Of a stretch of DNA of 52,836 nt, positions 1-52,836 are shown piece after piece (the stretch's first letter is position 1; every line of letters starts with the position of its first letter). The translations under genes were made by a program, and so were the position numbers. Under the pieces are notes generated by a model, which saw only the letters and a program-made list of their open reading frames with translations, did not search any database and was not told the origin of the DNA. Where the stretch lies: the IMG/VR virus record IMGVR_UViG_3300040770_000629, positions 1-52,836 of that record; one strand, 5' to 3'. This DNA is from a virus.

Positions 1-579
1 ATGAATAAAACTTTGAGAATTGCTTTCTTAGGAATGACTGAAGATGAAGTCAAAACCCAAGAGCCAGAAGAAGTCAAGGAAGAGGATCAACCTACAATCG
101 TCATGACTGGTCCTTTGTCAGAGATCTACACCAAAGCTTTGTCTGTAGTCTATGCTAAGAAAGACACAGTGACCAATGAAATTGTTTTTGAGTCTCAGGC
201 TAACGATGCCATCAGAACGATTCATGCAATCCAAGCAGCTTATGGTCAAACTGTCCCACAAGGGGTGGCCACCATTGCCAGACAAATTGAGTCTAATAAT
301 TTCAAGCCTTTGAAGAAAAATGTCAGAGCTTATGTAGTTGACTACAGTATGCTGACAGACTCAAATATTGCTGAAGCTGCTAATGATAACTTTCTCAATT
401 CTAGTTTAAACGACAATAGCGATAATTATTTCGTGGTTGACTATGAGTACGATGCATCCAAAGGTAATACAGTTGTTTTCGATGAGTCTTACTTCTCAGC
501 CATGGAAGCGCGCTGCGAGAAACTTAACATGAAGTTTGTCTTCGGTATGGAGAGCTTTCTTAATCGTTTAAACGCTTAA
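1..579 (+). CDS. Conserved-type phage protein of unknown function, 192 aa
   Basis: I do not recognise this protein. It begins at the first base of the window, so its ribosome binding site is not visible; the N-terminus (MNKTLRIAFLGM) looks natural. Residues 13-31 are a run of acidic and lysine residues, probably disordered, followed by a mixed helical/strand soluble domain with no signal peptide or membrane segment. The stop codon TAA at 577-579 runs directly into the Shine-Dalgarno of the next gene, so the two are translationally coupled. Place two genes upstream of the large terminase suggests a head or packaging role, but that is inference from position only. A GC-rich 16-bp element inside this gene (260-275) recurs exactly at the start of the next gene. 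Confidence 0.75.
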   Translation: MNKTLRIAFLGMTEDEVKTQEPEEVKEEDQPTIVMTGPLSEIYTKALSVVYAKKDTVTNEIVFESQANDAIRTIHAIQAAYGQTVPQGVATIARQIESNNFKPLKKNVRAYVVDYSMLTDSNIAEAANDNFLNSSLNDNSDNYFVVDYEYDASKGNTVVFDESYFSAMEARCEKLNMKFVFGMESFLNRLNA

Positions 580-591
580 GGGGTGGCCACC

Positions 592-1815
592 ATGGAGAAA
601 AACGTTAAGTCTATCTTTGATGAGGAATGCTCGCATGTACGCATCGACGCTGAACTGATCAAACGAATCAACCAATACCAAATTGAGTTTGTCAACAAGA
701 ACGAAGACCACATGACGTTCTTCGGTGGTAACTTGACTGGTGTGCAAATTGTCAGGTTTACAACACAGGACAAAGAAAAGTGGTTCAACGATGTTTTAAG
801 AATCGATGACATCACCATTGAAGAGCGTGTCCTAGAGTTACCTACTATCAACGCCAACCGACATGTCTCTAGCGATATCTTCAACATCTCTGTGTTATGG
901 GTGATTCACTCTATTCTTAACTCACACATGCTGACAGACAAGCAAAAAGAAAATGGTTGTATTGACGCTGCACTGGTTTTGAACTATAAGTTTCTGACCA
1001 GTTTATTGTTCAGGTACTACAAGTACGCAGCTGATCCTGATCTGGCAGAAGCAGCTTACTCACAACTGAGTTTGAAGTTTATCCTGAAACAAAAAGGCAG
1101 TTGGTCAGCGACTCTTTTGTACAGAGCTGAGAACCTCTTAGACCCTCAAGGGATATGGAGCAGTACACTCAAGGAGTTGGACAGCGACAAAGACCTCGTA
1201 GAGTGTTTAAACGATACTCAGGGTCGGATCAGAGACATGATGAAAAACATCTACAGTGTTTTAGTCGATGTCAAAACAAAAGGCCTCAAAGTCAAAAAGA
1301 CCTCTTCAACCATTGAGTTTGAAGGTCAAGAGATTTTGAAGGACAAAAACAAAAGCTTGATCAACTATACCAGATACTTGCACTCAATCATCACAGACCC
1401 TAACTCGTTCATCAAAGATGAGTTACTGGAGATTGTTAAAAGTATTCAGCACACCATGCCTCCAAAGTTGCTGATCAAAACGCTCGATTGGGTTTCACTT
1501 AACTACAGGAAAAATGGCGCTGCTGAGATTGATGAACTGGTTGATCTTTGTTTGACACACAGTTTTAGTTATATCGGCAACCACAGAAACTTAGTGAGGG
1601 AAACAAATGATCTGGCTAGCCTTGTTACGGTTATTAGGGGCGTCTATATGTCATCCCGTTCGTCTGATTTGGAATTACTTAGGGTTCGGGAAAAAGCCCA
1701 AACCGTAGTAGCCAAAGCAACAGGCATTACCAACGAGAGCATCATTGCTAGTGTTCGTACAGGTTTGTTGCTCTACATCATCCTTCGTGCGTATTCGATG
1801 CACTACTACAGTTAA
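592..1815 (+). CDS. Unknown protein upstream of terminase, 407 aa
   Basis: Not recognised. The start is taken as ATG at 592 because AAGGGG (578-583) lies about 8 nt upstream; an in-frame GTG at 583 is possible but sits inside that Shine-Dalgarno. The protein looks largely helical and soluble (many K, L, S, D), with a hydrophobic tyrosine-rich C-terminus (last 17 residues). It overlaps nothing and is followed by a hairpin terminator at 1831-1873. Between the upstream gene and TerL it could be a portal-, small-terminase- or head-associated protein, but no diagnostic motif is visible. Confidence 0.75.
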   Translation: MEKNVKSIFDEECSHVRIDAELIKRINQYQIEFVNKNEDHMTFFGGNLTGVQIVRFTTQDKEKWFNDVLRIDDITIEERVLELPTINANRHVSSDIFNISVLWVIHSILNSHMLTDKQKENGCIDAALVLNYKFLTSLLFRYYKYAADPDLAEAAYSQLSLKFILKQKGSWSATLLYRAENLLDPQGIWSSTLKELDSDKDLVECLNDTQGRIRDMMKNIYSVLVDVKTKGLKVKKTSSTIEFEGQEILKDKNKSLINYTRYLHSIITDPNSFIKDELLEIVKSIQHTMPPKLLIKTLDWVSLNYRKNGAAEIDELVDLCLTHSFSYIGNHRNLVRETNDLASLVTVIRGVYMSSRSSDLELLRVREKAQTVVAKATGITNESIIASVRTGLLLYIILRAYSMHYYS

Positions 1816-1830
1816 CGACTGCAAAACAAA

Positions 1831-1873
1831 TAAATCATTCAACAGCCTTGAAGAAGGTTTGTTGAATGATTTA
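1831..1873 (+). terminator. Hairpin terminator after the 592-1815 gene
   Basis: Perfect 14-bp inverted repeat: arms 1831-1844 (TAAATCATTCAACA) and 1860-1873. The loop contains a further CCTT/AAGG pairing. The 3' arm runs into TTATGTTTTACTT, giving a modest U-rich tail on the + strand. It separates the first two genes from terminase. Confidence 0.7.
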
Positions 1874-1881
1874 TGTTTTAC

Positions 1882-1913
1882 TTACAAAGCTTGTAAATTT
1901 ATATACACAAGCT
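1882..1913. repeat. Overlapping alternative hairpins in the terminase leader
   Basis: TTACAA (1882-1887) pairs with TTGTAA (1891-1896) across a 3-nt loop. Alternatively AGCTTGT (1888-1894) pairs with ACAAGCT (1907-1913). The two structures share bases and are mutually exclusive. They lie 20-50 nt before the TerL start codon, so a role in promoter, processing or translation control is possible but unproven. Confidence 0.4.
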
Positions 1914-1932
1914 GTCTAGGATAATTTTTATT

Positions 1933-4149
1933 ATGATTTTATTTCAAAAAGATTGGTCTTTGTTTCCAACAGCAATTATTGACACAGAGACAACCAATAG
2001 AAGCTTTGTCAGACAAGCTATGGTTTACAAACAAATGGGTGTTAAAAACAATGCTTTCATTTTAGCGTTGGTAAACCCAGATCTGCAAGGTGTTGATCCT
2101 TTCAGTAAGAACCTGACACCTCATCAGGAATTTTTGATTGCTTTGGAATGCAAGATCAACCCATGGTATTTTTTCCGAGAGATAGCCAGAGTACCTTCCT
2201 CGGGTAGTTTGACTGCAACACCTCTTGAAGCCAATCGCGGTAACATCGCTTTGTTCTGGCTCTTTTTTAACCACATTACTTTGTTTCTGATTCAGATTCG
2301 TCAGACGGGTAAGTCTTTGTCAGTCAATACCTTAGCGACTTACCTGATCAATGTTCGCTGTGTTAACACGCAGATTAACTTGCTCACTAAAGATGATAAT
2401 CTGCGATCAGATAACATTCAGCGTTTGAAAGACATTGACTCTGAGTTACCGCACTACTTGAAGCAAAGAACGAAACGCGACGCGAACAACACTGAAGAGA
2501 TCACGATCGGATCACTCGGTAATAGTTTTAAAGCACACGTTCCACAAAAGTCTCCTAAAGCTGCGCTTAACGTAGGTCGTGGTTTGACCAGTCCAATCTT
2601 CTTGATTGACGAGGGTCCCTTCCAATCGAACATTGGTATCTCCATGCCAGCAGCTCTGGCTGCCGGTACTGCTGCTCGTGACATTGCAAGGGTTAACGGT
2701 GATCCATACGGCACCATCTTGACAACCACTGCCGGTAAGAAAGATGACCGTGATGGTAAAGAGATCTATACCAGGTTGTCTCAATCAGCAGAGTATTCTG
2801 AGAGATTTTTTGATTGCCACGATACTACAGAGCTTGAGGCAATGATTGTCTCGAACTGTCCAGGCGGTAAGCTTCGCGTGAACTGTACGTTCAATCATAA
2901 GCAATTGGGTAAATCAGATCAATGGCTTCGCAAAGCTATTGATGAAACTGAAAACAATGACCCTGAGTCCATCGATCGGGACTTCTTTAACGTTTGGACT
3001 TCTGGTACAATGACATCACCTTTGACTGTCAAAGTTCTTGAAGAGATGAGAAAGTCTGAACAAGAAGAGTCTTACATTAGCATTGACCCTCCTTATGCAT
3101 ATTTAACAAAATGGTTTATTGATGAAGCAGATATTGAAAAACGCATGGCTTCTGGTCACTACGTTATGGGAATGGATACCAGTGACGCTTCTGGTGGTGA
3201 CGATATATCTTTGTTTATTACTGATGTATCTACAGCTGAAACTATCGCCGCTGGAACATATAACGAAACAAACCTTATCACCTTCGCACAGTGGTTATGT
3301 ACTTGGTTTACTCGGTTTGAAAATCTAACCTTGATCATCGAGAGAAAATCTTCAGGTGTTGCAATTATTGATTACTTGCTTTGGATGCTTCCTTCTTTAG
3401 GGATTGATCCGTTCAAGAGAATCTTTAACACAGTGGTCAACGATCACAAAGAGAACCCTGAAAGATTCAAAGAGATCAATGTTCCAATGGGTCGCAGAAA
3501 CAAAGATGTTTATGTGATCTACAAGAAAAATTTTGGTTTCGCTACTGCTGGCTCTGGTATGGCTAGTCGTTCAGACTTGTATTCGAACACGCTCCAGCTG
3601 GCTGCTAAAAAAGCTGGTGACAAGATCAAACACAAACTGACGATTAACCAAGTCACGTCACTGGTAACAATTAACGGGCGAGTAGACCACATGCCTGGAG
3701 AAAACGACGACATGGTGATTGCGTGGTTGCTTTGCTTCTGGTTGATTACCTTGGGTAAGAACTTGACGTTTTATGGAATCGACAGTAGAAATATTTTCTC
3801 TGAAGTAGACCGTAAAGAAATCAAGACGGCTCAAGAATACATGGTCAACCAAGAGCAGCAAGAAATCAGGCAGAAGATAGAAGGTCTCTATGAAGAGATC
3901 GACAAAGAGCAAGACTCGTTTGTGATTCAAAAGCTTGAACACACACTTCGAATGCTCAACAGGCAACTGGTCTTGGAAGACGGTGAAATATTTTCTGTTG
4001 ATGAGTTGATTAACTCATTGAGAGAAAAGAAAAGAAACGCCAGAAAAGAATACAGACCTATGGACGATCGATTCAACAAAATGCAAAGAGACTATAGCAC
4101 TAATATCCGTTATAGAGGTGTCAACTCCAACGATGTAGTGACATACTAA
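1933..4149 (+). CDS. terL: Terminase large subunit (DNA-packaging ATPase/nuclease)
   Basis: Large terminase, the motor that docks on the portal, pumps DNA into the prohead and cuts the concatemer. N-terminal ATPase domain: Walker A-like RQTGKS at residues 123-128 and Walker B LIDEG at 224-228. The motif TILTTTAG (261-268) fits the coupling/motif III region. C-terminal RNase H-fold nuclease: GMDTSD with D415, a glutamate at E470 (LIIERKSSG) and the D592/D593 pair (GENDDMVIAW), the expected acidic triad. At 738 aa it has the size usual for giant myoviruses. A basic, charged C-terminal tail (about 640-738) follows the nuclease. AGGA around 1918 is a weak ribosome binding site. The gene is alone in its unit, ending at a convergent hairpin. 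Confidence 0.93.
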   Translation: MILFQKDWSLFPTAIIDTETTNRSFVRQAMVYKQMGVKNNAFILALVNPDLQGVDPFSKNLTPHQEFLIALECKINPWYFFREIARVPSSGSLTATPLEANRGNIALFWLFFNHITLFLIQIRQTGKSLSVNTLATYLINVRCVNTQINLLTKDDNLRSDNIQRLKDIDSELPHYLKQRTKRDANNTEEITIGSLGNSFKAHVPQKSPKAALNVGRGLTSPIFLIDEGPFQSNIGISMPAALAAGTAARDIARVNGDPYGTILTTTAGKKDDRDGKEIYTRLSQSAEYSERFFDCHDTTELEAMIVSNCPGGKLRVNCTFNHKQLGKSDQWLRKAIDETENNDPESIDRDFFNVWTSGTMTSPLTVKVLEEMRKSEQEESYISIDPPYAYLTKWFIDEADIEKRMASGHYVMGMDTSDASGGDDISLFITDVSTAETIAAGTYNETNLITFAQWLCTWFTRFENLTLIIERKSSGVAIIDYLLWMLPSLGIDPFKRIFNTVVNDHKENPERFKEINVPMGRRNKDVYVIYKKNFGFATAGSGMASRSDLYSNTLQLAAKKAGDKIKHKLTINQVTSLVTINGRVDHMPGENDDMVIAWLLCFWLITLGKNLTFYGIDSRNIFSEVDRKEIKTAQEYMVNQEQQEIRQKIEGLYEEIDKEQDSFVIQKLEHTLRMLNRQLVLEDGEIFSVDELINSLREKKRNARKEYRPMDDRFNKMQRDYSTNIRYRGVNSNDVVTY

Positions 4150-4159
4150 AAATTTAAGG

Positions 4160-4206
4160 GCATATCTCCTACTACCGAGCAATTAAGCTTAGTAGTAGGA
4201 GTATGC
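4160..4206. terminator. Bidirectional hairpin between convergent terL and the 4225-5916 gene
   Basis: Arms CTCCTACTAC (4166-4175) and GTAGTAGGAG (4192-4201), extended by GCATA (4160-4164) pairing with TATGC (4202-4206) with one bulged base. There is no long U-run on either side; the arms exit into TATGC on both strands. First of seven similar convergent-junction hairpins. Confidence 0.75.
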
Positions 4207-4224
4207 ATTTATGCCGTCTGTATC

Positions 4225-5916
4225 TTAGACGTTGTAGATCGGAAGACCTGCAACACCAAGCTTGACATCAGCTGACGGTGTTCTGTAGATGAACTCTACA
4301 AACATCGTATCGTTAGTTACAATACCAAAACCTACCTGCAAGTTCGCATTCCAGCTTGCGATACTGAACTCAGCAGAAACAGGTCCGTTTTTGATGATAA
4401 AGAAGTTAGGCCTTGGAGGAGTCAGTTCTTTTTGCGTATTGGTAATCGGTTTCGTTGCAAAGTAAGTTCTCTGCAGCCATTCCTCAAACGTAGCAATCCC
4501 TGAGTCAATGCGAACAATGTTCAAGTTAGCATTGACATAGTTGACAGTAGCTTTCAAACCAATACCGTAAGGAGGAGTTTGCAGCGCGTCAAAACCAATG
4601 GTCCAGTTCGTTGCTCTTGCATCACCAGGCTCTAGCAACGTAATTGCAATCGTCTGTGCGTGAATGTAAGATCTGAACGATCCATTGATATCTCTGAGGT
4701 TGATACTGACCGACAAGTTCTGTAAGAACCCGTAAGCTTTTGGCTGGAAGGGTCCTGTCTGAGCGTTGAATCTGACCAGCTCAGTCACATTGTACGAAAC
4801 ATCTCTGTCAAGTGTATACAAGAACCAATTCATCTTGTAACCCAGAGCAGTTCCTTGCCACACAGGGAAGCCAAACAGCTTGACCGCATAAGCACCGTCT
4901 TGTTCCAAAGCCAACAAAGTCAGACGTTTGGTGACAAACTTCTTTTCATTGACAGTGACAGCGCCGTAGACAACTTCGTCGGCACCAACCGTGTAAGACA
5001 AAACTAGATCCACTCGTTGACCAACCACAGTTCCCAAATACTGCTCAAGACCGAAGATCTTAAACTTGGTATTATCCACTGGCATTTTGATGCTGGTGCC
5101 GTCAGAGTAGTTGACGATACCGAACAGGTCAATACCAGCTAAAGGAACGTTGACAGGAAACTCAATCAAGCTATCAGTCGTAGAAGACAAGAACGGCGTC
5201 TGAATGCTTAATCCAGTAATGTACTTCTGAGCCGAATTGATCGAACGAATGAACGCTGTGTTCTCAACGAGCAACTGGCGCTTAGAAACCACATGACCCA
5301 CGTCATTGTAAATCACACAAGTGACCAGCTCACCATCTTCCAAAGCTTCCCGTGTATGACAGACACCGACAACCTTGATCGAGTTATTGGTGTGTGAGTC
5401 AATCGCTGCTAATTCCAAAGGAATGTTCAGCGTCAGCAATGTTCCAGATTGGTCAAACAAGGCACTGATCAAATTGAGTGTGTTGGAGACATCAGAACCC
5501 TTGAAGATTCTGGCGTAGCTCGAAGCACTGCCACCGACCTTGAGTCTTGCATCCACGGCAAGCACGTAAGGAAGCACAGACGTATCCAGATAAACTCTAT
5601 ACGTGTCTGCTTGAGTTCCAGGACCCACGCCAAACAAAATATCGTCGTCTGTCATACTACCTGAGAGTGTTTGAGTCACGGCTCTTAAGTCAGCAATCAA
5701 AGTCACAGGGTCAATGTCTTCTACTTTGTACACAGCGTAGATTTCTTTGTCCATGACGTAGTCGCCAATCTTAGGAACATAGCGTTTCGCTCCTAAGGTG
5801 CCGACGTAGATTTCACCGAGTTCCCACCAGCACCATCTAGCACTCGGATCATAGACGGGTGTTACGCCGTCTGTTCCCGTAATGCCTGCCGTTGAAATGA
5901 TTATTGGAGTTGGCAT
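4225..5916 (-). CDS. Virion-type structural protein, 563 aa
   Basis: Not assigned to a family by motif. The sequence is beta-rich, Ser/Thr/Val/Gly-rich with few cysteines, typical of phage baseplate, neck or fibre proteins; the first 80 residues (with WCWWELGEIYVGT at about 28-40) read as a compact small domain. ATG at 5916 has AAGGAA about 10 nt upstream, and that signal overlaps the stop codon of the preceding gene (5932-8529), so the two are coupled. Three minus-strand genes of this kind end just before the divergent sheath gene, the position in phiKZ of structural genes gp26-gp28. Baseplate wedge is one possibility; no enzymatic motif is seen. Confidence 0.75.
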   Translation of the reverse strand: MPTPIIISTAGITGTDGVTPVYDPSARWCWWELGEIYVGTLGAKRYVPKIGDYVMDKEIYAVYKVEDIDPVTLIADLRAVTQTLSGSMTDDDILFGVGPGTQADTYRVYLDTSVLPYVLAVDARLKVGGSASSYARIFKGSDVSNTLNLISALFDQSGTLLTLNIPLELAAIDSHTNNSIKVVGVCHTREALEDGELVTCVIYNDVGHVVSKRQLLVENTAFIRSINSAQKYITGLSIQTPFLSSTTDSLIEFPVNVPLAGIDLFGIVNYSDGTSIKMPVDNTKFKIFGLEQYLGTVVGQRVDLVLSYTVGADEVVYGAVTVNEKKFVTKRLTLLALEQDGAYAVKLFGFPVWQGTALGYKMNWFLYTLDRDVSYNVTELVRFNAQTGPFQPKAYGFLQNLSVSINLRDINGSFRSYIHAQTIAITLLEPGDARATNWTIGFDALQTPPYGIGLKATVNYVNANLNIVRIDSGIATFEEWLQRTYFATKPITNTQKELTPPRPNFFIIKNGPVSAEFSIASWNANLQVGFGIVTNDTMFVEFIYRTPSADVKLGVAGLPIYNV

Positions 5917-5931
5917 AAATCAATACTTTCC

Positions 5932-8529
5932 TTAAACTGGTTTTAAACTTAAAAAGGGTGACAAGCTAACGTAATCGCCTGTATAGATCTTTGTCACTTT
6001 TTCAAGGAACTTGTAACTAAACAAATCAACTTCGATAACCGTGTTCAGGTTGTGAGGATGAACAATCACAAAATTACCATCAACAGGGTTGACCTGCTGT
6101 GAAGGATCAAAGAAGAGCAAGTTCTCATAAGGTGCACAAATAGCTCTGACTGCATCAGAGTTGATGACGTTTCGAATATCATCAGTGGTGATGACACCGT
6201 TGATCAGATCGTAAATGATTGCACACAGGAATGGGCTATAAAGCGTGTAACGAGCAACAATTGCACTAGGTGCAGAAATCACCGGTTGTGGAAGCTTAAT
6301 AGTCAAGTAGCTACTGACTGCTTGATCGATCAACACTGATTTTTTCTTCAAGATAAAACTAGGTTGTGTACTCAAGTATTTCAAAGGAACTACCACATCA
6401 CGCACGCTGTAAGGCTTACCATTGGCTACATTCAAAATACTGACTTGGTTGGTCGTCTCTGAGAACAAGAGATCTTGTTTGGTCTTGAGCATACCGTCCA
6501 CGACAATACGAATAACCCTGTCGTCCCTGAGGTCGTACTTGTTATTTCTTGACAATGTTCCTTGCTTGATAAACCCAACATCACTCACAGGACTCAAGTT
6601 CAATTGCTCATCACAAAAACTCGTGAAGCGAACATGGATCTTTTGAAGTTTGTTTAATGGATCATCCAAATACTCTTTATTGACAATACACACTTCTGGG
6701 AACTTGACAATGTAGTCTAAGTTTCTGATCAGTGGCTTGTTGTTTAAAAAGATATCCAACTCACCCATAGGAACATACATACGTGTCGAGACAATGTCGC
6801 CATTGATCTGACCCGTCTGACTTAAGTTAAACCTGAGTTCACCACCACCCATTGACAATTCAAAATTATAAGCTAAGAATCTCTTCTCATCTCTGATCAT
6901 GAACTGACCGTTAGTTTGATTGTCAGAGCGTTTGAAGTAGCCGTCCACGACGACATAATCGTTCAAAGCCGTAACGTCTGTCCAACCAGTTGTAATAGCA
7001 GGTTGTGCTGATGGATTGAAATAAACTTTGAATGCTTGAGTTGGATCAACAGGGATTGAATCAACACCAGTTCTGTCTGAAACAATTTGACTACCCAACC
7101 CACCCACGAGTTCTACAATCTCTGTCAGTGGATTTCTAGTCACGTACAAAGAGCCAACAAACTGTTGGTGATACTCTAAGAGTCTACCTTGAGCATCATA
7201 TTCGTAAGCAGTCATACCTGTTTGTAAACCATACGGAACATCAATAACTCTTCGTTGAGAAAAGTTATAAGGTCTAGCAGGTGTGTTACCAACAATTTTA
7301 CTGATCAAGTTGTATCCGTAAGCTTCTTGAACCAACTCATTGGTAATGTCGCAGCAATCTTTACCCATCAGTTCAGTGTAAGCTGAAGCTTCGAGTACTT
7401 CGGCTTTCCAATTGTCTACGACAGCATCCAAACCAACCATGGCTCTGACGATTTCAACTTCACTGAGTTTATACAGATCGTTGATGCGATTAGATTCTTC
7501 TAATAAATCTCTGTCGTAGCCTGCTTTTCTAACATGCAACCGAACGTAGAGATTTTCAAACACGATGGTGTTTGACGCATTGATACGCAAAGCCTCATCT
7601 CTGAGTTCATCAAAGTAACCTAGAACGTAAGGTGTTGGTACAGAGTAGTCTCTGTGTGTGACCATTCGCATCGAATCGTCTTGGTTCTTGTGGTAGTACA
7701 AACCTTTGTGTTTACCGTTGACCATAGGGTCCAAGATAAAGATATCGATGTCGTCACGATAATCAATCGTGCCATCATCAGCGCCTGCGTAGTGGAGCAG
7801 ATACTTTCTCTTCAAGTCCATAGTGCTGTTAAACACATTGAGGTCGCTGATCTTGAAATCAAATACCTTCTTGATGGAACTGTCGTAGACAAACTCACAA
7901 AAATCACCAACTTTAGCACTTAGCAAATCGATGTCACTGACTTTGAAACCATTAACAAACGCATAAGTCAAACCTGGCTTTGTCTTGTAAGTGTCGTAGA
8001 GCATCTGAAACTCAAGCAAATTACTCATCTGGCGAGGTGTAGTGCCAGCGGTAAACACTCTGTCTACGATAGCATCCGAACGAAGCGACGCAAAGTAAGC
8101 GTTTGTGTACAACCGAAGATAAATATTGTCTTCATCAAAATCATAAGCTAAGAAAGGATTCTTTCTGACAGCCATGATCAAGTTACGGTCGGAGTTGAAC
8201 ATGTAAAATGTATCGTACCGTGGAAGCTGAAGACCACTGTTGACATAAATGTCGCAAATCATTTTGCGTTCATTCATAGCAGCAGAGAAGTTTTGCCACA
8301 CATCCATTTTTGGAAGCAACCCAATGATCATGGGATGCAGCTGACCGATCTGGTAGATATGCCAGTTCGTGCGATTATCAGGCATGTTGGTTCTGCGCTG
8401 AGCAATCGTTAAATAGCGACTAACTCCTCCTGGTGGTGTAATCCTTTTTGGCTCAAGGATTAATTGTCTGTCCTGCTCTGGACTGCACCAAACGTTCTTA
8501 AGAGCGTGGTCTTTTAAAAAATCATACAT
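5932..8529 (-). CDS. Large virion-type structural protein, 865 aa
   Basis: No recognised enzymatic motif. Long, aromatic-rich, mixed alpha/beta protein without signal peptide or membrane segments. The N-terminal 110 residues (RRTNMPDNRTNWHIYQIG and following) are followed by long beta-rich stretches. ATG at 8529 follows GGCTTTACC, so its Shine-Dalgarno is weak. Its stop TAA overlaps the ribosome binding site of the 4225-5916 gene. Context (next to the sheath, between other virion-type genes) supports a tail/baseplate component; phiKZ has a structural gene of comparable position. Function is otherwise unknown. Confidence 0.75.
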   Translation of the reverse strand: MYDFLKDHALKNVWCSPEQDRQLILEPKRITPPGGVSRYLTIAQRRTNMPDNRTNWHIYQIGQLHPMIIGLLPKMDVWQNFSAAMNERKMICDIYVNSGLQLPRYDTFYMFNSDRNLIMAVRKNPFLAYDFDEDNIYLRLYTNAYFASLRSDAIVDRVFTAGTTPRQMSNLLEFQMLYDTYKTKPGLTYAFVNGFKVSDIDLLSAKVGDFCEFVYDSSIKKVFDFKISDLNVFNSTMDLKRKYLLHYAGADDGTIDYRDDIDIFILDPMVNGKHKGLYYHKNQDDSMRMVTHRDYSVPTPYVLGYFDELRDEALRINASNTIVFENLYVRLHVRKAGYDRDLLEESNRINDLYKLSEVEIVRAMVGLDAVVDNWKAEVLEASAYTELMGKDCCDITNELVQEAYGYNLISKIVGNTPARPYNFSQRRVIDVPYGLQTGMTAYEYDAQGRLLEYHQQFVGSLYVTRNPLTEIVELVGGLGSQIVSDRTGVDSIPVDPTQAFKVYFNPSAQPAITTGWTDVTALNDYVVVDGYFKRSDNQTNGQFMIRDEKRFLAYNFELSMGGGELRFNLSQTGQINGDIVSTRMYVPMGELDIFLNNKPLIRNLDYIVKFPEVCIVNKEYLDDPLNKLQKIHVRFTSFCDEQLNLSPVSDVGFIKQGTLSRNNKYDLRDDRVIRIVVDGMLKTKQDLLFSETTNQVSILNVANGKPYSVRDVVVPLKYLSTQPSFILKKKSVLIDQAVSSYLTIKLPQPVISAPSAIVARYTLYSPFLCAIIYDLINGVITTDDIRNVINSDAVRAICAPYENLLFFDPSQQVNPVDGNFVIVHPHNLNTVIEVDLFSYKFLEKVTKIYTGDYVSLSPFLSLKPV

Positions 8530-8551
8530 GGTAAAGCCTAAAAAATAGTCC

Positions 8552-8595
8552 CAGCTATTGAGTCAGCAAGGCTGACCCCGCTGACTCAATAGCTG
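8552..8595 (-). terminator. Strong hairpin terminator after the 8616-9554 gene
   Basis: Perfect 16-bp inverted repeat CAGCTATTGAGTCAGC (8552-8567) with 8580-8595. On the minus strand the second arm is followed by GGGACTATTTTTTAGG, an ordinary U-run. It lies between 8616-9554 and 5932-8529, both minus, so it would reduce read-through from the former into the latter. Confidence 0.75.
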
Positions 8596-8615
8596 AATGT
8601 TTTTATGTCAAAAAC

Positions 8616-9554
8616 TCACTTGTCGTCAAATTTACCAGACACATCGTTAGCTAACGTTACGAAAGCTTTGACAAACGATGTGTCTTTGTTGTAGCGCTCA
8701 GAGATTCTGCACAGGTTAGAGTTTCTAAAAGTTCTCTCTGACAACGCCGTATAGATCACACTGACCCATGTGGGTGGATGCTCTAAGCTTACAGCCATGA
8801 TGTCTGCTGCGTTGGTTCCAAACCAGCTGTTCTTCAGTACAGTGATCAAGAAGCCAGCATTGAAGTCAACTAATCTGCTATTTTGCAAGATAGACTTTAC
8901 TGCGTCACAGAACTCTATAACGCTAGAAATCTTATTGACTTTGTCGGTTGTCTCGTAGACAATCTTCGCTGGTGCTCTTGTGACTTTCATACAAACAGAA
9001 TTCATCTTCTCTTTGGTTTCGTTGTCAAACTCGTCGACAGGTAAGAACAAAGATTGATAATAAAAGGCAGAAAGAATCGAAAGCTTGAGCTGATCCAAAG
9101 GATCTAATGCAAAACGATGAGAGATACCCTCACTGATCCAACTTGCAAATACACTGCAAGGTAGCATGGATAAACCAGAAATACTTTGAGGACCGTTGAC
9201 AATCCATGACTTGGTCATGATCATGCGTGCTTCAGCGAGTTTGTATTCGCTGGTATTTCTGACAATGATGGAGTCTTCACCGCTTCTACCATTGTCTACT
9301 CTGACAAATGGTCTCATGTCCATACAGAGATATTTGTTACCATCAACCGAAGTAACTTCAATCGGATGAACAAACGCAGGCACATTCTTTTCTGAAGACT
9401 CTACTCCTGCAATCATCTTCAGGTAAGGTTGTTCCTGGGACTTGTCATTGACGAAGTCCGACAAAACCAATGTTTCTTTCAAAGCAAGATCAACTTTAGA
9501 GACAACAGAGTTTTTACCTACGGTTGTCTGGTAAGGTGTTTTAAAGATACTCAT
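8616..9554 (-). CDS. Unknown protein divergent from tail sheath, 312 aa
   Basis: Not recognised. Soluble protein: beta-rich N-terminal half (to about residue 130), helical C-terminal half with conserved-looking aromatic segments (PTWVSVIYTALSERTF). ATG at 9554 is preceded by a purine-rich AAGAAGAGAAAG. It is the first minus gene of the divergent pair with the sheath and is isolated from the next gene by a strong terminator. Position suggests a phiKZ gp28-like structural protein; this is synteny recalled from memory, not sequence proof. Confidence 0.7.
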   Translation of the reverse strand: MSIFKTPYQTTVGKNSVVSKVDLALKETLVLSDFVNDKSQEQPYLKMIAGVESSEKNVPAFVHPIEVTSVDGNKYLCMDMRPFVRVDNGRSGEDSIIVRNTSEYKLAEARMIMTKSWIVNGPQSISGLSMLPCSVFASWISEGISHRFALDPLDQLKLSILSAFYYQSLFLPVDEFDNETKEKMNSVCMKVTRAPAKIVYETTDKVNKISSVIEFCDAVKSILQNSRLVDFNAGFLITVLKNSWFGTNAADIMAVSLEHPPTWVSVIYTALSERTFRNSNLCRISERYNKDTSFVKAFVTLANDVSGKFDDK

Positions 9555-9845
9555 GGTTTTCTTTCTCTTCTTTCTTGTAATGTGATTTCAAAATAACGCA
9601 CATTATTTGACTGTTCATCAATTTTATGTAACATAAACAAACAATGTATTTTTTTACTTTAAATCAAAAGGAGTTTTATGGATAGGCGCAAACCAACTAT
9701 GCGATAAACCCATACCACAAAACCCTCTCAATAAATTATTCGTCGATTAGATCCAGGCGTAGCCTCAAGCAGATAGTTTAAATTACTATGATGCAAAGCA
9801 CAACCACGGCATCTTTTTAACTCATAGGATTCACAAGGATTAAAT
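9555..9845. promoter_or_regulatory. Divergent intergenic region and sheath leader
   Basis: 291 bp between the start codons of 8616-9554 (-) and the tail sheath (+). It is AT-rich around 9580-9665 and contains GTAACATAAACAAACAATGTA (central part 9628-9647). A TATG occurs at 9625-9628, the tetramer I recall for phiKZ late promoters. The right part holds a nine-codon minicistron (9678-9707) and then about 138 nt of leader with no further gene. No tRNA or strong hairpin was found in it. Promoters for both flanking genes must lie here. Confidence 0.45.
9678..9707 (+). other. Nine-codon minicistron in the sheath leader
   Basis: ATG at 9678, encoding MDRRKPTMR and a TAA stop, preceded by AAAAGGAG with 4-5 nt spacing, one of the best Shine-Dalgarno sequences of the window. 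It ends 138 nt before the sheath start. It could be a translated leader peptide, a ribosome-loading site that protects the mRNA, or chance. Confidence 0.35.
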
Positions 9846-11939
9846 ATGCAAGCAACTATCATTAATGCTGCGCCTATGGCTAACCTGCTCGGTACGCAGG
9901 ATCTCAGCACAAGGCAACTTCAACGAGTCGCAGAAGCAACTCCACAGCATTGCCCCAAGATCTATCTTTACGCCCAAAAAGGCCCACTGAAAGCACAACT
10001 GGCTGTCGGTGATTCTCGCGTTTCTTTGTACGGTGCCGACACCTTTGATCTGCGCAAGAAGTTTGCTAACCACGCAACCCTCTTGTCGAACCTGGTCAAC
10101 GCTGAAGGCAACGCAGCAATGTACGAGCGAATCAAACCGACTGATGCTGGTCCTGAGTCGAACTTGTTACTGTCTTTGGATGTGCTGCCAACAAACGTTG
10201 TTCAGTACCAAAGAAACACAGACGGTAGTTTCAGAACTGACATCGAAGGTGACAAGATTCCTGTGACGGGTCAAGCTGGTATTGCCCCTGGTTACACTGT
10301 CAAATGGGTAGTGACTTCTTTGGGCACTAACGTAGCTGCTGAGAACTTCGGTAAAGCTACCATTACTCCTGGTGATCAAACCGACACCGTGAGTTTGCTG
10401 CAGTCACAGCGTTACCCCATTTTCCAATTCAAAGCAGCTAGCTTTGGAAGCTATGGTAACAACGGTGGTATCCGTCTGTGGGCACCTACCGTCAAAGACG
10501 ATGGGTCAGTCAAGGCTAACGTGATTGCAAAAGAGAAAGCTTATCCTTTCCGCATTGCTGTCATCCGTCGCCCTGATGAAAAAGCAACACCAGTCATCGT
10601 TCCTACTCAGTTCTCTGAGCAGTTCATCACTGTTGTGGCTAAGCCTGGCGTTATCGATCCTGATACTGAAAAGAATATTTTCATCGGCAATACATTCTTG
10701 GACAGCTATCAGAATGTTAGCGACCCAGCGTTCCCAGCAGTCTTTGGTGACTTCGGCACGATGGCAATCTACGAGAACAATATCAAGACGTTGGTCGATA
10801 TGTTCTACGCAGCTGAGTTCCCATTGGGTTACTCTGAAAACGACTTCACTGGTGAAGCTGATGAGAGCTATCTGTTTAACTTCGTTGGTGGTACGTCTTC
10901 CAACGGTGCTCCTTACAACACGTTCCAGTTTGTGACGGGTGGTACGGGTACAGTTCGTTTGACTGAGTTCTCCAACATCTTCGCTGCTGGTGGTTCTGAC
11001 GGTACGATGAGCAATGAAGCTTTTGCAACTAGCGTGATTGCACGTATGCAAGACTACATTGACGACACCAGCTCAGTGCAAGACATTGCAACGAACGTTG
11101 AATCGATCATCTATGACAGCGGTTTCCCATTGCAAGCTAAGTACGCTTTGTGCAACTTCATCGGCAAGCGTAAAGACACTTTCGTGGTGTTGTCTACTCA
11201 CACTGATGGTCAGCCTGAATTGACTGCTTCTGAAGAAAACTCTTTGGCTATCGCTCTTCGCACTCGTGCGATGATGTACCCAGAGTCGGACTACTTTGGA
11301 ACGCCTGTTGCTCGTGCAATGATCATTGGTCGTAGCGGTAAACTGCGTAACTCTCAGTATCCACGTAAAGTCTCAGCTGTGATGGAAATCGCTATCAAAG
11401 CTGCACGTTACATGGGCGCTGGCGATGGTCGTTGGAAGTCTGGCTTCAACTTCGACGGTGCTCCTGGTTCCATCTTGGACTTCTTGACAGACTTGAACGT
11501 CACGTTCACTTCTGCAGCTGCTCGTAACAAGGATTGGGATGTGGGTCTGAACTATGTTCAAGCCTATGATCGTCGTAGCTTCTTCTTCCCAGCGTTGAAG
11601 ACTGTCTACTCGAACGACACCTCGATCCTGAACAGCTTCTTTACTGCAATGGCTATCTGCCAGATCAATAAAGTCACTGTGGCAGCTTGGAGAGAATTCA
11701 GTGGTCAAGCTTACTTGACGAATGCTCAGTTGGCTGAACGCATCAACACGTTCATCTCTAACAAGCTTGAAAACAAGTTTGATGGTCGTTATGTGATCCA
11801 GCCAGCAGCGTTCTTCACTGACGCTGACCTGCAGCGCGGCTACAGCATCACGGTGCCAGTCAAGCTGTTTGGACCAAGCATGTTCACTGTCATGACCACC
11901 AACGTGCAGGCTTTCCGGATCTCTGATCTCGGGGCGTAA
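9846..11939 (+). CDS. Contractile tail sheath protein
   Basis: Tail sheath subunit: polymerises around the tube and contracts to drive it through the host envelope. At 697 aa it is close to the phiKZ sheath (gp29, about 695 aa) and is directly followed by a tube-sized gene, the sheath-tube pair expected in myoviruses. The C-terminal region contains the sheath-like segment KDWDVGLNYVQAYDRRSFFF (about residues 561-580), then WREFSGQAYLTNAQLAERIN and a final beta-rich stretch (TVPVKLFGPSMFTVMTTNVQ) consistent with the conserved handshake domain of sheaths. Start ATG at 9846 has AAGGA 6 nt upstream. The codon use (many GGT, CGT, AAC, CTG) suggests high expression. A hairpin follows the stop. Confidence 0.85.
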   Translation: MQATIINAAPMANLLGTQDLSTRQLQRVAEATPQHCPKIYLYAQKGPLKAQLAVGDSRVSLYGADTFDLRKKFANHATLLSNLVNAEGNAAMYERIKPTDAGPESNLLLSLDVLPTNVVQYQRNTDGSFRTDIEGDKIPVTGQAGIAPGYTVKWVVTSLGTNVAAENFGKATITPGDQTDTVSLLQSQRYPIFQFKAASFGSYGNNGGIRLWAPTVKDDGSVKANVIAKEKAYPFRIAVIRRPDEKATPVIVPTQFSEQFITVVAKPGVIDPDTEKNIFIGNTFLDSYQNVSDPAFPAVFGDFGTMAIYENNIKTLVDMFYAAEFPLGYSENDFTGEADESYLFNFVGGTSSNGAPYNTFQFVTGGTGTVRLTEFSNIFAAGGSDGTMSNEAFATSVIARMQDYIDDTSSVQDIATNVESIIYDSGFPLQAKYALCNFIGKRKDTFVVLSTHTDGQPELTASEENSLAIALRTRAMMYPESDYFGTPVARAMIIGRSGKLRNSQYPRKVSAVMEIAIKAARYMGAGDGRWKSGFNFDGAPGSILDFLTDLNVTFTSAAARNKDWDVGLNYVQAYDRRSFFFPALKTVYSNDTSILNSFFTAMAICQINKVTVAAWREFSGQAYLTNAQLAERINTFISNKLENKFDGRYVIQPAAFFTDADLQRGYSITVPVKLFGPSMFTVMTTNVQAFRISDLGA

Positions 11940-11951
11940 AAATGAGAGCAT

Positions 11952-11986
11952 AAAGAGTGAAGAGATGTCAAGTCTCTTCACTCTTT
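11952..11986 (+). terminator. Hairpin between sheath and tube genes
   Basis: Perfect 14-bp repeat AAAGAGTGAAGAGA (11952-11965) with 11973-11986. The 5' arm is preceded by GAGCAT (11947-11951 region), as at the convergent junctions. On the + strand the exit is TTTGAAAAC, so this may attenuate rather than stop transcription into the tube gene, or act as a processing/stability element between two abundant messages. Confidence 0.6.
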
Positions 11987-12027
11987 GAAAACAGCTAGAT
12001 TACTAATTCTCCAAGGAGTGTCCTTTT

Positions 12028-12897
12028 ATGTCCCGTACTACCGATACTTTGCTTCAAGGCAAAGCTTTCTCGCTTGGTGCAACGCAACCTATGCTCGATC
12101 TCGCTAAAGGTGGTCAGTTTGGTTTTGCACCTGAGCCAGGTCAGTTCATCAGCAATGCAAATTACCTCAAACGTAATCTGTTTTGCTTGTTGCTCGAACC
12201 ACCAGCATTTTTCAACAGAATGCCAAATCCAGAAAAATGGATTCAGACCCTGAAGGCATTGGTTGAACTGCATCCACGTACCATCGAAGGCCTGAACGCA
12301 GGTTTGACCGTCGATACCGCTGACACTCCAGTCGGTGGTGGTGGTGAAGTGCAAGAAGAGTTCACTAACGTGACTCGTCAGCGCTCACAGCCTGTGTTCA
12401 CGTTTGATGAAAAATATGGCCGTCCTATTCAGTCTTTCTTGCAAGACTGGATTACTTACGGAATGATGGACCCAGATACCAAAGTAGCAAACGTCGGCAC
12501 CTTGGGTGCTAACAGCCCTACTGACATGCTGCCTGACCAGTACACGGCGACCATGATCTTCATTGAGCCTGATCCAACACACCGCAAGGTTGTGAAGTCA
12601 TGGTTGTCAACGAACATGTTCCCTAAACTGACGGGTGACATTTCTGGTAAACGTGATTTGACCGCAGCTTTCGAATTGCTGTCATTGAGCATTGAGTTCA
12701 CGGCTATCAGTCAGTTCAACCTGGGTGGAAACATCTTGGCTCAGAACCTGCTCGATAACATCAACATTGCTAACGCTAACCCATACTTGCGTCCTGCGTT
12801 TGCTCAAGGTCCTACCGCTGACGTGGTGGCTGACGGCAGAACTGGCTACAAGCCTGGTGCTGAAGATTTGGGCGCTAGCGCTCTTGTCAGAAGATAA
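12028..12897 (+). CDS. Tail tube protein
   Basis: Probable inner tail tube subunit. Evidence is position (immediately after the sheath), length (289 aa, as for phiKZ gp30), and composition: a beta-rich central domain (residues about 95-235, including FTFDEKYGRPIQSFLQDWI and the segment SIEFTAISQFNLGGNILAQN) typical of the tube/Hcp fold that stacks as hexamers inside the sheath. ATG at 12028 has a full AAGGAG about 9 nt upstream. Favourable codons like those of the sheath suggest a major structural product. It ends at a bidirectional hairpin. Confidence 0.78.
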   Translation: MSRTTDTLLQGKAFSLGATQPMLDLAKGGQFGFAPEPGQFISNANYLKRNLFCLLLEPPAFFNRMPNPEKWIQTLKALVELHPRTIEGLNAGLTVDTADTPVGGGGEVQEEFTNVTRQRSQPVFTFDEKYGRPIQSFLQDWITYGMMDPDTKVANVGTLGANSPTDMLPDQYTATMIFIEPDPTHRKVVKSWLSTNMFPKLTGDISGKRDLTAAFELLSLSIEFTAISQFNLGGNILAQNLLDNINIANANPYLRPAFAQGPTADVVADGRTGYKPGAEDLGASALVRR

Positions 12898-12910
12898 AAA
12901 AAAATAATGG

Positions 12911-12955
12911 CATAACTAGTACTCCACGGTTTGATCCGTGGAGTACTAGCATTAT
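12911..12955. terminator. Bidirectional hairpin between tube gene and 12973-13509
   Basis: Perfect 14-bp stem CTAGTACTCCACGG (12916-12929) with 12936-12949 and a 6-nt loop. The left arm is preceded by GGCATAA and the right arm followed by CATTATG. Beyond these, U-runs lie on both strands (GTTTGTTTTTTTATT on +, ATTATTTTTTTTA on -), so this one also has classic terminator features. Confidence 0.8.
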
Positions 12956-12972
12956 GTTTGTTTTTTTATTTC

Positions 12973-13509
12973 TTAGTCCAGTTTGGCGGCAATGACTTCG
13001 AGATGCATTCTCGTAAATTTCTTGTTATTCTCGACTGTAAAGAATAAGTCTCCGTTGTCATCATCGCAGTAGAAGTTGTAATCTTGGCGGGACAGTACCA
13101 TCATGTCTGACAATAATTTCAAAACGACGGGTTTGTATTTCTCAGAAATACTGACTTTGCATTGCTCTACAAGTTTGTTGTAGCCAAGCATGGATGCAGG
13201 TTTAAAGATTGCGCGTGTGTAAGACTGCCACTGTTCACACGAAAAGAGGTTGATCTTGACAGCGTAGCTTTCGCTATCATCTGTAAAGAACAAATATTGT
13301 TCGCTGTATCCGTTTGAATTGTTGATCGAACGACCAGAAGATTGAAGACCTTCATGACGAATTAGATCTTTGATCATGTCGTGAAATGTCGCGACACGAC
13401 TGAACATGTTTGCATTGGCAATCGGTTTGGGTTTCTCTAAGAAGTCTGAAACACTCTTAGGACAAGCTCTTTGAATAAGAGCGATTTCTTCCGTCTTTTC
13501 GGTGATCAT
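12973..13509 (-). CDS. Unknown protein, 178 aa
   Basis: Not recognised. Start ATG at 13509 (MITEKTEEIALIQRACPKS) is chosen because longer in-frame starts would lie within the 13558-13600 terminator; its ribosome binding site is poor. Soluble protein with helical N-terminal half and a C-terminal segment rich in D, N, K and aromatic residues (YNFYCDDDNGDLFFTVENN). Convergent with the tube gene. Position does not define a role. Confidence 0.65.
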   Translation of the reverse strand: MITEKTEEIALIQRACPKSVSDFLEKPKPIANANMFSRVATFHDMIKDLIRHEGLQSSGRSINNSNGYSEQYLFFTDDSESYAVKINLFSCEQWQSYTRAIFKPASMLGYNKLVEQCKVSISEKYKPVVLKLLSDMMVLSRQDYNFYCDDDNGDLFFTVENNKKFTRMHLEVIAAKLD

Positions 13510-13557
13510 TATTAGGTCGTTTCGTAATTTGAAATACAAAAAATTTTTAAGGCAAGT

Positions 13558-13600
13558 ATAGACAACCAACAAAGCTGTTCATAGCTTGTTGGTTGTCTAT
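13558..13600 (-). terminator. Strong terminator after the 13619-14095 gene
   Basis: Long stem: ATAGACAACCAACAAAGCT (13558-13576) with AGCTTGTTGGTTGTCTAT (13583-13600), one bulged base. On the minus strand the stem is followed by ACTTGCCTTAAAAATTTTTTG, an extended U-rich tail. It isolates the 13619-14095 gene from the next minus gene. Confidence 0.8.
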
Positions 13601-13618
13601 ATAATTTTCTTTATTTTC

Positions 13619-14095
13619 TTATTTGCTCAATGCAGCAAACGCCAAATCGCAAACTTCATTGCGAGCAGCTTTGAGTGAAGCATTGTTACGACCGGCACGC
13701 ACATCCAGTTTTGCAGACACGTAGCCGTAATGGGTGATCTCTTTGGTAGCATCACCTGGTGGGTGGGTCACGAACTTGCGGTCCATCGTCAGGGAGACTT
13801 TGTCATGCGAAGCCATTGGGATGACTGCTGTCAGACGTTCTGCGGCTTTGTTGCCTTTGAGGGCCTCAGCGCCGACTTTACCGAAAGCGAGCAGAGCTGC
13901 AGGGACGAACACAGCATTGTGCTCAGAGACATCCTCAGCCATCTTGATGGTGATGTGCTCAGGCAGAGTCTTCTCGTAAATCGTGCCTTCGTCTTTCAGG
14001 TCGACTTTGCCTTCCTTCTTGTTGACGGACATGTGACCTTGGATGGTCTCAGCCATTGCTGCGACTTCGGGCTTGACTTTGGATTCTGTTGTCAT
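13619..14095 (-). CDS. Unknown, probably abundant small protein, 158 aa
   Basis: Not recognised. ATG at 14095 with AAAGGAAG about 8 nt upstream; strong terminator just after the stop. The region is noticeably richer in G+C and favoured codons (GCA, CTG, GGC, AAG) than its neighbours, like sheath and tube, which argues for high expression. Sequence is lysine/alanine/glutamate-rich at the N-terminus, then a beta-type central region (KVSLTMDRKFVTHPPGD) and an alanine-rich helical end. A head decoration or inner-head protein is possible; a DNA-binding protein is an alternative. Both are inference. Confidence 0.7.
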   Translation of the reverse strand: MTTESKVKPEVAAMAETIQGHMSVNKKEGKVDLKDEGTIYEKTLPEHITIKMAEDVSEHNAVFVPAALLAFGKVGAEALKGNKAAERLTAVIPMASHDKVSLTMDRKFVTHPPGDATKEITHYGYVSAKLDVRAGRNNASLKAARNEVCDLAFAALSK

Positions 14096-14191
14096 GAAAA
14101 TACTTCCTTTGAGTTGATAAAAAATTAGTGGTTCGAAATTAATTCTTACGAGTTGACCACTGGCAACTGGTAAGCAATGGGGAAAAACTGG

Positions 14192-14569
14192 TTAACGCAT
14201 GAACTCTTGTCGAGCCGACTCAGATACTAGCTTCCAGGGTGATCCTGCTTTAAAGCCGCCTTGTGAAATAACCCGACCGACAGGACTGTCAATTGGTTTC
14301 ACTTCGATCTTAGCTTTCTTCAAGATGTGTTTACTGATCAAGGTGACTTGAAATGATCTCTCACTGCGAGGGTGTGCTGTATCGACCAAGATCAAAAACT
14401 TGTTACCTTGTTTGACAACAAGTGGTTTTTGAATATCAGCACTGACGATAGTGCTTGTGTCAGCAATACATTCCTCAGAGTTTGATTTGATAGTTGTACC
14501 CTGACCTTTGATAGTCACGAGTAGATCCAGATCGTATTCCACACCAGCGTGTTTAAGAATTTTTGTCAT
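14192..14569 (-). CDS. Unknown protein, 125 aa
   Basis: Not recognised. Start ATG at 14569 is preferred because GGAG lies about 10 nt upstream; a longer reading frame from 14602 has no ribosome binding site. Predicted beta-rich small protein (alternating V/I strands, residues 10-95) with basic C-terminal half. No signal peptide or membrane segment. It follows 14781-15533 on the same strand after about 210 nt that include a hairpin. Confidence 0.6.
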   Translation of the reverse strand: MTKILKHAGVEYDLDLLVTIKGQGTTIKSNSEECIADTSTIVSADIQKPLVVKQGNKFLILVDTAHPRSERSFQVTLISKHILKKAKIEVKPIDSPVGRVISQGGFKAGSPWKLVSESARQEFMR

Positions 14570-14602
14570 TAAATTACTTTCTCCTTTTTCATAATCTAGC
14601 AC

Positions 14603-14780
14603 CTTGCAGTAAAAAATACACAGTGATTAGTAGACAAAGCTAGCTAATTACAGTAAGATTATATATGTTCGAAATATTTTACAATACACCTTGGGTTGTA
14701 ATTGAGACGGCATAAACCCCCACAACAGGTCTAAAGCTTCGTAGGAGGCTTTAAACTTGGTGTAGGAGTAGTATGGCAGC
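14603..14780. other. Intergenic region with imperfect hairpin (14717-14767)
   Basis: About 180 bp with no convincing gene. The left part is AT-rich (TAAGATTATATATG around 14655-14667). The right part holds an imperfect stem pairing CACAACAGGTCTAAAGC (14720-14736) with GCTTTAAACTTGGTGT (14748-14763), flanked by GACGGCATAA (14706-14715) on the left and TATGGC on the right. On the minus strand the hairpin follows the protease gene and exits into GGGGGTTTATGCCGTC, so it probably terminates that unit. A 16-codon frame (14665-14715, +) ends at this GGCATAA but lacks a ribosome binding site. Confidence 0.5.
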
Positions 14781-15533
14781 TTACCAGTTGCTAAACGGCG
14801 GCTTGACGCCTTTGGGAACTTCCCAGCCTAACGAGGTAAACAAATCTTCTGCACTCATTGAACCACTCTCAGCACCTACTAAAGTAGGTTTAGTGGACAT
14901 GACTCGCTCGATCTGTGTTCTGGTCACGACGCTATCAGAATGACTCTCCAGTGATGGAGCTTCAAACTTGTTGGCAATCGAGATACCAGGCTCAACAACA
15001 TAATCAAAAGTGATCACATTTTTGAGTTGACGAACATAGATACCTTTGTCGTAGTAGTCTCTGGTGAAAGACCGGATAGAAAAGCAAACGTTTTCATCCT
15101 TGTTCTTCAAAGATCTTTCGAGTGAAGGACCATGAGGACCAGAAGGAATCAACTTTGCCATGATTGCGATCACAGGCTTTCCAGATGCATCTTTCATTCG
15201 GTTGAAATCTAAAAAGATCTCTTTGAAGTGAACACACACATTGGTTGGCTCGATTTCCATCACACGTGCAAGGTAGCCATCAAAGCTTTGTCCAGGCAAC
15301 TGCTTAGGATGGCCTACTTCGCCCCTTAGAGCGCCGCGTTTGATTCTCCGCATGAACTGGCTAGACTCTTCGAAAAGAGACTTAGCGCCTTCGTATTCAT
15401 ACCACTGGCCTGCACTGTTGAACATGTTCAGTCCACCCACCACCATGGTGTAGTAACCGTCTTTGTCCACAGGCAAATGACCAACTTTGTTTGTTCCTGC
15501 TAAAGCAGTGCAAGTAAAGCGGACGCTTGACAT
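14781..15533 (-). CDS. Prohead core protease (T4 gp21 / phiKZ gp175 type)
   Basis: Serine protease that cleaves head and inner-body proteins during capsid maturation. The order of motifs fits the gp21-type fold: the helix LFEESSQFMRRIKRGALRG leads into GEVGHP (71-76; candidate catalytic His75, compare GELNHP of T4 gp21), then FDGYLARVMEIE, AIMAKLIPSGPHGPSLERSL, the nucleophile region VCFSIRSF (149-156; candidate Ser152 or Ser155, compare VSSRG in T4) and FDYVVEPGI (177-185), matching the T4 stretch after the nucleophile. At 250 aa it is of normal size. ATG 15533 has AAAGGA upstream. It lies at the downstream end of the minus unit containing the RNA polymerase genes, as in phiKZ. Confidence 0.68.
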   Translation of the reverse strand: MSSVRFTCTALAGTNKVGHLPVDKDGYYTMVVGGLNMFNSAGQWYEYEGAKSLFEESSQFMRRIKRGALRGEVGHPKQLPGQSFDGYLARVMEIEPTNVCVHFKEIFLDFNRMKDASGKPVIAIMAKLIPSGPHGPSLERSLKNKDENVCFSIRSFTRDYYDKGIYVRQLKNVITFDYVVEPGISIANKFEAPSLESHSDSVVTRTQIERVMSTKPTLVGAESGSMSAEDLFTSLGWEVPKGVKPPFSNW

Positions 15534-15557
15534 GTAAGATCCTTTAAATTTTTTTGT

Positions 15558-16286
15558 TTAACGTCGAAGAATAGACTCGATCCGCTCTACCCGAGTACTC
15601 GGACTGACAAGTGCGCTGGTCAGACCTTCTTGCCAGTAGCTACCAGCGAGTTTGTTAGTCGTGTTAGTAGCACCATAGGTCACACTCTCCAATGGAATAA
15701 AAGAAGGTGTCTTATCAACATCTTCTTCAGTTTTGTTGATAGTGGTTCTGTAGTACTTGACTTTATCACTTGCATCACGTGTGATGATCGAGACAATCAG
15801 CTCAGTAACTTCAGGGTCTTGTCCAATGTTAGCACCGGCGTGATAGTAAGCAGAGTCAAACAACTTACCCGTGTCTATGTAGTTCAGATACCACGGAATC
15901 TTACCTTTGGAGATGAATTCGTTGTAGATCTTGTAAACAAGCACATCGTTTTTCACCAGGTTCACAGAACTAAAGACTGTGGAGCCTTCAGCAAACGTGA
16001 ACTCAAAGTAATCTTCGTTGTTGATCTTGACTTTCAACACACTGCTCGGTTCAATCCTGATCATGGCATTGACAAGCGAGATACCGTAATACTTGTCTTC
16101 AACAACAATAGCGTAAATACCTACGATGTAAGTATCTGCGCCAACTTGTTCGTAGAGTCCTTGATCCTCAAAGCGTGCAGGAACATAAATCTTGCACGGC
16201 TTCAAAGCAATGAGTCTAGAGTCAGGTAACTCTTGAAGACAAGCATGAACTTTCTTAGCATCTCGAATGAGGTTCTTAGGGTTCAT
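15558..16286 (-). CDS. Virion-type protein between protease and polymerase genes, 242 aa
   Basis: No enzymatic motif recognised. Basic helical N-terminus (KNLIRDAKKVHACLQELPDS), then a beta-rich domain (GADTYIVGIYAIVVEDKYYG at about 49-68) and a Ser/Thr-rich C-terminus ending ERIESILRR. ATG 16286 has AGGAT about 8 nt upstream and lies 12 nt after the stop of 16299-17753, so both belong to one operon. By gene order it would correspond to phiKZ gp176; the structural role is inference. Confidence 0.7.
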   Translation of the reverse strand: MNPKNLIRDAKKVHACLQELPDSRLIALKPCKIYVPARFEDQGLYEQVGADTYIVGIYAIVVEDKYYGISLVNAMIRIEPSSVLKVKINNEDYFEFTFAEGSTVFSSVNLVKNDVLVYKIYNEFISKGKIPWYLNYIDTGKLFDSAYYHAGANIGQDPEVTELIVSIITRDASDKVKYYRTTINKTEEDVDKTPSFIPLESVTYGATNTTNKLAGSYWQEGLTSALVSPSTRVERIESILRR

Positions 16287-16298
16287 GCTTGTATCCTA

Positions 16299-17753
16299 TT
16301 ACATTGTCATTTTCAACTGGTCACTCACGTAATCAGTGACATACTCAATGGCAGCAATTGCAGCAGCGTCACGAACACTCATGTTGGGGTTAGAGTGCAT
16401 GGCATCGTTGATGCTTTGCAGGATTTTCTCAGCACTGGTGTAGAAGTAACGGCTTCTGCAAACGAGCTTTAAGCAAGTTGCATTGATGTCTTTCATGTCA
16501 CCAGTTCTGATCAAAGCCAACTCGTCCAAGAAGTACAGATTGATCTGAGAGAACATCTCAGGCTTTTCTTCCTTCAGTGCAGCTTCTTCTGCAGACATGT
16601 TAGCCATGCCAGCATCAAAGGCCAATTTCAAAGCTTGTTTAAAGGTATTGAAACTGTCGTTGCGTTGAGCCGTCACGCTGTACTGCTCGTAGGTGCTCCA
16701 ACTTTGCTTGAACTTCTCAGCTTGCTCATTGATCAGGTTCGTGCCAAACAAACTTTGGTTGCTCACAAGCATACCCAAAATCACTTCGTTCGTACCACCC
16801 GTTTTCAGCCACTCACGATAGACAACACCATTGACGTTGACGCTCTTGCGACTTGGGTCAGTTGACAAGATCAAAGTACCGTTTTTCAAAGATGAATTGT
16901 AACGTGTGTATTCACGGAACAAGATAACACCAGCGTAGTCACGGATTTGAGCAACTCTGTTTTTGTAGTCAGACAGCGACAGACCTGTGCTTTCAGGGAC
17001 TTCTTCAAACAGTTTACGTGCAGCCAGATAAGTCAGCAGTGCAGCGTGTACACCTGTTTTCTTATCGAGAAGCAATTCACCGATGCTTTTAACAGCAGGT
17101 GGTGCACTGACTTTAAAGTTCCTGAACACATTGCCCCAAACACAAGCAATCAGATCGCTGCTCAGTCCTGCAAACCACAAACCGATGTCTGCGTCTTGTT
17201 GGGTAGAGCCCGTCTGAATCAGAGCAAGCATTTGTTCACTTGACATCTCACCCAGGTTCAAATCAAACTCAGGATTAAACAGAGTCTTTTCTGCGTAGGA
17301 GCTGACAGCATCTTCAAAGCCACTGTTTTGCATTGGCAAAGGAAGGTCAACAATGTTGATATTGAACTCTGCTGATGCAGCTCTGGTCAACGTCATTGAT
17401 TTCTGAACGTTCTCAACCATCTCCAACACGGCAGGTTTGACCACATTCTTAGCGTAGCTAATGTGCGAGGTCACTGCCTTGCTGATTTCGTTGACGTACT
17501 CATCCATAGCACGGCTGTGAGTTGAGATCACACCATCGGTGCCTTTGGTGAAAATGCTCAAAGACGAACTATGGTCTGTCAACTGTTCACCAACAGGATG
17601 GTTACTTTCTGCAACAGTAATAGAAACAGAATTGTTAGTGATGTTGACCAAGTCAGCAACAGGTGTTCCAGGAACAGGAACAACCATCATTTTTTTGCTT
17701 TCAGCAACCATGGTTAAACCAATGACCGAAGAAGCTGTTTCGATGTTAATCAT
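16299..17753 (-). CDS. Virion-type protein, 484 aa
   Basis: Not recognised by motif. First about 95 residues are hydrophobic/Ser/Thr-rich and beta-like; the rest is largely alpha-helical with amphipathic segments (VGEQL, KFKQSWSTYEQYS, EKILQSINDAMHSN) and no membrane segment. AGAAAGA precedes ATG 17753. Part of the minus operon with the protease and RNA polymerase genes; position matches phiKZ gp177. I found no RNA polymerase motifs in it, so it is not the missing beta-prime C-terminal half. Confidence 0.7.
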   Translation of the reverse strand: MINIETASSVIGLTMVAESKKMMVVPVPGTPVADLVNITNNSVSITVAESNHPVGEQLTDHSSSLSIFTKGTDGVISTHSRAMDEYVNEISKAVTSHISYAKNVVKPAVLEMVENVQKSMTLTRAASAEFNINIVDLPLPMQNSGFEDAVSSYAEKTLFNPEFDLNLGEMSSEQMLALIQTGSTQQDADIGLWFAGLSSDLIACVWGNVFRNFKVSAPPAVKSIGELLLDKKTGVHAALLTYLAARKLFEEVPESTGLSLSDYKNRVAQIRDYAGVILFREYTRYNSSLKNGTLILSTDPSRKSVNVNGVVYREWLKTGGTNEVILGMLVSNQSLFGTNLINEQAEKFKQSWSTYEQYSVTAQRNDSFNTFKQALKLAFDAGMANMSAEEAALKEEKPEMFSQINLYFLDELALIRTGDMKDINATCLKLVCRSRYFYTSAEKILQSINDAMHSNPNMSVRDAAAIAAIEYVTDYVSDQLKMTM

Positions 17754-17780
17754 TTTAGTAGATCTTTCTAGATGGTCAGT

Positions 17781-17966
17781 TTAATTAATGTTCAAGTTCT
17801 TTTGGAACCGAGCATTAATGATGTTGGTCAACATGCCTTTACCAATTGGCGTGCCGTTGATGCTATCGGAGACATCGTTACCAATGACTGCCAAAATGAC
17901 CGAAGTCGTCAACTCAGTGGCGTTAGCCAAAGCGGTCTGAGTAACCTTAGCGGTATCTAAAGACAT
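17781..17966 (-). CDS. Small protein upstream of the 484-aa gene, 61 aa
   Basis: Short but convincing: ATG 17966 with AAGGAAA 8 nt upstream, placed 3 nt after the stop of the beta subunit gene and 27 nt before the next start, so it is in the middle of the operon. Threonine/alanine-rich N-terminal half (residues 5-25), then GNDVSDSINGTPIGKGM. No signal sequence. Unknown function. Confidence 0.6.
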   Translation of the reverse strand: MSLDTAKVTQTALANATELTTSVILAVIGNDVSDSINGTPIGKGMLTNIINARFQKNLNIN

Positions 17967-17969
17967 AAA

Positions 17970-20900
17970 TCAATTTCCTTTTTTGTAAAGTTTTGCAGCT
18001 TTTTTGCCAATGACATCAAGCAATGTATTCGTTGTTCCAATCAAAGCAGGCGATAACACGATTCGGTCTTGAATACTTTTCTGACCGAACACAGCGTCAA
18101 TGATCTCTCCTCTTTCAGTTCTGATCTCTCCAGCCAAGACTTCGGAGAAAACCGTTTTAAGCTGATTACAAAAGACACCCTTATCACCAACCGAAGCAGC
18201 TACATCACTGGTAATATAAAAGCGAATCGCTACAGAGTCCAGTGCCAGAGGCTCACCATCAACACGAAGATCACCATCAACACTTCCAGTCAGAGATGAT
18301 CCGCCAACGGATTTGTTTCTAGCTGTGAGGTCTTTGTCAAACTGTGTACTGATAGATCTGAGGGTCTCAGACATGTCTTCTTTATCACCGTGGTAGAACA
18401 CTTCGATCTTCTCAACGATTCCTTTGGTTTTAGCCGTAGGAGTTTGATTAGACAACAAACGAAGAGTGTTCAAAGATTCGTCATCAAATAATTGAGAATT
18501 ACTGGTGACTGCATCTTCGATTGTGCATAAAATACTCTCAGGCTCCACGAAATCGTTTACTTTGATCAGACCTTTAACCGACTGATCGAACTTTACAACT
18601 ACCGTTTTAACCTTGGTCAGCTTGGTCATCAGTTTTTCAGACAAAGCCTTAGAGATCGATGATGCGTCCTCAAGAGTTTGACTTGATTCGTACAGAACAG
18701 TTTTCGCTGTAATACCAACTTTCCAAATGACTTGCTTAGGGTTGAGCAAATCTCTTTCGAAAAAGCCAGTGTTGTACGAGATGATGTCGCCTTCTTTGAA
18801 CTTATCGCCTATGTTTAAATCACAGGTTACATTGTGAGGAATCACCAAACCAGCAGCGTTACCAAAACGTCTACCGATCTCATAACCCTTAACAGTGCCG
18901 TCAGCATAGCGAATCTGAATGCCTGTTGCATTCTTGCTGATGATTTGTCCGTCTTGTTTTGCTGTCAGTGCAAAAAGATCTGTTGTTCTGTGTGCAAGGA
19001 TTTGCTCATACCCAGTACGCACAGCAGATTGTCTGTAACCTGCACAAGCAATTCCATGACTGTGTTGAACAGAAATGTAGTTGACCCGTTTAGGATCGTC
19101 GTTAGAGGCTCCAGGTGAAAGCAAAGCAGATGTCGAAAGCAATGCTGTCGTATCAATATCACTACCTTCAAAAGGTTTCGTTGTGCCCCGCAGAGATTTG
19201 AATTGTGGATCAGCACTCATGTACGTAATCACAGCGACGTTACCAGAGTCAACGGTAGATTCGGAAATCACACCCATGTCGTTCTTGTGATACTCACGCG
19301 AACTTCTGACCATGCTTCGAGCATTGCGTCCACCTGTACCACTGAAGGTAATGGCTTCGACTTCTTTTAAGTTCTGAATCGGATTGATGTCCGAAATCAA
19401 ACTCATGGAAGGGTCTTGCACCACTCGTTTCCAAACAGCATACGGATGCATCTCTAAAGGTCTTGTAGACTTACCAGAACGAGCACCATGGCCTCGAATC
19501 GATTGAATCAACTCTGAGTACACAGCACCAGCTAAACGCTCGTAGCCCTTGATCCGCATGTACTTCATATCCATCTGATCAGGATGTTTGTCCAACAGCA
19601 AAAGCTCTGAGCTTCTGACCAACAAACCTCTGAACGTGGTAGGTTCTTTCATTTCGACCAACAGATCTTTAGTGATCGGGTCAATGAACAAATTGTTAAG
19701 TAAATCGATTTCTCTTAAGTACCGTGCTGACAAACCAGAAGCTTCCAGAATGTTCAAGTAAACGTTTGGATTGTTCAAACTCTGAGCAGGATACTTTCTC
19801 AACGTTTTATCGTACTGCAAGAATCCAGCAAGAATCATCGTGGCGAGTTTGTCGTCTTTGCTAAATACATACGTCACGTCATTGAAGACAATTGCGTACT
19901 CATCAACATCTAAACCAACTCGCTCACCTGCAGGCACTTTGCGTGGAGATACTTTAAGCATTTCCAACAAATTATCAAAACCCAACTGGTAGGCTAAGAA
20001 AAAGCACACAGGAATGAAAACACCAAAGATTTTGATTTCACTGAACTCAATCGGAGCACTGGCCGCATCGATCTTAAAGAACTCTTCAACGGAGCCTTCC
20101 AAACGAAGATTGTCACCTTCAGCTGTGTACAAAATGTCGTTGGCGTCCATGGTCAGAAATGATCCTTTACCATTAGTGGCTACTACCACTGAACCATCGA
20201 CTTCAAGTTTGTCCAGAACATCTTGACCGAACAGAGCAGCACGTTTGAAATGGTCAAAGTTAAATGTGTAACCCTTGGCTGACAGTGACTTAAATGTCAT
20301 TGCCAAAATAGAGTAAGTCCTTGGACCAGTGAACTGATTGTCAAAAACATTACTGGTTGCAATGTCTGTCACGTCCACGCTAGAATTGTCCAGACCTTTT
20401 TCCATGACACGGTTGGTGAGCCATGTTGCGTAATCGTTGACTTTCTTAGTGTTTCTGCTGACAAATGTTTTACCGTAGTAACTGGTCAAAGCTACAGTGC
20501 CTGGAGAGATCTTCCGAATGGGAAGGTCGCCACGCTGCTTTCTCAATTTGTATTTGGTTCCGTTGTACTTGATCAAACCATCTTCATCGACTGAAGGTAA
20601 TTTAAAACGAAGTGTAGAAGCAACACCTTCTACAGGACGGACACGGATGATGTGGTTCTCGTAATTACCGAGCATGTCTTGCTGTTTCTCAACCGTGTAA
20701 TTGCTCAGAATCACACCACCTTTTTGTACGTTCACAACCATGCTGGCAATGTCTTTAGCCAACACTTTGTTGATGTAGTCCTGATCAAAGTTAAGCAAGC
20801 TTGACTTGAGCATTGACTTATCAATGACTGTCTTGATGTCTGGAATAGCTTTAGATGCAGAAATTGTTAAGTCTTCAGGTGAGATCTTGATGAACTCTTC

Positions 20901-22145
20901 CAAAGTACTCTTACCGTCTGGTGCCAAGATCTTCTTGTAGTTCCCTGCACTGGTGGTCAAGTTTTTGTAGACAGCAGCGGTGAGTAATCCGTCTTCAGCT
21001 AATTTATCACAAATTGCAATCACCGAGCCTTCGTTAGAGACTTCCGTGTGGAAATCTTTAATCACACTTTGTGTTTGTGCTTTGACTATGTTAGGTTGCA
21101 ACTCAACAATAGATTTTTCTTCAATCTTTTCCAAGTCTTCCAGATTACTTTCAAGTTTTTCTAAAAACCTGTCCGCTTTTTCAAGCCGTGATTCTTCATC
21201 TTGTTCAACTTCTTGAGGTGTGTCTAGAGCTTTCTTTTCTTCGACTTCTGTTTCTTGATCAGGATCAACCGGTGAAGTGCGAACAGCCATCAAACTCATC
21301 AACGTAAACAAAAGTCTTTTCTGAAGCTGTGCAGGAGCAATCTTAACTTTCTGAGCTTTTGATTCAGGGTTTTCGTTGTCCTGGTCATAACGCCAACTTT
21401 CCAACACACCTAAGTTAATCATGAGCCAGCTGCCTGACTCTTTGAACACAATGTTGATTTTGGATAAATTGTTTTTATCCAGACCTGCCATCACACCAGA
21501 ATCTCTGCTATCAACACTAAGCCATTTCCACAGCTCTAAAATAAACAAAGACTCTGAACTTGGGAAAACTTTGATCAGAGTACTGTTGGTGATCTTTGAG
21601 TAGTTGTTCAGACTTGTAACACTTGGCAGAATTTTAGGCAAGTCTGTAAAGATGTATTGTTGACGTGAGCTGCTCGAAGCTGAAACATTGACCGTGTTCC
21701 ACAAAGTCTTTTGAATGTTCCACCATTTGTAGTACTCGCTGAAAGTACTGCGAACATAACGGTAGAGTTTCGGAATGAAGTCAAAATTCAAAACCAACAG
21801 CGTCATCTCATCTCTGGTGATGCTGTTGACATCTTTGACATACCGAAAACGTCTGTTGCGTGTATGGTACTCTTTGACGTAAGGCAGAACAGACAAATTG
21901 ACTTTACGAGGAGTGCCTTTAGAGTCAGACAACTCAAGCACGTGGTCCATCAAAATTTGTTTGGTGATCAAACGGAAAAAGTAATCATCCGAAGCAGGAC
22001 CACTTCTAACGCCATCGAGTGTCAAGTAATTTAAAAGACTGTTTCTGGGAAATTCAAACTTATCAAGCGTGCTGATAACGGGTGTCATCAAGTGCTGCGG
22101 CAACCTCACGCCGTGCCTTCTGTAGAACATATCCTGAGTAATCAT
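17970..22145 (-). CDS. Phage RNA polymerase beta subunit, main part (lacks C-terminal clamp region)
   Basis: Multisubunit RNA polymerase beta-like protein, 1391 aa. Matches to bacterial RpoB in the right order: ITFSGTGGRNARSMVRSSRE with YHKNDMGVISESTVDSGNVA (about 930-975) corresponds to the RpoB fork/rifampicin-pocket region (ALGPGGLTRERAGFE...PIETPEGPNIG); CAGYRQSAVRTGYEQIL (about 1035-1055) to NMQRQAVP...GTGME; GDKFKEGDIISYN to the following barrel; SDVAASVGDKGVF (about 1312-1324) to KMAGRHGNKGV; DRIVLSPALIGTTNTLLD (1360-1377) to PSRMNIGQILE. It stops there, where RpoB continues for about 100 residues; a separate gene at 39279-39947 supplies that part. Residues about 298-355 are a charged, acidic, coiled-coil-like segment. 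ATG 22145 has AAAGGA. Gene order matches phiKZ gp178, a virion RNA polymerase subunit. Confidence 0.88.
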   Translation of the reverse strand: MITQDMFYRRHGVRLPQHLMTPVISTLDKFEFPRNSLLNYLTLDGVRSGPASDDYFFRLITKQILMDHVLELSDSKGTPRKVNLSVLPYVKEYHTRNRRFRYVKDVNSITRDEMTLLVLNFDFIPKLYRYVRSTFSEYYKWWNIQKTLWNTVNVSASSSSRQQYIFTDLPKILPSVTSLNNYSKITNSTLIKVFPSSESLFILELWKWLSVDSRDSGVMAGLDKNNLSKINIVFKESGSWLMINLGVLESWRYDQDNENPESKAQKVKIAPAQLQKRLLFTLMSLMAVRTSPVDPDQETEVEEKKALDTPQEVEQDEESRLEKADRFLEKLESNLEDLEKIEEKSIVELQPNIVKAQTQSVIKDFHTEVSNEGSVIAICDKLAEDGLLTAAVYKNLTTSAGNYKKILAPDGKSTLEEFIKISPEDLTISASKAIPDIKTVIDKSMLKSSLLNFDQDYINKVLAKDIASMVVNVQKGGVILSNYTVEKQQDMLGNYENHIIRVRPVEGVASTLRFKLPSVDEDGLIKYNGTKYKLRKQRGDLPIRKISPGTVALTSYYGKTFVSRNTKKVNDYATWLTNRVMEKGLDNSSVDVTDIATSNVFDNQFTGPRTYSILAMTFKSLSAKGYTFNFDHFKRAALFGQDVLDKLEVDGSVVVATNGKGSFLTMDANDILYTAEGDNLRLEGSVEEFFKIDAASAPIEFSEIKIFGVFIPVCFFLAYQLGFDNLLEMLKVSPRKVPAGERVGLDVDEYAIVFNDVTYVFSKDDKLATMILAGFLQYDKTLRKYPAQSLNNPNVYLNILEASGLSARYLREIDLLNNLFIDPITKDLLVEMKEPTTFRGLLVRSSELLLLDKHPDQMDMKYMRIKGYERLAGAVYSELIQSIRGHGARSGKSTRPLEMHPYAVWKRVVQDPSMSLISDINPIQNLKEVEAITFSGTGGRNARSMVRSSREYHKNDMGVISESTVDSGNVAVITYMSADPQFKSLRGTTKPFEGSDIDTTALLSTSALLSPGASNDDPKRVNYISVQHSHGIACAGYRQSAVRTGYEQILAHRTTDLFALTAKQDGQIISKNATGIQIRYADGTVKGYEIGRRFGNAAGLVIPHNVTCDLNIGDKFKEGDIISYNTGFFERDLLNPKQVIWKVGITAKTVLYESSQTLEDASSISKALSEKLMTKLTKVKTVVVKFDQSVKGLIKVNDFVEPESILCTIEDAVTSNSQLFDDESLNTLRLLSNQTPTAKTKGIVEKIEVFYHGDKEDMSETLRSISTQFDKDLTARNKSVGGSSLTGSVDGDLRVDGEPLALDSVAIRFYITSDVAASVGDKGVFCNQLKTVFSEVLAGEIRTERGEIIDAVFGQKSIQDRIVLSPALIGTTNTLLDVIGKKAAKLYKKGN

Positions 22146-22155
22146 TGGAATCCTT

Positions 22156-23793
22156 TTATGTGGTAGCTACTGGATCACCTGTCATGTTTCTAAGAACATA
22201 TGCAACAGTGTCTGTATTTGAACTGTAAGTGATCTTTCCGTCCGTACCAATGTAGTAACGTTTGCTGTTCAGAAAGTTTTTAACCTCTGTGATAGCTTCA
22301 TCGCTGTAGACAGCATTACCCGAACCTGTGTCCCCGTCAAAGTCAGCACCGAGTCTTGACAAGTGAGGACTCGCTGGTGACAAAGAGTCAATGAACTCTG
22401 AGCCTACGATTGGAAACTGGTGAGCAGTATGACTGTCATCCATGGGTTGCCAATTCTCATCAAGCTCCGCTCTTTCTTCAATCAAAACAGTAGGCTTTAA
22501 AAAAACCATACTAGGATAGATTGAGCCGATACCAGTGATAGGATAACGGGTGAAAAAGAGTGGATAATTGTTCGAAGTTTTGTAGACAGAAAGATACAAA
22601 AGTTCACAAAACGTCAAAGGAAACACATCATTCTTTGAACGAGTAGGTGGTAATTCATCGATGTCTTGCATCAATTTGTACGTGTTATCTGGGCCTTTAT
22701 AAATGAGTCCCAAATACTTACCTTCGATCTCAATGGCTTTGTGACGAACAGAAATATCCTTGAAAGATGTCATGACTTTTTCAAGTCCTTCATCAGACAT
22801 CCAAGCATCAATCATCCGTGGTGACACGTCAACAACTTCTTTCTTGAACGTCTTTTTGTTGACCAAGAAAGCAGGTGCATTGGTTCCTGTAAACACCTTG
22901 GATAAGAAACCATTTCTAAGGTTAAACCGGCTCACAGGCATCGTGGCTTTCAAGAACTGATACAGTCCAATGATCGTGTCATTGACATCAATGTTTCCTT
23001 TAGACCCAAGGTCTTTGGAGTTGATGTTCACAGCCGTGATCACGTTACGAGTTCCGTTAAAGATTCGTCTGGAAGCCCACTTACCCATCAGCAGTTTTTT
23101 CTTACCTTGAATCGAGTTTTCAAGCAGATCATAAATCTGGTTGTAAGCCGACTGAATGGAGTAACTGATGGTGTTCAAAATCTCTGGGTTACTGACCACA
23201 GCATCTTTGCTGATGTTGTTAGACAGAGACAAAAGCTTTCTGTACAAATTGTTGATCTCGTTTTCAGACTGACGACCATCGGCTTCAATTTCAAAGTCTC
23301 TCAAACCTGCTGGTAGAACAACCAACTTGCTGAGCATGGTTTTGTCTTTGTATTTGTCAATCAAAGCAATGGTCTGGTCTCTGCGGTCACTGTCAGTCGT
23401 TTTAAAAACAATATCTTTCCAGTGATCACGAAAGAATTGAAAACCTGTTTGACCTTTGAGTGGATCAGACTTGATAAAGTCTTTTTCCTCTTCACTCCAA
23501 GTGGCGTAGGTCTTACCAGCAATGATCTCACCGTACATCTTCTTGAGCTTGGTCAGTGCTCTGTAAATAGTGGGATGGAAAATAGAGATCTTCACGTCGA
23601 TGTAGGAGAACCTGCGGCTTCTTCTTTCATCTCCTACTTTACCAAAGATACTGACAGAAAACAAACCACTTTCGTGAAAATTCTTTGTAGCACCAATAAA
23701 GGTGTCAAGCACAGTGACTGGCTTTAAGCCCACTAGCTTATCATCCGTCAGGTTAAGAAGCGTGACGTTAAATGGCACATTTATGTTACTCAT
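22156..23793 (-). CDS. Phage RNA polymerase beta-prime subunit, N-terminal half
   Basis: 545-aa homologue of the N-terminal half of beta-prime, carrying the catalytic double-psi barrel. LGADFDGDTGSG at 481-492 is the invariant NADFDGD signature whose three aspartates (here D484, D486, D488) hold the catalytic Mg2+. Upstream, KKLLMGKWASRRIFNGTRNV (about 230-250) matches the RFRQNLLGKRVDYSGRSVI region. The protein ends about 57 residues after the catalytic motif, so bridge helix, trigger loop and the rest of beta-prime must be on another gene (phiKZ splits in the same way, gp180/gp80); I did not find it in this window. ATG 23793 has AAAAGG. The first gene of the minus operon, 10 nt before beta and divergent from the giant tail gene. 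Confidence 0.9.
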   Translation of the reverse strand: MSNINVPFNVTLLNLTDDKLVGLKPVTVLDTFIGATKNFHESGLFSVSIFGKVGDERRSRRFSYIDVKISIFHPTIYRALTKLKKMYGEIIAGKTYATWSEEEKDFIKSDPLKGQTGFQFFRDHWKDIVFKTTDSDRRDQTIALIDKYKDKTMLSKLVVLPAGLRDFEIEADGRQSENEINNLYRKLLSLSNNISKDAVVSNPEILNTISYSIQSAYNQIYDLLENSIQGKKKLLMGKWASRRIFNGTRNVITAVNINSKDLGSKGNIDVNDTIIGLYQFLKATMPVSRFNLRNGFLSKVFTGTNAPAFLVNKKTFKKEVVDVSPRMIDAWMSDEGLEKVMTSFKDISVRHKAIEIEGKYLGLIYKGPDNTYKLMQDIDELPPTRSKNDVFPLTFCELLYLSVYKTSNNYPLFFTRYPITGIGSIYPSMVFLKPTVLIEERAELDENWQPMDDSHTAHQFPIVGSEFIDSLSPASPHLSRLGADFDGDTGSGNAVYSDEAITEVKNFLNSKRYYIGTDGKITYSSNTDTVAYVLRNMTGDPVATT

Positions 23794-23843
23794 TGGAAAC
23801 CTTTTTAATGAGTTGAATTTTATTTAGTAAGGACGACAAGCTT

Positions 23844-26800
23844 ATGGCTAAGAAAGAAGACCTAAGGTCAAATGCACCACCGCTTGATGATTACAGCGAC
23901 ATGGATTTTGACTTTGATGCTCCTCCTCCTAAAGATGATCGCAAACCGGTTACCAAAGTAGCTTATGGTGCGATGGCAGGAGCTAGAGATACACTTAAAG
24001 ACAAAGCTTTTATTCGCTCTACAATTAAGTCGGTTTTGCCAGAAGGTTATGGCATGGCCATGGACCTGCAGCAAGAAGCTAGCGCAAAAGCAAGGCAACT
24101 ATACAATAACGCAGCCAGGGAAATTAAGCCTAGCATTGCTTCAATGACCAGTGCAGCTGAAAAACTACTGCCTGCTGGAGCCACTAAACTCAAAGCAAAA
24201 TTGGGTGAAATCAACAAATGGGCTGATGAAAAACCTAAGACTTTTTCTGAGAACAGTAAAGAAGATCAAAGAAGTGCTTTTCTTGCTGAGTCCATTCGTG
24301 ATACGTTCAAGTTCCAGATGGAACAAGACGCTAAGTCAGGCGCTAGAGTTGAAAGCCGAGAACGCCTTCAAGAAGGCTTGGCTTACATTCGGCACAAAGA
24401 CAATTTCAGTCTGCTCAACAAAATCAACATTGGTATCAATAGACTTTCTCAATACCAAGACAAAGTCACGTCTGCTTACCAAAGAAAATCTCTGGAGTTA
24501 CAATACAGGACTTTGTACGCCAACTTAGACAGTCTTGAAGAGTCTAGAAAGTTCAACAAGTACTCAGCAGAAACACTTGCTAGTATTGCTAAGAATACTG
24601 GTCTTCCTGATTACGTTAAACTCACCACTAGCGAGAGAATTGGTGAGGTGATGCGTAACAAGTTGATGGACAAGGTGTCGGACTCTCTTTTTGGTGGACG
24701 TGGTAACATCGTCGGTAAAATGGGTGACCAGATAGAAAGAGTTCTCAAAGAGAAAATTTCTAGCTTTGTCACTGGCATGTCAATGCCTACTGAGATAATG
24801 GAAGCTGCTGGTCAAGCCAAAGAGATGACCGGTGAAGGTGGTGCAGACGGTTACGTCATGTCGGGTCAAGCAATTGGTCAAATGTTGATGCAACAGATGT
24901 CTGACAAGCTTGGTCCTAAGATGACGAAATACCTTCCAAAGAGTGTCCTTGGAAAAGGTGAAAAAATCAAAGGGATAGTTAAGAATGCACCCCAGCTTCT
25001 TGACCAGTACAAAAACAGTGGTAAGGGTAACTTTGACACAGGTATCAAAGGTATCTTGGCTAGATTTGCCAAAGAGTTAATTCCTGGTATGGGAATTGAG
25101 TCAGGTCTTGAGAAAGACACCATCGGTAGTCTGAACAAACCTTATATCTACACTAAACAAACTCACAAGTCAATCAATGAAGTTATCCCTGGTTACTTAG
25201 CCAGAATCTTCAGAGAGTTGCAAGTCATTCGAACAGGTGATGACAAAACTCCTTTGACTGTGTTTGATAACAAGTCCAGCAAGTTCGTCTCTAAAGGACA
25301 AGGCAATAAAAACATTTTTGATTCTATCGTCAGCAAAAGTGGTATGGAGTCTACCAAGATTCAGATGACCAATCTGTTAAAGATGATTGATCCTCAAGAG
25401 AAGATGTCTCCTGAAGCCCGTAAAGCTTTCATGGACAAGACGCTTAAAGATAACGTCAAGGGTAAGTACGGCGGCGCTTCTAGAACAGCTTCGGAGTACA
25501 CTTACTCTTCTGATGAAGGTACAGCTAAGTACGCTAAAGAAATTGCTTTGGCAATGCAGCAGTATTTCAAGTCAGACAGAAATGGTAAGATTGGTAATGA
25601 CGAAGCCTCTCAAGCCAGACAAAACGCTTTCACTGACAAACAACGCGAACTCGGTGGCTACATTGCTGACAGCAGAGCTGCTATTCAGAACCTGATCAAC
25701 TTAGGCAACTACGATCAGTTAGAAGAAATTGGTTTGGTTAAAACCAGTAATGACGGCTCTGTCAGTGTGGATACTGAAAGACTGGCTCAGTACTATGCTG
25801 GTGACACATACAGTCAAGCTGATGATCCTTTGTCAAGCAGTAAAAAATCTAAAAGTTCTGGTTTGGGTGGCAGTATGTCTAAACAGACATCGGGCCGTTC
25901 TAGAGCCAGACCAGCTAACGTACAACCTAAACGTACTGTTCAGCAACCCAGACAAATGGGCCAGCAAAGCAACAATAGCGAATTCATCAAACAAATCATG
26001 GAGTCTAACAAAGAGTCTTCAGACAAATCTGTGGACCATTTGGGTAAGATTCAAGAACTGATTGTTGAAGGCAACATTGCTCAAGAAGCTTATTTTTCAG
26101 CGTTGATCGACACAGTCAAACTCTCTGGTGGTGGCGGTGGCGCTGCACAGGCTGGTGAGACAGGTGCAGGAAACAATGGAAACATTTTCCAAGGCGCTAG
26201 CATCAACTTGAAGAACTTCCTTGGCAAGACGACTAAAACTGTAGGTAAAGTTTTCTCGATGGGTCACAAAGTAGGAATGCATGGCATCAAAACAGGCTTT
26301 AAAGTCTTAGGTGCTGCCACATCTCTTGCTAAGGGTGCACTCAACACAGCCACTAGCATGGTTGAAAAACTCGTTGAGAAAAGAAGTCTTTACATGCCCG
26401 GTGAAGAAGAGCCTCGTCTGTCACACGCTTTACTCAAAGCAGGTAAGTACTTTGACCAGAAGACAAAGAAGGTCATTAAAAATCTCTACGACATCAAAGG
26501 TACTGTGGTTGATGAAAACGGTGAGATTGTTATTACGAAAGAAGAGTTGAAAACTTCTTACGTAAGAACAAAAAGAGGCTCTGCTATTCTTAAACTGGGT
26601 AGTACTCTTTTTAACTTCACCAAAGGTGCAATCACGAATGGGTTCGGAATGATTCCGCCTATCTTCAGAACAGGAATTGAAATTGCTAAGTCTTCACTTA
26701 ACTTTGTTAAAAATCTACTCGACCAACCTCAAGACATCTACATTGCTGGTCTTGAGTTCCCTGTTATTCTTGCTAGATCTATGCGAGGAGGAGGATACCG

Positions 26801-29800
26801 ATTAAAGTCTGACAGAACCGTTGTCAGCAGACCTTCTCAAATCACAGGTGCAGTGATGGATCAAGAAGGAAACATTGTCATTACCGACGAAGATCTGCGC
26901 AGAGGACTCTTCGATAAAAATGGTCAACCTATCCGTTCGCCGTTAGGAAAAATCATTAACTTCGGTAAGAACGTTTTGATGGCAGGTGTCAGAGCTGTCG
27001 GTTACGCTGCTCGGTCTGGTCTTAACGTGGCTAAGAAAGGTTTGTCACTCGCTAGTAAAGCAACAGGTATTGGTGCCAGATTCATAGGCGGTGGCCTAGG
27101 CTCCTTTGGTGGTGGTAGTGCTGGCTCTGTTGGTGGTGATAAAGCAGTTTCTTTGTTAGAACAAATCTACAGAGTCTTGGACATGAGGCTTCCTCCGTTA
27201 GGAAACCGTAAAGGTTCTTGGAAAGACATGGATCGCGCTGGTGGTCGTAAAGCTACTAGAGCAGCTGATGCAGCAGCGGCTAAAGCCAAAGCTGAAGAAG
27301 CTAAGAAGTCTGGTTCTTCAGGAGGCAGAAGTTTCTTAGACAGATTCATCGACAATAAAACAGATGGAACAAACAAACCAGCTGGAACACCGGACGCAAC
27401 TGGTAAGAAAAAAGGTTTCTTCTCAAGACTCAAAGGTGGTAAAGCAGGAATGATTGCAGGCTTGTTAGGTGCAATTGGTCTTGATGCTTTGCTGGGTTCT
27501 GAAGAAGGCTCGATTGGCTCGACCATTGGGAAAGTTGTTGATGTTGGTAGTACAGTAGCAACCGTTGGTGGCTTAGCAGGTTTAGGTGCATCGACAACAG
27601 TAGCAGCAAGCACAGCAGCCGCAGGTGCAGCAACGGCTACAGCAGCGACTGCAGGTGTAGCTGGAACAGCAGTTGCTGGTGCTGGTATTGGATCAACCAT
27701 TTTGGCTGGTCTGGGTGGCTTAGGAACAGCCATTGCAGCGATTGCTGGCAGTCCTGTTGTCTTAGGTGGACTTGCCCTTGCAGCTGTTGGTACAGGTTTG
27801 TATTACGGCTACAAATACTTCAACAAGAAAACTACTCATCTGACTAAACTCAGAGCAGCTCAGTATGGATTCATGCCAATCAATCCAGAAGGTGCCAGTA
27901 AAGCATTTGAACTTGAGGACATGCTCAAAAAAGATGTTTACTACGAGCAAGGTAGAGCTAACGTTAACATGAAAAAGTTTGACTATGAAAAAGCATTCAA
28001 GCTTTTCAGTGTCGACGCTAAAAAAGGACAAGAAGCTCAGAGATGGGCTGAATGGTTTAAGACTCGTTTCAAGCCTGTTTTCTTAACACACTTGACAGCA
28101 CTGCTGGCAGTCGATAAGAAGATGCAGCTTGCAGATGTTGCTGAACTCAAACCAGAAGACAAAGTAAGATACTTGGATATGTGTAGGTTCAAGGAAGGTC
28201 CTTACGGATACACAACCAGTCCTATTCCTGGCGACAGTGTTCGAATGGCTGATGCTTCAGACGTTGAGTCTGTGTATCAAAAAGCCAAAGAAGAAATTGA
28301 CGCTGAAGGAAAAGACAAAGAAAATGCCAGAACAGGTAAAAGCGCTGTAGAAGCTATCTCTTACGACAATATGGGAAACCCCATATCGGGTGGTGATTCA
28401 AGAGACAATAAAAATGCTAACGTAGATGCTGTTCGAAATGGTAAACAAATCTCTCAGGACTTGAGCAGAGACAACGCAACAGGATCAGTCAGACCTAAAT
28501 CTGTTGTGACTATTGCAGGGGCTGCGAGTGCACCAGTCTTTACCAGTAAACTGGACACGCTCGAAGGTGTTCGGATGCGCACTTATGGTTTAACAACCAT
28601 GGAGTCTGATAAAGTCCAGGCACTGAGAAAGCTTGAGAACCTGATTCTCAAATCTGTTCAGTATGATGGTAGCGGTAAAGCTATCTACAAAGGCGACAGT
28701 ATTGATGTGTTGGTTGCAGGTGGTCTGTACTTCGGAGTCTCAACAGAGTCTGCACAAGCTAAAACTTGGAACACATGGTATCAAACAAGATTCTTGCCTG
28801 TCTTCTTGACCTATGCAGGTTTGATCAGGCAACTGGCTGGCTCTCCAATCAAATCAGGGATTACTCCTTCTTTGACAGGAACGCAAGCTTTAAGCATCGC
28901 AACTCAGATCTCTTCGATCGATGGTATCTGGTCTATCAAAGACTCACCATGGGCTAACTACTCATTGGGTTTAGACCAAGCAATTGTCAAAGAGTTGATC
29001 GAGTCTCTTCGCACCATAGCGAAGCAAGAAAAAATAGCTGAAGCTGCAATTGTTAAAGAGCAACCTAGAGGAAATAATCCTTCTTCTTTCGTAGCTACTT
29101 CTTCGGAAGTCAATGACGTTAACAAACAACTTCAAAACAGAAACAGAGATCCAGCACAACAAGGATCTTCTGATGCTGAAAGTAAAGATCTGGACAAGCA
29201 AGGCACTGCTGCTCCTGGTGCTAATGTTCCATCTGGTGCGACCAGTGGTTTGGCATTAGCTGGTGGTGCAGTTAGTGACGGAAGAAACGCTAGTCGTTAT
29301 CTGCAGTTTGTCAATGGTTCAACATTGACTGGACTCAATCCAGAGATGCACAAGAACTTGATGGCGCTGGTTGATGAATACGGAACTACCACAGGTAAGA
29401 CAACCTTCATCAATTCTGGTTTCAGAACCTATGCTCAGCAACTAAAAGAGTACATTGCGAAAAAAGGTGTTGGTGTTGCCAAGCCTGGTAGCTCCATGCA
29501 TGAGTATGGACTTGCTGTTGATATTCCATCGAGAATTCTCAACCACATGGATTCTTTGGGTCTGCTTAGAAAGTACGGGTTCACAAGACCTGTTGCCAAT
29601 GAGCCATGGCACTTAGAGCCTGCTGGTATTCAGATGGACATCAATGGCCTTCGTCAGAACCAAAATGCTGCTGCACAAGCAATTGCTGCGGGTGTGGGTA
29701 AAGGTGGTGGAGGTTATGGAACCCTTACAGGTATCACAGGTCATGGACGAAATGGTGAAGTTGCTAAACAAGTTTTAGAAGCTTCTGTTTCTGCTAAATC

Positions 29801-31163
29801 TGATACTGAAACCAAACCTATTATCCCGTCCATCAAAGGCACTGACCAGTCTATGAAGACTCAGTCCAATCAGATGGCAACCTATGACGGCATGGGTAAT
29901 GTGACAGGGTATTCATCAGATGTTGAGTCTGACCCTAAAACAGAACCACAAACAAAAACTAAGTCTCAGATCTACGGATCAGCACCTAACACACGCGGTG
30001 GTGGAGCAGCTGTAGACACAGGTAACAAAATGCCTGGACTCAGAGAAGTTACACCATCGTCAGGTGGTAAATACGATACCATGCCAGTGCCTAAAGGTGC
30101 GGGATGGGCTAACAACAAAGATCTTATCTTAGCTGCTGCGGCTGCTACTGGAACAGATCCTAAACTGATGGCGACCATTGGTGCTATTGAGTCAGGATTT
30201 GACCCTAGTGTAAAAGCACGCACAAGCAGTGCTTCTGGCTTAAACCAGTTCATTGAAAGTACGTGGCAAGAGCAGTTGAAAAAGAATGGTGCTAAATACG
30301 GTATTCCTGCTAATGCATCTCCATTTGATGCACGTGCAAACGCTCTGTTAGGCGGTGAATATCTCAAAGAAAATATCAAGTCCTTAAGCGGTGTCAAACA
30401 AGACATCACAGGAACAGATGCTTACCTGGCTCACTTCTTAGGAGCAGGTGGTGCTAAGACATTCTTGTCAGCAGACCCAAGTGCCATCGGTGCACAGATT
30501 CTTCCTGCTGCTGCAAAAGCAAACTACAACATCTTCTACGATGGTGGTAGAGCGCGTACTGTTTCTGAGATCTACAGCTTGATGGGTAGCAAGGTTCAAA
30601 ACAAGCTTTCACAAGCTGGTGTTGATTCGAGCTACTTCCCAAGCACAAATGGATTGCAAACTAAAAATACAACCACTACTGGTCTGTCAGTTAGAACACC
30701 CACTAAAGGGCTGAGTACTACAACTGCAGCAGCTAGTACAGGTGGGTATGACTTCTCAACAGGCTCTGTTGATCCAATGGGTGGTATGTCAGGAGTTACA
30801 GCTTCAAGACCTACTCCTAAGATTGCAGATGTTGTCAATTCCAAAATGGACATTGGCGGCTTTAACATGCAAAGTACACCGACGACTCCTCAGAACACCA
30901 AGCAGGACATGACAACTGCTATGGGGGATGTTGGCAATACCCTTATCAAGTCACTGAATGTTCAGACGCAGATGCTCGCAGCATTACAGATGATCGTTCA
31001 GATGAATGGAACCATTAACCAATCTACACCTGCTAAACCACAGGTTCAGGTTGTTGACACAACAGTGAACAGCGAAACCAATGTTTCTAAACAAACAGCG
31101 GCTACACCGTTCAAAGGAGCTGTCAATAGAATGAATGTACCTGTTCCCATGAACAGGGTTTAA
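23844..31163 (+). CDS. Giant tail protein with VanY-type peptidase and lytic transglycosylase domains (tape-measure candidate)
   Basis: 2439 aa. Residues 1-700 are charged and helical; about 1195-1329 are Ala/Gly/Val-rich and hydrophobic, able to cross a membrane, as in tape measures. Peptidase M15 (VanY-like) domain near 1815-1935: SSMHEYGLAVDI with H1886 and D1893, then EPWHLEP with E1920 and H1923 (zinc ligands and catalytic acid). Lytic transglycosylase (SLT) domain near 2090-2230: GAIESGFDPSVKARTSSASG with catalytic E2116, then LNQFIESTW. Thus glycan and peptide cleavage are joined in one virion protein. Two internal duplications are visible: about 850-915 with 966-1035, and 1333-1425 with 1571-1672. 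Start ATG 23844 has AAGGA 11 nt upstream. Position corresponds to phiKZ gp181. It may be tape measure, tail lysin or both. Confidence 0.85.
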   Translation: MAKKEDLRSNAPPLDDYSDMDFDFDAPPPKDDRKPVTKVAYGAMAGARDTLKDKAFIRSTIKSVLPEGYGMAMDLQQEASAKARQLYNNAAREIKPSIASMTSAAEKLLPAGATKLKAKLGEINKWADEKPKTFSENSKEDQRSAFLAESIRDTFKFQMEQDAKSGARVESRERLQEGLAYIRHKDNFSLLNKINIGINRLSQYQDKVTSAYQRKSLELQYRTLYANLDSLEESRKFNKYSAETLASIAKNTGLPDYVKLTTSERIGEVMRNKLMDKVSDSLFGGRGNIVGKMGDQIERVLKEKISSFVTGMSMPTEIMEAAGQAKEMTGEGGADGYVMSGQAIGQMLMQQMSDKLGPKMTKYLPKSVLGKGEKIKGIVKNAPQLLDQYKNSGKGNFDTGIKGILARFAKELIPGMGIESGLEKDTIGSLNKPYIYTKQTHKSINEVIPGYLARIFRELQVIRTGDDKTPLTVFDNKSSKFVSKGQGNKNIFDSIVSKSGMESTKIQMTNLLKMIDPQEKMSPEARKAFMDKTLKDNVKGKYGGASRTASEYTYSSDEGTAKYAKEIALAMQQYFKSDRNGKIGNDEASQARQNAFTDKQRELGGYIADSRAAIQNLINLGNYDQLEEIGLVKTSNDGSVSVDTERLAQYYAGDTYSQADDPLSSSKKSKSSGLGGSMSKQTSGRSRARPANVQPKRTVQQPRQMGQQSNNSEFIKQIMESNKESSDKSVDHLGKIQELIVEGNIAQEAYFSALIDTVKLSGGGGGAAQAGETGAGNNGNIFQGASINLKNFLGKTTKTVGKVFSMGHKVGMHGIKTGFKVLGAATSLAKGALNTATSMVEKLVEKRSLYMPGEEEPRLSHALLKAGKYFDQKTKKVIKNLYDIKGTVVDENGEIVITKEELKTSYVRTKRGSAILKLGSTLFNFTKGAITNGFGMIPPIFRTGIEIAKSSLNFVKNLLDQPQDIYIAGLEFPVILARSMRGGGYRLKSDRTVVSRPSQITGAVMDQEGNIVITDEDLRRGLFDKNGQPIRSPLGKIINFGKNVLMAGVRAVGYAARSGLNVAKKGLSLASKATGIGARFIGGGLGSFGGGSAGSVGGDKAVSLLEQIYRVLDMRLPPLGNRKGSWKDMDRAGGRKATRAADAAAAKAKAEEAKKSGSSGGRSFLDRFIDNKTDGTNKPAGTPDATGKKKGFFSRLKGGKAGMIAGLLGAIGLDALLGSEEGSIGSTIGKVVDVGSTVATVGGLAGLGASTTVAASTAAAGAATATAATAGVAGTAVAGAGIGSTILAGLGGLGTAIAAIAGSPVVLGGLALAAVGTGLYYGYKYFNKKTTHLTKLRAAQYGFMPINPEGASKAFELEDMLKKDVYYEQGRANVNMKKFDYEKAFKLFSVDAKKGQEAQRWAEWFKTRFKPVFLTHLTALLAVDKKMQLADVAELKPEDKVRYLDMCRFKEGPYGYTTSPIPGDSVRMADASDVESVYQKAKEEIDAEGKDKENARTGKSAVEAISYDNMGNPISGGDSRDNKNANVDAVRNGKQISQDLSRDNATGSVRPKSVVTIAGAASAPVFTSKLDTLEGVRMRTYGLTTMESDKVQALRKLENLILKSVQYDGSGKAIYKGDSIDVLVAGGLYFGVSTESAQAKTWNTWYQTRFLPVFLTYAGLIRQLAGSPIKSGITPSLTGTQALSIATQISSIDGIWSIKDSPWANYSLGLDQAIVKELIESLRTIAKQEKIAEAAIVKEQPRGNNPSSFVATSSEVNDVNKQLQNRNRDPAQQGSSDAESKDLDKQGTAAPGANVPSGATSGLALAGGAVSDGRNASRYLQFVNGSTLTGLNPEMHKNLMALVDEYGTTTGKTTFINSGFRTYAQQLKEYIAKKGVGVAKPGSSMHEYGLAVDIPSRILNHMDSLGLLRKYGFTRPVANEPWHLEPAGIQMDINGLRQNQNAAAQAIAAGVGKGGGGYGTLTGITGHGRNGEVAKQVLEASVSAKSDTETKPIIPSIKGTDQSMKTQSNQMATYDGMGNVTGYSSDVESDPKTEPQTKTKSQIYGSAPNTRGGGAAVDTGNKMPGLREVTPSSGGKYDTMPVPKGAGWANNKDLILAAAAATGTDPKLMATIGAIESGFDPSVKARTSSASGLNQFIESTWQEQLKKNGAKYGIPANASPFDARANALLGGEYLKENIKSLSGVKQDITGTDAYLAHFLGAGGAKTFLSADPSAIGAQILPAAAKANYNIFYDGGRARTVSEIYSLMGSKVQNKLSQAGVDSSYFPSTNGLQTKNTTTTGLSVRTPTKGLSTTTAAASTGGYDFSTGSVDPMGGMSGVTASRPTPKIADVVNSKMDIGGFNMQSTPTTPQNTKQDMTTAMGDVGNTLIKSLNVQTQMLAALQMIVQMNGTINQSTPAKPQVQVVDTTVNSETNVSKQTAATPFKGAVNRMNVPVPMNRV

Positions 31164-31171
31164 AAAGTGAT

Positions 31172-31225
31172 AAAAGCTAAACTTGTTCTTATAACGCTTA
31201 AGTTATGAGGCAAGTTTAGTCTTTT
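31172..31225 (+). terminator. Two-tier hairpin after the giant tail gene
   Basis: Outer stem TAAACTTG (31178-31185) with CAAGTTTA (31211-31218), extended by AAAAG/CTTTT; inner stem ATAAC (31191-31195) with GTTAT (31202-31206). The + strand exit is CTTTTATTTTTTTG, a classical U-run. The next gene on the same strand starts at 31268. Confidence 0.75.
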
Positions 31226-31267
31226 ATTTTTTTGTTTTATATCTTTTTCCCTCAAGGAACAACGACG

Positions 31268-33271
31268 ATGTCGACATACGCAACATCGGCTGCAGGGCCG
31301 GATACCGTTGTTAATAACAACAACACATTTTCAGCAAGATCGATTTTAGCAGGCACAGATCCACAGTCTAACATCTTAGATTCCACCTGGGCCAAGCAAG
31401 CTTTCCTAGTCAATCAAAACGACTTAGATCCAGTTGATGTACAAAACAGAGGCTACTCAACAGCCGTTCTGAAATTCACAGATACCACACTGGGTGGTAA
31501 CTACGCCGTCAATGCGAAACCACAGTTTACTCGTTATGCTGACCCTAGAGCACAAGGTCGCAAGCAAGGCAGAAACGAAACACGTATTGGATCGATCAAT
31601 GGTAACTTGGGTATGGGTCGCTATTACTCAGAGGCCATTGATGACAATGCTCAGCTCATCCATATGCGTTTTGGTGTAGCCCAGTTTAATTCACTGACTA
31701 CTTTCTTTACTGGTTTTTACAATCAGTCAGCAGGACGGCTCGCTAGAACAGGTCGCAGTGGTAAAGGGTTCTTCTTTGGTGTCGGTGAGACTTTGGGTAT
31801 CATTGCACAGATCGTTGTCTGGCCTTTGATTGCAGTACAAGCTTTTGGTCGTGTGGCTAGATTCTTTTTGCAAAAACCAACGAGTAAATACTACTACCTC
31901 AAACCAGCGATGTTTGTTTATTGGGCATCTGTAAACTCCATGGTCAACAAGATTGCTGTGGGTCGAGGATTGTTTCCAGTGCGTTTTGCAGACGAAGGAA
32001 CACAGAGCGTTGGACAGTCTTACAAAATCGATCAGGAAGGCCTTGAGAACCTCCACAGACTGATGCCTGATGTATTCAGTGCTGATGGTGGCTACGACAT
32101 CTACGCAGTCGCTAACAAAGCACAGCGTTTAAAGATCTACAACGATCAGCGAATCTTTGAAAACTTTAACAATGAGTCTGATTCGGATTTCTTTAGTTTC
32201 GTCAAAGGTGAGTCAGCAACAAAAGTTATTAATCCACCCGGTGAACATACACTTAGAAATGCTTTCCAAAACTTCTTAAAGTCTTCTTCTAATCTTCCTT
32301 CTACGAATGATGGTGCAGAGCAAGACATTAAGAACACACCTGATAAAGAAGGGTATTTTGATTACCTCAAAGCTGAACTTGATGATGGTGGTGCATTCGT
32401 TACCATGCGAGTAGACTACACAGGTCCTGTTCAAGAAAGCTTTGCTAACTCTAAACGACCTTCTGATATCTCAGGCAAAGTCAATAGCATCATGAGTCAA
32501 CGACGCTCATCGAACTATAGCTTTGCAGGTGGTAACATTGATGACAGTGTGATCGGTAAGACTGTGGGTGGTATCTTAGGGGCTGCTGGTAACGTGGTAG
32601 CTGGTGCATTGGACTCGTTGAGCTTTGGTGGACTTGTGTCTTTGGCAGGTGGTGCATTTGTGGACTTTCCAGATCACTGGGAAAGCTCTCAAGCTACTCT
32701 TCCAAGGTCAAGCTACACCATGCAACTCGTTAGTCCTTACGGCAACGTCGTGTCTCAGATGCAAAACATCTACATTCCTTTGTGCATGTTGTTGGCTATG
32801 GCGTTACCACTGTCTACAGGTCGTCAGTCCTACACCAGTCCTTTCTTGCTTGAACTCTACGACAAGGGTCGTCATCAAACCAGACTAGGTATGGTGGATG
32901 CATTGAGTATCACTCGTGGTACAACCAACTTGGGTTTTAACAAGTCGGGTCACGCCATGGGTGTCGATGTCACGTTCTCTGTGGTAGACATGTCTTCTGT
33001 CATGCACATGCAGATGTCTAAGGGTCTGGACTTTGTTGGTGGTGACGATGGTGTGTTTGACGATGAAACAGTTTTCTCAGACTACATGAACACGTTGAGT
33101 TCATTGGGTTTGCATGAGCAGTTTCACGTGATTCCTAAACTCAGACTGGCTCTGGCAAGAAAGCAAAGAGCGTTAGAGTCTCTGACCAGTCCAGCTGCTT
33201 GGGCAGCGTTCACTAAGAATGAAACCCCTATCGGAATGCTTGAAGTATTCTTTAAGGGTACTGCTAGATAA
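31268..33271 (+). CDS. Virion-type protein with hydrophobic segments, 667 aa
   Basis: Not recognised by motif. ATG at 31268 is chosen because AAGGA (31254-31258) lies 9 nt upstream; the longer in-frame start at 31232 falls in the U-run of the preceding terminator. Three hydrophobic stretches stand out: about 166-202 (FFFGVGETLGIIAQIVVWPL and following), 431-464 (Gly/Ala-rich) and about 501-516 (YIPLCMLLAMALPLSTG). The rest is soluble with Asn/Ser-rich N-terminus. It follows the tail hydrolase, as structural gene gp182 follows gp181 in phiKZ, so a tail or baseplate hub protein that meets the membrane is plausible. Confidence 0.72.
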   Translation: MSTYATSAAGPDTVVNNNNTFSARSILAGTDPQSNILDSTWAKQAFLVNQNDLDPVDVQNRGYSTAVLKFTDTTLGGNYAVNAKPQFTRYADPRAQGRKQGRNETRIGSINGNLGMGRYYSEAIDDNAQLIHMRFGVAQFNSLTTFFTGFYNQSAGRLARTGRSGKGFFFGVGETLGIIAQIVVWPLIAVQAFGRVARFFLQKPTSKYYYLKPAMFVYWASVNSMVNKIAVGRGLFPVRFADEGTQSVGQSYKIDQEGLENLHRLMPDVFSADGGYDIYAVANKAQRLKIYNDQRIFENFNNESDSDFFSFVKGESATKVINPPGEHTLRNAFQNFLKSSSNLPSTNDGAEQDIKNTPDKEGYFDYLKAELDDGGAFVTMRVDYTGPVQESFANSKRPSDISGKVNSIMSQRRSSNYSFAGGNIDDSVIGKTVGGILGAAGNVVAGALDSLSFGGLVSLAGGAFVDFPDHWESSQATLPRSSYTMQLVSPYGNVVSQMQNIYIPLCMLLAMALPLSTGRQSYTSPFLLELYDKGRHQTRLGMVDALSITRGTTNLGFNKSGHAMGVDVTFSVVDMSSVMHMQMSKGLDFVGGDDGVFDDETVFSDYMNTLSSLGLHEQFHVIPKLRLALARKQRALESLTSPAAWAAFTKNETPIGMLEVFFKGTAR

Positions 33272-33283
33272 AAAAAAATGAAA

Positions 33284-33338
33284 ACATACCCCCTACTACT
33301 GAAAGGCCTTCAAAAGCTTTTCAGTAGTAGGGTTTATG
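33284..33338. terminator. Bidirectional hairpin at the 33271/33344 convergent junction
   Basis: Perfect 14-bp stem CCCTACTACTGAAA (33291-33304) with 33319-33332. Loop region is GGCCTTCAAAAGCTT (33305-33319), identical to that of the hairpin near 42742. The + strand exit is TTTATGCTCTC; the minus exit is GGTATGTTTTCATTTTTTTTT. Confidence 0.8.
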
Positions 33339-33343
33339 CTCTC

Positions 33344-34432
33344 TTATTCAACAGCGTAATTAACAAACCTTGGATTGGTTGTGACCATCACACGGGGAAC
33401 AAGTTCTTTTAGTTGAGCGTTAACATCAACAGGAACATATTTGCTCATTGCTAACAAGAACTGGCTGTCCATGGCTTCAGCTGTAGCTCTTGTGAAAGGA
33501 CCTACAGCGTTTTCAGGTGTTGGAATCACTGGAGGCTCTGACATCACACCTGACTTCAACAACTTGATGAAACTAGGAGCACCAGCGATTGCTAGACCTG
33601 CTAAGATTGTTGCACCACTTGGCTTTTTGTATTTGTTCCAGGTTGGATTGACACCTCTAAAAGAAGTATTGACAGTGTTGTAGTAAGGACCCGACTGTCT
33701 TTGATCCATCCCTGCAGGCATCCTGAATGTCTTGATCATGGCATTGATGATACCAGGGTTGATTCCTTTGATCTGTTTGCCAATTGTCGAGCTTGCTATA
33801 TCCAAAAACAAATTCATGTCGCCTTTAGAAGATGCAAACGGTAAAAGCTGTCCAGCAGCTGATGCCAAGATCTTATCATCAGCAACATACGTTGCAAGGG
33901 TGCTAAAGACCTTTGGGAGCCCTAATTCAGCGCCTTGCCTAGTCAGGTTAGTCACTAAGCTTGTAATGCCACCAAAGTCCTTAAAAGAGCCCGTGTAAGC
34001 TTTGTTGGTAAACTCATTGACTAAGCCACCAATTGCTTTAGCGTCATTGAAGCCGTCAATCTTGATATCAGACTGCAAACCTTTGAATGTTGCTGTTATT
34101 TTGTCTTGTAAATTACCAGTCAGACCCAAGCTGTTTTTGGCTGCACTGCTCAAGTCCGAGTAAAGACTCTTTAGAGAAACATTACCACCGAATAGTCTTG
34201 AAGATATTTGGTCAAGACTTTTGCTTTTATTGAGTAACTTCAGGACTGGAATAAGTTTAGAACCCTTCCCAGAAAGAAGTGAGTTCAGAGAATTTACGTC
34301 AAAGGACAAGTTCTCCAATACCTGAATGCTGTTGACAGGTGTTGAGTCAGATTTCTTGTAAACGTCAATGGTTGCCAGTTTGTCGTCTGGTCCCGAAAGG
34401 AATGTTGTTTTTGCTAAGTTGATCAAACTCAT
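33344..34432 (-). CDS. Unknown virion-type protein, 362 aa
   Basis: Not recognised. Ser/Leu/Lys-rich; helical N-terminal half with many short amphipathic helices, an Ala/Gly-rich hydrophobic stretch (GATILAGLAIAGAPSFIKLL at about 272-291) and a C-terminal beta segment. AAGAGG precedes ATG 34432. Neighbours on both sides suggest a tail-associated protein. It is the last gene before a convergent hairpin and is separated from the upstream minus gene by a terminator. Confidence 0.7.
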   Translation of the reverse strand: MSLINLAKTTFLSGPDDKLATIDVYKKSDSTPVNSIQVLENLSFDVNSLNSLLSGKGSKLIPVLKLLNKSKSLDQISSRLFGGNVSLKSLYSDLSSAAKNSLGLTGNLQDKITATFKGLQSDIKIDGFNDAKAIGGLVNEFTNKAYTGSFKDFGGITSLVTNLTRQGAELGLPKVFSTLATYVADDKILASAAGQLLPFASSKGDMNLFLDIASSTIGKQIKGINPGIINAMIKTFRMPAGMDQRQSGPYYNTVNTSFRGVNPTWNKYKKPSGATILAGLAIAGAPSFIKLLKSGVMSEPPVIPTPENAVGPFTRATAEAMDSQFLLAMSKYVPVDVNAQLKELVPRVMVTTNPRFVNYAVE

Positions 34433-34470
34433 GGTAAAAACCTCTTAAGAGCAAAAAAAAAATAAGTGCA

Positions 34471-34511
34471 CTGATTACCTGCAAGAGAATGAACTCTCTG
34501 CAGGTAATCAG
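34471..34511 (-). terminator. Terminator after the 34524-35387 gene
   Basis: Stem CTGATTACCTGCA (34471-34483) with TGCAGGTAATCAG (34499-34511), continued by GAGA/TCTC. The minus-strand exit is TGCACTTATTTTTTTTTTGC, a ten-base U-run. Confidence 0.85.
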
Positions 34512-34523
34512 TATTCACACTAT

Positions 34524-35387
34524 TTATAAACTTTGATTAACAGGAATGTTCTCTTTGTGGTGTTCTATTTCAGCACACACTTGAGCAACTTGTTCACCTT
34601 TGACTTCTTCAACAGGTAGTTGTACAGAAGTGATCATCGGTGGTTCGGGCAGCGTTCTGGCAGAAGGGTTCTCCAATACAGGAGCCGACTTCTTAGCTTT
34701 AGCCTGTGGTTTAGGTGGCTCCCGACGCTTAGTAGGTTGGTACAGTTTTGCCAAGTGAGAGTTAAATCCACCTTCGCTCTTTTCTTTGAAACGAATGCTC
34801 GGCAACTCTTGTACCCATTCGTTATCATTGAGAAAGGTAAAGTCAGGCTCTCGCTTTTCAAACAACGCGTGTCTGATCTCTTCGAACGCAGGAATCAACC
34901 ATGCAGCATTGGATGTGCGAATACGGACATGGTGGTCTTTGTTCTCGTAGTAGTAGCAATCAAAAGGAACAGGCAGCTGACTGATCTCCAAAGCCAACTC
35001 TTCGTAAGCCTTAATTTTCTGCCAGTGAGCATCAGCGATGATACGGCGAAAATCAACGACACGAACGGAGTCCAAAGTCTTGCCAAAAGTACGCGCATTA
35101 AAGCCGCTCAAATGACGCAAGTTATCGTCTTTGCTGACACTCTTGATGTAGTACCAAAAGCCTTCCATGGAATCGAACTTACCATAGATGCTGTGCTTAA
35201 AAGGCATACAGGTAAAGCTGGAGAGTACGCGACCTAAGTTAGTGTCTGCAAATTCCCAGATGTTGATGTGCTCTGTACCGTCTCTGCCGATAGACACGAG
35301 CGATGGTAGATTTGATCTTTTGTTCTTGGGCAGCATGTGTGAAACACCTTGAAGTTGTTCACTGAGGGAGTTTCGTTGAGATTTCAT
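34524..35387 (-). CDS. Possible NADAR (YbiA-like) domain protein, 287 aa
   Basis: Residues about 43-185 resemble the NADAR/YbiA fold by eye: an LSSF...PFK segment, then a glutamate-aromatic segment (FDSMEGFWYYIKSV, compare PTSEHYFQAQKF of YbiA), LRHLSGFNARTFGKTL (compare VAARMGR), a W/K-rich helix (DAHWQKIKAYEELALEI) and a strand where YbiA has its AKLVEH region. NADAR proteins act on ADP-ribose derivatives and are frequent in large phages. The C-terminal 90 residues are Pro/Lys/Glu-rich and probably disordered. ATG 35387 has AAGGAAA. Last gene of the 34524-37052 minus unit. The family call is tentative; if wrong, the gene is an unknown. Confidence 0.68.
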   Translation of the reverse strand: MKSQRNSLSEQLQGVSHMLPKNKRSNLPSLVSIGRDGTEHINIWEFADTNLGRVLSSFTCMPFKHSIYGKFDSMEGFWYYIKSVSKDDNLRHLSGFNARTFGKTLDSVRVVDFRRIIADAHWQKIKAYEELALEISQLPVPFDCYYYENKDHHVRIRTSNAAWLIPAFEEIRHALFEKREPDFTFLNDNEWVQELPSIRFKEKSEGGFNSHLAKLYQPTKRREPPKPQAKAKKSAPVLENPSARTLPEPPMITSVQLPVEEVKGEQVAQVCAEIEHHKENIPVNQSL

Positions 35388-35401
35388 TTTGTTTTATTTC
35401 C

Positions 35402-35995
35402 TTAAGTTGGCTGTTCAGCACTTTGCTTGAATCTGCCTGGGTTTGTTTTGGCACTCTGAATTGCTTTTGAATCAATTTGAGATTCAAAGAAAAATATATT
35501 GATCAACACAAGAGTGGTAAGCCATTTGTTGTTTGAGAGTGTTTTTTCAATTTCATCAGAATACAAACTCATGTTTTGTAGGTAAACTTTTGGTATTAAG
35601 CAAAAGCTGTTGTCAAGATCTTTTTCTTCTTGAAAGCTAGAAATACAATCAGCCAGATACTTGACCAAATCAAACCCAAAGCTGTTTTTGTAACCGATGC
35701 GATGAGAAAGTTTATCTGTCAAGTTAAAGACAAAGTCACGAATGTCTTCATCTTCAAGAACAAGCTTGCCCATGATAGCCAAGTTGTTCTCAGTAAAGAA
35801 AACATGAAGCTTTCTTTGCACTGAAAGGTTCAAACAAAACAGTGCAATCTTGGGTTGTTCCTTTTCAGTAAGTTTTGAGAACTCTGTGGCAAAAGCTTTT
35901 TCAAACTGTTCAGACAGAACTTCAAAAATGTTTACTTGAGTGAGTAAACCAGAAAGTTCATTAGGGTGAGCGGTTAATTCATTTTGTTGATTCAT
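35402..35995 (-). CDS. Unknown protein, 197 aa
   Basis: Not recognised. ATG at 35995 is preferred: GGAG lies about 9 nt upstream, while the longer frame starts with TTG at 36043. This start lies inside the end of the preceding gene (stop at 35979), a 17-nt overlap that implies coupled translation. Helical, acidic N-terminal region followed by a Phe/Leu-rich body and basic C-terminal tail; no export signal. Confidence 0.65.
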   Translation of the reverse strand: MNQQNELTAHPNELSGLLTQVNIFEVLSEQFEKAFATEFSKLTEKEQPKIALFCLNLSVQRKLHVFFTENNLAIMGKLVLEDEDIRDFVFNLTDKLSHRIGYKNSFGFDLVKYLADCISSFQEEKDLDNSFCLIPKVYLQNMSLYSDEIEKTLSNNKWLTTLVLINIFFFESQIDSKAIQSAKTNPGRFKQSAEQPT

Positions 35996-36473
35996 GTTCG
36001 GATTTCTCCATTTCTTGTTCACTGGCTTCGGGTTGCTCGCCAACGTTCAGTGCGTTGGGCAGTTCAATGCCTTCAGAATCGTCTTCTTCAGACTGAGGTC
36101 CAAGGATGATTGTCTTAGAGTGCACAGATACGTGTTTGACGTGATGAATTTTAATGATCAAATCAAACTTGATGTAGCCGATCAGACGCATACCTTTGCA
36201 AAATACTTTCCACGTCATCTTTGACTTATGGAGAAGTTCTTTGTTCAAATTGCCACGTTCAGAGGACTGCTCACGATTGTTAGACGGAATAGAGTTTCTT
36301 GGATCTTTGATGTAACGAGTCATCGAATCGTTCCATCTTTGAAAACCAACATTTGTCTCCTGCAAGATCATTGCAAAAAGTGCTGAGAGAATACTGTCAG
36401 AACCACCAGACTGATTAGCTCTTTGTTTGAGCCGGTTTGGTGAGAACACATTGTTTCTGTTGTTTGATGACAT
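35979..36473 (-). CDS. Unknown protein, 164 aa
   Basis: Not recognised. N-terminal 75 residues Asn/Ser/Arg-rich, then a compact hydrophobic/basic core (MTWKVFCKGMRLIGYIKFDL at about 85-104, then HHVKHVSVHSKTIILG), and a strongly acidic C-terminal tail (SEEDDSEGIE to the end). The start ATG 36473 has a poor ribosome binding site. It overlaps the downstream gene by 17 nt. The pattern core plus acidic tail occurs in inner-head and DNA-interacting phage proteins, but nothing here is specific. Confidence 0.62.
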   Translation of the reverse strand: MSSNNRNNVFSPNRLKQRANQSGGSDSILSALFAMILQETNVGFQRWNDSMTRYIKDPRNSIPSNNREQSSERGNLNKELLHKSKMTWKVFCKGMRLIGYIKFDLIIKIHHVKHVSVHSKTIILGPQSEEDDSEGIELPNALNVGEQPEASEQEMEKSEHESTK

Positions 36474-36533
36474 AGATATGCTTAATGGTTTACTCTTTTT
36501 GTGAATGAAAAAGAGTGGGATGATTTATTTGAT

Positions 36534-37052
36534 TCAATCGGGCGAATCTTGCAATTGAAGTAAACTTTGTATTGTTTGCTCCAAGCGAGATGAAAAACCG
36601 CTTAAATATAAAGCGTTTCTGTTGTCGATTGGATCGGTACTGTTTCGGAGTTGATTAAAGAGTTCGAAATAGTCTTTAGTCCTTTCTTTGAAAACTTTCA
36701 CATAAGAAGCCTCATCAATGTAGTTACCTTTCTCAGAGAGAAAGAAAACGCTCACATCGATAGTTAGTAAGGGTTCAGCATATAAAGAACTATATATGGT
36801 TTTTTTACCTTTGATGTGGATACACAAGACTTTTAATTCGTCATTTATTTCCATCAAGCTTTTGAACTGAGACTTGACAGTTTTTAATGAATTAGCAGAT
36901 GAGTTAAATCCCTCAAACCCAGAAGGGTCTAATTCATCAATTTTTTCTTTGAGAATATCTAAGGTTGTTTTTTCCTTGACTAAAAAAGATTTGATAAATG
37001 TCAGTAAAGTGTCTATCTTACCGACGTACCAATGGTGAAATTTTAGCAGCAT
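36534..37052 (-). CDS. Unknown protein, 172 aa
   Basis: Not recognised. Helical protein with a basic, hydrophobic N-terminus (LLKFHHWYVGKIDTLLTFIK) that is not a convincing signal peptide, and a central beta region (ELKVLCIHIKGKKTIYS). ATG 37052 is preceded only by a weak GAG. First gene of a minus unit running to 34524, divergent from 37175-37609. Confidence 0.62.
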   Translation of the reverse strand: MLLKFHHWYVGKIDTLLTFIKSFLVKEKTTLDILKEKIDELDPSGFEGFNSSANSLKTVKSQFKSLMEINDELKVLCIHIKGKKTIYSSLYAEPLLTIDVSVFFLSEKGNYIDEASYVKVFKERTKDYFELFNQLRNSTDPIDNRNALYLSGFSSRLEQTIQSLLQLQDSPD

Positions 37053-37087
37053 TTAATGATCTCATTGTAATAGCTGTGAGGTAATAT

Positions 37088-37145
37088 GTGGTTATTATTT
37101 TTTATCTTATGAAAAAGCCGTGTTAACAGCTAAAAAATAACCCAC
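37088..37145. repeat. Imperfect inverted repeat in a divergent intergenic region
   Basis: GTGGTTATT...TTTTTTA (37088-37104) opposes TAAAAAATAACCCAC (37131-37145), with AGC...TGTTAACA...GCT (37116-37131) at the centre. It ends about 30 nt before the 37175 start codon. It could be an operator for the divergent pair or a 5' mRNA structure. Confidence 0.4.
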
Positions 37146-37174
37146 CAACAGTTTTGTATCCAAAGAAAGCAATT

Positions 37175-37609
37175 ATGTCAAACGCAAACATTGAACCTGA
37201 AGAACTCAGCCCTGAAGAACAAGTCCTTGCTTATACTCAGGGTAAAAGAAAAAAATTGGTCGAAGTCATGACCGAGAACAATACCATGCCTGCGGACAAA
37301 GGTGATAGGATGGTGCTTCTTGCAGCTCTGAGCGATATGGACAAAGTATCTCTGACAAAGATGAAAATCAAGTCAGAAGACAAAAATGCCATCCTCGCAG
37401 GTAAGTCTTCACAAGCAATTGCCGAGCTGCTCTCCAAGGTAGTGCCAAAACAGTTTCAACACAAGGCCATACCCGAGTCAGTGTTTCCTGTACTCAGTGA
37501 TGATCTGCCGCCTATTGAACTTGTTGATGGTGAAACAACACTGGGAACACAATCGGGGAACTACGAGTCTTTCAACAAGAAGTTTGAAGACAGCCAAGTC
37601 GGTAATTAA
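37175..37609 (+). CDS. Unknown small acidic protein, 144 aa
   Basis: Not recognised. ATG 37175 with AAGAAAG about 6 nt upstream; a TTG at 37154 would add seven residues and is less likely. Acidic helical N-terminus (EPEELSPEEQVLAYTQGKRK), a central helical region with MVLLAALSDMDKVSLTKMKI, and a Pro-rich C-terminal part. It stands alone between a divergent and a convergent junction. Size and helix content would allow a small terminase or inner-virion protein, but no motif supports either. Confidence 0.65.
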   Translation: MSNANIEPEELSPEEQVLAYTQGKRKKLVEVMTENNTMPADKGDRMVLLAALSDMDKVSLTKMKIKSEDKNAILAGKSSQAIAELLSKVVPKQFQHKAIPESVFPVLSDDLPPIELVDGETTLGTQSGNYESFNKKFEDSQVGN

Positions 37610-37616
37610 ATTTTTA

Positions 37617-37664
37617 GAGCATAACACTAGTAAGAGGTTCGCCCCCTTACTAGTGTTACTTATG
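37617..37664. terminator. Bidirectional hairpin at the 37609/37660 convergent junction
   Basis: Perfect 13-bp stem TAACACTAGTAAG (37622-37634) with 37646-37658; the loop contains GGTTCGCC. Left flank GAGCA, right flank CTTATGCC. No U-run on +; on - the exit is TGCTCTAAAAATT. It overlaps the stop codon of the minus gene (37660). Confidence 0.78.
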
Positions 37665-38391
37665 CCTTTACTTTTTCAATTCGTATACTTGCGCAAAACA
37701 AATCGATGTCGTAAAGCTTCAAATCGATGAAAGTGCTTGAGACCATTTCAAGCATTCTCAGCGGGTGCATGGTGTCTCTGATCATCTCCACCATCTCAGC
37801 AGGCGTAGGTTCTCTGATAAAATAAATACCAGGAACAATCACACTGTATTGTGGACAAGGGGTTTTCTGAAAGTTTTCAGCCTGTGCTTCTAGCCATGGG
37901 GCGTAGTCATACATGAAGAGAATAGACAGATTGTCTTTAATGAACTGAGGTGTCAGCGTAGCAGGAGGCATGTTGACAGCTTGAATGTCACAAACTTTGT
38001 TTGTAGCATAAACCATGCCTTCAACGATTGCATTTTCTTCTTCTTTCTCAAGAGCGTAAGGATAAGTATTAATGAAGATTTTAGGACCAGCATGAACAGG
38101 AGAGTTGACGGCTTGGCTAGTCATGGTGATGACTAACTCTTTGATAAACCCAATGGCTTTGGTCACCACAGCTTGTCTCAAAGTGTTTTTGTCTCTAGCC
38201 TTGTAAGCTTTGTCGAACTCTTCCTTGTCTACACCTTTGAACGTATCGGTTTTTCTCTCGAAGTACTTCTCGTTAAAAGCTTCATTAATCTTGTCCTCAC
38301 CCATCAAGAAGATAGTAGCCAGGCGTGTATCAAGCAAGGCATCCAACTCAATGTAGATGCCTTGCTTTTTGTTATACTCTTCCTTACCCAT
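37660..38391 (-). CDS. Unknown protein downstream of the homing endonuclease, 243 aa
   Basis: Not recognised. Mixed alpha/beta soluble protein; notable segments are IYIELDALLDTRLATIFLMG near the N-terminus and PQYSVIVPGIYFIREPTPAE near residue 185-204. The ribosome binding site AAAAAGGA of ATG 38391 is formed by the last codons of the endonuclease gene, whose stop is 2 nt upstream of this start. Translation therefore probably depends on, or evolved with, the inserted endonuclease. Its stop TAA is part of GGCATAA of the terminal hairpin. Confidence 0.7.
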   Translation of the reverse strand: MGKEEYNKKQGIYIELDALLDTRLATIFLMGEDKINEAFNEKYFERKTDTFKGVDKEEFDKAYKARDKNTLRQAVVTKAIGFIKELVITMTSQAVNSPVHAGPKIFINTYPYALEKEEENAIVEGMVYATNKVCDIQAVNMPPATLTPQFIKDNLSILFMYDYAPWLEAQAENFQKTPCPQYSVIVPGIYFIREPTPAEMVEMIRDTMHPLRMLEMVSSTFIDLKLYDIDLFCASIRIEKVKA

Positions 38392-38392
38392 G

Positions 38393-39190
38393 CTATTCCT
38401 TTTTATACCAACCAGGATAGTTGTCGCTAGCTATTCTGTAAACAATAGATTGTTTTGTCATACCTAGCTTTCTACCTGCATCGGTCAAAGATTCATATTC
38501 AATATCATCTCCTACAACTGAAACTTTATTTGGTGCAATCATTTTACCTATCCTTGCAACTCTCTGCGTTTCTCTGTATGTAGGATCTTTCCATTTTTCA
38601 GTAATGTAATTACTGTTTCTTTCTTTGAATTCGTCTGTTCTAGTTTGTCCAATTAAGGATTTCCTGTTACCTGCTGCGTAACTTTCAGATATCTTTTCTG
38701 ACAAAATTTTACTAATCTCTCTTTTTCTTTCCGGTGTTATAGCAGATTTACCAGCGTTTGCTGCTGCAACATTTTTCTCTCTGAAATTTGGATCTTTCCA
38801 AAGATTGAGAGCTGCTTGTCTATTTTTTTCTATAGACTCTTCCGAATGTTTGTAACCTGTCATAGGTTTTTCAACATCCATGCAGATGTTAAGAAGGCAC
38901 GGATTTCCTTTTAATTCATTTATCGTAATTTGTTCTAACGCTAACGCAGCTTTTCTCTTTTCTTCTAGGGTATCTCCTTCTACAGGTACACCTACGAATT
39001 GAAAATTTGGGTCTTGATTATACGCTTTTTGGAACTTGTAATTCCAGTGCTCATTTCTATTTAGTTTATATTCATGAGTTTTTCTACGTTTTTCTAAGTT
39101 ACCACTACCTACGTAAATTTTGTCTGTTATTGGATTATGAATAACATAAAAACCTAGAACAACATTTTTTTGAGATGAATCAGATTCCAT
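38393..39190 (-). CDS. GIY-YIG homing endonuclease with NUMOD DNA-binding modules
   Basis: Free-standing homing endonuclease, 265 aa. GIY-YIG nuclease domain at residues 12-100: GFYVIHNP (the GIY part) and KIYVGSGNLEKRR (the YIG part, Y26-G28, with Arg35 following), H39, then conserved ALEQITINEL with a likely metal-binding glutamate. NUMOD3-like repeats follow (GYKHSEESIEKNRQAALN and similar lysine-rich copies to about 210), then a C-terminal helix-turn-helix (YESLTDAGRKLGMTKQSIVY). Such enzymes cut alleles lacking the gene and spread by repair. The gene is more AT-rich than its neighbours, consistent with recent arrival. It lies between the RNA polymerase beta C-terminal gene and 37660-38391. 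ATG 39190 has GAGGT 7 nt upstream, buried in a hairpin. Confidence 0.9.
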   Translation of the reverse strand: MESDSSQKNVVLGFYVIHNPITDKIYVGSGNLEKRRKTHEYKLNRNEHWNYKFQKAYNQDPNFQFVGVPVEGDTLEEKRKAALALEQITINELKGNPCLLNICMDVEKPMTGYKHSEESIEKNRQAALNLWKDPNFREKNVAAANAGKSAITPERKREISKILSEKISESYAAGNRKSLIGQTRTDEFKERNSNYITEKWKDPTYRETQRVARIGKMIAPNKVSVVGDDIEYESLTDAGRKLGMTKQSIVYRIASDNYPGWYKKE

Positions 39191-39194
39191 TTTT

Positions 39195-39264
39195 ATACCT
39201 CACACAAAAACTATTACATATAATAGAAACAAGACTATTTGTAATATGCATCTGTGTAAGGTAT
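39195..39264 (-). promoter_or_regulatory. Hairpin burying the homing endonuclease ribosome binding site
   Basis: ATACCT-C-ACACA (39195-39206) pairs with TGTGT-A-AGGTAT (39253-39264), 11 of 12 positions, enclosing a perfect CTATTA/TAATAG hairpin (39211-39226). Read on the minus strand, the 3' arm contains GAGGT, the Shine-Dalgarno of the endonuclease ATG at 39190. In a transcript from upstream genes this signal would be paired and translation reduced. Confidence 0.6.
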
Positions 39265-39278
39265 TTGTATCTTTACGT

Positions 39279-39947
39279 CTAGAGCGAACTTGAGATGTGC
39301 ATGGCAGTCAAGTATGCCTTCAATGTCATCGTTGACTCTACACCGCCTGCAAGCCCTTTGATAGCCATCATGCTAACGCCACCTGTTTTACTGATGGAGT
39401 CATTCATTGCATCAAAACCTTTGATGTCACCACCCCGGAACTTCAAGAACTCAATCAAGCAGTTATCCAGTCCCATAGCTGCCATCACCTGAGTCTCAGG
39501 GAAAGACATTTTACTGCCTTTAGATCTACCGGTAGGTTGACCGGTAAAATCGTCAATGACTTTGTTGTCTTCAGGAATAGAAATCTTCTTGATGAGCACT
39601 TGAGCTTGACGACGAACAGGAAGGTCTACCACCAAGTAAGGAATAGGGGTGAGGTACGTAGGCATGTCGCCTGTTCCCTCAATCCAAACCCTCTGGAAGA
39701 ACTCGTGACCTAGCTCTTTAGCCAGCTCAAGGTTTCTTTCGGTGGAGACACCTTCTTGACCGAAGTTAGGAACAATCACAGCTAATCGACTCTCGCCTGA
39801 CTCCAAATCAGTCATGAACTTATCAAAAGCTTCATCACTCATTTCATCAAACAACTCGACGTAAATCTGTTTGTTCTTACCACCTGGGGCAAGTTTACCT
39901 ATTTGTTCAATGATAAAGTTTTGAGCGATTTGTCGATTGGGGGTCAT
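39279..39947 (-). CDS. RNA polymerase beta C-terminal subunit (phiKZ gp149 type)
   Basis: 222-aa protein resembling the C-terminal region of RpoB that the 1391-aa beta protein lacks. The segment [20 protein letters not shown] followed by [20 protein letters not shown] (about 139-178) aligns in order with RpoB [62 protein letters not shown] upstream corresponds to the [20 protein letters not shown] strand pair. In RNA polymerase this part packs against beta-prime and forms part of the clamp base. ATG 39947 overlaps the stop of the preceding gene (ATGA). It lies about 17 kb from the beta gene, downstream of a RecA-like gene. The assignment rests on reading the motifs by eye. Confidence 0.72.
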   Translation of the reverse strand: [222 protein letters not shown]

Positions 39948-40273
39948 AGTTGCACCGGTAGTCTTTTGTCAATACAAAAAGGAATGATCTTACCGTGGAA
40001 CAAACGAAGCCAGTCTTCGACTTCACCATCATTGACCAGACAAAGCCGGTGATTGACTGTGAACTCTGGACATTTGAGCAACTGCTGGTTCCAGTAAGAA
40101 TTCAAAATATGTCTTTGACCTTTAGGGTCAGCCAACTTTGAAGCCATGATGATTCTCTCATCTGTGTAGTAGTAAGCCAATACTTCATTGTGCAGACCAA
40201 CAGATGTGAGCAAATCAGCGACAGCTCGAACGAGATCGGTAACGGGTGGTTTGGTTTCTTTTTTCGTGTTCAT
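39944..40273 (-). CDS. Unknown small protein between RecA-like and polymerase genes, 109 aa
   Basis: Not recognised. Basic N-terminus, a helix (DLVRAVADLLTSVGLHNEVL), then a small beta/alpha region with three conserved-looking Trp/Phe positions. Its ATG lies 3 nt after the stop of the RecA-like gene and its TGA stop overlaps the start of the beta C-terminal gene by 4 nt, so the three genes are a tightly coupled operon. Confidence 0.68.
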   Translation of the reverse strand: MNTKKETKPPVTDLVRAVADLLTSVGLHNEVLAYYYTDERIIMASKLADPKGQRHILNSYWNQQLLKCPEFTVNHRLCLVNDGEVEDWLRLFHGKIIPFCIDKRLPVQL

Positions 40274-40276
40274 GAT

Positions 40277-41713
40277 TTATTTCTTCTTAACAGTTTTGTC
40301 AGCATTCATCCAGTAAGGAAAATACTCTTTTGATCTCATTTTCAGGAGGTCAAGTGTTGACAGATATGGAATAGCGTGTTTCTCGTTGTCCAGTGTCCAC
40401 CAGCCACGAGTAGCCAGCAAGACATCCCAGTCATAACCCTGTGCTTTCAAGTCATCGTACAAGGCCTTAGGTGTACACAAAATATCGTCATATTGCCTCA
40501 TGTATTGATGCATCTGGCAAAGCTCAGACGTAATGTTCAAAGCTCGTTTGAGCTTGTCATCCGTGTCAGACTTAGAGCGAATGGTTGTTCGGCTGATTTT
40601 AACATCAGGCAAAAGATCCAAAGCATAATGCTGAAGCGTTCCTGAAATACCAAAACGATCGTTGTTTTTAATGTTGTTGAATTCACTCAGTTCTGCAAGT
40701 ACACCTTCAGACTGAGAGACCATCAACTCGATCGTGTAACCAGAAGGACCTGACTTACTTCTGAGCATTCTCAGTGTCACAACATTCAAATCAGTTTCAA
40801 ACGGTGCGTTGTCACTTGAGTTGCGAGGATACTCACTGCTCTTGGTGCCTTGATTGATAAAGGGTGCAGCGTTGATAGCGTGCCAGCAGTTACTCATCAA
40901 GAAGAAGAACTTCTCAGTGACACCTTTGATCACGTCACCGTTTTTCAAGTGTTGTAGTTTCTTGATTGGTGCTGTAGGCATTGGGCCTGATGCCATCTCA
41001 ATAGTTTTACCCACGTGAGCAGACAACAACATGTAGTGATACACAGCGCCAGTGATCGCAGGAATTTCCATCAGGAAACGAACCTTGGCAGCACCTTGTC
41101 TCATGTGCATGGTGTTAGCACCAGAGTCACCCAACTCGTTTTCATCTTGCATCTTAGCGACGTTCTCAGTTTCAAACAAAGTGAAACTGTCGACTTCACC
41201 AAACGTAGGCACAGGAATCATCAAAGGTTTGCCTGTGCTGCGATCTGGAAACGGTGTAGCTCTTTCAATCTTCTTGACTGCTGCTTTCTTTTCTTTCAGA
41301 AACTCTTTCAAGATTTCATACCACTGATTGCCAAAGTAAATTGTCTTGTCGGTGATGGTCCAGATGTTGGCAGTCAGAATATCCACAGTGGCTCTAGCGA
41401 AAGCTGAAAACCTGCGTGCAAAGCGTTTGAGGTGTGACTCGTGGATGTTAATCTCAGTGTCATACGTGTTCATGCTTGTAGGTGTTGTCTCGTAGATCTT
41501 GGCAGCGGCAGAGAGCATCATGTAATGCATGATCGTGCTTTTGAAGTTATTGCCAATACCCACTACACCTGTGATTCCGCCCAGTCCGCCGTTGAGAATA
41601 CTCTCTCCGTGAAGACCTGTTACATAAGTGCCTGTAGGGATGTCCATACACGCACCAATGTTGATCATGACCTTGACGCTAGGACTTTGCGTGAAATTAG
41701 GAATCAGATTCAT
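40277..41713 (-). CDS. RecA/UvsX-like P-loop ATPase
   Basis: 478-aa P-loop protein. Walker A is GIGNNFKST at 52-60, preceded by a strand and GG-rich turn (ILNGGLGGITGVV) as in RecA/DnaB/KaiC-fold ATPases. A likely Walker B/catalytic region is near MNTYDTEINIHESHLKRF (about 81-98), and a later strand ends YHYMLLSAHVGK, in the place of the RecA sensor/L2-proximal region. I recall phiKZ-like phages encoding a UvsX-type recombinase close to the beta C-terminal gene, which supports strand exchange in recombination-dependent replication. A replicative DnaB-type helicase is an alternative. First gene of the minus operon. ATG 41713 has only a weak GAAAG. Confidence 0.68.
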   Translation of the reverse strand: MNLIPNFTQSPSVKVMINIGACMDIPTGTYVTGLHGESILNGGLGGITGVVGIGNNFKSTIMHYMMLSAAAKIYETTPTSMNTYDTEINIHESHLKRFARRFSAFARATVDILTANIWTITDKTIYFGNQWYEILKEFLKEKKAAVKKIERATPFPDRSTGKPLMIPVPTFGEVDSFTLFETENVAKMQDENELGDSGANTMHMRQGAAKVRFLMEIPAITGAVYHYMLLSAHVGKTIEMASGPMPTAPIKKLQHLKNGDVIKGVTEKFFFLMSNCWHAINAAPFINQGTKSSEYPRNSSDNAPFETDLNVVTLRMLRSKSGPSGYTIELMVSQSEGVLAELSEFNNIKNNDRFGISGTLQHYALDLLPDVKISRTTIRSKSDTDDKLKRALNITSELCQMHQYMRQYDDILCTPKALYDDLKAQGYDWDVLLATRGWWTLDNEKHAIPYLSTLDLLKMRSKEYFPYWMNADKTVKKK

Positions 41714-41864
41714 TGTTTGGTTGCTTTCAATTGATGCTGATGAAATATATAAAACGTACTTGTTCTCAAAGTATCGCGCTACCTAATAATTTTTTACTTC
41801 TGAATTCTATGACAGTTTATTTTTACTGCATAGATTTTGACACAAAACTCTGGAAACTTAAGAA
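41714..41864. promoter_or_regulatory. Divergent intergenic region with hairpin at 41807-41833
   Basis: 151 bp between divergent starts. CTATG-A-CAGT (41807-41816) pairs with ACTG-CATAG (41825-41833), nine base pairs with one bulge and an 8-nt loop. TATG at 41808-41811 is part of it. The rest is AT-rich (AAATATATAAAA around 41741-41752). It should contain promoters for both flanking genes. Confidence 0.4.
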
Positions 41865-42713
41865 ATGAAACACTTACAAATTGACGAAGTTGTTCGCCCA
41901 CACGCATCAGTTCTGCATGTGCTCAACTTAGAAGCCATGTCATTGACCAACATGGTCGGTAGCATTAAAAACCTTTTCCCTTCTTTTGCACAAAAACTCA
42001 AAGATACTTCTAACATTGTCGTGACAATTCCAGAAGTCAAAGTTGAGATGACAGACGCACAAGAATTCGTTCTCAAAAACGTGCATGTCAAAGAGTTCAT
42101 GGATTTGGCTGATTTGCAAATCCAAACACCAGAAGGTTTTTCTGGAAGCTATGTAGACTATTCTGCACTGCTCTACGAGATCTCTAAGCAGAACTCAACG
42201 ATCATTGAAGACGTGCTTAGACCCTTCAGTACTTACCTGAGCCAGTTCATCTCGAACAAAGACTCCAAACTGTCTACTCGTGATATTACCCAGCGTTACT
42301 TCGATGCTGAGTCTAAAGTCAAGATGTACACAGCTAGACTGGGTAAGTTCAGAGAAAATGGAACCTCTGGTTTGACAACGTTGGGTAAAGTAGTTTCAAG
42401 AAAGGCAGACATTGCTGCTGTTTATTCAAACACTTATCTGATCACCAAATCTCTAGAGAACACCAATCTCAAAGAAGTGCAGAAACTGGTTGACCATTGT
42501 CATGCACTGCTGAACATGATTGTTGATCAAGCCGTTAAAGGATCAATTGAGTCAGTCACTCCTGAAGTGGCTCGTAACTTGGCATACAGTGCTGAGCACG
42601 TAGCAGAAGAAATTGAATTCATCGCTTTGGTTCATTTCAAAGCATTGGGTTTTGTCCAGTCTGTGGACAAGATGACAGTGACATTGAGTAACTTCATCAA
42701 AGGCGTTCATTAA
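41865..42713 (+). CDS. Unknown helical protein, 282 aa
   Basis: Not recognised. Almost wholly alpha-helical, soluble, without cysteine-rich or catalytic motifs; a segment KDTSNIVVTIPEVKVEMTDA (about 45-64) is the only clear beta stretch. ATG 41865 has a weak AAGAA signal. Alone in its unit, with a convergent hairpin after the stop. The codon pattern and helical nature would suit an inner-head or internal virion protein. Confidence 0.7.
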   Translation: MKHLQIDEVVRPHASVLHVLNLEAMSLTNMVGSIKNLFPSFAQKLKDTSNIVVTIPEVKVEMTDAQEFVLKNVHVKEFMDLADLQIQTPEGFSGSYVDYSALLYEISKQNSTIIEDVLRPFSTYLSQFISNKDSKLSTRDITQRYFDAESKVKMYTARLGKFRENGTSGLTTLGKVVSRKADIAAVYSNTYLITKSLENTNLKEVQKLVDHCHALLNMIVDQAVKGSIESVTPEVARNLAYSAEHVAEEIEFIALVHFKALGFVQSVDKMTVTLSNFIKGVH

Positions 42714-42722
42714 AAACTTAAA

Positions 42723-42775
42723 GCATAAGTAAATAACACCAGGCCTTCAAAAGCTTGGTGTTATTTACTATTATG
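42723..42775. terminator. Bidirectional hairpin at the 42713/42790 convergent junction
   Basis: Perfect 13-bp stem GTAAATAACACCA (42729-42741) with 42756-42768. Left flank AGCATAA, right flank TATTATGCTC. The loop segment GGCCTTCAAAAGCTT (42742-42756) is identical to that at 33305-33319. Confidence 0.8.
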
Positions 42776-42789
42776 CTCATGTGGTTTTA

Positions 42790-43281
42790 TTATGCCGTCT
42801 CTAAGATTCTGGGAAGAGAAGACAAAACGTTAACCACATCAGACCTCATGACGCGGTTGCTGTCATACTTGAGCCACCCCGGTGAACTCTTGATGATTGT
42901 ATTGGCAGCAATTCTCACTTCAGCAGGCTTTAATTCTCTTTTATCCAACTCTTCAAAGTCCAGTGGTGGTTTCTTGATATAGTAAAAGAAGAAGTCCTCA
43001 GGAAGTTTGTCTCGCCACATCTTCTTGCCAAAAACCATTGGTAGTGCAATAGCTTCATCTATGACTGAGACTTCCAAAAGTTCGTTGATCTTCCTAAGTA
43101 AAGTTTTACTGGGATTGTCAATGTTCTTGATACCACCAATAATGGTAGAAATTAAGATAAGCCTTTTTGTTCTCCTAGGCAATACCTTACCTAGGGTTAC
43201 ACAAATTAATGTCAGTGCTTTTTTCTTTAAACTAATACCGTTATTCGTTTTTACTTGAACGTTGTCAGTTTGATCGGACAT
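42790..43281 (-). CDS. Unknown protein, 163 aa
   Basis: Not recognised. Basic N-terminal half with a hydrophobic stretch (KKKALTLICVTLGKVL) and RRTKRLILISTIIGG that is too short and charged for a clear membrane anchor; C-terminal half has WRDKLPEDFFFYYIKKPP and a mixed helical end. ATG 43281 has a weak AGAG. Its last codons (ACG GCA TAA) belong to the GACGGCATAA element near the junction hairpin. A terminator lies just upstream. Confidence 0.6.
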   Translation of the reverse strand: MSDQTDNVQVKTNNGISLKKKALTLICVTLGKVLPRRTKRLILISTIIGGIKNIDNPSKTLLRKINELLEVSVIDEAIALPMVFGKKMWRDKLPEDFFFYYIKKPPLDFEELDKRELKPAEVRIAANTIIKSSPGWLKYDSNRVMRSDVVNVLSSLPRILETA

Positions 43282-43302
43282 GTAGTTACTCTTTGAAAAA
43301 AT

Positions 43303-43339
43303 AGACTAGAGTCAAGTCTTTGAAACTTAGCTCTAGTCT
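43303..43339 (-). terminator. Terminator overlapping the end of the RNase H gene
   Basis: Perfect 9-bp stem AGACTAGAG (43303-43311) with CTCTAGTCT (43331-43339). The minus-strand exit is ATTTTTTC. The RNase H stop codon TAG (43333-43335) is inside the first-transcribed arm. Confidence 0.75.
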
Positions 43340-44835
43340 TTTGAAAAAATAATGTTTGAGTAGACACCTGCCCAAACGCCGTAGCTTCCTTGTGACTCAA
43401 TGATGGTCGCGTACCTGAAGACGCCTTTTGCATGTCTCCATACAACAACAGATACTTTTGGTTCAAAATCTTCGAGTCGCTTCAAATAATTTCTACTTAA
43501 AATGTCAAGACCCAAAGTCAAGATAATTTTTAAGTTTACTTTACCTTCTTCTTCAGAGACGTATTCAAATTCAATCGGAAGAGCTGTAAAGCCAGTACTG
43601 TACTCTGGTTTGAGTTTAACCACAATAACAGGCTCCTTGTTTTTCTTCTCGATGACTTGAGAGTTGTATAAAATACTGGTAATGTCTTTCAGGTGTAAAT
43701 CTTTATTACCAGTCTTATAAGACTCTAACAAACCTTTGAGTTCAGCCAGATGCCCGAATGCTCTGAAAGCAAGGAAAGGAGGCACAAACTCTTTACACAA
43801 AGGCTCGCGTGCTAGTGTCTCCAAATCCAAACATCTGGCCTTGGGTTTGATAGTAGCAAGGCTTCCGTAGTTAGATAAGATTTTGAACGTCTCTGGTTTG
43901 TACACTTCATCGAGTCTGACCATCATCACAGAGTCAGATCCATCGCTCAAACCACACAAGTGTTGACGAATGTCTTCAAGGACAAAGTCAGGCTGTCTGA
44001 TCTGAACAACACACAAAGCACCATCGCTTGTTTTCTTACCCAGGTGATCATCGTCTTTACCATGCTCACCAAGATAGTATTCACCAGTGACATTACTCTC
44101 TCGCAGTGTGTTGAAGTACATGCGGCGATTACCAATAAACGGATGACGCTCGACTTCAGACTTCCAGTAACCTTCAGCAGGGGAAGTCTTCACCTCTGAC
44201 CTTACCATTTTCTTAGATGATGCGATCACGCCAATGCTGGCAAGTTGGTCAACTACCTCGTTACCATAAATACCACTATGAGCTTTAACCCACGTGACTT
44301 CGATGTTAACGCCTCTGGACGTAAGGTGATCATACTCGGTTAAGAGACTCTTCCAGTAGTCAGAGTTTGGAACAGGTGTGCCGTCAATACGAACCCAGTT
44401 ACGCTTGAGCCACACTGGTGACCACTCAGTGATTCCTTTTTGAACATACTGACTGTCTGTCAGGATATGCATGTATTTGATATTGTAGTCTTTAGCTTTG
44501 CGAAGAGCATTGGTAGCTCCTTCAATTTCAGCGGTGTTGTTAGTGCCTACAAGAGCACTGCTTCCATAGCCGTCAAAGTAACAAACAGGCTTGACCTCAG
44601 TTACTTCTTCTTTTTTCTTTTCAATCTTCGGAACGTAACCAATCATTGTCAGGTAGTCGTTTGAATTGCCTGAGCCTTTTTTAGGAACAACGTTCTCGTA
44701 TAGATAACCGTGAATACCCCAACCTGTGTTACCAGGATTTGGTTTAGCACCACCGTCGGTATACATGACAATGCCTTGCTCAACTTCAACAGTTTCAGCT
44801 TTGGCTTTGTCTGCGGATTTTACATTTGTGTTCAT
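43333..44835 (-). CDS. RNase HI fused to a C-terminal domain of unknown function, 500 aa
   Basis: Removes RNA from RNA-DNA hybrids such as replication primers. RNase HI domain at residues 22-203 with all catalytic residues visible: MYTDGGAKPNPGNTGWGI (Asp27), GTNNTAEIEGATNAL (Glu103), HILTDSQYV (Asp127), KAHSGIYGNEVVDQLA (His186, Asp196). Between the first and second motifs there is an insertion of about 45 residues (52-96) absent from E. coli RNase HI. Residues 210-500 are an additional beta-rich domain that I cannot assign; phage RNase H is usually shorter, although phiKZ-like phages also encode an RNase H-type gene in this region. The start ATG 44835 has a poor ribosome binding site. Ends inside a terminator hairpin. 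Confidence 0.88.
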   Translation of the reverse strand: MNTNVKSADKAKAETVEVEQGIVMYTDGGAKPNPGNTGWGIHGYLYENVVPKKGSGNSNDYLTMIGYVPKIEKKKEEVTEVKPVCYFDGYGSSALVGTNNTAEIEGATNALRKAKDYNIKYMHILTDSQYVQKGITEWSPVWLKRNWVRIDGTPVPNSDYWKSLLTEYDHLTSRGVNIEVTWVKAHSGIYGNEVVDQLASIGVIASSKKMVRSEVKTSPAEGYWKSEVERHPFIGNRRMYFNTLRESNVTGEYYLGEHGKDDDHLGKKTSDGALCVVQIRQPDFVLEDIRQHLCGLSDGSDSVMMVRLDEVYKPETFKILSNYGSLATIKPKARCLDLETLAREPLCKEFVPPFLAFRAFGHLAELKGLLESYKTGNKDLHLKDITSILYNSQVIEKKNKEPVIVVKLKPEYSTGFTALPIEFEYVSEEEGKVNLKIILTLGLDILSRNYLKRLEDFEPKVSVVVWRHAKGVFRYATIIESQGSYGVWAGVYSNIIFSKD

Positions 44836-44856
44836 AATTTCAATTCTTATGTCGTG

Positions 44857-44890
44857 GTAGCAGGAGTATTACAAAGAATACCCCTGCTAC
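44857..44890 (-). terminator. Hairpin after the small membrane protein gene
   Basis: GTAGCAGGAGTATT (44857-44870) pairs with AATACCCCTGCTAC (44877-44890) with one A/C mismatch. CGTGGT (44853-44858) can also pair with ACCACG (44901-44906) inside the coding end of the upstream gene. There is no long U-run; it sits 20 nt before the RNase H start on the minus strand, so it also limits that gene's leader. Confidence 0.65.
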
Positions 44891-44894
44891 GTTA

Positions 44895-45230
44895 TTATTT
44901 ACCACGATCTGTTTTCTCTCTGGAAGGTCGATAAGTGTTAGCCATGCAAAACTCCAAAGATTTCTCAAGTTGTTGTGCTCTGACCTTATCAGCCTCAGCA
45001 ATTTCTAGTTTGGATTGAAGAACAATCTTCTCATTCTTCACTGCGATGTAGTTCAGTGACAGATTGTAAATTCTGGTGACTGCAAAGTAGTTAAAGCTGA
45101 AAGAAAGTAGCATCAAGACATAAACAAAAACCTTTTTCACTTTCAGGAATATGGAGCTGTTTTTCTCTTTGTTATTTCCAAACAACATCTCAAACAGAAA
45201 CGGGATGATGATGTTTATAATTTTTATCAT
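44895..45230 (-). CDS. Small membrane protein, 111 aa
   Basis: ATG 45230 is preferred because GAGAAGG lies about 11 nt upstream; the frame is open to 45275 but without a better start. Two hydrophobic segments (about residues 2-17 and 34-52, VFVYVLMLLSFSFNYFAV) are followed by a charged helix (IVLQSKLEIAEADKVRAQQL) and a basic tail. This could be a lysis accessory such as an inner-membrane spanin or a holin-like protein, or an unrelated membrane protein. No endolysin gene is adjacent, so the role is open. Confidence 0.6.
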   Translation of the reverse strand: MIKIINIIIPFLFEMLFGNNKEKNSSIFLKVKKVFVYVLMLLSFSFNYFAVTRIYNLSLNYIAVKNEKIVLQSKLEIAEADKVRAQQLEKSLEFCMANTYRPSREKTDRGK

Positions 45231-45339
45231 TACATGTGGGTCCTTCTCATTGTATGAACGCACAAAGCTTTGCAACTAAGGCGTAACATTTACATTTATT
45301 GTAACAGAGTATTTAAATAAGTCAAATGGAGTTTTAAAA

Positions 45340-46629
45340 ATGTACAGTTTAAAAGGTTTTATTGAAATTGAAGCTCTCGTTAAAAATAACGTGGGTGTAA
45401 ACTCCGTTATTGGCGAGCTGTCTGTCCTGGCTTCAACTTACAGTCGAGAGCGAGGCGACTATTTTAATCCAACTTATCCTGGTTTTAATCTGGTTACACT
45501 TTCAAGCGTCACCGACTCTACTAAAGTACCTGTTGACCCTGTTTTGTCATCTCACGTCCTTGAGGTTGCAAAATACGTATATGACTACTGCCTTTTGAAA
45601 GCTGGTGGTATTAACCAAACAGACTTTAATGCAGACATCAGTACTTATTTTGCTGAGGAAATACAAACTCTTAATTTTGGTTTGTTTGTAAGTAACGGAG
45701 ACTTGTCTCTACCAGCGTTTATGAGCTGGACAAATCCACTGCTTCCTGCAAACGTGATTAAAATCTGGTTTGCTGACTCAGCGTTTCGTCAACAGTACGA
45801 TCAATTTGAAATCATAGTTATTCCGCCTGTTCCTGACTTAGATGATTTTTATCTTGCTGTCAGTGCAATTCAAACCAAGGTTCAGTCGCGTTCTATCCCT
45901 GAATTGGTTGACTTGATTCAAGCGTCAAAACTGAACAATCCAGAGACAGTTCTCCGCACAAACTCATACGATTACTACAACCCGGTCACCAGCTTACCTG
46001 TGTTTGAAACCTTGTGGTCTGTATTGATTTACGGTGCAGCTGGTGATAATATCGACACCATCAAAGATGCAACCATCGCTTACATCTTGGCCAACAGTAC
46101 TCATTCGAGAGCTGAGTGGACAGTAATCCTGCCAGACCTTTTTAAAAGAACTGAGTTTGTGGTGCTCCCCAGATGGACAAACCTAGCTATTCCTAACTTG
46201 ACGACTACCGTGGGTATCTATTCTCCTGTCATTAACTTGAGAGAATCGAACATTTACGCTAAAGCCAAAGTGCCCGAATACACAAGCGCTCACATTGATC
46301 TATACCTCACTGCGTTGGGCGTTAACTACAAGAGCTTAGCTGTGTTATGTATCAGTAACCCTGAAAACAGAGACGGTAAGTTTGAGTTGCGTACACTTTA
46401 TCCGGACTACATCAATGTTGGAACGAACAGCCTTGACTTCAACCGGATGTCTGCTGTCACGCAAGAGTTTGTAGACTTGCTTGAAAGAATGTTGATCGTT
46501 GCTGAGACAATGACTGAGTTCAGTGATGTTCCTCCTGAAGTCAGACGTGTCAAACGCGGCACACGGGTGTTTGCATCTGCTGTGTACGATAACATTCAGT
46601 ATTTGGTATTGTCAAGAAGCACAGCTTGA
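45340..46629 (+). CDS. Virion-type protein, 429 aa
   Basis: Not recognised. Beta-rich, Tyr/Pro/Asn-rich protein without enzymatic motifs; the sequence style (many V/T/S/Y, few charged clusters) is that of neck, tail-completion or baseplate proteins. ATG 45340 has TGGAG about 9 nt upstream. The next gene starts 12 nt after its stop, so the pair forms an operon. Upstream is a divergent region with TATG at 45253 and a GTAACATTTACATTTATTGT motif. Confidence 0.7.
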   Translation: MYSLKGFIEIEALVKNNVGVNSVIGELSVLASTYSRERGDYFNPTYPGFNLVTLSSVTDSTKVPVDPVLSSHVLEVAKYVYDYCLLKAGGINQTDFNADISTYFAEEIQTLNFGLFVSNGDLSLPAFMSWTNPLLPANVIKIWFADSAFRQQYDQFEIIVIPPVPDLDDFYLAVSAIQTKVQSRSIPELVDLIQASKLNNPETVLRTNSYDYYNPVTSLPVFETLWSVLIYGAAGDNIDTIKDATIAYILANSTHSRAEWTVILPDLFKRTEFVVLPRWTNLAIPNLTTTVGIYSPVINLRESNIYAKAKVPEYTSAHIDLYLTALGVNYKSLAVLCISNPENRDGKFELRTLYPDYINVGTNSLDFNRMSAVTQEFVDLLERMLIVAETMTEFSDVPPEVRRVKRGTRVFASAVYDNIQYLVLSRSTA

Positions 46630-46641
46630 ATGTGATTAAAC

Positions 46642-47265
46642 ATGTTTACTGAAATCATCCCTGAACTTAATGCAACAGGGATCTTTACGCTAAGGGAGCC
46701 CTTTAGCACACTGATCCCTCCTCAAACACGCTACACTGTCAAAGGTGTCAGAAAACTCTCTGAGATCATTGCCTCTGGTGAAGATCCTTTTGAAAAATAC
46801 TACAGCATTGTTGGTGTCACTAAAGTTGACTACGATCTAGACGTAGTGGCTGACATCAGCATTGTTGTGCTGTCTTCCGAGACAGGTCAGTGGCTTTATG
46901 TGCCAAGCACTTCAATCATCAGCTACCCCGATGTCAATGGAGTTGTCTACACATCAATCGTGCTGGCCATTGCTCTGGGGCCTGTAGCAGACATGGACTC
47001 ATTGACTCCTTTGAAAACAAGTCTAGTCAATGTTGTCAAAGATGCTTTAGGTGTCAACTCTCAAGTCGAAGAAATTACCGTATCGCCACCAGCAATCGTT
47101 CCATACGCTCAACACCTTCTTATCCAGAATGCAAGAGACGCTCTCAAAGTTACCAACATGAGCGACAGAGCTAAATATGTATCTCTGCTTGCTAAGTTCG
47201 ATGCTTGTACAGCAAGAGTTATTGAGTTAGAGAATTACATCAAAGCTAACATGCCACCCCCATGA
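46642..47265 (+). CDS. Virion-type protein, 207 aa
   Basis: Not recognised. Starts 12 nt after the 429-aa gene; no strong ribosome binding site, so translation is probably coupled. First 130 residues are beta-rich (VVGVTKVDYDLD..., SIVVLSSETGQWLYVPSTS) and the last 60 are helical, ending in MPPP. A tail terminator or neck protein would fit size and neighbour, but this is guesswork from context. Ends at a convergent hairpin. Confidence 0.68.
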   Translation: MFTEIIPELNATGIFTLREPFSTLIPPQTRYTVKGVRKLSEIIASGEDPFEKYYSIVGVTKVDYDLDVVADISIVVLSSETGQWLYVPSTSIISYPDVNGVVYTSIVLAIALGPVADMDSLTPLKTSLVNVVKDALGVNSQVEEITVSPPAIVPYAQHLLIQNARDALKVTNMSDRAKYVSLLAKFDACTARVIELENYIKANMPPP

Positions 47266-47268
47266 ACC

Positions 47269-47316
47269 GCATAAACCCTCACTACTTTGCCATAAGCATT
47301 GTAGTGAGGGTTTATG
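47269..47316. terminator. Bidirectional hairpin at the 47265/47323 convergent junction
   Basis: Perfect 16-bp stem CATAAACCCTCACTAC (47270-47285) with 47301-47316; left flank adds G (GCATAA). The + exit continues TTGTTATT, the minus exit CGGTTCATG. It fills almost the whole space between the two stop codons. Confidence 0.82.
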
Positions 47317-47322
47317 TTGTTA

Positions 47323-47622
47323 TTAAGCTGTACGAGGAACGTAAGTCGGATCGTAAGCCTTCAGGTAGTTATTGATCATGGAGATGTTTCTCTCTGTGCT
47401 AACTACAGCTTCATTTTTGTCGTCGGTGATAATCTTCAGGAGATTGTTGTTACGAATAGCGTTGAGTTTTTCTTTATAAAAGAAGTACTTATTGATTGCA
47501 CTATTAGCAGCCGACAGGGACAGTATAGAGTCGTCACCTGCACGCAACTGTACCAAAGATGTCTCAGAGCTGTCAAAGACATCATTGAGTGCCACTACCA
47601 TATCTTTGAATTCGTTTGCCAT
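47323..47622 (-). CDS. Unknown small helical protein, 99 aa
   Basis: Not recognised. ATG 47622 with GAGGA 5 nt upstream, 26 nt after the stop of the Rad50-like gene. Helical throughout, acidic N-terminus (EFKDMVVALNDVFDSSETSL) and mixed C-terminus. Its linkage to the Rad50-like ATPase might make it an accessory factor; alternatively a small virion protein. Confidence 0.65.
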   Translation of the reverse strand: MANEFKDMVVALNDVFDSSETSLVQLRAGDDSILSLSAANSAINKYFFYKEKLNAIRNNNLLKIITDDKNEAVVSTERNISMINNYLKAYDPTYVPRTA

Positions 47623-47648
47623 TTAAGTCCTCATTTAAAGTTAAAAGT

Positions 47649-50135
47649 TTATTCCATTATCACATGTTCGTTGTACACAGCATTTGTCGGAATAGCAATG
47701 TTGTTACTACACAATACGCAAACTTCAGCATTGGTTAAAGAGCCGTAGGTTGCCTCGTAGTGACTGATGGTAAAGAGTTGTGTAAAAGAGCGCATCTCAA
47801 TGAGTTGTTTAATCCCTTGAGCAGCAGCGACCCTGTGCTCCTTGTCAAACGTTTTACCAAACTCATCGATCAACAAAGGCGTGTCTTCTAATCCTAAGTA
47901 TTTCAATGCAGTGATCTTAAAAGCCAAGTCTACAATTTCTTGCATCGCTGAGCTTCCCTTACTGACATCGGGTACTTTGTCAGGTTTGTTTTGCACTCTC
48001 AAAGGAAACTTGTAATCTAACTCCAGTGTTCCATCTTCATCTAATCCACATGGAATTACTTCCAAAGGGTAGAGCCAAATCTTGTCAATGAAGTTATTCA
48101 TCAACTGAACAAAGTTAGAGATAAAACCAATCAAGCCTTCAGCAATCAAACCTTCAGTAGGTGACAACTCTTTCATCAATGCCTTGTAAGCACTTTCTTG
48201 GAGTTGCTGTAAGTCTACTTGCTTTTGAATGTCAGCAATGATACTGGTTTGAATGTTGACCTCTGAGAGTGTTTGTTCTTTCTTTGACAAACGGATCTGT
48301 ACAGACTTTATCACATCAATCAGAGCGTCTCTTCTGAAAGCTTCTTTATGCTCCGTATAGTTCAGAGTAAAAGAAGAGGAGAGAATTTGCATTTGCTCGG
48401 ACAGATCAATCAGCTCTAAAATATCCCTCTTGTGTTGCTTGAGGTCCTTGATGGAATTAATCAATTCAACTGACTTCTTTGTACACACTTCAATTTTAGT
48501 TTCGATCTCAACGCAGTTGTTTCTGAGCTTGAAAATATCGGCTTGTCCTACAGACTCAGAGATGACTAAAAGTTCCTCAAACCTTTTGACCTGTTTAGAC
48601 AAGTTCTCTACTTCAACGTCACGGGCTAAGTCAGAACGAAACACATTGAGAATGTTCAGGCCTGACCTCGGCTCGATAGTTAAAGTCTTGTTATCAACGA
48701 AGTAATTCCAAAGCGGCTTTAAGATAGGCCAGTTGATTGTGCAGTTCCAAAAGCTTTTGTAGATCTCGACGTACTCAGTGATCTCTTGTTGTTCATTGAG
48801 TTTTTCAGCCAGATCAGTAGCTAAGTCATCAATGTGTTCTTGAGTCCTTTCAATGTACTCACAAACATCGTTGTAGTATTTCTGATCAAAACCTTTAGCC
48901 CACTTGTGTGAGCATTGTGGACACTCTGTGATCTCTTTGCTCTTTTGATGTTCCTGGTGTTGTTTAATACCTTCGTGCTTAGACAAGTCTGCGGCTAGTT
49001 TAGTATTCTTGTCTTTCATCGCAAGGATGTCGACGTTGAGTGTCTGCAGTTTGAGTTTACTAAACTTATTGTCCGCGTTGCTGGGTAGCCTGTGAAAAAC
49101 ATCTGTCAGTGTATCGACGACGGTTTCTAAAGCCAACAAAGTGTTCTCAGCGTCTTCTACTTCGATGCCTAAAGACTTTAGTTTTTTCTTAGCCTCAATG
49201 TCCTTGTTCAGTAACTGAATTTTGTTTTGAAACTCAATTGCACCTTCGCCGCCTGTTTGTGTTAGCAACTCAATAGTTTGCTCAACTTTAGCATGAGTCT
49301 CATAGTGCTCTACAATCAACAGCTCTTGAACTTTTTTGTCAGACTCTAGTACTTGAACTCGCTCGTCGATTTGTTCAACGTCTAGACCTCGACCAACAAA
49401 ATTGTTTTTCTTTTTCATGAAAGTATTGAAAAGAAAACATATTTTGTCCTGAATCTGTTGGTTGATTCGATCGTGCTCTGCGGGTGTCTTGTCCAAAGGT
49501 TTTCTGTACTCCATCAGAAACTGAAGTGTTTCGTGAAGACTGTCAACTTCTTTTTGCAATACATCTTTTTCTTCGTTAGTGATAATCTTAGAAGTTTCAA
49601 CGACCAGTCTGTTTTTAGCAATCTTCAGAGAACCTGCTATGTCTCTGTGCTTTTCTTTGAACTTATTGAAAAGGCTGATAGCATAGTCAAAGTTAGTATC
49701 AGCAAGCTTAGTCAACCAATATCTTCTATCGGACGGACTCATCGAACAAAACTTAATCTGATTGGTAATTAAGGTTTGAATTTCGTTTGTAATGCCGAAT
49801 TCTTTTCTGACCAGTTCTCTTTGAACAGAAGCAGTTCCACCGGGATTCAGTTCATTGCCTGATTTGACAAAGCTGTGGTTTTGCTTACCACTGAAGGTGC
49901 TTTTAAGGTCATACATGGCCCCGTGGTGCTCCAGAGAAATGCTCTTGGACCCATTGGGGTAGAAATCATTTTCATACGCTGGAAGAGGAGTTAATTCACC
50001 GAGCAGTGAAGACTTACCACTTCCGTTAGTTCCGATAATCAACTGCACCATTTTCGTTGGTGTGATTGTAAACGTGTTAAAGTTACTGACAATAAATCTC
50101 TTGTAACCAGACAACTGTAACGACAAAATTTTCAT
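47649..50135 (-). CDS. Rad50/SbcC-like (T4 gp46-like) SMC-type ATPase
   Basis: 828 aa. Walker A IIGTNGSGKSSLL at 33-45 with the N-terminal strand order of Rad50; a long coiled-coil region interrupted by CPQC at 405-408, a single CxxC hinge as in the Rad50 zinc hook; C-terminal ATPase half with a divergent signature SKGSSAMQEIVDLAFKI and Walker B LLIDEF (754-759, D757 and E758), then a late helix region with H-loop-like TISHYEATYG. Such proteins work with an Mre11/gp47 nuclease in end processing and recombination-dependent replication. No Mre11-like gene lies next to it in this window. ATG 50135 has GGGAG about 9 nt upstream. Divergent from the spike gene. Confidence 0.85.
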   Translation of the reverse strand: MKILSLQLSGYKRFIVSNFNTFTITPTKMVQLIIGTNGSGKSSLLGELTPLPAYENDFYPNGSKSISLEHHGAMYDLKSTFSGKQNHSFVKSGNELNPGGTASVQRELVRKEFGITNEIQTLITNQIKFCSMSPSDRRYWLTKLADTNFDYAISLFNKFKEKHRDIAGSLKIAKNRLVVETSKIITNEEKDVLQKEVDSLHETLQFLMEYRKPLDKTPAEHDRINQQIQDKICFLFNTFMKKKNNFVGRGLDVEQIDERVQVLESDKKVQELLIVEHYETHAKVEQTIELLTQTGGEGAIEFQNKIQLLNKDIEAKKKLKSLGIEVEDAENTLLALETVVDTLTDVFHRLPSNADNKFSKLKLQTLNVDILAMKDKNTKLAADLSKHEGIKQHQEHQKSKEITECPQCSHKWAKGFDQKYYNDVCEYIERTQEHIDDLATDLAEKLNEQQEITEYVEIYKSFWNCTINWPILKPLWNYFVDNKTLTIEPRSGLNILNVFRSDLARDVEVENLSKQVKRFEELLVISESVGQADIFKLRNNCVEIETKIEVCTKKSVELINSIKDLKQHKRDILELIDLSEQMQILSSSFTLNYTEHKEAFRRDALIDVIKSVQIRLSKKEQTLSEVNIQTSIIADIQKQVDLQQLQESAYKALMKELSPTEGLIAEGLIGFISNFVQLMNNFIDKIWLYPLEVIPCGLDEDGTLELDYKFPLRVQNKPDKVPDVSKGSSAMQEIVDLAFKITALKYLGLEDTPLLIDEFGKTFDKEHRVAAAQGIKQLIEMRSFTQLFTISHYEATYGSLTNAEVCVLCSNNIAIPTNAVYNEHVIME

Positions 50136-50200
50136 AAAAATATGCTCCCTACTAAATTATGTAGACTTAATATTTTTACCTTAAAAGGCGACGACCGGTT

Positions 50201-50989
50201 ATGGATCAACCCACAATTTCTAAACTCACGTTCTACTCTTTAGGGTTAGTTGCTGCAAACAAAGACCTCAAGAGCCACGTGATCGAGGTAAGTCCTGTTG
50301 AGGATTTTCCTATGCTCAACGGAGAAGTAACAGACAATATTGAAAAGTACAAGACCAGCACACAAGACTCTCAAGGCTCAGTTAAGAACATTGAAGTCAA
50401 CACCACTGCATCTGTTAAAGCAACTTGGCTTCCTATTAACAACAGCAACAGAAAGACTTCACCAGATGTCCGGCGTGGAGAAACAGTAGTGCTCTACAAG
50501 TTTGGTGACTCTGATAAGTACTGGTGGAACACTTTGTTCGATGACGGTAAGCTCAGAAGGCTAGAGACCGTTGTTTATGCGTTCAGTAACAACTCTAAGG
50601 AAAACGTTGAAGACACTGCTGAGTCAACTTACTACTTGGAAGTGAGCACACACAGAAAGCTGATGCATATTCACACATCTAAAAACGATGGAGAGCCATT
50701 TGCTTACGACGTGCAGATTGATGCTAAAAACGGTGTGATCACAATTACTGATGATGCTGACAACTTTATTGTTCTGAATTCTAAAGACAGACGATTGATT
50801 CTTCACAACGCTGACGGGTCTATCCTAGATGTCAACAAGAAGGTCATTGACATGTTTGCTATTGATAAGATTAATCTCAAATCCAATCAGGTTAATGTCA
50901 ATGCAGAGAGCATCAATGTCACTGGTGGTAATGTCATAGTAACTGGTAGCGCAATAACCGTTTCTTCACCTAACACTAACATCAACTAA
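50201..50989 (+). CDS. Baseplate central spike protein
   Basis: 262 aa. The N-terminal half contains a gp5/VgrG-type OB-fold pattern (DVRRGETVVLYKFGDSDKYW at about 89-108), and the C-terminal 70-80 residues are a run of short alternating strands (NLKSNQVNVNAESINVTGGN and following) typical of a trimeric beta-helix needle. The next gene encodes a PAAR tip, which binds to the end of such needles. Together they form the membrane-piercing device at the centre of the baseplate; lysozyme activity is absent here and is supplied by the giant tail protein. ATG 50201 has AAAAGG 13 nt upstream, a long spacing. Confidence 0.82.
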   Translation: MDQPTISKLTFYSLGLVAANKDLKSHVIEVSPVEDFPMLNGEVTDNIEKYKTSTQDSQGSVKNIEVNTTASVKATWLPINNSNRKTSPDVRRGETVVLYKFGDSDKYWWNTLFDDGKLRRLETVVYAFSNNSKENVEDTAESTYYLEVSTHRKLMHIHTSKNDGEPFAYDVQIDAKNGVITITDDADNFIVLNSKDRRLILHNADGSILDVNKKVIDMFAIDKINLKSNQVNVNAESINVTGGNVIVTGSAITVSSPNTNIN

Positions 50990-50994
50990 AAATC

Positions 50995-51252
50995 ATGAGT
51001 AAAATTGTAAGACTCAACGACACCAGTGATCACGGTGGTTTGATGGTTAGTGCCAGTGCAAACTTTCGTTGTAACTCAAGAGGGGTCTGTGTTGATGGAG
51101 ATCTTCATCAGTGTCCTATCCAAGGTCACGGCACGACCTCTGTAACAGGCACAGGTAGCTTTAAAAGCAACGGGAAGAGAGTGATCAAGACTGGAGACGT
51201 TGCAGGCTGCGGAGCGATTATAGTAACTGGTAGCGACAATACCTCAACTTAA
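50995..51252 (+). CDS. PAAR-repeat spike tip protein
   Basis: 85 aa. The whole protein is one PAAR domain: DTSDHGGLMVSASANF at the start, VCVDGDLHQCPIQGHG in the middle and RVIKTGDVAGCGAIIVTGSD at the end. Likely zinc ligands are His13, His38 or Cys40, His45 and Cys72. Such domains form the sharp cone that caps the trimeric spike. It begins 6 nt after the spike stop with no clear ribosome binding site, so it is translated by coupling. Extra cysteines at 26 and 32 are unusual among short PAAR proteins. Confidence 0.88.
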   Translation: MSKIVRLNDTSDHGGLMVSASANFRCNSRGVCVDGDLHQCPIQGHGTTSVTGTGSFKSNGKRVIKTGDVAGCGAIIVTGSDNTST

Positions 51253-51263
51253 AAACTTAAGAG

Positions 51264-51301
51264 CATAAAACTCAATACTTTTTACGGTATTGAGTTTTAT
51301 G
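51264..51301. terminator. Bidirectional hairpin at the 51252/51313 convergent junction
   Basis: Perfect 15-bp stem CATAAAACTCAATAC (51264-51278) with 51287-51301, left flank GAG, right flank TATTTATGCCG. The minus exit is CTCTTAAGTTTTTA. Confidence 0.8.
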
Positions 51302-51312
51302 TATTTATGCCG

Positions 51313-51768
51313 TTAACCTTGTTTGCTTAAGTAAACTGTGAAATCATCAACTTCTAACATGAAACGCTCAGCTGTTGGAACGACACTAGGTTTACTAGAT
51401 TCAAATTTGAAGAACTTGTTGTAGACGGCACTACGCCACTCGATGAAAGCCAAAGCTTCTTTCTTAAAAGAAGGATTAGCATGATCGTTGGCATAGCTCA
51501 CAAGTTCTGCGGAATCATCGTAGCGCAATTCTTTTGCTTTAGTCTCAATAAAGGATTTAACAGCAAGCTTTAACTTTGCAACATCAGCTTGATTGCGTCT
51601 GAAAGCAGAGATGAAAGGCGAACCATTGACCAAAGTGAGATACTCTTTTTCCGCAAACATGCTCGGGTTGACCACGAACTCGTTCGATGGTAAGACGGCA
51701 GGCTTTATTTGGTACTCTTTGTAGCCCAAGTAAGCCCCATCACTTGAAAAAATTACGACTTGGTGCAT
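51313..51768 (-). CDS. Probable tail-fibre assembly protein, 151 aa
   Basis: C-terminal half (SAELVSYANDHANPSFKKEA then LAFIEWRSAVYNKFF) resembles the helical tail-fibre chaperone family in which a ...EA.AF..WR..VW.. segment is common. The N-terminal half is a small beta domain starting MHQVVIFSSDGAYLGYKEY. It lies 12 nt downstream of a tail-fibre-like gene, the usual place for such chaperones. The start ATG 51768 has a weak ribosome binding site within the upstream gene's end, implying coupling. The family call is by pattern only. Confidence 0.62.
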   Translation of the reverse strand: MHQVVIFSSDGAYLGYKEYQIKPAVLPSNEFVVNPSMFAEKEYLTLVNGSPFISAFRRNQADVAKLKLAVKSFIETKAKELRYDDSAELVSYANDHANPSFKKEALAFIEWRSAVYNKFFKFESSKPSVVPTAERFMLEVDDFTVYLSKQG

Positions 51769-51780
51769 AAAAATAATCTT

Positions 51781-52836
51781 TTAAGGAGTAGGGATGAACA
51801 TGTAAATGAAACCAAAACTAATTGGCTGAATACCGTCGGGTGATTCAGCTACAAGCGTTGTGACTGTTTGTTCGATAGTCATCGATTCACCTGCCTGTAT
51901 TGTTTTATTTGAAAATTGTGTTGTCGGGAGTCTTGTTTGATCACCTGTTTGCGTCACGCCGTTGAAGATCAGCTGATGAGAAAAAGCATTTCTGTTAGGA
52001 TAAGCTAACTGAAGTGTTGAAACTACAAAAATAATTCCTTTAACTTCTGCTACAAAAGACAAAGTGTTTTTGTAAGCGATGTTATAGCCAGCTGGCAAGA
52101 TGTACTGTTTAACGCTATTGGTCGATGCTTTACGAATCGCATCAAGCGCTACCTTATCAGCTGCTGACATCGTACCGTTTGACAAAGCTGTGGCAACAGG
52201 AAGTTGGCTAATGTCAGACAACGCTGAGAGTTGGTTGATCTGCGCACTGAAGGTCTGACGAATGCTCTTGATCTCGTTGGTAATGTAGTTCAGTACTTTT
52301 TCATAGCCCGGAACATCAGCCAACAAAATAGCATTGCGAATTCTCTCCATCGCACCAACTAAGTATTCAAACCCATAGACATCGCCAATGTCATGCAAGT
52401 GAGGACCAGGCGCAAAAGCATCAGGTTTATTGATGATGTTTGGCCAACTGACAGGACGATTGTCGTTTAGAAACAGGTTGTACAAGTTGATAATGGCGTC
52501 TGCACTACGTGTGTAAGGACCACCTAAAGCTTGGTAGTCAATCCGAACTGTCGAACTGACTGTAGGGTCAGTAATTACAATGACGTTACAGATCTCTTTG
52601 GCATAGATCTCAGTCTCATGTTGCAACAGCTCACTGCAGTAATACTGAACGCCGCGCACCAAAATGTTGTTAGTTACACTGTCAAAGACACGTAACGACT
52701 CTGTAAAGTAACCACCATAGGTTGGAGCAATTGATCTGATTCTCAAACTTTCCAATGTATGAGGTTCAGCATTGACGTAGTTGTCTGGATTGACACCAGT
52801 GGGGTCTAGTGGGTATCTTAAAAGTGTGTTAGGCAT
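51781..52836 (-). CDS. Tail fibre or baseplate fibre-attachment protein, 351 aa
   Basis: The start codon is the last three bases of the window; the N-terminus (MPNTLLRYPLDPTGVNPDNY) looks complete. N-terminal 130 residues form a beta-rich attachment-type domain (VRIDYQALGGPYTRSADAII); then SWPNIINKPDAFAPGPHLHD with the IGDVYGFEYLVGAMERIRNA helix, a pattern I associate with jumbo-phage fibre and baseplate proteins; C-terminal about 110 residues form a beta-sandwich-like module that could bind receptor or carry a fibre. Followed on the same strand by a likely assembly chaperone. Short for a complete long tail fibre, so a short fibre or connector is possible. Confidence 0.68.
   Translation of the reverse strand: MPNTLLRYPLDPTGVNPDNYVNAEPHTLESLRIRSIAPTYGGYFTESLRVFDSVTNNILVRGVQYYCSELLQHETEIYAKEICNVIVITDPTVSSTVRIDYQALGGPYTRSADAIINLYNLFLNDNRPVSWPNIINKPDAFAPGPHLHDIGDVYGFEYLVGAMERIRNAILLADVPGYEKVLNYITNEIKSIRQTFSAQINQLSALSDISQLPVATALSNGTMSAADKVALDAIRKASTNSVKQYILPAGYNIAYKNTLSFVAEVKGIIFVVSTLQLAYPNRNAFSHQLIFNGVTQTGDQTRLPTTQFSNKTIQAGESMTIEQTVTTLVAESPDGIQPISFGFIYMFIPTP

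Follow-up and report, generated by a model that had tools for sequence, protein, structure and literature searches.

Free-standing GIY-YIG endonucleases, as well as homing endonuclease genes near essential phage genes, are already known (PMC2988022; PMC10448857). The Seg enzymes of phage T4 cut endonuclease-free relatives during mixed infection and repair copies their genes into these relatives, and the sites cut by the free-standing enzymes can be separated from the enzyme's own gene by hundreds or even thousands of bp (PMC2988022). Hairpins over the ribosome-binding site restrain the translation of I-TevI, mobE and segB in T4-like phages (PMC2988022). In jumbo phages, the C-terminal part of the beta subunit is a standard component of the virion RNA polymerase (RNAP) (PMC7598289). 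A gene of this polymerase, phiKZ gp178, is nicked by the intron-encoded HNH endonuclease gp210 of phage phiPA3 (PMC11620839). As separate phage nuclei of chimalliviruses can block repair, a cut like that of phiPA3 gp210 in phiKZ gp178 can become interference (PMC11620839).

The stretch of DNA analyzed here (the window), an IMG/VR fragment of 52,836 bases, contains a putative homing endonuclease gene directly beside a gene for the C-terminal part of such a virion RNAP beta subunit (Table 1). The open reading frame, which starts with ATG and ends with TAG, matched the profile PHROG_314 "homing endonuclease" (7e-18). Matches to the Pfam families I-TevI_DNA-bd (6e-4), NUMOD3 (0.04) and GIY-YIG (0.047) were all below the curated cut-offs. 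The claim of the preliminary description that the protein carries NUMOD modules is therefore weak, yet an I-TevI-type helix-turn-helix (HTH) was found in addition, which provides the separate C-terminal DNA-binding region. This module matched PF20987 above the cut-off (5.8e-8) in the endonuclease of the related locus L041. The motif residues Tyr, Arg, His, Glu and Asn are present in the catalytic domain, and G13, Y15, Y26, G28, R35, H39, E86 and N101 were invariant in five of five full-length members, namely the window protein and four relatives sharing 37-42% identity with it. An AlphaFold model, based on an alignment of five sequences, was confident for both the N-terminal domain and the C-terminal HTH. 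Its top PDB match in Foldseek was the catalytic domain of I-TevI (1ln0/1mk0; E 1e-5, probability 1.0), and the DNA-binding domain of I-TevI (1i3j) ranked fourth. Family, fold and residues thus predict a GIY-YIG homing endonuclease of the I-TevI/Seg type.

Table 1. Coordinates and supporting evidence of the features discussed (window positions unless a locus is named).
Feature	Location	Strand	Evidence
Predicted gene of a GIY-YIG homing endonuclease (265 aa), free-standing	38393..39190	(-)	ORF, PHROG_314, model and Foldseek matches to I-TevI
Predicted GIY-YIG catalytic domain, aa 13-101 (Y15, Y26, G28, R35, H39, E86, N101 intact)	38888..39154	(-)	Invariant columns, pLDDT about 90, 1ln0/1mk0
Predicted I-TevI-type HTH DNA-binding module, C-terminal, aa 224-261	38408..38521	(-)	PF20987 6e-4 (below curated cut-off), 1i3j
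Predicted hairpin in the endonuclease 5′ untranslated region, 3′ arm with GAGG Shine-Dalgarno-like sequence	39195..39264	(-)	Folding
Homologue of phiKZ gp149, encoding the C-terminal subunit of virion RNAP beta	39279..39947	(-)	PHROG_3233
phiKZ gp147 homologue	37660..38391	(-)	PHROG_3328, 8e-55
gp148-like gene	35402..36007	(-)	28% identity to FLC9 gp50, 4e-14
Large virion-RNAP beta part	17970-22145		PHROG_3148
Other RNAP subunit	22156-23793		PHROG_2986
Short GIY-YIG-like genes, FLC9 clade	FLC9 gp51 (L001:8666-9049), L019:4853-5239, L035:4835-5275, L041:6001-6390, others		

Rfam searches of the window and of five related loci with an endonuclease gene gave no group I intron; hence the gene is not located inside such a self-splicing element but free-standing, as had been proposed. 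The assumed AT-richness was likewise correct, with the gene exhibiting a GC content of 0.34 (window: 0.424) and a GC3 of 0.23 compared to 0.47-0.48 in its neighbors. Two more AT-rich genes (36534-37052 and 35402-36007; GC 0.34-0.35) are located downstream.

The upstream neighbor, rightly recognized beforehand as an RNA polymerase fragment gene, matched PHROG_3233 "RNA polymerase beta subunit" with 2.5e-83. As its homologue phiKZ gp149 is annotated as a structural head protein, the polymerase in question is the virion RNAP and not the non-virion RNAP. The gene on the other side, initially listed as unknown, could be identified as the homologue of phiKZ gp147. The stop codon of gp149 is followed by 88 nt, the endonuclease gene, a single nucleotide and the ATG of gp147. 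A chimallin homologue was matched in the contigs of the relatives L021, L030, L034, L043, L044 and L053, with no match within the 52.8-kb window fragment. The host of the gene is described as a gp149-bearing, Chimalliviridae-like jumbo phage. In phiKZ, too, endonucleases and polymerase genes are found in company: the HNH endonuclease gp56 (L141:24202-25206) is encoded directly 3′ of the non-virion RNAP gene gp55, and gp72 (L141:39487-40437), a gene with no assigned function, lies between two RNAP genes.

The 88-nt leader of the endonuclease gene folds into a hairpin of -29.4 kcal/mol (z = -5.1), a value equalled by none of 200 shuffled sequences. Hairpins unrelated to it precede the endonucleases of L041 (z -4.3) and L047 (z -2.6), and folding of the leaders gave none in the remaining two of the five carriers (L006 and L027). 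The hairpin of the window probably delays translation of the endonuclease, a regulatory role in line with its position over the Shine-Dalgarno-like sequence. An early-promoter motif, TATATTAC, occurs with one mismatch before the gene (39241-39248), but as 26 such matches were counted in the window with 24 being expected, no promoter is claimed. The motif CATATTAC precedes both the endonuclease start and the gene starting at 37052 and is not enriched in the window.

For a comparison of the locus among relatives, 80 IMG/VR loci, which are metagenomic contigs and in some cases cut at their ends, were retrieved via gp149 and the stretch from gp149 to gp147 was read in each; gp147 as query gave no matches in viral contigs. 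Only three of these 80 polymerase-anchored loci (L027, L041, L047) carry a full-length endonuclease 3′ of gp149. To these are added L006, retrieved with the endonuclease as query, and the window, neither of which stems from an unbiased search. Most of the relatives with a readable junction contain no full-length endonuclease there, and in the gp149 tree the carriers do not group together (five changes for five carriers) but each have endonuclease-free relatives nearby. The comparison with relatives lacking the gene, as suggested in the preliminary description, thus revealed a patchy distribution and contradicts the view that all relatives carry the endonuclease at this site. The endonuclease is more diverged than gp149, which, with five sequences, fits repeated transfer as well as vertical inheritance combined with repeated loss.

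In most of the 80 loci the junction is occupied by a gp148-like gene. In about 15 loci gp149 directly abuts gp147, and many of these resemble the window in having gp148 at a distance of about 2 kb downstream. The gap between gp149 and gp147 amounts to -4 to +7 nt in unoccupied relatives with the gene order of the window, and in some of them, such as L021 and L031, the two genes abut or overlap. A displacement of gp148 by the endonuclease was considered and rejected, as endonuclease-free relatives share the window order and gp148 is equally placed about 2 kb downstream in L021, L031, L054, L055 and L063. The junction accepts other cargo too, as YspA/SLOG-type genes lie between gp149 and gp147 in several loci (L014:4677-5150, L015:4676-5080, L050:4687-5091, L058:7411-7860). 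PF10686 was matched in those of L014 and L015, and the junction of L058 also contains a muramidase and other ORFs.

Occupied and empty alleles of one and the same locus were found in relatives (L047/L044; L041 compared to L030/L032), not among close relatives of the window. The best gp149 relative of the window in the collections shares 62% of its amino acids, no close endonuclease-free relative was found there, and an alignment of the window junction with that of L021 was too diverged for mapping the insertion. The insertion boundaries in the window are therefore deduced and lack single-base precision, while the case for homing of the window gene is built on relatives whose endonucleases are 37-42% identical to its own.

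The nucleotide identity between the loci L047 and L044 amounts to 97.8% on one side of the insertion and 98.8% on the other. The empty allele of L044 reads GATAACAC-ACTCGTCC-AGGAATAAGCATGG, with gp149 ending in ...NTLVQE and a stop codon (...GAT AAC ACA CTC GTC CAG GAA TAA GCATGG). The occupied allele of L047 reads GATAACAC-CTTAACTTCAGATTAA...endonuclease...TAGGAATAAGCATGG, with gp149 ending in ...GAT AAC ACC TTA ACT TCA GAT TAA before the endonuclease. As the former last codons of gp149 (..AG GAA TAA) persist downstream of the endonuclease, the element must have entered the coding sequence four codons before the stop and brought a replacement tail along. The endonuclease of L047 (L047:4549-5199) ends at the insertion junction without the C-terminal HTH, and this copy may be inactive or altered in its specificity. 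In L041, an endonuclease of 264 aa is inserted at the same gp149 codons as in L047. While gp149 ends in ...NTL in the empty loci L030, L032 and L035, where its stop codon shares nucleotides with the ATG that follows (TGATGG), it ends in ...NTGLN in L041 and is followed by the endonuclease, the stop of which overlaps the same ATG (TAATGG). L041 and its endonuclease-free or remnant-bearing relatives are 91-99% identical. Two of them, L043 and L036, are 99% identical to L041, but an internal deletion of 777 bp has left no more of their endonuclease than its final 60 nt, so that they represent a decayed copy.

Further patterns near the gp149 3′ end were examined. A cluster of seven synonymous changes in the 40 nt beside the L041 insertion was rejected as proof of co-conversion, as similar patches were found elsewhere. 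The NTGLN tail is suggestive of an insertion footprint and was rejected as a strict one, as it is also a diverged allele in L029, L037 and L020. L020 and L019 are 98.6% identical and yet their gp149 ends differ (NTGLN and NQL) with no endonuclease present, which possibly reflects an earlier insertion. Nucleotide conservation does not peak at the gp149 3′ end, and the idea of a conserved target was dropped.

At the 5′ end of gp149, a different GIY-YIG gene, whose frame contains one internal stop, is found inside the first codons in L053 (L053:3184-4014). It takes up the gp149 start and 13 codons, and gp149 begins anew with a substitute N-terminus; no such gene is present at this position in the relatives L070 and L067. 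These alleles show endonuclease genes being gained, decaying and being lost at either end of a single polymerase gene, a pattern as produced by a homing element. The preliminary description had named the equivalent locus of related phages, possibly the polymerase gene itself, as the likely target; this was a good guess for the insertion locus, because the occupied and empty pairs of the relatives map the insertion to within the terminal gp149 codons.

The explanation we favor, with a probability of roughly 0.78, is that of a free-standing homing element similar to Seg and I-TevI, which has the 3′ end of gp149 as its insertion locus and spreads by intronless homing. During mixed infection, the enzyme would cut the matching region of a related phage without the endonuclease gene, with the cut site probably lying in or near gp149. 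Repair templated on the carrier genome would then copy the gene in, along with adjoining polymerase codons. The insertion locus would be the 3′ end of gp149, where in relatives an insertion within the last few codons supplies substitute codons and a stop, so that the polymerase would stay functional. The hairpin over the ribosome-binding site would restrain translation of read-through transcripts until late. We infer the activity of the endonuclease, its timing and a competitive benefit.

It is possible, though rather unlikely, that the endonuclease is, as proposed in the preliminary description, retained as a weapon that cuts the virion RNAP gene of co-infecting relatives and thereby reduces their progeny. 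A direct precedent within the Chimalliviridae is given by phiPA3 gp210, whose target is a different gene of this virion RNAP (PMC11620839), and the insertion locus is indeed the gene for the C-terminal part of virion RNAP beta. Moreover, the chimallin homologue encoded by close relatives makes separate, repair-blocking phage nuclei plausible. However, phiPA3 gp210 is an intron-encoded HNH enzyme and not a GIY-YIG enzyme, and the patchy presence and decay of the element (L043, L036, L053, L047) are compatible with a selfish cycle that brings the phage no benefit. That the window gene itself has lost its function and is left over from a previous homing event appears improbable. Decay is common at this locus, as seen from the deletion in L043 and L036, the internal stop in L053 and the loss of the HTH in L047, but the window gene is full-length, its product lacks neither the C-terminal HTH nor any of the catalytic residues, and it retains its start, the Shine-Dalgarno-like sequence and tight junctions.

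Phages of the FLC9 clade encode a short GIY-YIG-like protein of about 127 aa immediately upstream of gp148. FLC9 gp51 and its orthologues have lost the DNA-binding tail and exhibit an Ala in place of the catalytic Arg. As their length is constant and purifying selection is evident (omega 0.05-0.27), they represent a conserved gene lacking the catalytic Arg and not a dead remnant, and are probably a domesticated homing-endonuclease domain. Although this conserved protein in the same neighborhood offers a model for it, a domesticated function of the window protein outside homing, for example in processing or repair, is very improbable, as the window protein has Arg35 and a DNA-binding tail and its gene is far more AT-rich than its neighbors and absent from most relatives.

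Within the favored explanation of a homing element at gp149, the kind of element is known and the insertion site appears to be new. A literature search, with subscription journals mostly outside its scope, found no paper on a GIY-YIG endonuclease at the virion RNAP beta C-terminal gene. In the literature searched, one chimallivirus homing endonuclease has been experimentally tied to phage competition, and it acts on a virion RNAP beta gene. The presence of independent intron-less GIY-YIG genes at both ends of gp149 suggests that the packaged polymerase may be a repeated target of homing. Only tentatively, both gp149 ends might be regarded as a hot spot to which homing elements of chimallivirus-like phages return, with at least two GIY-YIG subfamilies replacing terminal codons and their enzymes cutting the virion RNAP gene of competitors. 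If true, conflict between phages would, together with the case of phiPA3 gp210, have converged on the packaged polymerase as a target. The alleles described here, whether occupied, empty or decayed, are ready DNA substrates for testing the polymerase as homing target.

Among annotated phage genomes, the closest protein by coverage is the putative GIY-YIG nuclease gp69 of Burkholderia phage FLC6 (28% identity over 92%), the gene of which, however, has a different location, flanked by a virion structural gene and a cupin gene. The window endonuclease shares with phiPA3 gp210 the tie of a homing endonuclease to a Chimalliviridae virion RNAP beta. It is not an HNH nuclease in an intron: while gp210 is intron-encoded, concerns the other half of beta and has a demonstrated effect on competition, the window gene is free-standing and encodes a GIY-YIG enzyme that may affect competition. 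With I-TevI, encoded in the td intron of T4, it shares the catalytic fold and residues, the C-terminal HTH and the hairpin covering the ribosome-binding site, but I-TevI lies in a group I intron of the thymidylate synthase gene, whereas the window gene is intron-less and lies beside the virion RNAP beta C-terminal gene. Like SegA to SegG of T4, it is a free-standing GIY-YIG gene between conserved genes, in the orientation of its neighbors and present or absent among relatives. It differs from the Seg genes in phage lineage and site, and, unlike a purely intergenic Seg insertion, the insertion in two of its relatives replaces the terminal codons of a gene.
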